Positions 1-64,000 of a stretch of 64,000 bases of DNA are shown here, one piece after another (the stretch's first letter is position 1; each line of letters starts with the position of its first letter). The notes under the pieces were generated by a model that had not been told where the DNA came from, searched no databases, and saw only the letters and a program-made list of their open reading frames with translations. The position numbers and the translations under genes were made by a program. The stretch lies in the NCBI GenBank assembly GCA_025917655.1, contig CP084611.1, positions 806,001 through 870,000 on the forward strand, in the 5' to 3' direction. The DNA comes from Chlorella sorokiniana (Eukaryota; Chlorophyta; Trebouxiophyceae; Chlorellales; Chlorellaceae).

Positions 1-138
1 GGCCAAGGGAAGCGGAAGCCGCACTGGCTCCTGCCTAAACTCGCAGTGGCTGCACAGCGGGGCTTGCATGATTGACGCCAGCATGTCTGCTGCTGCCACC
101 GTGCGTCTGGACTGCATCGGCGGCCAACTCTGCGGCGC

Positions 139-3100
139 TCAGTCTATCTTGAACACCTTCTTCAGCTTCATGACCAGAATCCAGTCGTCCTTGGTCATCT
201 CGTCCCGGAACATCTCCTTGAGCACGTCGATGGACTTGCGCCTGGAGAGCGGGAGGGAAGGGCGGGCAGGCAGGGAAAGGGTTGCACATGACGTAAGCAG
301 GCCAGGGGGACAGGAGGAGGATGGCAATGTCAGCCAGGCTGAGCCAGGAAGCAGGCAGCAGCAGCCGTGCGTGTGCCGCTGGCGCCAGGTAATCGCGCTG
401 GACGCTGCCATTGCAGAGGGTTGCTTGGAGCGCAGCCCCTGAGCTCACGTGATGCGTGAATACAATTCGTCCTTGAAGTCAAAGTGGCGCTCGTACGAGC
501 GAGAGGCCTCCTCCGGCTTGGTGGCCTGAGGAAGGGGAGCCAAAGGGGAACGTAAATGACAGCAGCGGGTGGCCGCCCTGAGGCCACGAGCGGAGCGCGC
601 GCGCGTGCTGCAGCAGGCCGGGAGGCGAGTTGCTGAGCAGCAGCACGCCGGAGCTGCGCGGCCAGGCGCGGTCCCAAAACGCCGCCCAGCCAGGGGCGCA
701 CGCAGCGCTGCCGCCCGCTCAGCAGCCCCACCTCGATCTTCATGGCCACCGCGTCGCCCTTGCGGGCAGTGTCCACCGGCTTGTGCTCCTTCTCCAGGGA
801 CGCGATGCGCCCCAGGTCCACGCCGCCCTGCAGCGCCGCCAGCATGGGAGCCAGCGCGTGTCAGCACAGCACCCAGCCTGCTGACTGCCAGCTGTGGGTC
901 AGGCAGTCCTCGCAGAACATGTGGCGGCGAGGGCTGGCAAGGGTCGTCCCCGTGCCATGCTCCGAGCGGATGCACTGCTGTCGGCCGCTGCCCATCCAGC
1001 ATGGACTGCGGCCCCTGCATCGCTTCCAAGCTGGAGGCGGCCAGGCGTGCACGGAGAGGCGGCGCGCTCACCCTGCTGGGGACGCAGATGGGAGTGCCCA
1101 CTTTGGCAATGCCCTCCACCACCTCCACGCCCAGGATGATGGGGTCCTTCTGGTTGAAGATGCAGGTGGGCAGGATCTGCGGAGCCGGCCAGGGAGGAAG
1201 GGAGGTGAGCGGAGGCAGCGTGGTCACCAAGGCGGGTGAGCGACGCCTGTCGTCTCATGGCACTTGTGGTCTTGCATGTTGCACCACACCGGCCGTGGAC
1301 AGCGGCCCGTGCTGAACAAGCAGGGGTAGGCTGGCGCCCACACAGCAGCCATAGAAACAGTGCAGGTCGCTGCCGCCACCGCCGCCGCACCTTGAGCCTG
1401 CAGGGGAAGACGGCGGTGAGCTTGGCGGCCTCCTGCTCCTCCTCCTTGACCTGCTTGAGGTAGGCTGTGAACTGGTCGAACAGGTGGTAGATGATGTCGG
1501 CGGTGAAGATGCGCACGCCCAGCTGCTCCGCCAGCGCTCCCGCCTCGCGCGTCACTGCGGGAGCACCGCGCGCAGCCGGTTGGGGGAGGTGGGACAGCAG
1601 AAGCGATGGACTCTAGGCAGCAGAAGGCGGAAGGCTGGCTGCCTCTTGCACCGGCCCCCTGGTCTCCGCCCTGGATGCCCCAGTGTCCACCGAAGCAGCG
1701 CGGCCAGCGAGCCCAACCGGCCGTTCTGCACCATCCTGGCCTCCCACCCAGAGAGGGAGCCGAAGCAGCGGCGCTGCCTGCAGCGGGGCGCACCCGGGAC
1801 GTCAAAGGCGAGGATGACGCCGTACTTGCGGTAGCCGCGCTCAATCATGGCGTTGGCGCGCATCACGTCCTTCTTGTTGATGGGGCCGATGTTGATGGAC
1901 GAGACGGGGATCTGGGGGAGGGGAAGTGGGGCGCGGGCGGGGTGCGGGGGGTCATGCCGGAGAGGAGGAAGCTACTTCAGCCGGGTTTGTGAAGCACGGC
2001 AGCCACGTAGGGCAGCCTCCCTGGGCCGGAACCCGCGCTTCAGCGTGAACCCTGGCCTGCCCATATCCAGCCCTGCAGGCCCTCCCACCCCCACCCATCC
2101 ACCTGCACGTCGTCCGAGCGCAGGAACTCCAGCAGCGCCTCCAGGGAGCCCAGAGTGGAGGCCTGCACGCACACGCCCTCGCCTGCGGGGGCAAGCCAGT
2201 GCACACGCTCGCATCGGTTGCCTGCTGACCGCCCGACACAACCCCGCAGCGCAGACACGCTGCCCTCGCTGTGGGGTGTGCCCGGCGCCAGCCCCGCCGC
2301 GGCCTGCTGCGCGCACCCGTCTTGTCCACCGAGGCAAAGATGTCCTGCATGTCCTCCATCACCGCATCCTTGAGGTCCTCCACATCGTCGTCGGTGCCCA
2401 CCTGGGGGGAAGACGGGTGGGGGTGGTGTGTGTGTGTGTGTGTGTTGGAGGGAGGGTGGCGCACGAACCAGCGCGAATCGGGAGGGCGCGGCAAGGCACA
2501 GCTCGTCAGCAGTGGAGCGGGCGCAGACGAATACCAGCAGGGCAAGCCAGGGTCACAGGCTTCAGAGTCGAGGAGGGCGTGCTGGGGAGGGAGGGTTGTG
2601 TGGTGCCACTCACCACATACAGCTGGGTGCCGGCCACCGCCGATTCGAGGTTGTGTGCGGCGATCTTCACGCCCATGGCCGCCCGCAGCTCCTTGTGGTG
2701 CACGTACTGCCCCTTCACCCGGATCTCCTGCGGTGCAAAAGCGGTACGGGCAGCACAGGAGGAGGCAGCAGGGGTGAGGGGTGGGCAAGGGCCGAGTGTG
2801 ATCATACGCACCACGCTGCTGCAGCGAAGCAGAAACTGGGCTTGTAGGCTTGCTTGCACATGAGCTGCAGAGCATGCAACCCGCGGCGTGGGATCATCTG
2901 AGGCCGGGGCACACCCTGAGGGGCTGGGGGGTGAGCAAGGCGCGGATGGTGGTGACGATGGGCCCACCCAGGCCGCACACAACTATCGTGTCGCCCTCCT
3001 TGAGCATGCCTGCAAAGCAACGGAGGCACGAGGGACTGAGAACGGCTGTATGGCCAAGTGATGGACCTGGCTTTGACTCGGTAGAGGCAACAGTGCTGCG

Positions 3101-6100
3101 GCATTAACGCAAGCGCCAGCCAAGCAGCAGTCGCAGCACAGCGCAGCACAGCACAGCACAGCGGCTCCCACCGTTGACTAGCACCACATCGATGGTGGTG
3201 CCCAGGCCCTCAATCTGCTTCACCTCCAGCACCGTGCACTGCAGGCGGCGGCGGGGGCGCAGCGAAGCGCGAGGCGCAAGCTCAGCAGGCGGCAAGGCTC
3301 GGAACACTAGCCAACAGATGATGGCTTCGTGAACAACCCCATCCCTGGCGTTTGCACCCTGCCAGAGAGCGAGTGCATTGCTTTGCCCAAGGGCCCAGCA
3401 ACGTCACTCCACAGCCATGATTAAAGAGCTCGCTGTGGTGCTGCAGCGGGGTTGCCTCACGCCTTGCCTCCCCGCCACCCTGCTGGCCACCTCCCGCCCA
3501 CCTCCAAACCACCAGACTGCTCCCCACTCCCCACCCACCTCCAGGTTGTTCACAAACATGAGGCGCTCAGCCATGAGGCTCTGCGTAAGCTTCACCACCA
3601 GCTGCAGCAGGTCGGGGATGCCTGCAGGGCACACGGGAGGCGCACAGGGACAAGAGCAGGGGCATGTAATCCAGATGCGCAGATGTTCTGGCGTGCGCAC
3701 TAATGGCACTGCACTGCTGTGTGACTGCACGCTCGGCCAGGTGAGTGCGGCACGGCAGCGGCAGCGGGAGGCGCGCCGCGCTGCGGGGCGCACCCTCTCC
3801 GGTGATGGCGGAGGTGGGCACGATGTTGATGAAGGTGCGGGGGTCGCGGTTCTTCCAGTACAGCGCCACGTTCAGGCCCTGCTCGTTCAGCTGGAGCATG
3901 ACCTGCATTGTGTGTGTGGGGGCGGGGGCGGGAGGGAGGTGGGTAACGAACAGTTAATGCAGTTCCTGTCGGCATCCACGAGTACTAGCCTGCGGCGCTG
4001 GCCCCGTCCACGCCTGCCTACAATTTTCCCTCGGCACCCCCGGACACCTGCCAGCACCACCATCATTAGCGTGCCAGCCCCACATCAAAGCAGCCAGCCT
4101 GCTGCGTATGAGTTAGGCGCAGGCCGGTCTGCTTTGTGCATGCACCGCTGGCCGGTCCCCCAACCTCACCCCCACCCCCACACCCCCTCCCGCACCCACG
4201 CGCCTGGTTCAGCCGGTCCTCAAACTCCTTGCGCACGTACTCCTCCTGCCGCCCCAGCGCGTCCTGCACCGGCGAGTTGGCCACGCTGCGCCAGTTGTAC
4301 AGGCGGTCGATCTTGTTCATGGCGATGATGAAGGGCGTCTTGCGCATCTTCAGCAGGTTGATGGACTCGATGGTCTGCGGGGAAGGGGTTGATGGGCGGG
4401 TGGGTGGATGGGTGGGTGGGTGGGTAGGTTGGTGGAGCGCCCATAACGTGTCGTACACAGGCTGCCCACACGCGGCAGCGAGAACGACCTCGCGCTGCTC
4501 AGCACCCGGCCTGCCTGCCCCCTGCCCCTCGCCCCCCCAAACACACACACACTCTTATACAGAGAGACACACACAGCGTCCTTCAGCGGGGCCCACCTGC
4601 TGCTCAAGGCCGTGCATGAGGTCCACCACCAGGATGGCGATGTCGCACAGGCCGGAGCCGCGTGATCGCAGGTTGCTGCGGGTGGGCGGGCAACGGCGGG
4701 GCAGGCAGAGGGGAGGTGAGCGTACCGCGACACCAAATGTTGCACCAGCTCTGCGCTGCAGGCCACCTGTAGGCAGCAGGCCGTGTCCCACCAGCCCGTG
4801 CCCCCTAGTCCCTAGCAGGAGACTGAGCCTCGCCCGCCTGCTGCCTTTTGTGGCCACGAGCCACCTGGCTCCAGGCTGGCTCAGGCTGCGGGCAGGGCTG
4901 ACCTGAAGGACTCGTGGCCGGGGTGTCGATGACAAGCAGGCCGGGCAGCTTCAGGTCGAACTGGCGCCCCTTGCGCAGCTCCTCTGTGCGCATCTCCACC
5001 GCGGCTGCGGGCGGGGGAAAACAGGCAGAGGGGGCAGCGGGAGGGATGAGCAGCATGCGGCGATGCCAGCGAGCAGGGAGGGGCAAGCTGGCGCACGGTG
5101 CACTGCGCGGCAGCCACTCTGGTGCCCCGGCAAGCGGCGGTCCCAGCCAGGGATGGTCAGCCCAGACGGTGGAACGGTCCAGGAGGCGCCGCACTGCCCC
5201 CGCCTTGCTCCACCCCACCCCGGCCTGCTTGGCGGGCGCGCACATGCGGGGATGTAGGTGGCACCGATCTGCTGCGTGATGCCGCCCGCCTCGCCGTCCT
5301 GGACGTTGGTGCGCCGGATGTTGTCCAAGATCTTGGTCTTGCCTGAGGGACAAGGGCCGCATGGCGGTGTGGGTGTGTGAGGGGGACTGTTGAGGGTGGG
5401 AAACTTGGGCCACAGAGAGGGGCCAGCTTGTTTGGTTACTTGGGAAGGGGGAGGAGGGCGCGCACACGCGCACACTGCAAAAAAGGGGCAAACGCATGCG
5501 GCAACACATCCGCCCTTTGCGGTGAACAGCTGCGCTGCCCAGGCGCCCCACGCGGCAGCCTCCCGCTGCGCCCACCCGTGTCCACGTGGCCCAGGATGCA
5601 GCAGATGGGCGAGCGCAGGTCCTTGGGGTCGCGCGCCGCCAGCGCCTGCTGCAGCTTGGCCTCGCGCCGCTCGCGGGCCGCCGCCAGCCGCGCCTCGCGC
5701 TCGTCCTCGGAGTCGCTGTCCTCCTCGGAAGAAGAGTAGTCGGAGGAATCTGGAAAAAAGGAGAAAAGGCAGAGGTCAAAAGAGGAGGGAGGGCAATGAT
5801 GAGAACGCGGCAAAGACTGCAGGAGCAATGCGGGAAGCGAGCCATGGCAACGAATCGGGCCAAGCCCGAAGGTGGGCAAGCGCGGATTGGGGCTGAAAGG
5901 GGAATGCAAGCAAGGGGGAGCATGCGGGCACACGGAGCAGCGTTGCCAGGCCGCCCCAGCCACGCACCTTCATCCGAGCTGTCCTCGTCGCTGCTGCTGC
6001 CCTCGTCGCTGCTGCCCGACTCGTCACTCTCGTCCTCCTCACTGCTGCCCTCCTCGTCAGACTCTGTCTCCTCGTCCACCGCCGCCTTGGCCGCAGCAAC

Positions 6101-9100
6101 CGCCGCGTCCGCCGCCTTGACTGCCGCCGCTGCCTTGGCGCTGGCGGCCGCCGCGACGGAAGCCTTGCCGTTGGCGACCGCGGGCGCCTTCTGCTGCTGC
6201 TGCTCCTCCTCCTCCTCCTCGTCCGCCTGCGGCTGCCCCGGCAGCTTGATGTCGTCCACATCCATCGCCTCCCAGTCATCCGCTGCATCCTCCCAGCTGT
6301 CTGCCAGGCCGGAGCCCTCAGCCAGGGGAGCCTCCTCCGCAGCTGCCTCTGCCGGCGCAGGCGCCGCCTCCGCGGGCGCCTCGGGCGCCGCCTCCTGGGC
6401 GGCCTGCTCCGCGGGGGGCTCCCGCCGCTGCCTCGGCCGTCTGCTGGTCCGTCTCTTCCTGCTGCTGCTCCGCCTCCTGCTTCTTTTTCTGCGGCTTCTT
6501 CTTGCTGCTGTACACCGGCTTCCTCTTGGGCACTGCGCGCACGGCGGCGGGGCAGCAGCGCGCTTGCTCGGCGCACAAGTGGCCAGACGGAGCCCCAGGG
6601 TGCCAAGGAAGCCGTGCGCTGGGCACCCCGCCGTGGCAGGCATCCGGCGGTGCTGGCACATATTCAGCCCTCCCCGTATTTCAGCCAGGCTGCAGCTTGG
6701 GGATGCTGGGCATACCAAGGAGCGCTCCTGCGCCCCCCACACACACACACACACCCCACACCCACACCCACACACTTTCCACCCCACACACAGATACCAA
6801 ACATGGATACACATGCGCCTGCCAGCCGTCTGGCAGCCCCACACACACCGCACTGGCATCGACTCACGCTCGTCGGGGTTCAGGCCCGCCTGGCGCAGGA
6901 ACTGCTGCGCGGCGCGCGCCCGCCGCTCCGCCTCCTCCTTGGCCTTGCCCGTCAGCAGCTTGCCCTCCCGCTTCAGCTGCTCTCTGCGCTCCGCCTTCTC
7001 ACGCTTCCTGCAGGGGGTGCATGCGGGCAGGTGAGCCGCAACGTGCGCGGCGGCAACAACACGCGGCAGCAGAGTGCGACTTCCCCAAACCCCCACTCCT
7101 GCGCCAATGAATCAAAAAAAGTCAATCAGGTGCAGCCCTCACTTGCGCTCCGCCTCCTCCTGCTTCCGCCGCTCCTCCTCCTCGCGCTGCCGCTCCTCCT
7201 CCTCCTCCTACAACAACAGTTGGGGGACAGCGTTGGAAGCCTGACTGCGAGGGCCCGGCTTGCAGACGCGGCGTGCTCCAGGGACAAGGTGCCCCACACT
7301 GACAGGGTGGGTGCAATGGTGGAGCGTGGGTGCTTCCTTAAGCGGCGCCCACCTTCAGTCGCTGCTCCTCCGCCAGCCGCTCCGCCTCCTCCTGCGCCTT
7401 GCGCTGCGCCTCCAGCGCCTCCTGCATGCGCCGCACAGCTGCCGACACCTTGCCGCCCTTCTTGCCCTTGGCAGCGGCCGCCGCCGCCGCCGCCGCCGCC
7501 GCTTCGCCCTCGCCCTCGTCGCCGCCCTCCTCTGTCGCTGCCGCCTTTTTGGCCTTCTCCTTGGCTTTCTTCTTCGCCTTCCTCTTGGCTGCCGCTGACA
7601 TTTCCTTGTCGCCGCCCTCCTCTTCTGCACCCTCCTCGCCCTCGGGCGTGTCTGGCCGATCCGCGGGCGCCGCCGCAGGCGCCGCCGACTGCTGCGGTGA
7701 AGCCGCTGGCGGCTGCTCTGTTGCCGGGGCACCTCCCAGCTCGGCAAGCAGGGCATCTAGATCCTGTACCCACGTGGAAGGCATCGCACACAAAATGCTG
7801 ATGACTGCAGAACGAAACACCTGGCAGGCAAGCTGCACGCGGCATGCCAGCTCAGCCGCATGCTGCAGAGCGACAGCAGGCAGGTGAGCGCCCCTCCAGC
7901 CCACCTCCTCATCATCCTCCTTGGCAGCCCCGCCCTTGCCCTTCTTCTTCTTCTTGTCCTTCTTGCCGGCAGAGGCGGCTGCAGGCGACACCTCAGCAGT
8001 GGCGGCAGCAGGCTCCGCGGGCTTGGTGCCCTCCAGCTCTGCCAGCAGCGCATCCAGGTCCTCGTCATCGTCTGCAGCGGCCGCCTTCCCCTTCTTCTTG
8101 TCCTTCTTGCCCTTCTTGCCTGCGCAGCAGCAGCCGGCGAGAGCAGCGCAGCACGTGTCGCATGCGCTGCTGGCAGGCACGACGTGCGCCTTGTCACAGT
8201 GCACACCCGGCACACACGGGCACTGAGGCAGAGTGAGGAGTGGGCACAAGGGGCACGCTCGTGGTGTGTGGACCCGCCCGCCCCCCCAACAAACAACTGC
8301 ACCAGGGCAACCCCATGCACCTGAAGAGGGGGCAGGCTCGGATGCCGGCTCCTCTTCACCACCGCCCAGCGCTGCAAACAGAGAGTCCGCTTCCGCCAGG
8401 ATCGCCTTCTTGTCCTTCTTCTTCTTCTTCTTATCCTTCGGCTCAGGCTCAGGCTCGGGCTCCTCCTCTGCAGCAGCAACAGCAGGTAATAACGCGCTAG
8501 CAGCTCCAATCTCATGCCTTTCCTCTGAGAACCTGAACCCTGCTACTGTGCAAGAGGCAGTTGAAAGAAAAACAGTGCGCCATCCCCGCAGCGCCCACCG
8601 TCGTCGCCACCGCCAAGCGCCGCAAACAGCGAGTCAGCTTCTGCCAGGATTGCCTTCTTGTCCTTCTTCTTCTTGTCCTTGGGCTTGGGGGTGGGCTCAG
8701 GCTCGAGCTCCTCCTCTTCCTCTGCCACCTCCTCCTCCTCCTCCTCTGCCACCTCCTCATCCTCCACCGAGAGCGCTGCAAACACTGTGCTCACGTCCGG
8801 CGTCGCCTTCTTCTTCTTCTTGTCCTTCTTGAGCTTGGCGGCCGGCTGCTGCTGCTCCTCCTCTTCCTCCTCCTCTGCCACCTCGCCGCTGCCCAGAGCA
8901 GCAAAGAGACTGTCGGTGTCCACCTTGCCCTTCTTCTTTGCCTTCTTCTCCTTCTTGCTAGCAGAGGCACCAAAAATGGCGCCCTGCAGGGCAGCACAAA
9001 GACCAGGCCCACGGGTTGAGAAGGGCAGCAAAGTTGAAGCCAGCAGGCACACAGGTCTTGCACAGCTGCAGATTCAGTAGACATTGCCAGCGCTAGCTGA

Positions 9101-9968
9101 TACACGCTGCTGAATCCACCAACTCCCTCCATTACCTCTGGGGGCTCTTCAGGACACTCCTCACCCACTTCGGCATCGTCTGGCAGCACCACCAGCACAC
9201 CGTCTGCAGCAACAGCAGCGCTGGCATGCAGGTCAAGGAGGAACAGTAAACGTGCTGCCAGCAAACCACAGCATCGGTGCATGAGCATGCGGCCTGGCTG
9301 GCATTGCATCAGCCAGAGCAGGCAGTTGCAAGCACTGGCTGCAGCAAGCTGCGCAGCAAGCAACGGCGGGTGCCGCCGCCCCCACCTGGCTCCGACACCC
9401 AGCCGCACTCGTGAGCGCTGCACAGCATGCCAAACGACTCCACGCCGCGCAGCACCGCCTGCTCAATCTTCATGCCGCTGCGCGTGGTGCAGCCCACCGG
9501 CTGCGAGCGAGGAAGCGCCAGGTGTTGCATTTACCTTCACAAACCTCCTGCTCAGGTGCAAAGCAGGCTGCCACAGCTGCCACCACTGGGTGGTTCGTCC
9601 CCGCCGCCGGTCACCCACCGAGCGACAGGCGGTCGCCGCCCCATGTGCACCCAACACAGCTTTCCACAACTCACCGCAAACACCACCTTCATGCCCTCCT
9701 CCACGTTCTGCGCATTGGTCACCACCTTGACGGTGGCCACGCCGCCCGCGTCCACCTGGCACACGCGCAGGCGGTCGGCCTTGGGGTGCGGCGCCACGCT
9801 GACCACCTCTGCGATCCGCAGCACGGGGGGGCCTGCACCGGGCGCATGGAGGGGTGCGGCGGCAGGCAAAACGTGACACGAGTGAACGGGGGCTGCAAGG
9901 AGGCCGCCCAGCCGCAGCGCCAACCGCCCATCTCAAGATCGGCACCCACCGTGGAAGTCGGCTCCTCC

Positions 9969-10000
<32 letters not shown>

Positions 10001-10641
10001 GCCATCACCGTTCAGCAGCGCAAATACACTGCCGCCAGCAGGCACAGACTTCTTCTTCTTCCCGCCCTTTTGCAGGGTCTGGTTGACCGGCGAGTCCTCG
10101 TCCTCGCCATCCTCCGCAGCAGGCGACAGCTCCACCTTGGGCTCATCATCGTCAGAGTCAAAGGCTGCCGCCTTCTTGTTCTTCTTGTCCTTCTTATTCT
10201 TTTTGTCCTTCTTCTTGACAGCTGCAGGATGGGCAGTGAGCAGCACGGCGTTGTCGCGACAGCTGGCTGGCAGCGGCGGCGGCGGTGGCAGCGAAAGGGT
10301 GAAAAGGAAGCAAGGCACCCGCCCATGTCGGCGATCATAAGCTGCCTTGAATGTCAGAAGTGTCGTGTGCCAGCCCGTGGAGTGACTAGGTAACTGCTGG
10401 AGAGAGGCTGGCAGCATGCAGTCATGCAGGTATGGCTGGGCCGCTGGTGCGACAGTTGTGAATACGAGCCGGCATTTGTATATAACACGCTGCTTTTAAA
10501 GGCTGCCTGGCGCATGCAGGGCACACCTGCTGCGGCGGCCTCTTCCTCCGCAGGCTCCTTGAGCGCCTTTAGCTCTCCATCTTCATCCAGCTCAAAATCT
10601 TTTTCCCAGTCGTCGTTTCCCCTCCTCCCCTTCTTCCCCAT
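139..10641 (-). CDS. eIF5B: Translation initiation factor eIF5B (IF2-type GTPase), with extra N-terminal domain
   Basis: Cytosolic GTPase that places initiator Met-tRNA and joins the 60S subunit during start-codon selection. The gene reads leftward through more than 20 exons. It starts at ATG 10641 ([19 protein letters not shown]) and ends LKKVFKID-stop at 139. The N-terminal half (10.2-6.0 kb) is Lys/Glu-rich with repeated LFAALGGG-like motifs. The GTPase core is complete: G1 GHVDTG|KT split by an intron (about 5600/5340), [11 protein letters not shown] in switch 1, G3 near 4925, G4 NKID near 4300, G5 SAITGEG near 3810. Exons for domains II-IV follow, including [16 protein letters not shown] near 1890 and [15 protein letters not shown] near 220. 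Odd: an OB-fold tRNA-binding domain lies in the N-terminal part (see 9136-9832). One-base frame shifts occur at the G run 6413-6418 and near 4918, where DTPGHESF is restored only with one more base. Identity is certain; exact exon borders are not. Confidence 0.95.
2426..2445. repeat. (GT)n microsatellite in an eIF5B intron
   Basis: About ten GT units on the + strand, lying between two eIF5B coding exons. Confidence 0.9.
4390..4432. repeat. G-rich GGGT/GGAT minisatellite in an eIF5B intron
   Basis: Repeated short GGGTGG-type units with at least six GGG runs on the + (non-template) strand, inside an intron just upstream (in gene sense) of the NKID exon. It has G-quadruplex potential in the DNA. 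Confidence 0.7.
8361..8925 (-). repeat. Tandem coding repeats in eIF5B N-terminal region
   Basis: Four successive units end in a LFAALGGG-like motif preceded by a Lys-rich block. The leftmost two (8361-8425 and 8608-8680) share [20 protein letters not shown]; diverged units lie near 8760-8790 ([11 protein letters not shown]) and 8885-8925 ([13 protein letters not shown]). Two further shorter relatives, [11 protein letters not shown] and [11 protein letters not shown], occur in exons near 8040 and 7740. This looks like serial exon duplication within the gene. Confidence 0.8.
9136..9832 (-). other. Bacterial-type tRNA-binding OB-fold domain encoded inside eIF5B
   Basis: Three consecutive exons (9675-9832, 9386-9500, 9136-9203) encode one domain of about 110 residues. 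Diagnostic pieces are [53 protein letters not shown] and [16 protein letters not shown]. This is the PheT/YtpR-like form of the tRNA-binding domain, also related to the EMAP II/Arc1p C-terminal domain. Splice phases run without a break from the eIF5B start exon (10527-10641), through the Lys/Glu-rich exon (about 9945-10221), through these exons and into the next poly-Lys exon at about 8990. They are therefore exons of the same gene, not a neighbour. Canonical eIF5B has no such domain at its N-terminus as far as I know. Confidence 0.88.
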
Positions 10642-10865
10642 GGCGCCTTAGGCGAAGTGCGCCTTGTAATGGAGTGCTGAGGCGACACACGGCGAGAGGT
10701 AGATTATCAAGAACAGCAATGGTATATGTGAGAGCCGGAAGGGCCTCGAAGGACTGAAACAAGAGTCCCGATGAGCTGGCATTCAAAGCACGCGAACCAC
10801 GGTCCCTCTGACAGCGAAGAGGCTCTATGGGGACACATTGATGCCTCTTCTTTTATCAATGTGAC
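10642..10865. promoter_or_regulatory. Divergent intergenic region, eIF5B/RMI1
   Basis: Only 224 bases separate the start codons of two genes pointing away from each other, so both 5' UTRs and promoters must fit here. I see no convincing TATA box. Confidence 0.5.
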
Positions 10866-13800
10866 ATGTTAGATCTTCAACGTGATTTGCATGCCCTGGG
10901 CGTGCGAGTACAGGATGGTTGGTTGGCCGCCTGCTTGGGGCACCTGCAAACCGTCGACCCTCGCTTTAGCAATGGCAGTGCTAATCAGAAGGCAAAGATA
11001 GTGCTGCAACAGCTGCTGCAGAGCGATTTGAACCTTTGCGGCGCACCAGCACTGCCGCAGGGCGTGCAGGTGGGCCAATTTTCGCTCAATGAATGTTGGT
11101 GGGGGAAGCTAGGCCTCCAAGGCGTGACGCACTCAACCTGTAATCCATGCGAACGTCTGCTGTGACTCCGCTGCCGGGAGCGTCGCTATCCTGTTCAGGG
11201 CTTACACGACACCATTCTGCCGGACAAGCTGCTGTTGCAAGTGGATGAGGTGGCCAACATTGGTGTGGCAATCCGTGAGCGTTACACAGGCAATGACAAC
11301 GGCTCCCGCTGCCTCAAGCTGCTGCTTACCGATGGTGGGTGCTGAATGCTAGGTCCTTACAAACAAAGTTTCTGTGCCCCCTGCGCCGATTTCCTGGCGC
11401 GCAAAGCACTGTGCCACGCAGAAAGCTCAACAGTGCTTTCCAAGTACCCACCTGCAGGCTGTCAGCAAGTGGCGGCGATGGAGTATCGGCCCACCCCTGC
11501 CTTGCATTCTGCCATGCCTGCGGGGACCAAGCTTGTAGTGCATGGTGCAGCAGTACGATGCGGCATCCTGCTGCTGACTCCGCAGTGCTGTGCAGTGCTT
11601 GGAGGCCAGGTGCCACAGTTGGAGCAGGCGCGGCAGCGCATGGTGGCGCATTGGTCGCAGCCAGCAGGCAAGCTGAAGTGCAGGCCTTGCTAGTGCTGCG
11701 AGTTCCTCTAACGGCCATGCTGACTCACCCTTGTTGCGCTGTTTGCAGTTGGGCGCCGTGGACCGCCGCCCACCATGCAGCAAGCTTTGGCAGAGGCTAC
11801 GCGGTCAGCATGGGCTGGACCTGGCGAGATGGGCGTTCGTCCGCCTCAGCAGCAGCTCTTGCAAGGGCCAGCGGCAAGTTCTCAACAGCAGCAGCATCAA
11901 CAAGCAGGGCAGCGACCCTCGCAAATGCCTACCCAGCTAATGTCAGGGCTGCACCAGCCGCAGCGACAGATGCAGCCAACATCGCTTGCACCAACTCAAC
12001 AGATTGATGGTTTTGCCAGGCAGGAGCAGCAGCGGCAAGCACAGGCAGCCCCGCCCCTCTCTGGACCAGCACAGCCTCTCCAGCAGCACAATGGAAACGT
12101 GTCTCAGGGACCCCAGAGGCGCAACCGCCTCATCCTCCCCAAGCCTCCTTCCCAGGCCAACGCAGCACCATTGCCTGCACAACAGTCGGCGCCAGTGGCA
12201 GCAGTACCATCCGATTTTGCCTTTGTGGAGCACACGCAGCAGCAGCAACGGCAGCCACAGTATCAATTGCAGCCTGCGGTACATCTGCCGCAGCCAGGGG
12301 CTGCACCAATGGCCCCGCAGCGCGTGCAGCCTGAGCCACCATTCGCAGCTGGTGGCGGCGTGGCAGCTGGGACAGACGACGACCCGATTTGCCTGATTGA
12401 CGATGACGCTGCTGGAGGCCTTGCTGACGTGAAGATGGAGCCTGCGGTTGACGGGGCGGTTTGGGAGGCTCCTGCAGGTGCTTCAAGCAGACGTTGTAAA
12501 ACCCATCGCTGCCGTGGCAAGACCTTGCATCGCATGTTTGTTGCAAGCCGTGACCCACGTTGCCTTTCATGCGCCCTGCAGACGACACGGCGCCGGATGT
12601 GCACCTGGAGCCCTGGGAGCAGGGTTTCTATGGGGATGAGCAGGACGGGTGGGCCGACTACGGCGATGGTCAGCTGGAGCAGGGGCAGGATGAGGCGTTG
12701 CAGGATGAGGAGGGGGTGCCCAGCATGACGGCGAGGTCCTGCCCGACGCTCCCGGGAGGGGTCGGTCCCTGTTGCTCGAGGCGCGGCCGGCGCAAACAGC
12801 AATGTCGGCGAGGCTGGAGGCAAGCAGGCAGCGGCAGCTGCCGACGATGCTGCGGCAGGCAGCGAGGACGGTTGGGGAGACGAGGATGAGGAGGGTGGCT
12901 TGGAGCTCCAGCAGGAGCAGAAGCTGCCAGCCAGGGTTCGCTCGGACTTGCTGGCTGCACCTGCAGACCCTGAACGTTGCAGCCAGGGGCCAGCCGCTGA
13001 GCACCGGCCACGCCGAGCGCCGGCAGCAGACGGCGCTGCTCACAGACCAAGATGTTCTGCAGGCCGCCTGAGCGGTGCAAAGCCAGAACATGTGCCTGTG
13101 GCCCCACAGCAGCAGCAGCAACAGCAGCAAGTCCAACAGCAGCCTGAGGTGGCCAGTGTGCCGCAGCTGGCACCGCCAGAGCCTAGCTTGTTGAGCGTAG
13201 CTCCCTCCTTGGCTGAAGTGCTATTTTCAGCCCCTCAGCCCACGCCCTCCCCTTTGCCACGGTCGGCTCATCAAGCTTCAGTCGGAGGCAGCACCGACAG
13301 ACAAGATGCGCGGTCCAGCCCCGTCCCTCCTGACGGCAGCGGCCTGGGGCGACCGGCTGCGCAGCAGGGCCTTGCCGTGGCTCCCGCTTTGCTGCCGCGC
13401 ATGGAGCAGCTGGCAGGAGCCACAGGAGCAGTTTCGTCTGCGTCTGCATGTGCTGACGAGGAGATGCCGTCATTCGACCTGCTTCCTGATCTCAGCCCTG
13501 CCAAGAGCAAGCTGGCAGGCAGTCCCGATGAGCCCTTCATCTACCTCTTGCAGCTGAACCAGCGTGCGGCGGCTGCAGGTTGTCCCGCGCACAGCGCTGC
13601 TATTGCCTGTCAGTGAGCTGTGCGCCTGCTGATCCTGTAGCGTGTCGCTGTGCAGGCCCCGACGAATTCCCTCTGACAGCCACCATCTTTGGCACGATAC
13701 GCCAGTTCCTGGGCAAGATGCAGTTCCAGGACCCCACCACCCAGGAAGCAAGGGTGAGGTCTGGGACAGGGGCCTGGCCTGCAACACATGCAGCCCCACC

Positions 13801-14790
13801 ACTACCAGGCTGTCACTTACTCAGCAGCATGTCCTGCCGGCTCAGCCTTCACCCACTCAAAATGCATCATCCATGCAAGCCGGGCGGTATGCAGCTGTAT
13901 GCCTGCGCCCCCACTTTTTCAACCCCACCAGTGTGTCATACACTGGCACACTTACTCCTCTCCTTCCCCCACCCCGCTTCACCCACCGATCCAAAATCCC
14001 GTCCGCTTCATGCCTGCCTGCTCATGGCTGTCTGCCCGCGCACGGGCCCATCACCCACCCTCCTTTCCTGCAGTATGTGATGGACATGCTTGTGGAGGAC
14101 GGCAGCATGGTGGTGCGCGCGCGCATGGGCCACCTCTTCATCCGCGAGCTGTTTGGTGAGGCTGGGCTGGGGTGTGGGCAGGGCAGCGCGCTCCATCTCG
14201 TAGACCAGATGGCGGCAGATCGCATGGCTGGCATGATCGCCTCACTGCTGTTGCCAGATGTGCGGCTCGTGCATTCCGCTGCGCTTGCACTGCTGCCTCG
14301 CTTCGCCTAGGTTGCCTACACCACCACCACTACCATCCGCCTTCCCACGTCACCCCCGCCCACTCCCCCTCAACAGACCTGGAGCCGGGGAGTTCCTGGC
14401 GCGGTTGCGGGGCGGGGAGCCAGCAGAGAAGGAGGATGTGGTGCGGCTGGCCTCGTGCTTGCAGAAGCTGCTCTCCACATACAGCGGGCTCATGGCGGGT
14501 GAGTGGCTGGGAGGGGCGCGAGTGGGGCTGCATGGGGGCTACTTGGGCGCGGGGTGGGGCCGCTGGTGGGGATGCCGTGCTGCAGCTGTGCAGCGCCATG
14601 GCAGGAATGAGTCTGTTGGCATGAGCGGCTTCGGAGGCGCCCTCAAGCTGGGATGAGTGGACAACAACGCCCACCGCTTGCAGTGCGGTTGGAGGCTCCC
14701 GGTGAGCCGCTGCTTGTGTGCGACCTGAAGCTGGAGCTCACGCCCGACCAGGTGGCGGCGCTGCAGCAGCGGGCCACCGGCGGGCGCTGA
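10866..14790 (+). CDS. RMI1: RecQ-mediated genome instability protein 1 (RMI1)
   Basis: OB-fold scaffold of the BLM/RecQ-Topoisomerase III-RMI complex, which dissolves double Holliday junctions in the nucleus. Starts at ATG 10866 (MLDLQRDLHALGVRVQD). Exon 1 gives the N-terminal helical domain; later exons give the first OB fold (ILPDKLLLQVDEVANIG, SRCLKLLLTDG, AMEYRPTPALHSAMPAGTK near 11480, LVVHGAAVRCGILLLTPQC). A long Gln/Pro-rich acidic linker runs from about 11.8 to 13.4 kb. The C-terminal OB fold, present in long plant and animal forms, is spread over exons at 13.5-14.8 kb (PLTATIFGTIRQFLGKMQF, YVMDMLVEDGSMVVRARM, LVCDLKLELTPDQVAALQQ), ending at TGA 14788. The linker changes reading frame more than once, so its exon structure is unsure; both folded domains are clear. 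Confidence 0.85.
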
Positions 14791-15148
14791 GTAGTGGCTC
14801 TGCACACACATGGCGTGTGGGCCTGCCGACATGCCCTGGCCCAAGCGACTGCATGCGACTTGTATGCGAGACGCGCCAGCCCATTTCGGTCACTCAGCAC
14901 CATGTCACACGTTCATGATATTCAGCCCCAGTCAGCAAGACTGCGCAACAACAATCGGCATGCAGCATTGATACAAGGGTGGGCGAATGAAGCAAACATT
15001 GGAGCAGGTCAGTACAGCATGAGCAGCATATATGCAAGGACGTACAGGGTCAACAACGGTATGGTTGGCAAATGAAGAAAACAGGAAAGTGCGTTTTTGG
15101 GGGTATGTTGGGTCGTTTGTTGAGGTCACTGTCAGGAACGTCAGATGA
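14791..15148. other. Convergent 3' intergenic region
   Basis: Between the RMI1 stop and the stop of the leftward coiled-coil gene. It is AT-richer than its surroundings; no gene or clear UGUAA signal seen. Confidence 0.5.
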
Positions 15149-17813
15149 TCAAATTTCCTCAGCATGCACATCAATCATGCCAGCATCGCCTCCTGGCGAC
15201 GGCAGCTCAGCGGCCGCAGCGCACATTGGCGGAGAGGGCTCAACCTCCGCATGCTGTGCTATGACTTGCGCCGGCGCCATGTCCTGATCCTGCCGCGGCA
15301 GCTGCCCAGGAGGCAAGTCCAGCGCGGCCTTCAACTGCAACAGCGCTTCGGCACTGCCGGCTGCAGCCTTGCTCCAGCCCCAGCGCCGCCGGCCCAGCCG
15401 GCGCACAAAGAGCCGCCGCTGCGGGCTGGCGGTCCAGCAGGAGCACCGGCGGCCAGCCCCCATCCTCCCCTGGCTCCTCCCCGCCAGCTTCAGCCAGGGA
15501 GCACAAGTGCTTGAGCGCAGAGTGGAACGTGGCCAGGGGGAGGGCCTCGCTGGCAGCAGCAGCAGCGCGACTGGGCGGCGGCGGGTCGAGGAGGGCGGGC
15601 CAGACGTCGAGGGCGGCGGCGAGGGGCGGCAGCAGCACTGAAGGCGCCGCAGCGCAGCAGGCCAGGTCCAGCAGCAGCGCCCAGCACGCCTGCGCGCAGA
15701 GCGGAGCACGCATGGAAATGAGGGAGGCTCAGCCCACCAGCTGACAACAGACGTACGGCAGGAACTCGTTCGGAGCAAGGTGCGTAAGCCGCAGCAGAAC
15801 GGGCAAGGGGCTGAAGTCCATGCCCAGCTTGCAGCAGCCCACCTACCTCGGCACAGCCGCTGGCACGGCAGAGCCCCGCGGCCGCTGCAGCCAGCGCACA
15901 CGCCTCTGTCTCTGTGTGTCGCACAGCGCCGCTGTGCCCGCCGGTGACGGTGACAGTGTGCCCACCACAACGCTGCGCGGCTGCCAAGCAGCTGCCAACA
16001 ACAAGGCGGTGCAGGTGCTGGCGCAGGGCTGGCAGCACAGGCTGGCTGTGGTGGGGCGCGTGAGAGGCTGCCGCCGCCGTCAGCTCGGCGTGCCGCCGCT
16101 GCATCTCATGCATGCGCATCGTGCAGAGGAGCAGCCAGTGCAGGCAGTGGCCCGCAAGTGCGCCGCGACTGGCCCACAGTGCCGCAAACGGCGGCTCGGC
16201 GGCATCCGGCCCGCCGGCGGCGGCGACAAACCAGCACACATCTGGGCTGGCCGCTGCCCCAATGGCCGACGTCGTGGCTTCGTGCTGGGCCTGCTGTGGG
16301 CCGCCTTGCTGAGCGTACTGCATGTACTGCACCTGAGGCTTGGGCGCCGCGCATTCCAGCACCGCCGTTTCAAAGCAAGCCAGCAGCAGCGGAAGCGGCG
16401 CCCGTCCCTCCGCCAGAAGGCGCAGCAGGTCTGCCGCCACGCTGTGCACGAGCTGCACGCTCGGTGTGACGTGGTCGGTGCCGTCGAGTCTGCCGGGCGC
16501 TGCTGCTGCCGTGATGCGCCCCAGCAGCCGTGCCACCTCGTCCGCCGTCGTTGCCTCCTCGCGCTGCTGCCCTTCCGCCAGCCCGTTTGCTGAAATGGCG
16601 AGGAGGCTTCCGCTCCCACCGCCGTCGCCGCTGCTGCGGGTGCGGTGGCTGGCTGCCCGCAAGGGTGGCCAGGTGGCGCAGCTGCATCTGCAGCGGGCTG
16701 CCGCCGCTTAGAGGCAGGCGGGATCGACCCGGCAACAATGTGCAGAGCCTCGTTGAAACCACTCAAGTCGCCCGCCATGGCAGGCAAGGTCGGCTCGCGC
16801 GGCGCGCTGCTGCCTGCAGCTGCCTGCATCATGGCGACCGCCCGGGCTCGCACCTCGGCGTCTGTTTCTGGCGGCGCTGCCGAGCCCGCAGCGGGTGCTG
16901 CGCGGGTTCCAGGGTCTGCTTGTGTGGCAGCCCGGCGCTGCTGCTTGGTCTGCCGCTTTCGCGGTGACGTCGCCACCGCCGCTGCCGCAGGGCCGGCGGC
17001 GCCCGTGCGGCGGGCGGGGCCAGAGGGGCGTCCCCCAAGCCCCGGACTGGACGCCAGGGCGGCCAGAGGGGCCAACGCTGCGCGCCAGCGCTGCATCTCG
17101 GCCAGAATGCCCGCCTGCTGGCCATGCAGCAGCTGCACCTCCCGCTGCATCTCGGCGGAAGCGGCTCCAAGCTCTGGCGGCGCGGCAACCGCCTGCTGCA
17201 GCGCCCGGCATTGCGCCTCCAGCCGCTGCAGCTGCGCCTGCACCGCGGCCAGCTGCTTTGCAGCGGCCGCAGCCTCCGCGCGGGCCGCGTCAGCCGTCTT
17301 GCGGGCCGTGGTCGCGGTGTCCTGCGCCGCACGGGTCGCCGCCGCCGCCGCGGCCGCCTCCCGTTGGCTCGCCTCCAGTGCTTGCTGCATGGCAGCGCAC
17401 CGCTGCTGCTCCGCAGCCAGTGCTGTCTTGAGTCCCTGCTCTGACTTTTGAAGCTGCTCACGCTGCTCACGCTCCTGCTGGACGTCTCTATCAGCCCGCT
17501 CTTTCAGCTGCACCACGAGTTGCAGCTTGTCGCGCACCAACCTCTGTGGGAAGCCACCAGGGGGCGGGTGTACAGCAGCGCAGAACGCAAGGACAAGAGA
17601 TCTGCTGTCATGCACCAGCCGCGGTCGAATGCAACACAGGAAGATGGGCATCAGTCGGCGGCGGCAGCGAGGCGGCGGCAGCAGCGGCAGGGCAGGCATA
17701 GACGGTCTGGTCCTGCGCCTCACCAAGTTATCAGTAAGTTTCTTCCGCTTCTCCTTTTCCTTCTCCTTGATGCTGACCAGCTCTGCTTGGAGCTCCTCTA
17801 CGGAACCGCTCAT
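15149..17813 (-). CDS. Unrecognised protein with N-terminal coiled coil and helical C-terminus
   Basis: I do not recognise this gene. It starts at ATG 17813 (MSGSVEELQAELVSIKEKEK), with an intron after TDNLV. The second exon is a long heptad-like coiled coil from RLVRDKLQLVVQLKERADRD to about residue 200, rich in Ala, Gln, Glu and Arg, followed by a basic Ala/Pro-rich linker containing SPRKRQTKQQRRA (possible nuclear signal). The second half is Ala/Leu-rich and probably helical (VQLVHSVAADLLRLLAEG, LPLLLACFETAVLECAAP, FHSALKHLCSLAEAG). The reading frame must change near 16600, by a small intron or an error, and again near 15430. It ends GMIDVHAEEI-stop at 15149. No catalytic motif is visible; a structural or scaffolding role is only a guess. 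Confidence 0.6.
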
Positions 17814-18139
17814 TGCCGTCTTGGGGAGTTATCCCCGCTGCTAAATTTCATCTATGAGACATCATCGGCCGTGAGGCCGTGCACAGTCCTGCGTTTTGGC
17901 CTGCGCTATTCTGAAAATACTCAAAGTGCGTGAAAGCTTCAGTGCCCCTCGGTTGACGGGATTCCGCTGAATGTGATTATGAGGCGACAGAAGCGCACAA
18001 CAAGGCTCATGCTTGTGTTCAGAGTCAGGGGGCCTGTCCGGGGTCCGCAGTACATGTGGGTGTGAGGGCGCCCCAAGGGCCCTCAACGCGTCGCGAAAAG
18101 CCTCTTTAGCCTCTGGGAAGTCGAGGCACAGCAGCAACC
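17814..18139. promoter_or_regulatory. Divergent intergenic region, coiled-coil gene/uL13
   Basis: 326 bases between two divergent start codons. No recognised element, but it must hold the promoter of a highly expressed ribosomal protein gene. Confidence 0.45.
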
Positions 18140-19871
18140 ATGCCGCAGGTGAAGCTTGCCGCCTTCACTGCGCACCATGCGCCATGGCGCAGGGGTGGCA
18201 GCCGGGGTGCGGGCTTTGGGACTTAAGCGAAGCATGTCGCTGAAAAGCGTTGGGCCGGTTGCGGCTCGGCACCAGGCGCCTGGCAGAAAGGGCGGCAGCA
18301 CGCTATTCGTCCTTCACCGCCTGGCAGGCAGCTTATGCGTGCTGGACACACCTCTGTGCACGTCGGGCGATGCCATGCTGCAGCAACTGGCCCGGCCCGC
18401 ATCCCCGGCTGCGACCTGCTGTGGAGGCCAGCCCGGCACCTTTGCAAGGCAGAGGGGTTGGCAGACCCCGGAAATTGCTGAGCGCTGCTCGATCCCAACC
18501 CCCGACTGACGTGCCACCTGCACCCCGCCCGCCGCCCGCAGACCGTGGTGGTCGACTGCCGCGGCCACATGCTGGGCCGCCTGGCCTCCGTGATCGCCAA
18601 GCAGCTGCTGAGCGGCCAGCACATTGTGGCCGTGCGCTGCGAGGAGATCAACATCAGCGGCGGCATGGTGCGGCAGAAGGCCAAGTACGAGCGCTTCCTG
18701 CGCAAGCGCTCCGTCACCAACCCTCGCCGCGGTGCCGTCAAGTTCAGGTGCGGTGGGGGAAGGGAGACAGGCAGCTCCTGCTGCAGCACCGTTCCTGTCA
18801 GCAAGGTGGATGCCGCCTTTAGGGGTCTCGTACAGAGCTGCGGGCCTGCTGCGAGCGGCAGTGGGGATGGTGCCAGCACGGGCGCTGCAGCCACCTGGCC
18901 AGGCATGCCCGGCGAGCGCCACAGTAGAGCAAAGCAGCATGGCTACCGGGAGGCGCAACGTTGCATTGGGCGGCCAGCGCCCTCTGGCATGTAGCAGCAG
19001 CCAGAGTGTCAGGGTGGCCCTTGCACCTGTGCGCGTGCCACAGGGGGCCGGCACTCCTGCTGGCCAGCCCCACACTTTCAGCACCGCACAACAGCACATG
19101 GCAGTGTGCCCGCAGTGTGCAGCACAGCGCAGCGCTTGGCACACTCGGCGCGCAGCAGCAGCTCGGGCAGCCCGTGCCAAGGCTGTGCACCGGCCGCTTC
19201 AACAGCCCCACCCTCGCCACATGTGCGGTCGTCCGCTTGCCGCTGACACCTGCCGCGCTGCCACTGCCGCGCGCAGGGCGCCCTCCCGCATCCTGTGGCG
19301 CACCGTGCGCGGCATGATCCCCCACAAGACCGCGCGGCGCCGCCGCCTGGAGCGCCTGAAGTCCTTTGAGGGCGTGCCCCACCCTTACGACAAGGTGAAG
19401 CGCATGGTCATCCCCGACGCGCTCAAGGTGCTGCGCCTGCAGCACGGCCACCGCTACTGCCAGCTGGGCCCCCTGGCCTCCTCCATTGGCTGGAAGCACG
19501 AGGAGGCGGTGAAGCAGCTCGAGGCCAAGCGCAAGGTCAAGGTGCGTCGCATGTTGGGTGGGAGCGGCCAGTTGCAAAGGGGGCGGGCTTTGGTCGCATG
19601 GCCTGGCACGCATCTGCGAGGCAAACGGGGAAGTGGGCAGTTGCAGGGGTTGCAGTCGGGGCTCTACTGCCGCAGGTGGTGTATGGATCAGAGCGCCGCT
19701 GGTGCCACAGCTGACTTTGTTAAGCTGCTGCCAGCACAGAAACACCACTCTCTCGCCGCCAGCTGACCCTCTGTGCCCTCGGTTCCCCAACTACTGCAGT
19801 CTGCTGCGTACCACGAGGCCAAGAAGAAGCTGCGGGCCCTGCGCTCCAAGGCGGAGGCTCAGGTGCAGTAA
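18140..19871 (+). CDS. RPL13A: 60S ribosomal protein uL13 (RPL13A)
   Basis: Structural protein of the cytosolic large subunit. Four coding exons in perfect phase: 18140-18148, 18542-18747, 19277-19541 and 19800-19871, giving 183 residues. The first exon is only ATG CCG CAG; joined to exon 2 it gives [20 protein letters not shown], the conserved uL13 start. Exon 3 supplies [18 protein letters not shown] and exon 4 the Lys-rich tail [14 protein letters not shown]. All introns are GT-AG. The protein is somewhat shorter than the animal protein (about 203 residues), at the tail. Confidence 0.95.
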
Positions 19872-20102
19872 GCACCTGTGGCTGCCCACGCGGCAGCAGC
19901 AGCCGTCGGCAGCGATGGCGGCCGCAGCCGCGGCCAGCGGCCGTGACGGGATTGGTCGACAGTTTGTTCCAGGGACCGTGGCGTGGATGACATACCGGCC
20001 CCTGGGCGGCAGGCGCTGCTGGCTGGATGACCGCCGCTGGCTCCCGCCGAACGCGCCTTGCTAAACACCAGCCCCTGCCTAACATGGCAGGCAGGGGCGC
20101 CA

Positions 20103-20107
20103 TGTAA
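20103..20107 (+). terminator. UGUAA polyadenylation signal for uL13
   Basis: TGTAA 232 bases after the uL13 stop. UGUAA is the usual green-algal poly(A) signal. Confidence 0.5.
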
Positions 20108-20293
20108 GCACCCTTTTCGCAGCCTGAAAGCGGGATCGAGCAGTGGTGGTCCAGGGCACAGGCCGCCGTCTGCAAGCTGCCGGCTGCGCCAGCGGACGGG
20201 ATGGCAACGGGGATCCGGGGATCGACAGGGCATGTGTGAAGATGTGCAGTGACGTGCATGCCAACTTGTTCATTGTCTCTGCCTCTCGACCAA

Positions 20294-20298
20294 TTACA
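20294..20298 (-). terminator. UGUAA polyadenylation signal for prohibitin-2
   Basis: TTACA on the + strand, i.e. TGTAA on the gene strand, 212 bases beyond the prohibitin-2 stop. Confidence 0.5.
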
Positions 20299-20509
20299 CA
20301 GCGTTGGGGCAGCAGGCGGTGACCTTGAAGACACAAGGCAGTGGACATGCTCGCAGCAGATTGAAACAACGGTGCAGCAGCAGCGCGTCTTGGGCGGTGC
20401 TCCATCGTTCCATGGCTGTCCCACTCCTCAGCTGGCTGCGAATCCACGACCGAATCCAGGCCGCCGCCTGCCCGCAAATGCTTTTCCGTGGCGGCGCACC
20501 CTCGCCTCC

Positions 20510-22769
20510 CTACTTCTTCTTGATCTCGTAGTCCCCCAGGTTGAGCAGCAGCGAGTCGGCGTTGAGGAAGACGCGGTTGGCGGAGGCGGAGATGGTGGAG
20601 GCAATGTCGCGGGCCGCCTCGATCTTGCGCAGCGTGATGAAGGCGGGGTTCTGCTGCACCGCCTGCCCAATCAGCGTGGCCGACTGAGCCTCACCCTGCG
20701 CGCGGATGATGGCGCTCTGCTTGTCCTGCTCCGCCTTCTCCACCTGCTCGATCGTGGGGAAAACGGGTGTGTTCAGTGTGTGTGGTGGTTTGGGGTTTGG
20801 GGGCTTCCAGTCTGGCGCAGTGCGAAGATTCAGATGCCCAGGGGAAGTGGTGAGAGCCCAACAGCAACATGCTGCCGCAACAAAGCCCTCGCGGGGTTCA
20901 GCTGACGGCATGGTCACAGTTTGACAGCCCAGGGGCCGGGTGATCACAGCACTGCAAAACCCCTAGCAGCAGCGCAGGGGGACGGCGCTTCGACAGTGCT
21001 AGCAGAACACTATCTGCTCTGTAACTCACAATAAACTTGGCTCGCTCCGCGTCCTGCTGCGCCACCTGCTTAGCCTCAACCGCAGACGTGTACTCGCGGC
21101 TGCGGGCAAGGAGGGAAGGGAGCACATTGTTCTTGTTTCAGGGAAGTGGTGATGAGGGGAATGGGAGTGAAGCAACCCATCACATCTGGTGGCAAGCTGC
21201 GACCATGGCCGCCAGCGGCACATCAGACGTGGCTCGTCCTGTGCGGGAGCCATAAAGCTCAGCCACCTTCCCCCAAAGAGACACACACAAAAACACACGC
21301 TCACATACACCCCCTGCCCCCCCTCCCCCCAGCAGCAGCAGCGCCAGCCCAGCACCTGAAGGTGAGCTGCGTGATGGACACATCATCCAGCACGATGTTG
21401 AAATAGTGGGCGCGCTGCGTCAGTGTCCGCCGGATGTCGCGGCTCACCACCTGGGATGGGGAGGGAGCGAAGGGGGCGCGGCGTTCCCATGGGAGGTGCA
21501 TTGGCTGCAGCCCACCACACAGCGGTGAGGCATGGATCCAAAGCAAGCCACGCTTGGCAGGCCCCGAGTTGCCCCTGCCGAGCAACCGCCAGGCCAACGG
21601 CGCCCATGCCATAGGTTATGCGTCAGCGCCTGAGGTGGCCCCCTGGCCGGGCCCTGCTGACAGGCCCCTGCATCACCGGTCGGCTCGGGGTGGGTGATGC
21701 AGGGGCCTGTCAGCCGACCTCCCGCCCCCGCCCCCGCTTGCAGCCGCTCGCACATCCCGGCCCTGCCCACCTCTCGCATGGTGAGCAGCTGCGAGGCGTT
21801 GTACTGCGCGATCACGCTCTTCAGGGTCTCCTGGATGATGGAGGGCAGCACGCGCTCGGCGTAGTCGGTGCCCAGGGTGCGGTAGATCTCTGGCAGGCGC
21901 TGCGGGACGGGCCGCGTCAGCACCCGCAACCCGATGTTGACCTGCTCGAGAAGGGGGAGGGGGGCAGGGCAGGGAGGGGCGACGTGAGCATGGGACGGCG
22001 ACCACACCAAGTGCGCAGCGTGGTATTGACGCCAGGCCGAGCGAGGGCAGCGCCAAGCAGGGGCCGCATCGACCACACCGCTGCGCAGCTCCCTCGCGCA
22101 TGTAAACTCAGAGGCACAGGCGCTGTCTCGCCAGATGCTGCCCAGCAGCACCAGTGAAGCCGCACAAGCATGCAAGCATCTTGCCTCCACCCATCCTGTG
22201 GGCCAGCGGCCTTGCCGAGCGGCGGCTCGAGCTGGTGCAGCAACTGAAGCAAGGCCCCTGCGACCCGCAGCCCAGATCCCCCTGGCAGGCACACCCGCCC
22301 GCATCGGGGGGCCAGCTGCGCTGCCCCGCCACATCAGCAGCGCACCATCTGGAGGTCGCGAGAGCCGGAGGTGGAGGTGATGACGTTGGGGCGGGCGCGC
22401 ACGTCGTAGATGATGGGCCGCTCGAACCATGGCACCATGAAGTGCGTGCCCTCCTCGTACACCTCGTCCTTGATGCCCACAAGGCGGTTGAACACGATGG
22501 CTCTGCGGGCAGGCGAAGCAAGTTGAGCGCGGCAGGGCTGGTGGGCGGCGGAGGGAGCAGCAGCAGCGAGGGGGCGCAGGGCCAGGGATTGTGGGGCGTT
22601 GTGCCTGCCATGCGCACCTATGACCGCCCTCCACATTGAACAGGCTATTTGTGAGGCCGTAAACGGCGGCTCCTGCACAGGCGACAGAGGCAGGGGCGAT
22701 GGTGTTCAGGGCGCTGCCGTCGGTGGTGCTGCTCTGGAGGGCCAGCCGGCCGGCAACCGCGCTGCGCAT
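20510..22769 (-). CDS. PHB2: Prohibitin-2
   Basis: Subunit of the ring-shaped prohibitin complex of the mitochondrial inner membrane, a scaffold for m-AAA proteases and cristae. Six exons join in phase: 22618-22769, 22346-22502, 21771-21941, 21356-21450, 21030-21099 and 20510-20743, giving a clean 292-residue protein. It begins [18 protein letters not shown]; a hydrophobic segment ([16 protein letters not shown]) is the membrane anchor. Family markers are [77 protein letters not shown] and [20 protein letters not shown]. It ends LGDYEIKKK. The start at 22769 is the only in-frame ATG that fits. The intron at about 21451-21770 carries a long hairpin (separate entry). Confidence 0.95.
21656..21714. 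repeat. 22-nt perfect inverted repeat in a prohibitin-2 intron
   Basis: Arms 21656-21677 and 21693-21714 are exact reverse complements around a 15-nt loop. A second pairing (21678-21685 with 21712-21719) competes with it. The element lies entirely inside the intron between the exons ending at 21450 and 21771. Confidence 0.9.
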
Positions 22770-23449
22770 GCATGGGCGTGTCCTCAATATTGGGGATGAT
22801 CAACTCAAGGCCCAGCTGCTGCAGATGGTGGCGTGTGGCTGTGGCGCTTGCGGTGATTCACCTCCGATGAGGAGTACTCGCGCCAAACGCCCTGCCGCTG
22901 GACCTCCAGAAGGCATCTTGACATTTCGCATGCCCTCCATACCGCTGCTGCCTCCTCTCAAGTTCCCCTGGATATTGCGATGCCTAGCGAGCAAACCCCA
23001 AGTAAGTAGCCTCGACAGACACTGACGAGAAGAAGAAGCAATCTTGTCAGGTCCTTTGATCGTAAAACTGTGAGCAGGCAGCGGTCTGCTGTACAGAGAG
23101 GCAGTGCTAGCGGAACTTCGTGTTCCCGAGGTGTGCAACACGTCTTCCTGCAAATTAAGATTCTTGAATCATCCATCTATCTTGTAACTAAGGTCCACAT
23201 TGCCCATTTGCACTTGCCGCCGGTGGCTTGTTCGACATCAACAGTGCGTTTCACCCGGCCTGTGCCACACACATTGTTCCGTTGTGCGGCAGGCGGCCTG
23301 CCTTGTCAGCTCCATCTTACAAGCGCTGTAATGTCTGGTGCCCACCCGCCGCCGGTAGCGCGTGACTGCCCACTGCTGCCGCCCACACTCCTTGCAGGTG
23401 CCTTGAACCCACAGCTTGCCAGCCGATCAAAAGGAGCCCTAGCAGCGGC
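22770..23449. promoter_or_regulatory. Divergent intergenic region, prohibitin-2/small membrane protein
   Basis: 680 bases between start codons of two divergent genes. Low-GC islands near 23030 and 23160; no gene recognised. Confidence 0.4.
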
Positions 23450-23629
23450 ATGAGCGGGAAGGCCAAGCTTGGAGACTACCTCTTCAAGGGCGCCGTAACA
23501 GTTTTGGCGGGCGGCTCGCTTGTTGCAGGGGTCATCGTTGCTGTGAGCATGGCTGACCGCTTTGCATTCCACCGGCACAACAAGCAGGCCATGCTTGAGG
23601 GGCAGGATGACACCAAGCAGCAGCAGTAA
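23450..23629 (+). CDS. 59-residue single-pass membrane protein
   Basis: Uninterrupted reading frame with ATG 23450 and TAA 23627: start MSGKAKLGDYLFKGAVTVLA, then a hydrophobic helix with small residues (AGGSLVAGVIVAVSMA), then a basic/polar tail (DRFAFHRHNKQAMLEGQDD). The layout of a short positively charged N-terminus, one helix and a hydrophilic tail resembles small subunits or assembly factors of mitochondrial respiratory complexes. I cannot name a family. A UGUAA lies 195 bases downstream. It shares its upstream region with prohibitin-2, also mitochondrial. Confidence 0.6.
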   Translation: MSGKAKLGDYLFKGAVTVLAGGSLVAGVIVAVSMADRFAFHRHNKQAMLEGQDDTKQQQ

Positions 23630-24266
23630 CAGCCACGCCTCACCTTTGCTCCGCTTCCCATCTGCCCCCTTGCTCCCAGTTTGTCTGCTGTCGTGCTTTT
23701 GTGTATCTGCACTCTTTGTATGTCTTTTGACCCTCCACTGTACCAACAAGCTCTCCCCATGATTCGCGATTCATGTGCATCCGTTGCGTGCATGCCTTAC
23801 ACACGCAAAAGTCAAGGACCGTATGTAAAGAGGTGCACCTGGCAGCCGGAACCCAGGAATCAAACATGACGCGGCGCCAAGAGGTCAAATGCCAGAGCAT
23901 AGCAAGGCAGGTAAAATACAGAGTCAGTGCATGCAGGCAAATGCAAGGGAAGCGAATGCAGAATTGCAAAACAGAGCAGGGAATTGAGAAGGGCCCTGCC
24001 TGGGTGAGGAGCCGCCTCCCTGCAGCCGAGCAACAGGAGCGGATGGGCAAGGCGGATGCGGACGGTGATGTGAGGCGGCACCAGGCAGCCAGGCAGGGCT
24101 GCTACTAAGTTGTGTTGCTTGCTGGCTGGCTGGATACTGGGTTGGCAGCGAGGCTCAGCCACCCGGGCAGGGCCAACAGGGGAGGGAAGCACTAGGGGAA
24201 GTGCAGCGGGCGCGCCGCCTCACGGAAGTGAAACCACGCCGCACCGCTGCAGATGCTGGCATGCCC
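23630..24266. other. Convergent 3' intergenic region
   Basis: 3' UTRs of the small membrane protein gene and importin alpha; no further gene seen. Confidence 0.45.
23824..23828 (+). terminator. UGUAA polyadenylation signal for the small membrane protein gene
   Basis: TGTAA 195 bases after the stop codon. On the opposite strand a TTACA at 23797-23801 may serve importin alpha, so the two 3' ends may touch or overlap. Confidence 0.4.
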
Positions 24267-27200
24267 TCACTGCTGCATGCCGAAGTTGAAACCGCCTGCG
24301 GGGGCTGCCGCGCCAAAGCCCTGCGGCGCGCCAAAGGCATAGGTTCCTGCGGGGGATACGGCATGCACAGCCCTGTGAGTGACAAACTGACGAGGCGATG
24401 CAACCCCACCCCTCGCGGCCGCCGCAGGCTTCTTCTCTGCCCCAGCCGCACAGGCAAGGCCTCTTGCACCAGCAGCAGCAGCAGGCGCTCTCCCCATGAT
24501 GCGCGGGCTCACCGCCCTCCACCGCGGGCGCCAGGTTCTCCTCCTCGCCGTCTTCCACGTCGAAGTACGTCTCCAGGATGGACACCGCCTTCTCGTAGAT
24601 GTCTTCGTTGCTGTGGTTCTGCATGGATGGAACCCGGGGGCGCGCGTGGCGGCGCCGCACGGTGAGGGGCCAGCACAGGGGAAGGCGCCGCCCTCCAGGC
24701 ATGGAGGCCTTGGCTGGCTGGCTTGGTCGCCTGTCAACGCACTCACGGCCAGCGCCTGTTGCACCGATGCTTCCTCCCTGCCGCACTGGTGCCGCCTCCT
24801 GCTGCACTGGTGCCTCCTGCTGCACTGGTGTACCCCCACTGCACTGGTCTGCTCCCCACTGCACTGGTGCTGGGCGGCCCACCTGCAGGTCCTCGATCTT
24901 GTCCAGCCCCTCCGCCTCGTCCACCAGCTGCGCAAAGGGGTTGCTGGCCGACGCGCCGCCCAGCTCCTTCTCCGCCTCGCCCACCTGCGCGCAGCGCCGG
25001 GCGGCGGGGATCGGGCGGCAGCCACACCGCCGCACAAGGCCGCCTCCTCACGCCCACCCTGCCAGGTGGTGCCCCCCACCCCCCCAGACTTGCGCTGACA
25101 TGTCGGGCCATGCCAGCGCCCTTGGCCCCTGCTGCCAGCCCTGCCTGCCTCCCACACGGGTTTCCCACCTTCAGGATGTTCTCCAGGCCCTCCAGCGCCA
25201 CCGTGACGATGCGGGCGTCGGAGCAGGACAGCAGGTCGCAGAGCGGCTTGATGGCGCCCTGGCTGACCAGGTACTTGATCTGCTCGTTGGTGCCGCCGCT
25301 GCGCGGGGGGGGCGCGGGGGTTGCCGCGGCCAGGTCAGGGCACCCGGCGCAGAGCCACCGGGAGAAAGGGACAGGGCACCCGGCGCAGAGCCCACGGGGC
25401 AAAGGGGTGCAGGCGGGATGCCTTCGCAGCAAGAGCAGAGCGGCAGGTCCAAGGCAGCTTCCTGAGGCCAGCAAAGGGCAGACCTGCATCCCTGCATGCG
25501 GCACCCGGCTGGTGCGCGGCGCAGGGCGGCCCCACCTGGTGGCGTTGGAGATGGCCCAGGCCGCCTCCTTCTTGATGTCGAACTCCGCGGTGGCCAGGAG
25601 GTGGATGAGGGGGGACGATGCCGGCGTCCACCACCGTCTGGATCTGCTCCTTGGTGCCCGCCGTGATGTTGGAGATGGTCCAGCACGCCTCCTTCTTGAT
25701 GCTCTTCTTGTGGCTGGTGGTCAGCAGGTTCAGCAGGCAGGGCAGCGCGCCGCAGTTGATGATGATCTGCGGGCGGGTCGGTGCAAGTGTATGCGCCGGT
25801 GTCAGCGCCACGGCACAAGAACATCACGTGGATGCAGCCAACCACAGGCAGCTGTTGCCAAGCAGCGTTAGTTGACGGGGAAAGGGGGTATCATACCTGC
25901 GTCTGCAGGTCATCGCCGGTCACAATGTTGCCCACAGTACGCAGCGCGGGCACCAGCACGCTTGGCGACTGATGCCTGCGAGGTCGGCAGGGCGGCAGCG
26001 GCAACCTGGTCAGGCGGCTGAGCACGGCCACGCAACAAAGACAAGCAGGCTTGCAGCCAATGCAACCACTGCCTCATATGAGCAGCATAGTTGGCAAACG
26101 CTGACATTGATGACCTGGCCCCGACCTGGCCCCAGACATGGCCAGGGCCTTCACCACGACTAGCAGCACCCAGCCCTGCCTGCCCCAGCTAGCAGCAGCC
26201 CCCCACTCACAGCAGCAGCTCCACGAGGCGGCGGCAGACCCCGAGTTGATGACCTCCTGGATCTTGTCGTTGGTGCCGTCGGAGAGGTAGGAGAGCGCCC
26301 AGCAGGCGTCCGTCAGCACCTCCTCATCCTGGCTGTGGATGAGGCGGGCCAGAGCGGGCAGCGCAGCCTTGACCTGCGGGAAGTCTGGCTGCGGCTTGCC
26401 GCGGCAGAAGTTGGACAGCGTCCACGTCGCGTTGCGCAGCATCGACATCTTAGTGTTGTCCTGCGGGAGCGGGAGTTGGGAGGGAGTCGAGTCAGGCCAC
26501 AGAGTGAGACAGGGACGAAACGTTGACCTGAGGGGGCACTGGCCACCCCGTTTCACAGTCCATGCATGCATGTGCATTCTGCAACCACGAATACCAGCAG
26601 CATTCCAGGCAAACACAAGTATCGCCCAATCGCCACTGCCCACCTTGAGCTGCTCCATGAGCGGCGCCAGTGCGCCGTTGGAGAGCACCAGGTCGCGGCA
26701 GCGGGGCGAGTCGCCCGCAATGTTCCCTAGCGCCCACACCGCCTGCTCGCGCACGTCGTCGATGGGGGAGTGCAGCAGCTGGACGAAGATGGGCACCGCC
26801 CCGCGTCGATCACCACCTTGGTGTGCTCGCTGGTGCCCGACGCGACGTTGGTGAGGGCCCAGGCCGCCTCAAACTGCAGCTGCGGCACGTCGTTGCGCTG
26901 CAGGAACTGCACAAACCGAGGGATCACGTTTTGGGCGATGACCTCCTCGATAGGTGGGTTGCGCTCTGCAGGCATAGGCAAAGCAAGGTGTGTGTGAGCA
27001 GGGGTGGGTTGGAAATGTTGGATGCCTGCTGCGAACAGCGCGGAGCCTGGCATGCGACGGCCCTCGGTTTGTGCAGCATAGCAAACGCCCACCAATGGAA
27101 AGCAGCTTGCGGAATTGTGTGGTAGCCTCAAGCTGGGCCTGAGGATCCTCAGACCACACGCCTTGCACCATGGTAGGCAGGCTTTCCAGCTGCTGGGGGA

Positions 27201-27758
27201 ACCACGACAAAACGATAAGAGCAGTTTGCAGCGTCTCTTGATCATGCAACGCTGCGACAGCTAGGCTGCGAACCGAATAACACATTCCCTTAACTTGGAA
27301 GTTCCTGCTGATAGGCTGCAAGTCTGCAGGCCGGCGCAAAGAACACGAGTCGCAGCGCGCTGCCAACGCACCTTCTGCTGCACGCCTTGGCCGCCGCGGG
27401 TGGACTCGAGGTCGCCCCCTCGGCCACTACAGCGCTGACCATGCGCTTCTTCAGCAGGTTCTCATCCCTGCGATCCTTGCGCAACTGAACAATGTTGTCC
27501 TCACGCTTCCTCCGGGCGTCATCGAGGTCGATGCCTGCGGCCGCAGGTCACGGGACGCTATTCAGGTCCTGGAGGGGCATTTAACCCCATGGTGCACCCC
27601 AAGACGCGGCAGCAATGAACGAGGAGCGACGGCTTGGAAGGCAGCCGCCCCTCGTTCAACATGGACAGTGATCACTGGGCGAAAGGCCCGAAACTATATC
27701 GGCGATGAACCTCACCCTTCTTGACAGGCCTCCTGGCCGCAGGTCCCTTACTGCTCAT
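24267..27758 (-). CDS. Importin subunit alpha (karyopherin alpha)
   Basis: Adaptor that binds basic nuclear localisation signals and importin beta for nuclear import. It starts at ATG 27758 ([15 protein letters not shown]). The importin-beta-binding segment follows (about 27540-27420; [19 protein letters not shown]), then ten or so armadillo repeats with the NLS-groove Trp/Asn motifs: [88 protein letters not shown] nucleoporin-like Gly/Phe tail ([19 protein letters not shown]) ends the protein at 24267. Three one-base shifts interrupt the armadillo exons, at C run 26799-26802 and C run 26239-26242 (one base short) and G run 25609-25614 (one base long). The homologous sequence continues across each, so I read them as assembly errors. 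Confidence 0.93.
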
Positions 27759-28345
27759 CGTGTGAAAACGCTCTGGCGCTGTGGCTGCCCGCGTTCGTGC
27801 CCAACCTGTGATTGGTTTCGAATAGCAGCAACGACACCGTGACGCAACAACAGCGCTCAGGGACTCGCAGCCCAATTGAAATGATGGGCAGCACAGGGTA
27901 CAGCAAGAAGTACGCCGCCGCTCCGCACTTGCAAGATGGGCCACCTGCAGGCGATGGCTGAACTGAGCAACAGTCAGCTCCCTGCCGTGCGCCGGGCAGC
28001 TGTGGTACGAAACTTACTGCGACGTTGCCGCAGACGGCACCTGCTGCAACATGCCGCAATCAGTATTGGCGGCATTACTGGTGCCGCCAGCGGCTGCCCC
28101 TACAGCAGGTCCTGACCCCCACCCTCTCTGCAACATGCATGGCCTTATCTGCTGCCATGATCATAAGCTGTAAAGGATAGTTAAAAGGCTTGCTGCGGCT
28201 TGGCTGCTCTGTGATGCACGCTGGGCCCCGCCCTCGGCGCCATTTTCTGCCCTGCTGCCCTGCGCTGCGCTGGCATGCGTGGCAGTGCACCTGCGTCTGT
28301 GCGCTCACAAGTACCTCCGTGCCTTCTGAAGCCATGCTTACATGC
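27759..28345. other. Upstream region of importin alpha
   Basis: 587 bases between two tandem leftward genes; should contain the importin alpha promoter. No gene seen. Confidence 0.45.
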
Positions 28346-28887
28346 CTAGGCTCCCTTCGACAGCTCCTCTCCAATGAGCTGCAGCTTGGATCGCGCCGCG
28401 ACGGCATCAGCAAAACTGGTGAGCCACAGCAGAGCAGGCGCCGTGAGAAGCGCAAGGTATGCCACGAAGTAGGGGAAGGTCAGGTCCGATATAACGAACG
28501 GGGTTGCCACATTCTCGCGCATCGTGAGGAGGTAGGCGAAGGCCCCGCAAGCCAACGCCAACAGGCAGAAAGCACCATACACCCTCATCTTCACTCCTGC
28601 GGCGATCTGAGCCACCCGCGCCTCGATCCACTGCCTCTTGATCTCTTTCACCTGCAGAGCGACCACAGGCATGACAAAGCATATGAATGAAACGTAAGCA
28701 TGCGAAATCACAGCTTGGCGGAGCAGCTGAGCGCCTGCAAGCTGCTGCAGCGTGCAGGTGGAAACCTGCCATTTTGCGCCTGCTGCCACCTCACCAAGCT
28801 GGAAGGCGGGCTCGGTGCATCCGATCCCGCCTCATCGTTGCTGCCGATCAGCGCACCCGTTCTGAGCCCGGTCGTGGGCATGCGCAT
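28346..28887 (-). CDS. Small protein with two predicted membrane helices
   Basis: Two exons in phase 0: 28795-28887 (MRMPTTGLRTGALIGSNDE to PSPPSSL) and 28346-28651, giving 132 residues. The second exon starts VKEIKRQWIEARVAQIAAG, a basic amphipathic stretch, then two hydrophobic helices (VYGAFCLLALACGAFAYLL and FPYFVAYLALLTAPALLWLT), and ends LQLIGEELSKGA. GT-AG intron. I do not recognise the family. A longer N-terminus from another exon is possible. Confidence 0.6.
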
Positions 28888-31335
28888 GGGTGTGCCACGC
28901 CCCACAGGTGCGACGATCGGTGCGACCAGTGCGGTCGAGCGGTATGCACGCAGGTGGCAGGGGCTGACCTAACCCAGGCCGAGTGAGACCTGCACGGCAT
29001 GGCAGTTGGTCGTGTGTGCAGTCAGAGGTAGTGCTATGCCAATCAGCATCAAGTGCTTTACGAGGCTTCAACCATGCTGCTGTCAAGTGCCCACCGTTCT
29101 GCAACATGCGGTTCCAGCAGTCCAAATCCAAGTGCTGCCAAAACAGAGGGAGGAATGACTGCCCTGTGTGACGGGAACATTGAGCAGCTGAACATGGAAA
29201 GTCCAAGGAAAGGAATGATGACAAGGCAGCGTGCCGCACGCTCAGCTTGGGGTGGAAAGAAGGATTCCTCCAACAACCATCGACGGAGCTTGCAAGCCAA
29301 ATGGCCTTTGGGGGTGATCACTCATGAGTCAACAGCCACACAACAGCTTGCCTGCCTGCTGCAGTAGCGCTAGCGCAGCCCTTCCGCATCTGCAGCCCTG
29401 CCTCCCACGAGCGCACTGCGCGACTCACCCGCCTTGCCGGCTGCCATCCGCCTGCCGCAGGCCCGCCTGCCCCAGAGTGGTGCAGCTGACGGCGGTCTGT
29501 CGCCCTCGGGGCTCTCTGGCGCAGTACGGTGAGATAGACGTTAGGGCGGTTGACACTTTTAACAACGCCGAGTTTTCGTGGCCAATTGCAGCCGAATTTC
29601 CTCGCCGGGCAAGGTCAAACAAGATCCAGGGGCCTTAAAGAACAAAATGGCCCTCGCCTGTGGCCCCTCGTGCTGAAATAGAGTTGAAGCCTCTTTGGGT
29701 TAGGGTGAAAGTGCGGAAGCGAGGCTGCTGGGACAGATAAAAGTCCTATACTTGACTTGTAAGGACACGTGGCAGGCGCAGTTTGTGGAAAGGTGGCTTT
29801 TCCTGCCCGCGAAAACTTGCGCTTGCCAGCTGTGCGATGGATAAGGAGAATAGGGCCTGTGGTCAGGCTCCTCCCGCTCCTATTGCCTCAGCACATTCGC
29901 AGGAACCTCAAAGCTAAAAAGGGGGCGAACAACCGGCAGCGAGGTACGTGTAGGCCTCAAATGGCAGCAGCCGTGCCAGGACAAGGCACATGGCCAGGTC
30001 ATGGCTGCAAGACTGAGGCATGTCCCAGGCGTATCAACGCACCACCTTCGAAATTTTGCTGCAGACTGGCAAGAAACGCCAGTACTGTGACTCTGAGACC
30101 CACAAACACAGGCAGGAGCAGGGGCAGGAGCGGCAGCGAACCCCCCGCCCTGCGGTCGACCACGGCAGATAAGCCGCAGCCTGAGCATAGGCCGCATTAC
30201 AGCAGTGCCAGGGGCAGCAGAGAACTCTCTCACTGCTAGCTGCGTGCGCTGCGGCCCTGCTCCCAGTGCGAAGGCATGCAGGCTCTGGGCCATGACCAAA
30301 GGTGCACCGGTGTGCCAGCACCAAGGGCGGGCGGTAGCAGCAGCTGCGTGGGCAGCAGCCGAAGCTGATGAGGCGGAAGTGCTGAGACAGCTGCTGGAGG
30401 AGCTGCAGCACAAAGCAAAAGGGCAGGAATAGCAGCAGCAGCAGGCAGCAGAGCCACAGGCAGCCGTGGAAGACGCCGCAGCGGGCAGGGCCCGGTGCAG
30501 CGGGAGCGGCGGCAGGGGAGGTCGGCCGGGCACCGGCATTTGGCTCGCCGGTGCACCCGACAGATTCCTAACATGCTACCTATTCTCTTTTGGTGATAGG
30601 TTGCTGAGTTGGGGCAGCTCTCCCCCGTCTGTCTGCCGCAGCTGCTCTGGCAAGCGGCGAAACCTGTTGCTACCAGCTTTCACAAACCGCTATATCCACC
30701 CGAAGACAATGTGGGGCGGCTTGTGTGCACACACGCTCGAACGGGGGACTGAGGAATACCTCTCGGAAGCCGCGGCCAGTGCAGGCGGCATTTGGCGGAA
30801 AAAAGACAATAATTCATCATTCGGAAGCATTTGGGAGCGAATGGGAGCGTTTGAGAGACATCGATTTCGGCGAATGTTAAAAATGTAGCGCGCAGGCAAA
30901 CTGTTATCTCGCTGTACGCAGCAAGTGGCTGACTGCGAGAAGGCGCAGCAGGTGGGCTGTCCTTTGGCTTCCAGATATGATCACGCGCGTGTGTGTTTGT
31001 TTTGTCCCGTGAGGGCGGTTGCGGACCGTAAAGCACATGACAGGCGTCTGTGGTGGCCACTGGGTGCAGCTGCAGAGTGGCTCTGCAAGCGAAGCTGCGG
31101 GGCGGCATGTGCGCCCCACATTGCCGCAGCTGCCCCTCCCTCACACCTGTGCTGTGCATGCTGCCTCTGCTGCAGGCGCCTCAGCGAGGCGTGGGACATG
31201 CACTGAAGCCGCGCTGTGTGCTGCGCTATAGGGGAGCTGCAGAGAAGCTAAGCCGGGGATGACTTGACCTTGCCTTCTTCTGTTTCAAATCATCTGCAAA
31301 GTTCGTTATTGGTGTAACTCTTGTATCACACAACA
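28888..31335. other. Gene-poor stretch
   Basis: About 2.4 kb with only short open frames and no domain I recognise. Base composition is mixed, with AT-richer parts at 29.0-29.3, 29.6-29.8 and 30.8-31.0 kb. A weak small coding candidate is listed separately. Confidence 0.4.
30292..30432 (+). CDS. Possible 46-residue acidic/helical peptide
   Basis: ATG 30292 to TAG 30430. The second half (AWAAAEADEAEVLRQLLEEL) has a heptad-like Leu/Glu pattern and codon use like neighbouring exons. It could equally be the last exon of an unseen gene, since the frame is open for about 100 bases upstream of the ATG. No homologue recognised. Confidence 0.2.
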   Translation: MTKGAPVCQHQGRAVAAAAWAAAEADEAEVLRQLLEELQHKAKGQE

Positions 31336-33731
31336 ATGCATAGACAAAAGGTACCTGCCAGCACAACTTTTCCCGTTTTGGCGCTGCTGCTCGCGTTCGG
31401 TATCTTCCAAGCACATGCATCTTGTATGTAAGTAGGGGCATGGCTGCACATTCAGGGACTTGTGATGAGTGAGACACCTCCCCGCGATGCCGCTGGCTCG
31501 CAAAGCTGCAGCCAGGCTCCTACAGCCCTCTCTGTGAAACATGTGAAACAAATTCAACCAAGGCATGGGGATGATGAACGCCTAAACCTCGGTGTGCGAC
31601 CGACAGATGTCAATGACCCCGCCGGCCCGCCGTACACACACCAACCACCCTGGTTTGCGCATGCTCGCCCTGCAGTTGGACGCCGCTTCTGGACGTTCGA
31701 CTGCCTGCATCCGTAACTACTTGCGCTGACCTCAGGCGCCTCGGATACAGCACCCAAGCAAACTTGTGTGACGCATGTAGCGCACAGCTGACAAAATCAG
31801 CATGTCTCGGCCGTACCGCTTTCACGTATCATGCCGCGGGTGAGTTTTCAACTGAGCTGGCTTGATTTCATACCATCTTTCAGCAATACAGTGTAGCCGT
31901 GTTCTGTTCCTTTGTCTGCTTCTGATCCACTAGCTGCCACTCTGCGCAGACACTGCATCATGCTCGTGGGCCACCCCTGCCCAGGCGGGCATGAAAGCGT
32001 ATGAGGCCAAGTACAGCCTGCGGGCCAACGCTGCTGAGTATACCACCTTCAAACTGAGTGAGCGCTGTTGATGTGATCTTAGCCCTCGAAGGTGCTGCAG
32101 AACCCCGTTAATCAAGGCCTTTGCGCAACTGCAGGGAAAGGTGTGTGCGGGCTAACCCTGGCCTTTAAGCAGCTGTACAGCGGCAGCCAGTTCCAGCGGG
32201 CCTGGTTTGGCGCCACGAGCTACGGCTTCCGAGCTTATGACCTGCCGCAGGGCCTCCTTCCGTCCTCTTTCTGCGTCACCACCGCTGCCAACCAGACGTG
32301 CACAGTGAGCGTGAACCGAGGCGCCAACGCTGACCTTCAGGGCGTGTACAACTTCCGCTACGTGTGGACGCAGGTGCGCTGCTCCGCCGGTGCAGTACAG
32401 GTGCCTGGCTGCACAACGGCAGCATGCGTCTTGTGCAGTAAGCTTGCAGCTGACGTAGCACAGGAAGGCTGTGTTTGCGTGCCACCCATCAGCTGTGTCC
32501 AGCCTGCGCCCAGTCCTGCTCCACGGGGACATCAGCTGTGCCCCGCTGCCGTTGCTGCCGCTCTTGCTGCAGAACAAAGCGATCGTTGCCGCCCAGGACC
32601 AGGGCAACAACTACCAGTGCGACCTGCGAAGCGGCCTGCTCACCAGCAACAAGCCATGCATCAAGGCCAGCGCGGTGCCCTTCACGTACCAAGTCAAAGT
32701 CACTGGTGAGGCATCAATGGTGGCTTCCTCGCACCTGGACGGCCTTGCTGCCACCAGGTTGCCTGATGCCGCCCGCGGCCTCTGTGCACCTCGTCTGTCC
32801 CATGGCGCAGAAGTGAAGTGCCGCACGCCGCTGCCCTCCTCGACGGCGCCAGTGCTCATAAAAGATGTGTCACCTTTTGGTAACCCTGGGTACCTCTTCA
32901 CACCTGGCAAGGAGACACTTAAAAACCGAGCCAGCACGTACCCTCTCGATGGTATGCTGTTGTTGACTTCAAAATGCCCGCAGGCTGCTGTGTTCGCTGC
33001 AGCTGCTGTTGTTGGAATGAAATCCTCATTCCTCCTTGTAACAGCACTCCCTCACTGCCCACTGCAGGCCTGTCCAAGTCGGTCTGGTCCATGGAGGTGG
33101 TGAAGGGGAGCGCCAAGCTGTACGCCATGGTCCTGCGCGGCACCCCAGACACCTTTGCAGCTGAGGCCTGCAACAGTGAGCGGCACATGTTCTTCGCTGT
33201 TCCTTTCGCTATGCTTGTGGCAACGGTGTGATGATGCCGTTCACCAAAGCCTGTTCCTGTGTGGCTTTCCTGCTTGTGTTGCCGTGAAGCTGGTGGTACA
33301 CACCACTTGCCGTGCCGACGCAGATGGGGTGTGCAACTGGCGGTTGCTGGCGGGCAAGGCAGTTGGCGGCGCTTGCTACGGGCTAAAGTGCGCTGGCACT
33401 TACACGCCTGCACGCAGGGGCGAGAGGTGAGGAGGGCAGCAGTGCCGCTGTAGCAGAAGCAACGCACTGGCGTCGGTTTGCAGAGCAGCGGGCAGTCACG
33501 TCTTAACCCGTTAACGGCTGCTGCTCTGCATCCCGTCTCATCCTGAACCGCTTGTTGTCATAGCTGGCTCCTGTGAGATTCGCCGATCACCTTGCCGCTG
33601 CATGCACTGCACTCCCTCTCTGCAGCGCCACCCTCGTCATTGCCTATGCGCGGTACACTCAGTTCCAAGATCCTGCAAAAATTGACCCGGTGGAGACCCC
33701 CAGTGCAGGCCCGCATTACACTGCGCAGTGA
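31336..33731 (+). CDS. Secreted Cys-containing protein of unknown family
   Basis: Exon 1 (31336-31423) encodes a textbook signal peptide: MHRQKVPASTTFPVLALLLA then FGIFQAHAS. It is followed by a GTATGT donor. Exons at 31950-32041 (ASCSWATPAQAGMKAYEAKY), about 32137-32373 (FQRAWFGATSYGFRAYDLPQ), 32573-32705, 33068-33175 (LSKSVWSMEVVKGSAKLYAM) and about 33290-33428 (VVHTTCRADADGVCNWRLLA) keep an open frame with scattered Cys pairs. The last clear exon (about 33626-33731) gives LVIAYARYTQFQDPAKI and stops at 33729, though CAGTGAGT there is also a good donor, so a further exon near 33900-34045 may exist. One junction (33175 to about 33290) does not fit in phase. The product is probably exported to the wall or medium; no family recognised. 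Confidence 0.6.
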
Positions 33732-34644
33732 GTCCTGCTGCCGCTGCTGCTGGCTCGAGTTCCTCCTGGTGGCCCTGCTGCCAGGCGCTGCCGTTGCATG
33801 CTGTCCTCAGCATGCAATTTCCGGCTTGCGCCTCTTTGAGCTGCCGTCATCCCTCCCCTGAAGCAGCTCCGTCGCACCCATTCTGCTGCAGACTTTCCCT
33901 ACTCCAGTTCAAAGCAGGCTTCCGCGTAACAATTCCAGAATCTGTTTGTACCGCCAGACCCTCCTGCAAGCCGCTAGAACATCAGCTACTTTCACCGAGG
34001 ATTCAACCCTGTCAAGCAGCGTTGCCTCCGTCGCTGAATCTGTGATGTGCTTTGCTACATGTAGTACTGTATGATCGTGTGAACTGCAGTAAATTTGTCT
34101 CTGGTTATCGACATCCCTTATAACATTTTTGCAAGTGCATAGTTTGCAGACATTGCGGGCCGTGCCAGGCGGCAGGCGGTGGCAGCCTTGAGTGGATGTC
34201 ATGCATGCCGCCGGTGACCCATGCAATGCAAACATTGCACAGTAAAGTGGCTGGAATCTTTAAGCGCCTCCGGTGTTGTTCAAGCTGTCCATGGACAAAC
34301 AGCTTGCTTCAGAGGAGCATCGCAGCCACCAGCAGACGGGTAGCGACGGCGCCTCCTGTGCAAGAGGCTCCAGGCGCCTACCAAGTGCTTGATCGAGTTT
34401 TGTTTTGCGAGGCGCCCTCATGGTCTAAAGCATAACGGTTTTGGCCGCTAAGGGCTTGCCCAGGGCGCCCCCTTCGCGCAGCGGAACTTCCGCCCTTTTG
34501 ATAACGCGCCGTATACATTGCTGAATGATCACTTGCGGCATAAACCTGCGATCGCCCCAGCAAGGGCGTTCCGGGCTGTGAACGCAGACTGTGCCATCAT
34601 TCAACTCCCCATACACAGCCTGCCCGGACTTCCTCCTGCACCGG
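33732..34644. other. Intergenic region, possible last exon plus reductase promoter
   Basis: May hold a final exon of the secreted protein (33901-34045) and must hold the reductase promoter. Otherwise nothing recognised. Confidence 0.35.
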
Positions 34645-37600
34645 ATGATTCCCACTTCAGCCTGCGATGCGTTTAGGTCGCTGTTGCGTCCAGGCAGCGG
34701 GGTTCTGACACGCACCTTTGCGGCGGCGGCGGCGGCAGCCGCTCCACTCCAATTCTGCGTTGTGGGCAGCGGGCCTGCAGGCTTCTACACAGCTGACAAG
34801 GTCAGGGTGCTAGTGGTTGCCACAGGGAGGCCCACTGCACGGGTGTTGATGCCGGATGCTGTGCCAACCTTTGGACCGCCTCTCACGCCGTGCCGCTGCC
34901 CTGCCGCTGCAGCTGTTGAAGCGCTTTGGTGAGGATTCCCGAGTAGACATTGTGGTAAGTTTGAGAAAGGCTTCATTTGTGAACCCATAGGTTGCCTGCC
35001 GGCGCCGTCGTCGTCGCCCGTCCACCCTCCTGCATGTGCCGCAGGAGGCGCTGCCCACGCCCTTTGGCCTGGTGCGCTCGGGAGTCGCGCCCGACCACGC
35101 GGACACAAAGGTGCAGCTGGGCACGCTCGCCCTGGGGTTCACGCCTGGTGTGATTTGAGTGGTTGCTGGCCTGCCGCCAGCAACCTGAGGACCCTGCCCA
35201 CCCTGCCCGCATGCCGCCGTGGCTCGCAGAACGTCATCAACCAGTTCACCTCACTGGCGGGCGACCCGCGCCTATCCTTCCTGGGCAACGTGCGGGTGGG
35301 TCAGGACGTGGGCCTGAGCGAGCTGCGCGCCCTCTACAACGCCGTCGTGCTGTGCTACGGCGCGGAGAGCGACCGCCGGCTGGGCGTGCCGGGCGAGGTG
35401 GGCGGCGGGAATGGATGGGCACGGGCCTGGCTTTAGCCTCTGCAAGGCCAACGCCACTGGGCAGGAAGCCTGGGCTGCTGGGAAGGGCCCTCATGGGCAG
35501 GGACGAAGTGCAAGCACAGCGCCTGGCTGCGAGTGCAGTGGATACATTGCAGTGCTGGCAGACCTGCCAAGCTTGTGCTGTGCAGGATCTTCCTGGCGTC
35601 TTCTCTGCTCGCGAGTTTGTGTGGTGGTACAACGGTCACCCGCAGTACCGCCACCTGCCAGTGGACCTGTCCCGCACCCGCAGCGTGGCCATAGCAGGCC
35701 TGGGCAATGTCGCGGGTAGGGCTGGTCAGCCTGGGCTTCCCGCAACCGCTGAGAATGCAGCCAGGCAGGGGCTCCTGGTGCCTGCGGGAGGTCAGGGATG
35801 CCGAGAGGGCGGCAGCGGCCCTGCCATGGTGCGCGAGCCGAACGCGAGCTGCATGAGAACCACGAATACGCCAGCAGCTGAGTGAGCCTGCTCTGCCGCC
35901 GCCTGCCCTCCTCCTGGCAGTGGACTGTGCCCGCATACTGCTGAAGCCCCCAGAGGAGGTGGCCGCCACGGACATCTGCACCCATGCGCTTGAGCAGCTC
36001 AGGTAGGGCCGGCATGCCAGCAGGGCACGGGTCTGGCATGCGACACGCCACCACGGACTTGGAGTAACTGCTTGCCCTGCAGTTGCTTAAGTACCAAGGC
36101 CAGGCATCAGCCTAAGGCCCCCCCCTAAACAAAAAAACAAAACAAAAAACGACAACAACAAACACACACACACACATACACATCGGCATCAGTTTTTACA
36201 TGCGTCCCCACCTGCAGGCGAAGCGCGGTGCGGGAGGTACACCTGCTGGGGCGGCGCGGCCCCGTGCAGGCTGCCTTCACTCCCAAGGAGCTGCGCGAGC
36301 TGCTGGGACTGCAGGGCGTCAAGGTGGGCCGCCCTGGTCGCTCCCTGCGCTGGCACGCCCGCAGCAAGCCGCCGTGAGCACCCTGCTGCTGCACCCGCTC
36401 CCCCGACTTGTGGCCTGTCGTATCGCCTCCCCCTCAGGTTGTGATGGACCCGACTGCCTTCCAGCTGACGCCCGCCTGTGAGGCGGAGATGAAAGGTGCC
36501 CGCATCAAGAAGCGCGTGTACGAGATACTGCACAAGGCGTTGGGGAGCGGCGTGAAGGGTGAGGCTGGGGAGCGTGCGGATGGGGGTGGGATTAGTTTGG
36601 CGGCACGGTTGCCCAACAACTGGGCTGGGCATCTGCTGGGGTGGCCTCGCTGGACCAAACCTGATGTAGGCACCTGCCGCTGGCCCCGCCCTTGCGCAGG
36701 GACAAGGCGCTGCACATTCACTTCCTGCGCAGCCCTGTCGAGGTTTTGGACGGCGAGGGGCATGCGGCGGGCGTGAAGCTGGAAAGAACGCGTCTTGAGC
36801 CGGCAGCTGGTGGCAGCGGCCAGAAAGCACGTGGCACAGGTGTGTCCCCAGTTGTCGCAGTGCAGCTTAGACTGGGTGCTGGCCACGCAAAGGGTGTCCC
36901 AGGCCTTGGGTTAACGCAAACTGCACGTTGTGTCGATGTGCTATGCCACGCTGTGCCTGCTGCGCTTGCATCCACCCCACCCCGTGCAGGCGAATTTGAG
37001 ACCATTCCTGCCGATCTGGTGCTGAAGAGCATTGGCTTCAAGTCTGTGGGCATCCCTGGTGCGGCATTTGACCCGCAGGCGGGTGTGGTGCCCAACAAGC
37101 TTGGTCAGGTGGGGCCTGGGATGATAAAAAGGGAGCCCGCTGGCACGATGCTGACTGCAGCCACGTCTAGGTCTGCAGGCGAGCTTATGAGCATCAGCCT
37201 TGTTTGTCACAAAATTGCCTGTTCCCCATGCGCGTTTGTCCCCCTGTTCTTGGCCCCTTGGCGGGCAGGTGTATGCGGAGGGTGGCAAAGCTTTTGACCC
37301 GGGGCTCTACGTCTGCGGCTGGTTGAAGCGCGGGCCCTCGGGTGTGTGCCATTGCAATGGCTGGGCGCCAGCTGCCTGCGTCTCAGCGCACCTGCTGCTC
37401 TCCAGCCGTCGCGTGCCCCGCGCCCTCCCTTCCTGCCTTTTCTGACTGGCCTGACGCTCCGCTGCCTCCTTCCCTGCCAGGCATCATCGGCACAAACCTG
37501 GTGGATGCAGAGCAAACCGTGGACACCATGGTGCAGACGGCAGGCAGCTTCCCCGCGGTTGCAGCAGCGCTGCCCGGCGGCGAAGGCCTGCGTGCAGTGC

Positions 37601-37745
37601 TGCGCGAGCGGGGGCGCGCTGGGTGGACTTTCCGGGGTGGAGGCGCGTGGACGCGGAGGAGGTGCGGCGCGGGCAGGCGGCGGGCAAGCTGCGCGAGAAG
37701 GTGACGAGCGTGGAGGAGATGCTGCAGATCGCGGGGGTGGCGTGA
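34645..37745 (+). CDS. FDXR: NADPH:adrenodoxin/ferredoxin oxidoreductase, mitochondrial
   Basis: FAD enzyme of the mitochondrial matrix that passes electrons from NADPH to ferredoxin for Fe-S cluster, heme A and related syntheses. It starts at ATG 34645 with an Arg-containing presequence (MIPTSACDAFRSLLRPGSG), then the FAD dinucleotide motif FCVVGSGPAGFYTAD. Later exons give LPTPFGLVRSGVAPDHADTK, NVRVGQDVGLSELRALYNAV, the NADP motif IAGLGNVA|VDCARILL, HLLGRRGPVQAAFTPKELRE, PADLVLKSIGFKSVGIPG, LYVCGWLKRGPSG and IGTNLVDAEQTVDTM. The tail, VDAEEVRRGQAAGKLREKV then EEMLQIAGVA, matches the animal enzyme but lies one base out of frame after the G run 37610-37614 (one G short). One exon join near 36558-36700 is unclear. 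About twelve exons. Confidence 0.92.
36162..36175. repeat. (CA)n tract preceded by A-rich run
   Basis: Short CA repeat with A runs just upstream, in a reductase intron. Confidence 0.7.
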
Positions 37746-38707
37746 TGGGCGGCAGCGTGCAGAGGCGCCACCGGAAGCGGCCGGCCAGCATGGCACGCAG
37801 CCCAGCAGTGGTTGTCAGCGAGCTGGTGCAGTTGAGGGCGAAGCCATACCACCCTCTGGCCTGTGCTAAACGCACCTATGCAATAGTCAACTCCATCTAC
37901 CTGTTCCCTTTGCACTGTTTCTCAAGTATTTTTTGCACACTTTTTCCTCTTTTGCTGCTTGGCAATCAGGGGCAGCTTACAGCTGTGGTGTAAAATTGGA
38001 ATATCAGGAACAGCTCATACAGGCATCACAAGGGCATATGCGCAGTGAAGTAGTCACACCGCTGAGGCAAAAGGCAGGATCTGTGATGAGGGCCCCTGGC
38101 AGTAAAACTGGGGCCCGCGCTCTCAGCATTGAGGAGGGTGCATCCAGTGCAGGCCACACTCGAAATGAAAAACAGGCAGGCAATGAGTAGAAAGGGGGAG
38201 GGCAACCGGGGTGAACAGGCCCGCACTCACGCCCGTGCTCAAGACCGAATGCGCCCGGAGTGCTGGCAGCACATGGCGTGCGCATGGGAGGTGGGAAAAG
38301 CCTAGCGCATACCAGCTCTGCCCTTCGAACAGCGGGAGGCGGCACAGAGTACACGCAAGGATGTAAGGGCTAATTGAACAGGGAATCCGAAGAGAGGGGA
38401 GAGGTTGGGCATCCATTGAAGAAGGGGCCAGCATTTTCATGCGCTGCATGTTGCCAGGGGGCTGACTGTGCAAGAGAGTTGGATATATATGCTGAAACGG
38501 GCATGCGTCTTCAGCGCAAGCCTACTCTCGTAAGGACAGATGGTGCAGAGACAGGCATGAACATGCCCTAGACAACGTGGCACAAATACGGGTGGTGGCC
38601 AGTGTGGCGAGGGGCGGCGACGCGCGGTGCATGCCAGCGGGGCGAAAGGCGCTGTGCGGTTTTTGGGCATGCCTACGAGGTTGCTGCAATATAGCTGTAA
38701 TGTATGG
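37746..38707. other. Intergenic region
   Basis: Reductase 3' UTR and unassigned DNA; no coding exon recognised. Confidence 0.4.
37989..37993 (+). terminator. UGUAA polyadenylation signal for the reductase
   Basis: TGTAA 244 bases after the stop codon. Confidence 0.45.
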
Positions 38708-39387
38708 TTAACTGCGAGTGAGGAAGCGATTCATGTAGAATGCGCTCCACTGGGCTGAGTCGGCGGGTGGGGTGGCAGGCGCGACGCCCGTGGCGACGGG
38801 GCTCTCCTGCTTGCAGTCGGCATCCCGAGGCAGTGGAGTGTGCGGGGAAGCGGGCATGCCGCCGCAGGGGATGGGAATGGTTGAATTCTGCGTGCGGAGC
38901 AGGCGGGGAGGCATGCCTGGGTAAGTACGGATGGAGGGGAACGTGGGACGCGGTGGCCTAATCAAGCCTCACGAGGCACCTGGCGGTAGGGGTACCCTGT
39001 GGGTCCGCTGGCCCCCGGTGAGGCTGGTGACGCCTGCCTGCCACGGGCAGGAAGGGCACCCGAGCGCCTCACCTTGTGGGCCTGGTCAAGCTCAAAGCAC
39101 TCTGTCACGCCGATACGGGTCACAACCACAGGCTGCAACGAGGTGGGAGGGATGCAAGGAGCACGTGGTGGGTCCCTAGCTTCAAAGCCCAGAGACAGCC
39201 TGTGTGATGCATGTTGACGCTCATTATGCACATTTGTGGCATGGCAGCGGCGCAGGAACTGGCGGGGCCCCACGAATAGGGAGCACGTGCACTGGCATCA
39301 CCTGCATGCTGCTTTGTGCAGGTCTCGAGGGTGTCGGGCGACGAGGCAATGATTGTCGGGGAATGTAAGAAGGCCGGCAAAACCGAA
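38708..39387 (-). other. Exon-like segments of an unidentified leftward gene
   Basis: The segment 39073-39132 has a pyrimidine-rich TTGCAG acceptor, a CACAAG/GTGAGG donor and an open frame for PVVVTRIGVTECFELDQAHK. A second possible exon sits at about 39297-39387, also after a CTCCAG acceptor. A long open stretch (38708-38965) ends SAQWSAFYMNRFLTRS-stop. Together they look like the 3' end of a small gene, or a fragment of one, but I could not build a start or join the frames with confidence. Confidence 0.3.
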
Positions 39388-39884
39388 CTGGAGTGGGAAA
39401 GGAGCCTAAATGCACAGGGCCACAGGAAAACGTGACAGTAAAACGTGAATGCTGAACTTGCTGCAGATAACAGATGCGAGTGGTAATTTGTAGGCAGGAA
39501 GTGGTGACAATATGGCGAGGCGGCCAGCGGTGCGCAGGTTTATGGTGGGTGGCGGTGCCAGATGGCGGCGGCACCTCAAGACAGCTGGCGCGATGGATTC
39601 TGCAGGCACACCGAAACTTCGAGGCGTATTCGAGGCGTGCAAGCTTCTGCCTGGTCAGGGGTCCCTATGACAAGCCATATGCCCACTGCTTGCATGCACT
39701 CTGCTGGTGTATGCCAGGAAAGCCGCTGAAGTTGCTGAATATTTTGCGCCCGTGCGCAGCCGCATGTGCGCCAAAGGCGCTTGCGCCAGAAGCGCTTGCA
39801 ACATTCCCTGATCGTATGCCGTTAACATCGGCCCTCTTTCGATCAGCCTGGAGAAATTTCAACCGATCCGTCCCTCTGCTCAGG

Positions 39885-42332
39885 TCAGTCGCTCCAGTCG
39901 TCGCCGTCGCTGTCCCGCTGCCGTGCCTCGCGCTCCGCAGTGACGCGCTCGGTGGCGGGCGCCCACACCACGATGTTGCAGTCGCCCCCGCCGCTGTACA
40001 GCTCCTGTGCTGCGGCGTTCCAGGTGCAGCAGTGCACAGTGTCAAAGTGACCACCCGCCAGCGTGCGCAGCAGGCCGCCGCTGCGCACGTCAAACATCTG
40101 CACAGCAAACAGGGAGGCCAGGGAGGGGTGGGGCAACAGAGTCTGCTGGCTGGGGAGGAGCACAGCAGCATTGCAATGCTCCTGCGGGCAGGTGGATAGG
40201 GGTCACACAACGCTCGCTGCTGAGAGCACAGGACTTTGTGCTGCCCTTGCTACGCTGTTGGTCCGTGAAGTCACGCACACGCGCAGGCGGGCCCCTCTCC
40301 ACCCACCCCCACCCGCCCCCACCCACCCGCCGCACCTGCACCGCGCTGCCCGAGGGGTGGAACAGCACGCCGCTGTCGTCGCTGACAGCCAGCTGCCGCG
40401 CCCGTGTGGCCCTGTTGTAGGCCCCGGGTAGTGAACCAGCTCGTGCCTGCGCCCGGATGGGCGAGCGCACAGGGGGCGACACCACCGATGGATGGTTGGA
40501 TGGTCAGGGTTGGTTCAGCTGGTGGGGCAGGCACATGAGGCACTCAAGCTCACGAGGCATCAAGGCATCCCCGTTCTCTCCCGCAGCCCTTTGCTTGTGC
40601 AAAATGGAGACTGGCCTCGCAGCCAGCCCTGCCAGTCAGGTGAGGTCTGCAATGTGCGGCGCAGCCTCTAGCTACCCTGCGTTGTCCTGAGCGCCCGCCG
40701 GCCCTCCCCCGAACGGCTCAACCCACACATACGGCAAAATACACACACAGACAGGCAGCCACAGTCACACAGCCACAGCCACGGTCACCACCACGCATGG
40801 ACAGACGCGCACACACCTGTACGTGGCCGCGTCCCACAGGCGCACCCGGTCGTCCGTGCCGGCGCTGACCCAGTGCAGGCCGTTGGGGGTGGGCACGACG
40901 CCTGCAGGCAGCAGTTACAGGGTACAAGGGGTGGCGTGGAGGAGAGCGCCAGCATGGGCGCAACCCCAGCAGGCGGCCAGAGCGCCATGCCGCAGTCGGC
41001 TGCGACGTGTCGATCCAGAGGCGCACCTGTGACCGAGCCTGCGTGGGCGGTGGCATACTTGGTGACTCGTTCCGGCAGGAACATGCGCTCGCTGGCGGGC
41101 TCCCCTGCCTTGCCGTCCCTCGCCGCCGCCAGCAGCTCTGCCTCCTGCTGGGTCGGCTCGTCCAGCCGTGCACGCCGCCCCCTGGCCTTGCCCTGCCGGC
41201 CCCCGCTGCTGCTGTTGCTGCTGCTGTTGCTGCTGTTGCTGCTGTTGCTGCTGTTGGGCACGCCGTGCCGCTCGCCGCTGCCACGTGTCATGCTGGTCAA
41301 AGATGCGCAGCGGCCCGGAACGGCGGATGTCCCACAGCCGCAGCTGGCCGTCGCAGCCGCCGGTGAGCAGCTGCCACTCGCTGGACGGGGACCATGCCAC
41401 GGCCCACACGGCGGCACGGTGGCCCGCCAGCGTGTGCGTGAAGCCGCCGGAAACTATGTCGCAGAGCTGGACCGCGGTGTCGGCGGTGCCCACGGCGACG
41501 AGGCAGTGGGATGCGGCGGCGGCCGACATCGCGGCGGCGTGCACGCGTGCGCCCAGCGAGAAGCTGCACACCACCTGCAGGCTGTTGGCGTCCCACACCT
41601 TGACCTCGCAATCGTAGCCGCCTGCAGCGCACCGGGGGCCCTCAGCGCAGCAGCCCTGCCAGCATGGGTCTCCGTCCACTCCAGCCCCTGGGCCCTGCTG
41701 ACACCGCCCCGCCCCTGCCATGGCAGTACCATCACCTGATGTCAGCCCCCTCACCAGACACGAACAGCCCGCCGTCAACCGGGTACCAAGCCACCGCTGA
41801 CACGCTGAACCGGTGCCCCTGGGGCGCCTGCTTGGTGATGGAGAAGAGGGCGGCGTGGTCGGCAGCGGCGCCAGCCTCGGCGGCCTGCCTGCTCGCGCGC
41901 AGCGGCGCCAGCGTGGCATCCAGCGCCGCAGACGCGCCGTGCGCTGCACCTCGCTCCTCCTCCTGCTGCGAAGCCACCTCTGCGGCCGATGGCTGCTGCG
42001 TGTCGTAGACTGCCAGCGATGCGTCGGCGGCGCCCGCCAGCAGGTAGCGCTGCTCCCCGTGGTCCAGATCCATGCACGTCACAGCCCCTGCGTGCGCGCT
42101 GTGGATCACCTTCTCGGCGCTGAACTCCAGCGTGTGCAGCCTGCGACAAACATGGATGGTGACCGGGAGAGCAGCTCGGACGGAAGCGTCCCTGCGTGGC
42201 GGTGCTGGCAACACGAAGCAGTCCGGTGATGCAAGCGGGGTGCAAGGCTTCAGACCTGTCATGATTGATGGCGCTGGCCACTCCTGGGTGTCCTGTCTGT
42301 CGCCCAAAAAGCAGAGAAAGCTTGTCCTTCAT
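39885..42332 (-). CDS. ERCC8: CSA/ERCC8-type WD40 protein (transcription-coupled repair)
   Basis: Substrate receptor of a CUL4-DDB1 ubiquitin ligase acting on stalled RNA polymerase II in transcription-coupled nucleotide excision repair. It starts at ATG 42332 (MKDKLSLLFGRQTGHPG; compare the SARQTG start of human CSA). WD40 blades: AHAGAVTCMDLDHGEQRYLL; FSVSAVAWYPVDGGLFVSG; YDCEVKVWDANSLQVV; CLVAVGTADTAVQLCDIVSG; HRAAVWAVAWSPSSEWQLL then GGCDGQLRLWDIRRSG and IFDQHDTW; NGLHWVSAGTDDRVRLWD; and HFDTVHCCTWNAAAQELYSG then GDCNIVVWAP. It ends SDGDDWSD-stop at 39885, like the acidic Ser/Asp tail of CSA. A CAG/CAA-repeat insertion lies between blades (41205-41258). One extra base in the C run 41200-41204 shifts the frame. 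Confidence 0.9.
41205..41258 (-). repeat. CAG/CAA (poly-Gln) tract in CSA
   Basis: About seventeen mixed CAG/CAA codons between WD40 blades; in the alternative frame it reads Asn/Ser. It sits in a loop region, so it may be neutral. Confidence 0.75.
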
Positions 42333-42562
42333 GGTGAGGGCGCCATGGCAGGTGTTGTGATGCAGCGGCGAACCGGAAGTGATTCAGTGCAGCCCAATTT
42401 GCAAGACAGTAAGTGATTAAGGCAAACCAAACGCCGCCCAGAGGTGTCCTAGCTGGAGCCAGCTGTGTTGTCGATGTTCTGCGGGCGACGAGGGCACATA
42501 CCATTAGATTGAGCGTCGCAGCCATTCTTGGTCAGGTTTCGACTGCACAGCTGCACCCTGGT
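42333..42562. promoter_or_regulatory. Divergent intergenic region, CSA/COA4
   Basis: 230 bases between divergent start codons; no clear TATA box. Confidence 0.45.
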
Positions 42563-42921
42563 ATGACACAAGGGGCCCCAAACCTTTCCCAGCGCCCAGA
42601 GAACCTGCACCAGCGCTTGACCACTCCAGACGACGATCAAGTAGATCCTCTGTTGGAGCAGACGGGCTGCGTCACGCCATACACCGCTCTAGAGGTGGTT
42701 GAGCTGGGGCCTATGGCGCCGGTGGAGGCCGCTGCCGCCGGCGAGCCTGGTTTCTGTCATGCATGGTGTTGGGTCGTCGAAGTAAACACCTGCACATTCC
42801 GCAGGAGTGTTTGGGAGACAACGACCGGGACTGGACCAAGTGCCAGGCGCAGGTGAAGGCCCTGAAGGCCTGCCACGACAAGCAGCAGCTGCTGGCGCAG
42901 GGCCGGGCCAAGCAGCACTAG
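42563..42921 (+). CDS. COA4: COA4/CHCHD8-like twin CX9C protein
   Basis: Small intermembrane-space protein needed for cytochrome c oxidase assembly, folded by the Mia40 disulfide relay. Exons 42563-42694 and 42805-42921 join in phase 0 to give 82 residues. The joined sequence has DPLLEQTGCVTPYTALEEC then LGDNDRDWTKCQAQVKALKA C, i.e. C-x9-C, ten residues, C-x9-C. The DW.KCQ..VKALK signature and the DPL..QTGC lead-in are those of COA4. GT-AG intron of 110 bases. Its stop is only 33 bases before the next start codon (see findings). Confidence 0.88.
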
Positions 42922-42954
42922 CTTCTCTGCTCTGGGGAGCGACGCCGCGCAGCG

Positions 42955-43538
42955 ATGACGACGGCAGCCAACCCTGAGCAGGCAAGGAAGGGCAGGCGTG
43001 GATGCCCATTAGAAGCCAGCGTGGCTTGCCTTTCCAGCATGCGCTGCACGCTCGGTTGGGTGCCTGCATTGCTAGTGCCACGGGTCTTTTCCAAAACTCT
43101 GTTGTCACATTACCATTTGCGTGTGCTACTGCCACGCAGGTGCTGCTGCTGTATCGCCGCATCCTCAAGGCGGCCAGGCTCTTCCCCAGCATCAAGCGGG
43201 ATGCCATCATTGCAGACATCCGATTGCAGTTTCGGGAGCACAAGGCGAGCTAGGGGGCGGATGACCGCGCATGAAAATCTGCACCTGGCAGGCGCTGGCT
43301 CACAGGGGTTGGGTTGGCTTAGCAGAGCGCACCTTGCTCGTGCCACACTGCCTGCGCCTGCCACCCGCCCACACACCGCACACACCGCCCACTCTTGCTT
43401 GCAGGCGCTGTCCGAGCCGGCTCGGGTGCGCCATGAGCTGGGCGTGGCGGTGCGCAGCCTAGAGCAGCTGGAGGAGTATGCGGGGCTGTCGGGGCCAGCA
43501 GCGACCTGGTGGTGTCGCTTCAGGGCAGCTGCGACTGA
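42955..43538 (+). CDS. LYR-motif (complex 1 LYR) protein
   Basis: Member of the LYRM family, small mitochondrial matrix adaptors that bind acyl carrier protein and help build respiratory complexes or Fe-S clusters. Exon 1 (42955-42981) gives MTTAANPEQ; exon 2 (43140-43244) gives VLLLYRRILKAARLFPSIKR with the LYR motif and a downstream Phe (LQFREHK); exon 3 starts 43405 (ALSEPARVRHELGVAVRSLE). Both introns start with GC rather than GT (CAG/GCAAGG, AAG/GCGAGC). With one more G in the run 43491-43494 the end reads SSDLVVSLQGSCD-stop at 43536; as written, the frame runs on to 43638. I cannot assign it to a numbered LYRM. Confidence 0.85.
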
Positions 43539-43633
43539 GGCACGTAACAGTGTGCTGACCATGGTCCTGCCAGCCCAGCTCCGCGCTGGTGCCGCGCGGC
43601 CGCGCAGCGCTGTTCGGCTCAACTCCTCTAGCA

Positions 43634-43638
43634 TGTAA
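43634..43638 (+). terminator. UGUAA polyadenylation signal after the LYR gene
   Basis: TGTAA about 95 bases after the preferred LYR stop. I find no TGTAA between the COA4 stop and this one. Confidence 0.55.
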
Positions 43639-44008
43639 AAGCACCCAGCGGCATGGGTTGCTGGAGGTTGCCAGCAGAGGTGTGTTGTGCGATTGAGGTA
43701 TGTTGGACGCAGGCAAGGTGGGCCAAGGCGCAGGTTGGGCGGCAGGCACCCTGAACCAGTAACCATGGGGTTTGCCAGTAACTTCAATTATATGTGATTC
43801 AAGTAAAGTGTTGAAGGCAGCCAAACCAGATGGCGGGGCTTTCTGCGAGGAGCTGCGCGCCTCAGCTCAGATTTGAACGATTGCTCGGATCCACGAAATG
43901 CCAAGGAGCTGGCGCAAGATATGCCAGCAGCCATTTTCAGGCCTTTCTTCCCTTCTTGTGGGCCCAGAGAAGCCCAGTTTCACACGCATTGTCACACCAT
44001 TTGCCATT

Positions 44009-44792
44009 ATGACCACCACACCTTCGTTTCAAGCGCCCCCAGACGGCGGAGGAGCCATGCACGCGCAGACAGAGTTGCCCTTGGCCATCACCCGGCCCGT
44101 GGACCAGGCCCCGCCAACCGCATTCCAGCCCCTCAGCACGGGAGACTGTAGCAGCAACGACCGCCCAACAGTGGTGAGTGAGCCGCTCCTCAGTTAGGGC
44201 GCCAAGACTCCTGTGCCACACGCCCTGCTAGACCTCCACAGCCCACACCCGGGGGCGCTGTGTTCTGCTGTCTGCAGCCAATGGCTCCGAGCGAAGAGAT
44301 AATCGCCATTTTCCGAAGCCGGTTTCCCCAAGAGGTGCTGGTGCCCATCTCCTACTCTTTCCCTGAGCCCGTCAGGTGCGCTGAGACTGCCATCACGCCG
44401 CCGTTGATATGGCGAATGTGCGAAGAGAGGCGGCGGAGGTGCAGCCGGCGCTGCACCTGCCTCCACCTCCCGCTTGCCTGCGCCTGCAACGGGAGCTACC
44501 GGATTGTTTCTCTGCGGGCTTCAGCTAGCGACCATGCTCGTGCTCACTGAAAGTTTGTTTGCCAAACTGTTGCAGGCAGTGGCATCCACCCATTCTGCTA
44601 CCCTCGGCATTGCGCACCGCGCAGCAGGACGGCGGTGCAGCAAACGCTCTGCTGACGCCGTCCACGCCTGTGCGCCGGCGTCATGCAGCAGCCCCTGCAG
44701 CTGAACTCGCTGTTCTGCAGCAGCAGCAGCTCCGCCGTAGGGCCGCTGACTGGGAGCAGCGCCCCACCGGCTGCGCGGCACCTGCTGCTTGA
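44009..44792 (+). CDS. Orphan protein, 159 residues
   Basis: Three exons join cleanly: 44009-44173, 44278-44375 and 44576-44792 (phases 0 and 2), all GT-AG. It begins MTTTPSFQAPPDGGGAMHAQ; the middle exon is the best-conserved-looking part (APSEEIIAIFRSRFPQEVLV then PISYSFPEPVRQWHPPILLP); the tail is Arg/Ala/Gln-rich with a coiled-coil look (AELAVLQQQQLRRRAADWEQ). An in-frame ATG at 43898 would add MPRSWRKICQQPFSGLSSLL and onward, Arg-rich and possibly an organelle-targeting leader. I do not recognise the family; the proline-rich middle hints at a binding role only. Confidence 0.6.
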
Positions 44793-45730
44793 TCCGCTGT
44801 CGCGCTAGCGCAGCACCTTGGTCCCTCCCCTGCTTCCAGTCTCCAGCTGCCTGCTCGCCTGCTTTCCATGCCCCGGTCATGGATTCCCTGCTCCAGAGAG
44901 AGTTGACAGAAGAACCCGGTGTTGCCAGATCCGTCTCGCTGTTTCTCGTCTGTTCTGCGTTAGTCCCTGCTGCGCCTGTGCTGTGTTTCCCGTGCACCTA
45001 CTACCGCCAATTCATGCTGGTCCTGCTACTGCATCCTCACCGGGCTGCTCCACGATCGCTTTGACGCCCTCACACCCCTGCTCAGACCCCTGCTCAAGCT
45101 TCCTCGTCCCTGTCAGCGGGCAGCAGCGCGGTTTGCCCCCCCCAAACTTCACTTCATCTCGCTGCACGCTCCCAGCTCTGTCCAGCACTGCTGCACAGAG
45201 AGGCGGCGCTCACGCTAGCCCCTGCCCAGCCTGCTTGCCCATGCCTGTGCCCCGCTCCCACTGTGGGAGCACCCTGCTGGGTTTCACGCCCTTGTGTCCT
45301 CGCAGCTATTTTGCGCCTTCACTGCTCGGCCCTCCCCCTCAACGCCACTTGACTGGCCCTCTGCAAAGTCATGCCCACCCAGCAGCTTGGGTGTGGCCCT
45401 GCCGCTGCAGTGCCCTACTGACCTCCCAACCTTTTCACTTGCTTTTCCGCATTCTTCCTGGTACCGCTTTTCAAGCAGCTTTTGCTTTTGCTCCTCCTAG
45501 CGGCCCCTTTGCCGCCATGTACCAGTGCGCTGTGTCCAGCTGCCCTAGCACCAAGCCATTTCGTACCGCCTCGCTCGTCATGTTTGTCACGCTAGCGTCT
45601 CCTACTCCCCCAGCTACCCTGTTGGCCCTGGCACGCCACACCTTGTCCCTTTTGCGGGCGCGACTCATTCAAGCACTCAGCGCGTCCCTTCGCCACATTT
45701 GATTTGATTCATACTGTAAGTACAAGCTCC
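44793..45730. other. Pyrimidine-rich convergent intergenic region
   Basis: About 940 bases, unusually C/T-rich on the + strand, between two converging genes. A long open frame runs through it, but with no ATG start, no domain and skewed composition, I regard it as non-coding. TGTAA at 45715-45719 is the only + strand signal. Confidence 0.45.
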
Positions 45731-48700
45731 TCAAGACAGGTGCTGAAGCTCCCAGCCGCCCTCGCGCGGGCTGCACCCCAGGCGCAGGAGCTGGGTGTGC
45801 GCGCGGCGCAGGTGCTGCGTGTCCTGGCCAACGCTGCAGGGGGGCAGAGTGCGGAGCAGGCAAAGCAGGTGGGGCGAGGATATGGCAGCAGGGCGAGCAG
45901 GCATGACGCCTCCACACCGCTGCTGTGCGCGCAGCGGCGGGCGGTGCAGATCGTGCGACAGGGCATTCACCTGATGCAGGTGATGCCGTCCCGCTGCATC
46001 TCGCAGTACAGCTGCCCCGCAGCTTCCTCGCTGACCGCTGAGGTAGGCTCGTCCAGCACCGCCAGCGCGGGCGCCTGCACGGCAGCAAACAGCCTCACCT
46101 GCCTGGCCGGCCTGCAGGTCGCAGGCCTGCTCAAGCGTGTGATGCTGCAAGCACCCACGACACCACCATCGCATGTGGATTTCATCCCCCAAACGTTGCT
46201 TGAACCGAAGCAAACCCACCACAGCAGGACCCGCGCCACCGCCAGCCTCTGCAGCTCGCCGGGCGACAGCTGGGCCGCCCAGTCGGCAGCTGCCTGGAAG
46301 CTGCCATCCACGCGATCCAGCAGGTGTCTCAGCCCCACCCGCTCCAGCAGCGTCAACAGCCCAGCATCCGGCGGCTGATGTTGCTGCCGCTGCGGGTCCC
46401 CAGGCTGCCGCCGCTGTCGCCTCTTCCAATATAGCCTGCTACCGACCTGGCTGCTTCCGATGCTGCTGGTGCCCTGTGGTTCCTCAGCGCCTTCCGGATA
46501 ACAGATCTGCTGCCAAAGAGCGGCGCCTGGGGCCGCCAGCGGGCGCTGCGGCACGAACATGACTCCGCGGCCCTCAACCGCCGCCGCCAGCTGGATGCCG
46601 CCGGCTGCCACAGGGTGCAGGCCGCAAAGCGCTCGGACGAGGGTGCTCTTGCCGCACCCGTTGGGACCTGTGGGAGGGAGGTGGTGGTGTGTGTGAACAT
46701 GTGTGGGTGTGTGGGTGTGTGGGTGTGTGGGTGTGTTGGGGGGGCACCACCCAGCATCAGTAGCCGGGGCCGACTTGCCACCCACCAGCGATCAGCAGGT
46801 GCTGCCCAGGCCAAACCTCCAGGTCCAGCCCAGCCACCGCCAGCGGCCCGCTGCGCTGTGCACGCTGAGCTGCCGCAGCGCGAGAAGCGGGCGCCCAGGC
46901 CGGCCCGAGGCAGCGTGTGCGTGTCGCACGCTGCGCACAGCGCGCTCCAGCTCGGCGGGCGGGGCGCTGGTGAACAGGGTGACCGGGTAAGCGCTGGCGC
47001 CTGCGGGCCCAGGGGGAGGACATCAAACACCAAACCTGGTCGGCTGAGCGCAGGCAGCCCTGTGCTGTCAAAGGCAGCTGCACCACCAGAGCTCATGACC
47101 TTGGAAGCAGGCAGCACGGGAGGCTGGAGCCCCACAGGTGTCGCGCACAAGGCAGCCCGTGGCACCCCCCATCACTGCGGCTGTGAGCAAACCCCTGCGT
47201 TCCACGCCGCTGCCCACACACCGTGCACTGGGTGCAGTACAACGGGGCAGATGCCGGCGTCCCGCCGCTCGTACCCTAGCAGCGCATGAGCGGCCGCCAC
47301 CTCGCTCCACCGCGCGCCGCGCTTCCCGTGCAGCGCGGTGCCGCTGCGCGGGTCCACCGAGTCGCACCAGTGGCCGCCCGCGGCGAGCGCAGACCTGCAG
47401 GGGCGCAGGAGGGGGCGGCGAAGGGGCATGGCGCACGAGCGGGGGCGGGCGGATGGCCCTTGTCGAGCGAGACAGCACAGGCCTTCACAAGAGCCTGCGC
47501 GAGGCGGCTCCTCCTGGGCATCCAGCGACGTCGCTCGTGCCGCTGTCTCATCTCCAGGTTTTGTGGCACCGCTGTTCTCCACACCCAAGCACCCGACTTC
47601 GTGCCCGCGCGGCCCCTCACACCTGACCACCGCCTCCCAGCGCAGGAAGCAGTCCAGCAGGCGGTCCATCTCGGCGGCGGCGCGGTGCAGGCTGGGCGCG
47701 CTGCTGTCGGGGGCCAGGCTGATGCCGCCCGCCGCAAACTGGAAGGTCAGGCAGGCCAGCAGCTGCGAGCGGCAGGGTGGGGTGGTTCCAAACAGCTATC
47801 AGCACGAGGTCAAGCACGTAAAGGTGGCCCGCGAGCTGAACACCAGTGCATCCCGAGCGGCTACGCTGCCTCGCAGCAACAAGCACCCGACTCAAGCCGT
47901 GCTGAGTGCAGGCAGGGGCCGACGCTGGCGAGCCAACGAGCCAGCACACACAGCCACCCCGACCCGCCCGCCAACCACACCTGGCCTTGGGCGGGCGCAT
48001 CCGGAAAGATGGCGCGTGCTTCGTGCTGCAGGTCGGGCCCCAGCCGGTGCACCGACACCTCCATCTCTGCCGTGCCACCCAGGCAGCTGCGGGGTTAGGG
48101 GCACGCACAGAAGCTGAGCCAGAGGCACAGCAGGCAGCTGGCGCTCGTGGAACACAAAGGGGCAGCGCAAGGGCAGCCCCAGCAGGCAACATGGAGGTCA
48201 GCCCAAGGGAGCACCCGCACCTCAGCAGGCATGGCGGCTGCATCAGGTCCGCGAGCGCGAGGGCTGCAGCTCGCAGGCGCCGTCCATGGACAGCCGCACA
48301 GCGTGCATGTCGTGACGGTCGCCGACGCTGCGCGACGCGCCCCATCCTTTCTGCTGTGCGCGAGGCCGTCGCTGGCTGGCAGCGCTTCCAGCAGCTGGCC
48401 GACGCGGGCTGTGAGCCCTCCGAGCCGAGACAGCTGCACGGAAAGGGGAAGAGAAGGGCTGGGATTGCGAAATGCAAACACAGGCAGCTCGAGGGGTGCG
48501 GAAGGCTGGGCGCTTGCACACATACTCATGCCAGCGTTCCCTCCCCCCTCACACACACATACCAGAGGTCATTCACAGCTCCAGCCGCACACACCGACAC
48601 CCCGGCCCCCTCGCTCCCCTCCCTTCCCCCTGCTTGCCTCGTCAGACAGGTCCAGCAGCTGGGTGAAGGTGTAGATGAGGGTGAGGGCCGCAAACGACGC

Positions 48701-50793
48701 ATTGCTCACAAACTGGGCCAGCTGGCCGCTGTCGGCGCCCGCACCCGCGGCGCCTGTGCTTGGGAGGGCAGGAGCAGAGCCAGCTTGGTTCCAGCGCAGA
48801 GCAGCTGGCTCCAGGGCCAGACAGAGCAACGCCAGCCTGGCAGGGCGACGAAGGGCTGAGTGGCAGCAGCCCAAGCGCAGGCCGCGGCCGCCCACCTGCA
48901 AACACAGCCGCCCGACGATCAGGTAGTTGAGCATGGCCCCTGCGTAGTCCACCGCCCGCGTGACGCCCGCCAGCACAGCGCGGCGGCGCACCAGGCGGCC
49001 CTGCATGCCGCCGGGTTGCACAGGGCCGGGCGTCAGCAGGTAACCGCGTGCAGCTGCAGGCGCGGGGCTGAAGAATCCCGGGCTGCCCGGGACAGCGGCT
49101 CTGGAAGGCCTGCAGCCTGCGTGAGCAGTACAAGGCCTGTTCCGGCCCTGGACACGGCGGCATGATGCACACCTGGTTGACCAGCGCAGCGGCCAGAGCG
49201 GCGTCCAGGTGGGCGCGCTCGGCGCCCTCTCCCCCGTACTGCGCCACTTCAGCAGCGTACTCCCTGCAGGCGGCGCCGCCACCACCAACTGGGCACCCAC
49301 TCAAACAGGCACCCCTCTCACGTATGCCTGCCCCCCACACAAAGCAATGCCGCAACTCGGCAAACCTGCAACACCCAGCGCACGCTCTACAACCACGGAA
49401 CACCCCGGGCATTTGGCAGTACCACCCGTATGCACCTGAGGCGCAGGTGGGCGTACCGCAGGTCGCCCTCCCGTCGCTCCTGCCTGAAGACGAGGCGGGA
49501 CACGGGTGCCAGCGCCAGCCTGCGCAAGTGCGCATGGTGGCATTGTGGGGTTGATTTCGGCATGCATCATGCACCAACACAAACGGCAAAGATGCAGAAG
49601 GAGTGCCCAACCGGCCAAACCCTGACAGGGCAGGCAGACGGCAGGCAGCGAGCGCCGACGCAGGCCCACCGCTGCGCCAGCGCCGCTGCAAAGAAGAAGG
49701 CATAGACTGCCAGCAGGCCACGCCAGCCCAAGTAGCCGCTTGTCAGCCAGCTGCACACACAGGAGGGACCCATGGAGGGGCGGTGTGGGGGTGGGTCACA
49801 ACGCAGTCCCTTGGCGTAGAGATGGAGCAACGAGCGACGAGGTGCCAGCAGAGTCGTGAGAATGGCAGGCTACACGACGCCCAAAACGTGACGGCCACCA
49901 CTCCCTTCAGACTGCTGAGCTCAGGGTCCAAGGCAGCACATGCTCAGCACCTGTAGTACAGGACCTTGAAGGGCACCGCCGTGGCCACCTGCGCCACAGC
50001 CGCCAGGCATTCACACAGCTCCGAGGCATCGGCGGCAATGCGCTGGTCCGCATTGTCTACATGCTGCGCCTGCTGCCGCTGCAATTCCAACTGCTGCAGC
50101 TGCTGCTGCAAGGGCTCACAGTTGTGCTGCTGCTGCCCCAGGGAATGCCCCGCAGGCGGTTGGCACGCATGCTGCTGGCCGCAGTGCCCGCCCGCGTTTC
50201 GCCCCTGCGCTGCATAAAATAGTAAGCGCGTGACCGCTCGCAGTAGCGGCAGTGCAGATGCTGTGTCAGCGTGGCGCGCCAGCGCAGCGACAGCCCCTCC
50301 GTGAGCCAGCAGGAGGTGGCGTGGAGGCGGTGGACACTGCGTACAGCGCTGCGGCGTGCAGCATGGCGGCCGCCAGCTGCGACGGCTGTCGGTCCACCAC
50401 GATTCGATAAAAGGAGCCGGCCACCTTGCCCACTGCAGCAGGTTGGACAATGGCAAGGTCATCCTGCTGTGAAAGACCATCGCAGCAGTGAGCAAGGGGA
50501 GCTACGCACATCAGCTGCCCACCTTCAGCCACCACGACAGCCTCTGCAACGGACAGCAGCGCCAGGTAGAGAGCGCGATATGGGCGCAGCAGGGCCAGCA
50601 GGGCCTGAAAACGACGCAGAAACAGCAGCTCGCCGCCCGAGGTAGCCGCTTTGGCTGCGCGGTCGCTGCTCGTGGTGCTGCCGCTGCCGCTGCCGATGCC
50701 GCTGCCAGCCGGGAACTCGCCCAGGAGCTGCGCTGAAGGCAGCAGCGGCTCTGTGATCACATCGATAACCCCTCTTGCCATATGTATCTGCAT
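45731..50793 (-). CDS. ABCD4-like half ABC transporter
   Basis: Half transporter (one membrane domain plus one ATPase domain) of the ABCD family, which moves fatty acyl-CoA or, for ABCD4, cobalamin across peroxisomal, lysosomal or plastid membranes. It starts at ATG 50793 (MQIHMARGVIDVITEPLL). Membrane-domain exons show WLTEGLSLRWRATLTQHLHC near 50300, NADQRIAADASELCECLAAV near 50040, SGYLGWRGLLAVYAFFFAAA, PVSRLVFRQERREGDLRYAH, and FAALTLIYTFTQLLDLSDE near 48660. The ATPase domain has Walker A GPNGCGKST near 46650, Q-loop FVPQRPL, signature LSPGELQRL near 46260, Walker B ALAVLDEPTSA near 46050. It ends GGWELQHLS at 45731. The H-loop reads SVGQD instead of SVGHR. The frame changes near 50330, so one exon border there is unclear. 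LSPGE and the loop spacing fit ABCD4 best. Confidence 0.85.
46701..46740. repeat. GTGTGGGT octamer repeat in an ABCD4-like intron
   Basis: About 4.5 tandem copies next to the Walker A exon acceptor side, ending in a run of seven G. Confidence 0.85.
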
Positions 50794-51298
50794 GGTGGCT
50801 GCAAGAGTGCGCTCTTACAGCTCTCCAGTGTCGCGCATATGCAGTGGCGTGCTCAGGCGATCAAGCAGAGCCAATCAAGTGTAAAACATTGTCGCGGGTT
50901 TTACCAATTGCACATGCCGCTACTCTCAAGCCGAGCCAATGCAAGAAGTACTGTACAAGTGCCAGTGAAGTGCCGCGAGTGCCCTCTTTGTCCCGGTCCC
51001 ACATGCCTTGATCTCGCCATTCGCCAATTTCAGCTCAGCAGCGACCGCAGTCGACCTTTCACGCTCGAACCGTCCGCACCCCCTTCGCAACTCCCAAGGT
51101 GCTAAACCGCAGCTGACAAGCTTGGAAACAGCTTGAAGCTCGCTCAGGAGCCGCGCACGCGTCACAGCGACAGTGCGGCACCTCAACTGTGGTGGCAGCG
51201 GCGGGCTCAGGGAGTTTGTTTTTTGTCGCAGTGGGGTTGTAACCCCTTGTAAACATCAGTGTTACCCTTGAGATATTGTGGCCTGTACAATACCTAAA
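50794..51298. promoter_or_regulatory. Divergent intergenic region, ABCD4-like/UBC6
   Basis: 505 bases between divergent start codons; AT-richer near 51240-51298. No recognised element. Confidence 0.4.
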
Positions 51299-52559
51299 AT
51301 GGGCAGCAAGGCCTGCATCAACCGTTTGCAGAAGGAATACCGCGCGCTGCTGAAGGTGGGGCGGTCGTGCTGCTCACAAGCGGCGCCCGCTTTGTAGTCA
51401 TGTTGAAGCGATGCACGCACCGCAGCTTCATTGTCCTTTTAGGTACAATCTGCAGCCCTTAGTGTTTCGGGCGTGTGCTGTCGGCTCTGCAGGACCCAGC
51501 GCCGCAGATCACGGCGCACCCAGCACCCAACAACCTGCTGGACTGGCACTATGTGCTGGAGGGACCTAAAGGCAGCGACTTTGAGGGCGGCTGCTACCAT
51601 GGTGGGCTGCGGTCAGGATGCAGTTGGCCCCGATCGGCAGGATAGCTTCCACCGCTTGTCTGTGCAGCTGTGGAGCGGGCCAGCCCCAGATCTTCAGACA
51701 CGTGGGGCCGGCGCTGCACACAGCTGCTGCCTGCACATGCAGGGAAAGTAACCTTCCCTCCAGAGTACCCTTTCAAGCCGCCTGCCATCGTGATGATGAC
51801 GCCCAACGGCCGCTTCGCCGTCAACACCAAGCTGTGCCTCAGGCGCGACGCAGCCGCCATGGTGCCGATGACAGGCAGCGCTGCCCGCCGCTGGCGTCCG
51901 CGGCTGGCAGCACTCTTTTCGCTCACCCGCCCCCTGCACTGCCCTCCTGCAGCATGTCGTCGTTCCACCCAGAGAGCTGGAACCCGCTGTGGAGCGTCAG
52001 CACCATCCTCACAGGCCTGCTCAGCTTCATGCTCGAGTCGCAGCACACCACGGGTGAGCGCGGGCCTGCCCTGTGCGGCTGCTGCCCACGGCGGTCTGTC
52101 CCCGTCACAGTGAGCTCGTCAGCGGGGTCCCCACTCCCCCTGCCTCTACCCCCAGACTCCTCCACAACAGCACCGGCACATCCATCACCCCTTGCAGGTG
52201 CCATCAGCAGCACTCGTGCGGAGAAGCGGCGGCTAGCCTGCGAGTCGCTGGCCTTCAATGTGCGCAACCCAACCTTCCGCAAGCTGTTCCCAGAGTGGGT
52301 GGGGCGGCATGAGGAGCAGCAGGCAGCCGCCGCCGCCGCAACAGCAGCAGCCAAGCAGCAGGAGCAGCAATCCGCAGCCCAGCCGGCGCCGCAGACGGGG
52401 CAGCGTGCTGCCGCAGATGCACTGCGGGCGGGGGAGCAGCAGCAGCAGCGGGGGCAGGCAGTGCCTTGGAGCGGGTATTTGGTGGGCGCAGCGGCGGTGG
52501 CAGCTGCGGGTGTGGCCGCCATGCTAATGACGGGTGCTTCTTATGACGCTGGGCGGTAA
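51299..52559 (+). CDS. Ubiquitin-conjugating enzyme E2, UBC6/UBE2J2 type (ER tail-anchored)
   Basis: E2 of endoplasmic-reticulum-associated degradation, held in the membrane by a C-terminal helix with its catalytic domain in the cytosol. Five exons join exactly (51299-51355, 51493-51601, 51743-51842, 51953-52053, 52198-52559) to give 242 residues. Start MGSKACINRLQKEYRALLK; then NNLLDWHYVLEGPKGSDFEG, GKVTFPPEYPFKPPAIVMMT, the active-site region NTKLCLSMSSFHPESWNP and WSVSTILTGLLSFMLES. Catalytic Cys is in KLCLS. After an Ala/Gln-rich linker comes the tail anchor [20 protein letters not shown]. The intron just after the active-site Leu codon is GC-AG (donor at 51843). A UGUAA follows 78 bases after the stop. 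Confidence 0.95.
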
Positions 52560-52997
52560 GGCTGCCAAGCTTGCAACACCTGTAGCCGTTTCAAAGTCCG
52601 TTCTGATTCTGATCGCCTGGCTGCCCAGCTCCTGATTTGTAATGCACATGTAGAATGCTTCATCTCGTCCTGTTAAAGTAGGAAGCAGCTCAAACGGCAC
52701 AGTGTGTACCTCGCAACGTGACTGAAGCAAAAGCCTGCCTAATCAAAGGTGAAACAGAGGGAGGGGGCAGCACGCCCCAGGAGCAATGAAATGCGCATGC
52801 AGCAGACCAGCGCCCTAATGTGGGCTGGGGTCAAAATTGGACAGTCAGGCAAAGCGCCCGCAAGACACAGTGAGAGGGTTGTTGTGGGGGCATGGTGGGC
52901 AGATGACATAAGGTTCAGCAGAGGGCAAGATGCCACATGCAGCTAGACAGGCTCAAGCTGCGAGCTTGACAGAGGAGCGTGAGATTGGCGGGCAGGC
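52560..52997. other. Convergent 3' region of UBC6 and PETs
   Basis: 3' UTRs only; no gene seen, and no TGTAA found on the PETs strand here. Confidence 0.45.
52638..52642 (+). terminator. UGUAA polyadenylation signal for UBC6
   Basis: TGTAA 78 bases beyond the stop codon. Confidence 0.6.
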
Positions 52998-55900
52998 TCA
53001 GAGCTTGCCGCCGGTCTGAGCCGCAACCTCCGCAGCAAAGTCCACCTCCTTCTTCTGCATAACGACAAGGAGGATTCCAGGTTGTGTGGGCGCCACAGAA
53101 AGCAATACCTATCGCAAGTTGTGGCGCTCAGGGAGGGCTGCATGCAGCTGGGCACCAGGCCATGCCAAGGGCTGTGCTGTAGCATACGCCAGTCCAGTCC
53201 AGGGGCTCACCTCGATGCCCTCGCCCAGCACGAACCGCGAAAAGCGGCGAACCTGGATGTTCTCGCCGATGGACGCAATCTGCTCCTTGATGTGCTCCTG
53301 CACCCAACCAGCCAGCCAGACGGGCAGCGCAAATCAGCGACACTTGCCCGCGAGAGATTCACATACACACCGCCGCATACTGCCGAAACGGACAGTAATG
53401 CAAGACACGAATGGAACTGCCAGCTGGTTCCCGGCCCGTCCCTTCTCCGCTGCCACCGCCCGACACGGCCCAGCCCACCTGCACCGTCTTGTTGGTGTCC
53501 TTGATGAACTGCTGGTCCAGGAGCGACATCTCCTTGGCGATCTTGTCCACGCGGCCCTGCACAATCTTCTCGCTGCAGAGGCAACAGCGGGCAGGAGAGC
53601 GACAGGGCATGGGTGTCAGCGTGCGGCTCAGTGGGTGGGGGTTGATGGTAGAATGGTTTCGTGGACAGCAGGCGTGTAGGTACCGATGAGTGGTAATGGC
53701 ATTGGGAAGCTGCAAAGCCCGCACCGGATGGCCTCGGGCTTGCTCTTCAGGTCCTCCTTCTCCATCTCAATCGCCTTCTCCTTTGCCAGCACCTCGGCGG
53801 GCACGTCGCTGGAGCTGACGTAGCGCACGTCCGCACAGGCCGCAATCTGAACGTCATGGAGCGGGACAGCAGCAGCAGCTGAGCACGAGAGTGTTGGGAG
53901 CAGCATGCGTGCCTTGCCTGCCTCCTGCTGCACGACGCCGGCCATCAGCCCTAGCTGCACACACTGGCCAAGCACCGCAAGCCCACCCACCTGCATGGCC
54001 ATGTCGTTCACAAGCTCCCGGAACTTCTCGCCGCGTGCAACAAAGTCGGTCTCGCAGTTGACCTCCACCAGCACACCCAGGCGGGAGCCAGCGTGGATGT
54101 AAGCACCCACAGCGCCCTCGGCGGCCACGCGGCCAGCCTTCTTGTCAGCGGAGGCCAGGCCCTTCTTGCGCAGGAACTCGGAGGCAGCCTCGATGTCGCC
54201 GTTGCACTCTACGGAGGCAGTCACCCAAGAGAACCAGTCAGCAGCAGTATGCTGGGCAGGTGGCGCTGAGGAGAGAAGGAGACACGGTGCATCAAACAGG
54301 TGCCGAGCCACGGCAGCAGCTTCCCACCAGCCAGCGCCTTCTTGCAGTCCATCATGCCAGCGCCGCTCTTGTCACGCAGCTCCTTGACCAGCTTGGGGCT
54401 GACAGCCACAGCGGGCTTGGCCTCCGCCTTCGCCTCCTCGGCGGCGGGCTTGGGCTCGGCGTCAGCCTTCTTTGCAGCAGCCTCCTGTGGCGACAACGCG
54501 GCAGAGGTAGCACAAGTGAGGGGCATGCAGGAACGCCGAGTGTTGCGACACCTGGGACACAATGCGGCATCGTCTCCGCTGGCACAGCGCGCGTGGATAC
54601 CTGCATGGCCTTGGTTTGTGCCTCCACATCAGCGGCCAGGTCAGCCTTGGCAACCTCGATGCCCTCGCCAAGCACGAAGCGGTCAAAGCGGCGGATCTGG
54701 ATGTTCTCGCCAATGGACGCAATGGCCTCCTTGACCACCTCTGCAGCAGAGACATGTGCAGAAAGCGACTTTTATCAAGAAAGAACAAGTTAAAGGCATG
54801 TGCACTGGTGCTGTCATGGGCCATACAGGTTCCCTGGCCATCGTGCCAGCTCACCAGCAACGGTCTTGCCGCTGTCCTTGATGTACGGCTGCTCCAGCAG
54901 CGCCATGGTCTTGGCAATCTTGTCCACGCGGCCCTGCACAATTTTCTCGCTGCAGGGTGGAACGGGACAAGAGCGCACCATCAGCTGGATGCACAGATGG
55001 ATGGCGCAGAGCAGACGGCGGGCAAGCATGCGTGCCCCTGCCGGCAGGCCCCCGCCCCCAAACGCACCGGATGGCCTCGGGCTTGCTCTTGATGTCCTCC
55101 TTCTCCATCTCAATCGCCTTCTCCTTCTCCAGCACCTCGGCGGGCACGTCGGACGCCGACACCACAGTCACCTCGGGGCATGCGGCAATCTGCGCTTGCA
55201 GTGAGGGCGCAACACAGTGAACACAAGAGCATGGCCAGCCTGCACCGGTCGGCGTCGGTGGGTGTTCTCCCGATGCAGACAGGCTGGCCGCCCATTGCAG
55301 TCCCAGAACAAGAATCAGCACCGCCACCGAGAAGGGAAGCCCCAGCCCACCCACCTGCATGGCCATGTCGTTCACAAGCTCCTGGAACTTCTCGCCGCGT
55401 GCAACAAAGTCGGTTTCACAGTTGACCTCCACCAGCACACCCAGGCGGGAGCCGGCGTGGATGTAGGACCAGACAGCGCCCTCGGCGGCCACGCGGCCAG
55501 CCTTCTTGTCAGCGGAGGCCAGGCCCTTCTTGCGCAGGAACTGCAGGGCAAGGACAGCAGTGAGATGCCATGAACAGGCGAGCCGGGGCACAGCGGGATG
55601 GTACTGCCAGCACCCCACCAGTATACGCGCCCCCACAAACCCACGCTCTCTCTCCCATGCAAACACTCCCGCCCACCTCCTTGGCCTTCTCCAGGTCGCC
55701 CTCGCACTCGGCCAGCGCCTTCTTGCAGTCCATCATGCCGGCGCCGGTGGCCTCCCGCAGCTCCTTGACCAGCGCAGCGGAGATGCCACCCGCAGCCGCA
55801 GGCTTGGCCTCGGCCTTCTTGGCAGGCTCGGCAGCCTTCTCCTCCACCGGGCGGCGGCTGCTGCTGCCGGGGCAGCCACGGGGCCTCCTCCACGGCAGGG

Positions 55901-58296
55901 GCAGCAGCAGGGGCAGGCGCCTCGGCGGCCTGCTCCTGCTTGGCAGCCTTCTTCTCCTTCTTGGCAGGCTGCACAGACCAGGGCGGCACGCAGTGACTCA
56001 AAGGAGTGTGGAACGAAACAGAGTCCAGCAACAATAACCAGACCCACTGCGTGCTCAAAAGCGCGACATCTACCAAACCGGAAAGTGAAACTTTTGGAAC
56101 AGGCTTTCTATGCCTGCCTGCTTTCCTGCCTGCCTGCCTTCCTGTTGGTGTACGTGCGCCCAGGCCTGTGCACTGCTTGGCATTACAGTGCCTGGGCGCA
56201 CGTACACCTCCGGAAGGCAGCCCCGGAGGCAGGCAACAGGCGGCAGCAAAGCAGGATGGAGACGAGAAACCAATGAACGGGCGGCAGCAGAAACAAACGG
56301 TTCTTTCGTTGCACTGCACGGTCAAAGCATTTGCACAAAAACACTATAAAAGCGGGCAAGCTCTTAGGAGCCCCGAAAAGCCCGAAGCGACAAGAAAAGG
56401 GGTCGCCATGGGGGCTTCGCTGCCTGCTGCATTGCTGACGTCTGGCAGCGGGCGCGGCAGGCGCCTAGGCAGCACCCACCGCGGCCTTGAACTGGTCTGC
56501 GGAGACGCCCAGGCGCGCCAGCTTCATGGCCAGCACGCCCGAGCCCTCGGGCAGGTCGGCAGTCACTGCCACGCCAGCGGTGGACAGCTCCTTCTCCTGC
56601 GCAGGAGTGGCGGCGGCGGCCAACGGCGCATGAGGAGGGGCCTTTCGCGACTGGGAAGCCAGGCCCAATGAGCTGTGGCCCTCTGCCCTGCCTGCAGGGC
56701 GAGCACTTGCAGCCCTGCGAGCCCCACCTGCGCAATCTCGGCGGCAGAGCGCTGGGACAGGGAGACCTTGTCGCCGCGCACCGACACCACCACCACCTCC
56801 ACCTCGTCACCCTCAGACAGGGGGCCGGCGCCCTCCACGCGGCGCTGCTCGCGCTCGTGCAGCAGGCCGGAGAAGCCCTCGGCAATCTGCGGAGCAGCGA
56901 CCAAAGACGGGTGAGCTGGAGGGGCACACCAGCCTGACAAGGAGACAAGGGCACCCGGAAGCGACCACCTCCAGCTCCAGCGGAGCCTGTTCTCAGGCGC
57001 GCCTCACCTCCACAAAGACGCCAAAGGCCGCAGAGCCCACAACCTTGCCCTTGATCACGTCGCCGGCCGACACGGGGCGGCCGGGCGCGCGGAGCGCTTC
57101 TGCTGCTTGGCCGCGCGCGCCTGCTGCTTCAGCTGCGGCCGCTCGCCGCTCTCAGGTCGGCGTCGGGGCGGGGGCGGCGCCGTCCTCGGGGATCATGGTC
57201 ACCGCAAACTTGCCGCGCTCCTGGTCAATGTTGATGACGCGCACGCGCACGTCCTGGGCCACGGACACCACGTCGCTCACGTTGTGCACAAAGCCGGTGG
57301 AGATCTGCGGTTGCGGGTTGCAGGGGAGACGTCAGGGGAGTGGGGCGGGAGGGAGCGGCATGGGTTGGCAACGAGGGTTGCAGGGGGACGTCAGGAAGCA
57401 GGCAGACAGGAAGCGGCATGGGTTGGCAACAAGTCAGTGCCTGGGGGCGGCCCGGCTCATGGGCCGGAGCAGCGGGCAGCGGTCGAGCGAGGCGCAGCGT
57501 CCCGCACCTGAGAGATGTGCAGCAGGCCGTCGGTGTTGACGCCGATGTTGACAAAGGCGCCAAAGTCGCGGATGGACACGATGGCGCCCTCGTACTCCTT
57601 GCCCACCTCCAGGTCAGCCACACGCAGGGTGCGGGCAGGGCCAGGGCCTGCGGAGAGGACGCATGTCGGAAAGATGCCCAGGATGCACTTGGGAGTGCAC
57701 GTGGGTGCTGCATGCACTGCCCGGCCAAGCTGCGGTGCAGTGCGGCTGGGTGGGACTCACCCTTCTGGGGTCGGCCTTGCCGGCGCTGCCTCGGCTGCTC
57801 AGCAGCGGGGCCTCCGCGGCCGCCGCGGGCACCTCGGGCGCTGCCTCCGTGTCGGCGGCAGCGACGGCCGGGCGCACAGCCATCCGCTGCGCGCGAATGG
57901 CGCCATGAGACTTCACACTGCACGGTCGAGGAGTGATACAAAGCGGGTCAGACAGGCAGCCGGGTGCTGCTGCTGGAGGGTGCTGCCGGAGATGCAAGAC
58001 TGAAGGCGAGGCCTCCTCAACCAGCGCCAGGTTGCTGTGTCCAAGCTGGCAACTGTGAACGCAAAATGTGGCTCCTGACTACGCTCTGAAAGGCAGAGCG
58101 GTGGGCCTTGGCCTGGCTGCATGGCTATGCCCCTCACTTGCGGCTCTGGACGCCCGCCACGCGGGTTGTGGACAGCGCAGACGCCTGCAAGAGTAACAAT
58201 TAGGGTGAATGGTCTGGTCGGGGCGTGGCACGCCGCCCGAAGTTGTGGCTATGGCGCATTGCCCGCATTGCATACCTGCAAGGTGATAGGCGCCAT
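52998..58296 (-). CDS. PETs: Plastid polyprotein of EF-Ts (PETs): two S1 domains plus two EF-Ts modules
   Basis: Chloroplast translation polyprotein: PSRP-7 (S1 RNA-binding domains) fused to elongation factor Ts, the exchange factor for EF-Tu. It starts at ATG 58296 with a seven-codon exon (MAPITLQ) and a Ser/Arg/Ala-rich transit peptide over two more exons. S1 domain 1: [40 protein letters not shown]1 domain 2: [22 protein letters not shown]-Ts module 1 (about 55.8-54.6 kb) and module 2 (54.5-53.0 kb) each contain [18 protein letters not shown]-type helices, [68 protein letters not shown] and [13 protein letters not shown]. It ends [12 protein letters not shown] at 52998. One-base shifts are needed near G runs 57170-57174, 57083-57085 and 55849-55851. 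The intron about 55977-56480 may be optional (see findings). Confidence 0.92.
53981..54178 (-). repeat. EF-Ts module 2 copy of a 198-nt near-identical block
   Basis: Matches 55345-55542 with about nine differences by my count and no gaps, including ten bases around the splice donor. It encodes the FLRKKGLAS to MAMQV part of EF-Ts. Confidence 0.85.
55345..55542 (-). repeat. EF-Ts module 1 copy of a 198-nt near-identical block
   Basis: Partner of 53981-54178; same length and same intron position. Confidence 0.85.
56147..56208 (-). promoter_or_regulatory. Long hairpin with UGUAA in its loop, inside the PETs intron
   Basis: Arms 56147-56165 and 56190-56208 are perfect 19-nt reverse complements, with a weaker outer stem (56135-56142 with 56212-56219). 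The 24-nt loop, read on the gene strand, contains TGTAA (56187-56183). It lies between the S1 exons and the EF-Ts exons. Confidence 0.7.
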
Positions 58297-58867
58297 TCTG
58301 TGAATGTATTGACTAATGTAAAAAGAAACAGCCGGCTCAAACCAAGCAGATAATGCACCGGGAGGTAGATGTACCGCCTTTGTGCTCCAATGTACATTCG
58401 GCGAGGGCAATTCGCTTCCGTCTTGCAAAATTGAGTTGCTCTCGATCATCTTGTTTTCACGATTAGGAATGGTCGAAAGTCCCCGCGGCGGCAGGTTGGA
58501 AACCTTTAAACCTGCTGGTGCTCGCGTCCATCGTAGCGGCAGCACGACACTGCTTTGATTTGCGGAGTATAAGTGCCCCTGGCTGTGTTACAAGCAGGTA
58601 TGTCCTTACAGCCTCCCTGTCGGCCTTCCTGCGCGCTCCCTCCTAGCTTAGCCACTCCTGTTGTACCCTGATTTGCAGCGAGGTGCTGCTCTGGGCCTAG
58701 CAATGATACCGGGAGCACCCAGGACAGCCCAAGAGAGCTAGCCGCCGCCACAGCGGCGAGACCGGCAGTGCCCTCAGGTGCTGTGGATGAGGTTGCACTG
58801 CCTTCCATACTGCACGCAAGAAAAGCTGTATAGCATTGCAGCGCGGTCTCTGTGATTCGTCGTCTGC
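58297..58867. promoter_or_regulatory. Divergent intergenic region, PETs/zinc-finger frame
   Basis: 570 bases. A TATA-like TATAAG at 58568-58573 points to a rightward start about 300 bases before the zinc-finger ATG; weak evidence. Confidence 0.3.
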
Positions 58868-58975
58868 ATGCCTGCAGGGCTCCCCATGACCTGGCAGTGC
58901 CCCGACTGCACCTACCTGTGTGACCATGGAGTCCTGTGCTGTGACATCTGCGGCTATCCCGCCCCGCGGCAGTAA
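58868..58975 (+). CDS. RanBP2-type zinc-finger reading frame (35 codons)
   Basis: ATG 58868, second in-frame ATG 58886, TAA 58973. The peptide MTWQCPDCTYLCDHGVLCCD then ICGYPAP fits the RanBP2 spacing W-x-C-x2-C-x3-(N)-x6-C-x2-C, with Cys in place of the usual Asn. Such fingers bind ubiquitin or RNA. The end (CGGCA/GTAAAG) is also a fair splice donor, so this could be the first exon of the downstream AP2 gene, but no downstream acceptor gives the right phase. Either a very small free-standing protein or a first exon. Confidence 0.45.
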   Translation: MPAGLPMTWQCPDCTYLCDHGVLCCDICGYPAPRQ

Positions 58976-59079
58976 AGCTCGCAGCAGGCGACACCCGTCT
59001 GCAGCATCAACGCGGGCTTCGGCAGCAGCAGCAGCCTGATTTTGTGGACCTTGTGTCCGAAGGAGAGCATCTCCTTAGC

Positions 59080-62000
59080 ATGGGCAGCGGAGGCAGCAAG
59101 GCAGCTGTTAATGCAGGCACCATTGATGCAGGTGATGACTCGCCGCAAGAGGAGTGGGACAGCTTTGAGATCCAGCTGAGCGACTCCCGCTCGCTGGCCA
59201 CTAGCAGCTTCCGGCAGCGTCGGCCCAACAGCAGCGGCGGTACCCCGCGGCTGATGTCCCGGCGCAGGTGCCGCGACCGTCTGGCAGCGTGCAAGGTAAC
59301 GGGACGCGGCAGGCAGCATCTGCCAGTCCAGCACAGCCGACGGTCAGCAAGCCTACCCAGCCTGCTCAGGAGGGGGCAGCCAGGCAGGGGAAGGCACCCA
59401 GCCAGCAGAATGGGCAGCGCAGCCAGCCACGCCCTGTGATGGATCAGCAGGGCAGTGGCGCCTCAGCCGGAACAGCGGTTGTCCCGCCCAGCAGCAAGCA
59501 GCCACAGCAGCAGCTCAAGCGCAAGCGAGTTGCACACGAGGGTGCAGCCACCAGCCGTGCGAGCGGCAGCCCCAGGCCACCGCCATTGCAGGAAGGAGGC
59601 GGCCACTCAGCTCCGCAGCAGCTAGAGCCGTGCGGGCAGCTTGGAAGTTACCCGGACGGCGCCCAGACCTTTCCCGTTGCCCGCGCAGCCGGGTCGTTGC
59701 AGCGGCAGCCGCATGCGCTGGGGCTGGATGCGGCAGAGCTGCGGAGCAGCAGCAGACGCAGCGAGCAGCAGCGCCACTCGAGCAGCAGGCGCGGCAAGCA
59801 GCATCGAGGCAACCGCTGCAAGATGGCGCAGCAGCCTGCGAAGAAGAAGGCCCGTCGTGCAAAGGAGGCTTGCAGCGGGGGAAACACAAGTGCAGAGGCC
59901 GGCCAAAAGGGGAGGCCCCGTGCTCCATCCCCCTCGGCAACCCGCCAAAGGCAGCGCGGCAGCTGCCCTCTGTAGTCCCCCGGGATTGCAACTCCCTCAG
60001 CAGCCCAGCAAGCTGCCCGCCGAGCAGCCGGCCAGCCATTCGCGGCCGCTTTCCGCTCAAGTTACCCCCGTGGAGCAGGCGTCGGCGCTGCTGGAACCCA
60101 CACCATCCCCGGATGCAGCCGCCGCGTCGCCTGGGGCAGCCGAGGAGACACCCAGGCCGCCAGCCGAGCCCAGGCTTCCGAAGCAGGCATCCCTGCGGCT
60201 GCCGCCGCGGCGCGCCTCAACCGATAGGTCCAAACTGAGCCCGCAGTCCGCCGGCTCTCCGTCTGAAGCGGGTGCACCCAGCCAAACAGCCTCCCCGCCG
60301 CTGGCCGGCCCGGTGCAGATGCAGCGCAGCGGCACCCTGCCCTGCCAGATGCCCGGCTGCAAGCCGCCGCTGGCCCCTTTGACGCTTCTGAAGAGCATCT
60401 CGCTGCCGGCTGGGCAGGAGGGACATGCTGCGGCAGCGTTGGCCCCTCCGTTGCGGCAGCTGAATCCAGCAGTGAAGGAGGAGGCAGCAGCGGCAGCACC
60501 ATTGCCTGAGAAGCCTGCAGTGGGGCCTGATGGTTGGAGGAGAGGTCTGGCTCTGTACACGCAGGTGTGGGGTTGACTGTGCGGAGGAAGGGAGAGTATG
60601 TGGGCGTGCCTGGAGGTGGGGGCTTGGTTGGAAAGTGTTTGTCTGTGTAATGGAATGGGAGGCGGGGGGTGAGGATTGTGCCAACAGGCTGGTTGTCTAC
60701 TTGCCCTTGCAGGGCCGTCCTTCCCAGCTAGCTACAGCCCACCAGTTGCAGCACCACAGGCGTAGCAGCAGAGAGGCCGTCCCAGCCTGGGTGAAGCATG
60801 CAAAGCAGGCAGCAGTTGACGTCACCCCGGCTCTGCTGGCAGCTGCCGCCAAGTGTCCCCCTCTGGCACCGTTTGGGCATACCTCTGATTACGCTCAGCA
60901 GCCAACGCAGGGATGGTTGGCGTACCGTGTTGCCGCGCAGCTGCCCCAGGCCAAAGAATGCCGCAGCGCTGCCGCCGTTCTGGAGCTGGGCGCCGCTGCA
61001 GCGACTGCAGCGGCACGTGAGGTGCACGGTGCTCCGTTAGTGCCGGCTGCGGCAGCGGCGTGCAGCAGGGAATGCGGCTCAGCAGGCACGCCAGGCATGG
61101 ACCTTGCTGAGGCGGCAGGGCGGTTACTGGCTGCCGCCGGGCCGCAGCCGCTCGCCGGAGGGCAGCAGGCACGCTCTGCCCGGTTCTTCGCCCCCGCGCT
61201 CAGCGGCAAGGTGCGTGCTTGTCGGCAGAGAGGCAGCTGCGGCTCTCACTCCTATGCTGCCCATCCAGAAGAATCCATGCAGCGTCTTGACTTGAGGTCT
61301 CTCTGAGAAATGAGAGTGACGGCGTTGACACGCTGCCTGCTGAAACTGGGTGTCTCCCTGCCTGCAGGACTGACCTGCGCCAGCGGCTGGCCGCCGAGCT
61401 GGGAGGTCAGGGGGCACCTGGCGGCCGAGCCTTCAGCACCGCCAGCCGCCGCGCAGCGCGCGCCCACGCGTGGCCCAGCCCAGCCGCCTGGGGCCGGGCA
61501 GCGCGGACGCGGTTGGCGTGCCGCGCAAGCGTGGCGCGTGGGGCAGCAAGGTCCCGGGCATGGGGTACCGCGGCGTGCGTGCCACTCCGCATGGCGGCGA
61601 CACCTTCCGGTACGAGGCCTCCACCAGCGTCCACTCCAAGCAGCTCTGGCTGGGGACCTACCGAACTGCAGAGGCGGTGAGGGCTGCAAAGCTGCCGCAA
61701 CCCATGATGCCGCGCCCCAAAGCACCGCTCGCGCACTCGGCTGGGCACAATGCGCGCGTGGGGCCGCAACGCCCACCGCTTTGCGCTTGTGCAGGGCGCC
61801 GAGGCGGTCGACCTTGCAGCAGTGTACAGATGGCTGCTGAGCGGCAGGGGGACAAAGCCGCCTTTGCCTTCAACCTGCCAGAGAACAATTACCTGCAGGC
61901 GAGCACGGGGGCAGGGGATGGAGGGCTGTGCCCCGCTGGGCCCCCACTGCAGCCTTCTCCAGCGCGTCAGCGTGCTCTCCGCCCTGCACCTCAAACCCGA

Positions 62001-62143
62001 AGCTCTGCACGCGCTCTTTTGACCTGCTGCAGGACGGTCAGCTGCTGCGCGAGATGTCGGAGCTCTCTGACCTGGACGGGCTGAAGCGATTCGTCAAGAA
62101 ACGCTGCGGCGCAGGCAGGGCCCGCCGCACCGCCGTAGGGTGA
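59080..62143 (+). CDS. AP2-domain DNA-binding protein with AT-hook
   Basis: Probable nuclear regulator. ATG 59080 opens an acidic start (MGSGGSKAAVNAGTIDAGDD), though it may begin further upstream. A long Gln/Pro/Ser-rich region follows with basic stretches (QQPAKKKARRAKEACSGG) and an AT-hook, HKCRGRPKGEA near 59890. After exons at 60.7-61.2 kb comes the AP2 domain near 61560-61880: GMGYRGVRATPHGG, QLWLGTYRTAEA, then across an intron EAVDLAAVYRWLLSG and AAFAFNLPENNYL, matching the YRG and WLG elements and the closing helix. The last exon ends RFVKKRCGAGRARRTAVG at 62141. The frame moves at G/C runs 59877-59881, 59977-59981 and 61847-61851, each one base short. The 5' frame near 59230 is also unsure. 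Confidence 0.72.
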
Positions 62144-62509
62144 TGGCCCTTACGCGCGCGCCTTGCGCTTGTTGCATGCAAGTGCACGGGAATGTGCACC
62201 ACGCCCGACAGACCGACTCCCTCCTCTGTAGCCAGCCACCTGTATGCACTGTTTACTCCCACGGCGCACTGCCTCGCCCGTGCCACCACCTAGTTGCCTC
62301 TGTTGTCTGTTGCCAGCTCATACCCAGCGCATGTCGCTCCCATTTGGTTGACAGGACCAAATCGCAACATTTTTGCTTGCCAACGAGGGCGGCGCCTTAA
62401 CCTTATCAATGATTGCACCATCGACACGCCGCTCGGCTAGGCCCACACTCCCAACTGTTTTATAACTGTAACTGTGCTGGAGCTGCTCTCGTAAGACGCT
62501 GGTGGGGCC
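62144..62509. other. Convergent 3' intergenic region
   Basis: 3' UTRs of the AP2 and hydrolase genes; nothing else seen. Confidence 0.45.
62467..62471 (+). terminator. UGUAA polyadenylation signal for the AP2 gene
   Basis: TGTAA 324 bases after the AP2 stop and about 40 bases beyond the end of the converging hydrolase gene. Confidence 0.35.
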
Positions 62510-64000
62510 TCAACCCACAAAGCCGAAGTAGTCGGCTGGATCTTTGGCCAGCGCGGTCTGCTGGCGGCCCCGCGCCACTGCCTCCTCGTCCTCGCTGCTG
62601 CAGTCGTCGGGCGGCCGCCCGTCCTCCAGGCGCAGCCTCCGCAGCTCCTCCTCAACCGCGGCGGCGGTGGGAATGGCACGTGGGCCCAGCGCCTGCAGCC
62701 AATGAAAACAAGAGCAGTGCAGGGAATGGCGGTGGAGCTGGGCAAGCGCTTGCATCCCAGCAGGCACCGCCTGGCCGGCGCGGCAGGCGACAGAGGTCCT
62801 GCAGCGGCCGGGCAGGTGCCTCGCCAAATTCAAGGGCTAATGGGCCGCACCTTCTTGGCCTCCTCAAGGGTCGCGTACTGCGGCAGCGGCCTGAGCCCCA
62901 GCAGCTCCGCGCGGCGGCCGCCCGCCGCCGCCGCATCATGCGCTGCAGCCACAGCTGCACATGCGCCGCTGGGGTGGGCCGCTGCCGGGCTGCCCGCGAT
63001 GGCGCCGCCGCCGGGCGCGGCCAGGGCGCTGCGGTCGAAGCAGTTGATGGCGGGGCCTTCCAGGAACTCGATCAGGTGCTGCAGCAGCTGCTCAGGGTGA
63101 TCTGCCGCCAGGTGATGCCCCGCCCCTGGGACCACCTGCACAGCTGTGGAGGCCACCCCACCGCCGCCTCGGGCCAGCTGCACCAGGGCCCCGGCATCCC
63201 CGGGTCAACCCAGCTGGCGGTGCCGCCGCCGTGCAGCAGCAGGAGGTGGCCCCGCAGCGCGCTCATGCCGCCCAGCAGAGCAGCAGGGTCGAAGCTGAAG
63301 AGCATGGCGGGGTCCATGCGGGGCCGCAGCCCCGCAGCATCCTCGGCCTCGCCGCCCCAGCAGCTGCCCGCTCGCAGCGCAGCAGGCACACGCAGCATGC
63401 TGAGTGCCGACGCTACGACTCCGCCGAGCGGGCGCTGCAGCTGGGCCAGCAGGTGCCCCATGTAAGCTGCTTCCTCAGCCTGCGCTGCAGCCGCAGCCAC
63501 CCCCTGCTGATCTGCGCCGCCGCCTGCTGCCGCGCTGGGCTGCCCCGTTCTGCCGTCCGGGCCGCCGTCGGCAGCCGCAGCCGCAGCAAGCATCCGCTGC
63601 GTGGCGCGTGCAAGCGGCGCCAGCAGCTGCGGCGACAGGTTTGCCAGGGGATGCGCAAGAAACGCCGCGCAATGCTCCACACTGGCAAACACAGAGGCTT
63701 GGCCTGCCCGGAAGCCCCACCACGGCAGCAGCTGCGTGCTGCTGAACTTCTCGGCGGCTGGGTCTCCTGGTGAGGAGATGCCTGGCTGGCAGCACGTCTG
63801 CCCGACGTCGGTGTTGCCGGCGCTGGCGTCGTCACCCGAGGGCACAGCCACCCCTGACGCAGCCTGCGCCGCCCCCTGGCTGCCGAAGCACTCCAGGTGC
63901 GCCACCGGCAGCGCAAACTCCACCAGCATGAGCGCCCCTGCCAGGTAAGGGTTGGCCTGGGCCAGCGCCAGCGCTGCTGCTGCGCCAGCCCCAGCGCCCA
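62510..64000 (-). CDS. Alpha/beta hydrolase, ABHD4/ABHD5-like (partial, N-terminus outside window)
   Basis: C-terminal part of an alpha/beta-hydrolase-fold protein, cut by the right edge. Visible pieces: YLAGALMLVEFALPVAHLEC at the edge, LLPWWGFRAGQASVFASVEH, a low-complexity insert, HLLLLHGGGTASWVDPG near 63225 (equivalent to the acid-residue loop) and VVPGAGHHLAADHPEQLLQH near 63110, which holds the catalytic-type His. The protein closes with an acidic tail, EDGRPPDDCSSEDEEAVARG then DPADYFGFVG, stop 62510. The nucleophile motif would lie beyond the window. The C run 63198-63201 is one base short, breaking the frame between DPG and DAGALVQLAR. The His loop and spacing suggest ABHD4/5 (CGI-58) relatives, acting in lipid turnover; the subfamily is tentative. 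Confidence 0.65.

Follow-up and report, generated by a model that had tools for sequence, protein, structure and literature searches.

Layout of the eIF5B gene

The window, that is the whole 64-kb stretch of DNA analyzed in this study, carries on its minus strand the gene for the initiation GTPase eIF5B, which runs from the ATG at 10641 to the stop codon at 139 and comprises approximately 30 exons that were placed by hand. In this hand-made model, the marks for exons 21 and 23 stop one base short of a GT, and the acceptor position of exon 28 is provisional. The eIF5B exons referred to by position below are the following:

10527..10641, minus strand: exon 1, ATG at 10641-10639, donor CAG/GTGTGC
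9950..10221, minus strand: exon 2, Lys-rich, then FALL and an acidic tract; strong donor at 9950, phase 0, ACG/GTGGGT, 8.28 bits
8599..8983, minus strand: exon 6, repeats rich in Lys and Glu (SLFAALG); entered in phase 0, with both exon 5 and the exon-2 donor 9950 joining in frame
5576..5749, minus strand: exon 13, G1 motif (LGHVDTG)
4204..4374, minus strand: exon 17, NKIDRLY (G4)
1554-1391 and 1176-1072, minus strand: exons 26 and 27, covering the last part of domain III and the first part of domain IV (GTP_EFTU_D4)
139..241, minus strand: last exon, ending in KLKKVFKID and the stop codon

Both the GTPase core and the C-terminal domains of eIF5B are found in this gene, with the scores taken piecewise because the reading frame is broken in exon 12 and in exon 15. 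Searched against the PDB, the core exons hit eIF5B chains (best E-value 6.4e-30 for an 83-aa stretch, with 60% identity to an eIF5B chain across 83 columns), and they contain the Pfam families GTP_EFTU, IF-2, and GTP_EFTU_D4, the first G-domain piece by itself staying below the cut-off (24.2 bits vs. 26.5). When exons 1 to 11 are joined at the junctions of the original prediction, a stop-free translation of 698 aa is obtained. One of these junctions had been set at about 8993 and has to be corrected, since exon 6 begins at 8983.

The two frame breaks are located at approximately 6412-6425 in exon 12 and at 4920-4923 within the DTPGHES motif of exon 15 (both minus strand), each beside a G/C run, and are probably sequence errors. 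If they were genuine, the whole locus might be a decaying eIF5B pseudogene and the fusion described below functionless. The many exons with mostly good splice signals, the well-kept core (the 60% identity mentioned above), and the position of both breaks beside G/C runs, which is typical of sequencing errors, make such decay very improbable.

Two further peculiarities of the gene were observed. The exon-17 donor that is in frame with exon 18 would be a GC donor (CAG/GCGCGT, 4202-4204, minus strand), so that a GC-AG intron is possible at this position. In addition, exon 7 (8321-8467) and exon 6 (approximately 8599-8690, both minus strand) share a near-identical unit, which suggests a duplication in the eIF5B tail.

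Elsewhere in the window, the minus strand contains two near-identical stretches in tandem (53628-56343), which we take to be EF-Ts-like and to resemble the plastid PETs polyprotein, as well as what are presumably importin-alpha-like ARM repeats (24220-26868). By the style of its sequence, the window appears to come from a GC-rich green alga.

A tRNA-binding OB domain encoded by exons 3 to 5

Exons 3 to 5, located between the Lys-rich exon 2 and the Lys/Glu-rich exon 6, encode an OB domain:

9675..9832, minus strand: exon 3, first half of the OB domain, 45.1 bits by itself
9386..9500, minus strand: exon 4, continuation of the OB domain, 26.3 bits by itself
9136..9203, minus strand: exon 5, end of the domain; an alternative donor gives exon end 9169 in the same phase 0

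Together these exons encode 113 aa, and two GT-AG introns interrupt the domain. In the 698-aa N-terminal part, tRNA_bind (PF01588) is the sole Pfam family reported (62.6 bits, E-value 3.8e-17, cut-off 27, residues 135-236). Scanned alone, the 113-aa domain reaches 67.5 bits against the same cut-off of 27 and covers profile positions 1-95 of 96, i.e., the full domain. It also scores 104 bits with the NCBIfam model pheT_bact and 97.5 bits with YtpR. The eIF5B gene hence contains a complete PF01588 domain of the PheT/YtpR type, just as had been proposed for these three exons.

As a control for chance, 20 trinucleotide-shuffled windows were scored with a profile of three PheT rows that excluded the window itself. 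While the best score per shuffled window was between 3.2 and 10.5 bits, exons 3 and 4 obtained the 45.1 and 26.3 bits given above, and their matches adjoin on the profile (positions 2-49, then 49-81); chance similarity is thereby ruled out. The alignment to PheT is gapless at the junction of exons 3 and 4 and shows a one-residue length difference near the junction of exons 4 and 5. Since introns interrupt a domain that aligns with almost no gaps, the domain is a feature of a spliced, eukaryotic gene; bacterial contamination is ruled out by these introns together with the eIF5B exons flanking the domain on both sides. A search for a second copy of the domain within the 64-kb window gave no significant match (next best E-value 0.72). 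The insertion of the OB domain in the eIF5B gene of this one genome is real, well-formed, and probably functional.

Subtype and relatives of the domain

The original prediction had regarded the domain as bacterial-like rather than EMAP II-like, and the scores bear this out. Next to pheT_bact and YtpR, TapR reached 69.2 bits, whereas the MetRS-type models gave at most 20.8 bits, and the best PDB chain was a bacterial PheRS beta subunit (E-value 2.9e-22), compared to an E-value of 0.13 for EMAPII. The label "EMAPII-like" is ruled out by these values, and the domain does not fall into the EMAPII/Arc1p class. It is also not a full PheT, since the 104 bits stay far below the TIGR00472 cut-off of 402.65 and cover only profile positions 47-150 of 798. 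With YtpR (NF045760), the 97.5 bits are slightly below the cut-off of 100 for the 113 aa scanned, in which the first part of YtpR is absent and the match spans profile positions 85-184 of 185.

In sequence, the OB domain found close to the N-terminal end of the bacterial PheRS beta subunit (PheT, TIGR00472) is the closest known relative, with 52% identity to one PheT row and the motif GMLCS in common. Differently from PheT, only the OB domain is present here, it is cut by two introns, and its carrier gene is eIF5B rather than PheRS. Arc1p, AIMP1 (EMAPII), and Trypanosoma MCP1 likewise combine a PF01588 domain with a Lys-rich eukaryotic carrier; in contrast to these, the domain described here is of the bacterial subtype and sits on an initiation GTPase instead of a synthetase cofactor. 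PF01588 domains are known to occur either as free-standing proteins or in fusion with synthetases and the cofactors of these (PMC11286949), and EMAPII is mentioned in synthetases (PMC3359775). The GTPase core, domains III and IV, and the Lys/Glu-rich N-terminal tail are shared with canonical eIF5B, aIF5B, and IF2. The N-terminal regions of eIF5B are described as extended and variable in length and sequence, and the excerpt of that source mentions no OB domain in them (PMC4342817). In line with the original prediction, which knew of no such case, no description of a fusion of eIF5B with a PF01588 domain was found in open-licence full-text literature.

Searches of bacterial genomes with the domain alone yielded matches in 134 of 142, 97 of 101, 62 of 99, 58 of 59, and 58 of 60 genomes of five sets, the last of which partly overlaps the first, with best scores of 88.7, 73.7, 91.2, 84.2, and 89.8 bits, respectively. 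In the other four sets and in five further searched bacterial genomes, the top matches lie mostly within open frames of approximately 800 aa, i.e., PheT, while the set with 62 of 99 genomes has many weaker matches in frames that are short (110-210 aa in most cases). For these five bacterial genomes, the best domain matches showed 49-58% identity, and the top score overall was 95.2 bits. Among the bacterial genomes searched, no group stands out; the plastid origin considered in the original prediction may apply. A PheT-seeded scan of genome_contigs returned 594 stretches, 570 of them confirmed, and the best 80 of these 570 are mostly gammaproteobacterial, a list that is biased by the PheT-row seeding and by the restriction to the best 80 and that says nothing firm on origin.

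Scans of viral_contigs with the domain, with an eIF5B G1 stretch, and with a two-row eIF5B alignment yielded no relative, and the same scan with the PheT-seeded alignment gave seven loci. One contig filed as viral (L084, 6001-6279) has a 112-aa open frame with a tRNA-binding domain that is PheT-like (47.3 bits) and shares a ten-residue stretch with the domain of the eIF5B gene.

The domain as a probable part of the eIF5B transcription unit

The frame of the domain has an in-frame stop upstream at 9935, with no ATG from there to the domain, and past exon 5 it stays open as far as 8791. Because the three exons have neither an ATG of their own nor a nearby stop, they need the flanking eIF5B exons. 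The junction between exons 3 and 4 is in phase 0, the one between exons 4 and 5 in phase 1, and the one between exons 5 and 6 in phase 0, the latter from either exon-5 donor (9136 or 9169). Upstream of the domain, only exons 1 and 2 of eIF5B could be placed on the same strand. The absence of an own start, the open frame after exon 5, the phase of the junction to exon 6, and the position of exons 1 and 2 make it most likely that the OB domain is part of the eIF5B transcription unit.

On the plus strand, an RMI1-like gene (approximately 10866-11670; RMI1_N_C, 91.9 bits) is arranged head to head with eIF5B, the two start codons being about 225 bases apart.

A separate gene for the domain is unlikely, because it would lack a start codon of its own and because the domain splices in frame into exon 6. 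The same holds for the idea that the domain is an independent gene, or the relic of one, located within a long intron of eIF5B, so that mature eIF5B would lack it. The strong donor 9950, which bypasses the three exons in frame, would fit such an arrangement, but the missing in-frame start codon, the lack of a stop soon past exon 5, the introns within the domain, the conservation of most of its pocket residues (see below), and an exon-5 end that matches the phase of exon 6 make it rather improbable.

The domain had further been claimed to reside in the same protein as the GTPase core. That it lies in the same gene is upheld by its strand, the missing start codon, and the downstream frame; its inclusion in the protein is less settled and is weakened by the strong donor 9950, which favors the domain-skipping frame. 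Inclusion of the domain in the mature eIF5B protein appears likely.

The junction between exons 2 and 3

Splice phases had been reported as compatible from the ATG exon through to the Lys-rich region. This holds true from exon 3 onward but not between exons 2 and 3, where the strong donor 9950 is out of phase. Two short features are relevant for this junction:

9941..9950, minus strand: two donors overlapping with an offset of four bases, GGTGGGTGCC; an exon end at 9950 gives the frame without the domain, one at 9946 the frame with it
9825..9831, minus strand: seven-C run at the start of exon 3, the length of which sets which donor is in phase

Donors were scored with a matrix derived from 25 reference donors of the eIF5B gene, for which the left-out scores ranged from -1.39 (exon-5 donor GAG/GTAATG) to 10.84 bits, and acceptors with a matrix from 27 acceptors (scores 2.6 to 13.4). 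Near the end of exon 2, the donor 9950 with its 8.28 bits is the only strong one; it is in phase 0, whereas exon 3 needs phase 1. The phase-1 donor 9946 (TGG/GTGCCG) scores -2.79 bits, which is lower than all 25 left-out reference scores and is equaled or exceeded by 73% of 521 GT sites. A moderate donor at 10009 (4.47 bits) is also in phase 1 and thus in phase with exon 3. The acceptor of exon 3 at 9832 (5.69 bits) scores lower than that of an alternative exon start at 9892 (8.87 bits), which is in the same phase. At the other end, the exon-5 donor 9136 has the minimum score among the 25 reference donors, with the in-phase substitute 9169 at 6.98 bits.

Splicing from 9950 directly to exon 6 keeps the frame, and the translation of exons 1, 2, and 6 is stop-free and gives eIF5B without the domain. 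Splicing from 9950 to exon 3 and from 9946 to exon 6 both run into stops. The intron from 9950 to 8983 would be 966 bases long, compared to 131-335 bases for 24 other introns, while the intron up to 9832 would have 117 bases from 9950 and 113 bases from 9946, which is a bit short against the same range. We think that exon 2 extends to about 9950, because the acidic tract that follows its FALL repeat also trails other repeats in the tail; use of donor 10009 would drop this tract.

Our leading account of the phase conflict is that the seven-C run has been given a wrong length in the assembly. Exon 2 would then end at 9950, and the domain would form a phase-0 cassette between phase-0 introns that is always included. 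Such an error is plausible because the eIF5B gene has two other frame breaks, both beside G/C runs and one of them inside DTPGHES, and it would leave the strong donor 9950 in use. On the other hand, the seven C could be correct, and the 117-base intron from 9950 to 9832 falls below the range of the other introns. We consider this account close to evenly balanced between true and false.

Alternative splicing comes next. The domain would then be an alternative cassette, with a domain-free isoform from 9950 to exon 6 and a domain-bearing one from 9946 or possibly 10009 to exon 3. The frames agree with this, as joining 9950 to exon 6 and joining 9946 or 10009 to exon 3 all leave the frame open, while the two converse combinations meet stops, and tandem donors four bases apart are a known class of alternative splicing (PMC4267661). 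The same source describes splicing at four-base tandem sites as primarily noise. Moreover, donor 9946 is very weak, skipping requires the outlying 966-base intron, and 10009 would delete an acidic tract resembling part of the repeated unit. We regard two isoforms as possible, yet unlikely.

Pocket residues and predicted tRNA binding

PF01588 domains bind the 3′ CA end of tRNA, and Arc1p shows a similar 3′ end binding plus contacts to the tRNA body (PMC11286949). The pocket residues reported in that study for Trbp111 and Arc1p were mapped onto the domain in this analysis with constant spacing. Six of the eight positions are kept in kind, namely D19, R20, L69, R70, S74, and M77, which correspond to E32, K33, I77, F78 (R274 in Arc1p), S82, and M85 of Trbp111; the positions of R274, S278, and M281 of Arc1p are among those kept. 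The two differences are E65 (K73 in Trbp111, K269 in Arc1p) and A67 (R75 in Trbp111, V271 in Arc1p), with R75 being the most important residue in Trbp111 (PMC11286949).

The comparison set consisted of 109 non-identical bacterial sequences, taken from 121 among 122 bacterial loci, which were fetched by similarity and are PheT-type by design. All 109 sequences share D19, R70, and M77, and 108 have S74. At position 20, 71 of them carry Lys and 38 Arg, and Ala at position 67 is found in 82 of 109 as it is here. Position 65, which is Glu in the eIF5B gene, is Lys in 89, Arg in nine, and Glu in three of the 109 sequences. The net charge of the domain, at -7, speaks rather against tRNA binding; the 111 relatives in the alignment average -4.4, with values from -8 to 4.

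In PMC12021450, deacylation by MCP1 is reported to require the Lys that corresponds to position 65, and the inactive MCP2 to have Glu at that position and Gly in place of the Arg. The domain in the eIF5B gene differs from MCP1 in having Glu instead of this Lys. As this is the situation in inactive MCP2, we predict from the residue pattern that the domain would bind tRNA without deacylase activity.

Possible implications for translation initiation

That the protein may hold tRNA "at both ends" had been suggested previously. This idea has to be refined, since the CCA end of Met-tRNAi is bound by domain IV of eIF5B, so that both sites would address the same 3′ CA end (PMC11286949; PMC4236685) and would compete or hand over. 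Since two 3′-end pockets cannot share one tRNA end simultaneously, hand-over or enrichment of tRNA is likelier. The other suggested roles, recruitment of aminoacyl-tRNA synthetases or replacement of an Arc1p-like cofactor, are speculative.

The best explanation, which we regard as reasonably probable, is that an OB cassette of the PheT/YtpR type was inserted in the eIF5B tail and gives a second tRNA 3′-end pocket when included. Exons 3 to 5 (113 aa) would have entered the N-terminal tail between two Lys/Glu-rich exons with F-A-A/L-L repeats, and an eIF5B translated from an mRNA with this cassette would gain a pocket for the tRNA 3′ CA end besides domain IV, perhaps in an isoform-dependent manner. 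Several hundred probably flexible residues would tether this pocket to the GTPase core. Most likely, it would either enrich (initiator) tRNA in the vicinity of eIF5B or hold the CCA end briefly before its capture by domain IV or after its release from there. The domain, its exon structure, its position in the eIF5B gene, and most of the pocket residues are seen directly in the sequence, whereas inclusion in the mature mRNA, tRNA binding, and a role in initiation are inferred. A more elaborate version, in which a working second pocket acts in cis with domain IV and the tandem donor toggles it, so that splicing would tune the tRNA hand-over at start-codon commitment, is distinctly unlikely.

If the proposed fusion is confirmed, a general binder of the tRNA 3′-end would be placed on the very factor by which Met-tRNAi is checked immediately ahead of subunit joining. 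Nature would thereby have provided a way to test if this step of initiation is limited by the supply of tRNA or by the hand-over of the CCA end, and it would mean that a bacterial synthetase module has been recruited into the eukaryotic initiation machinery.
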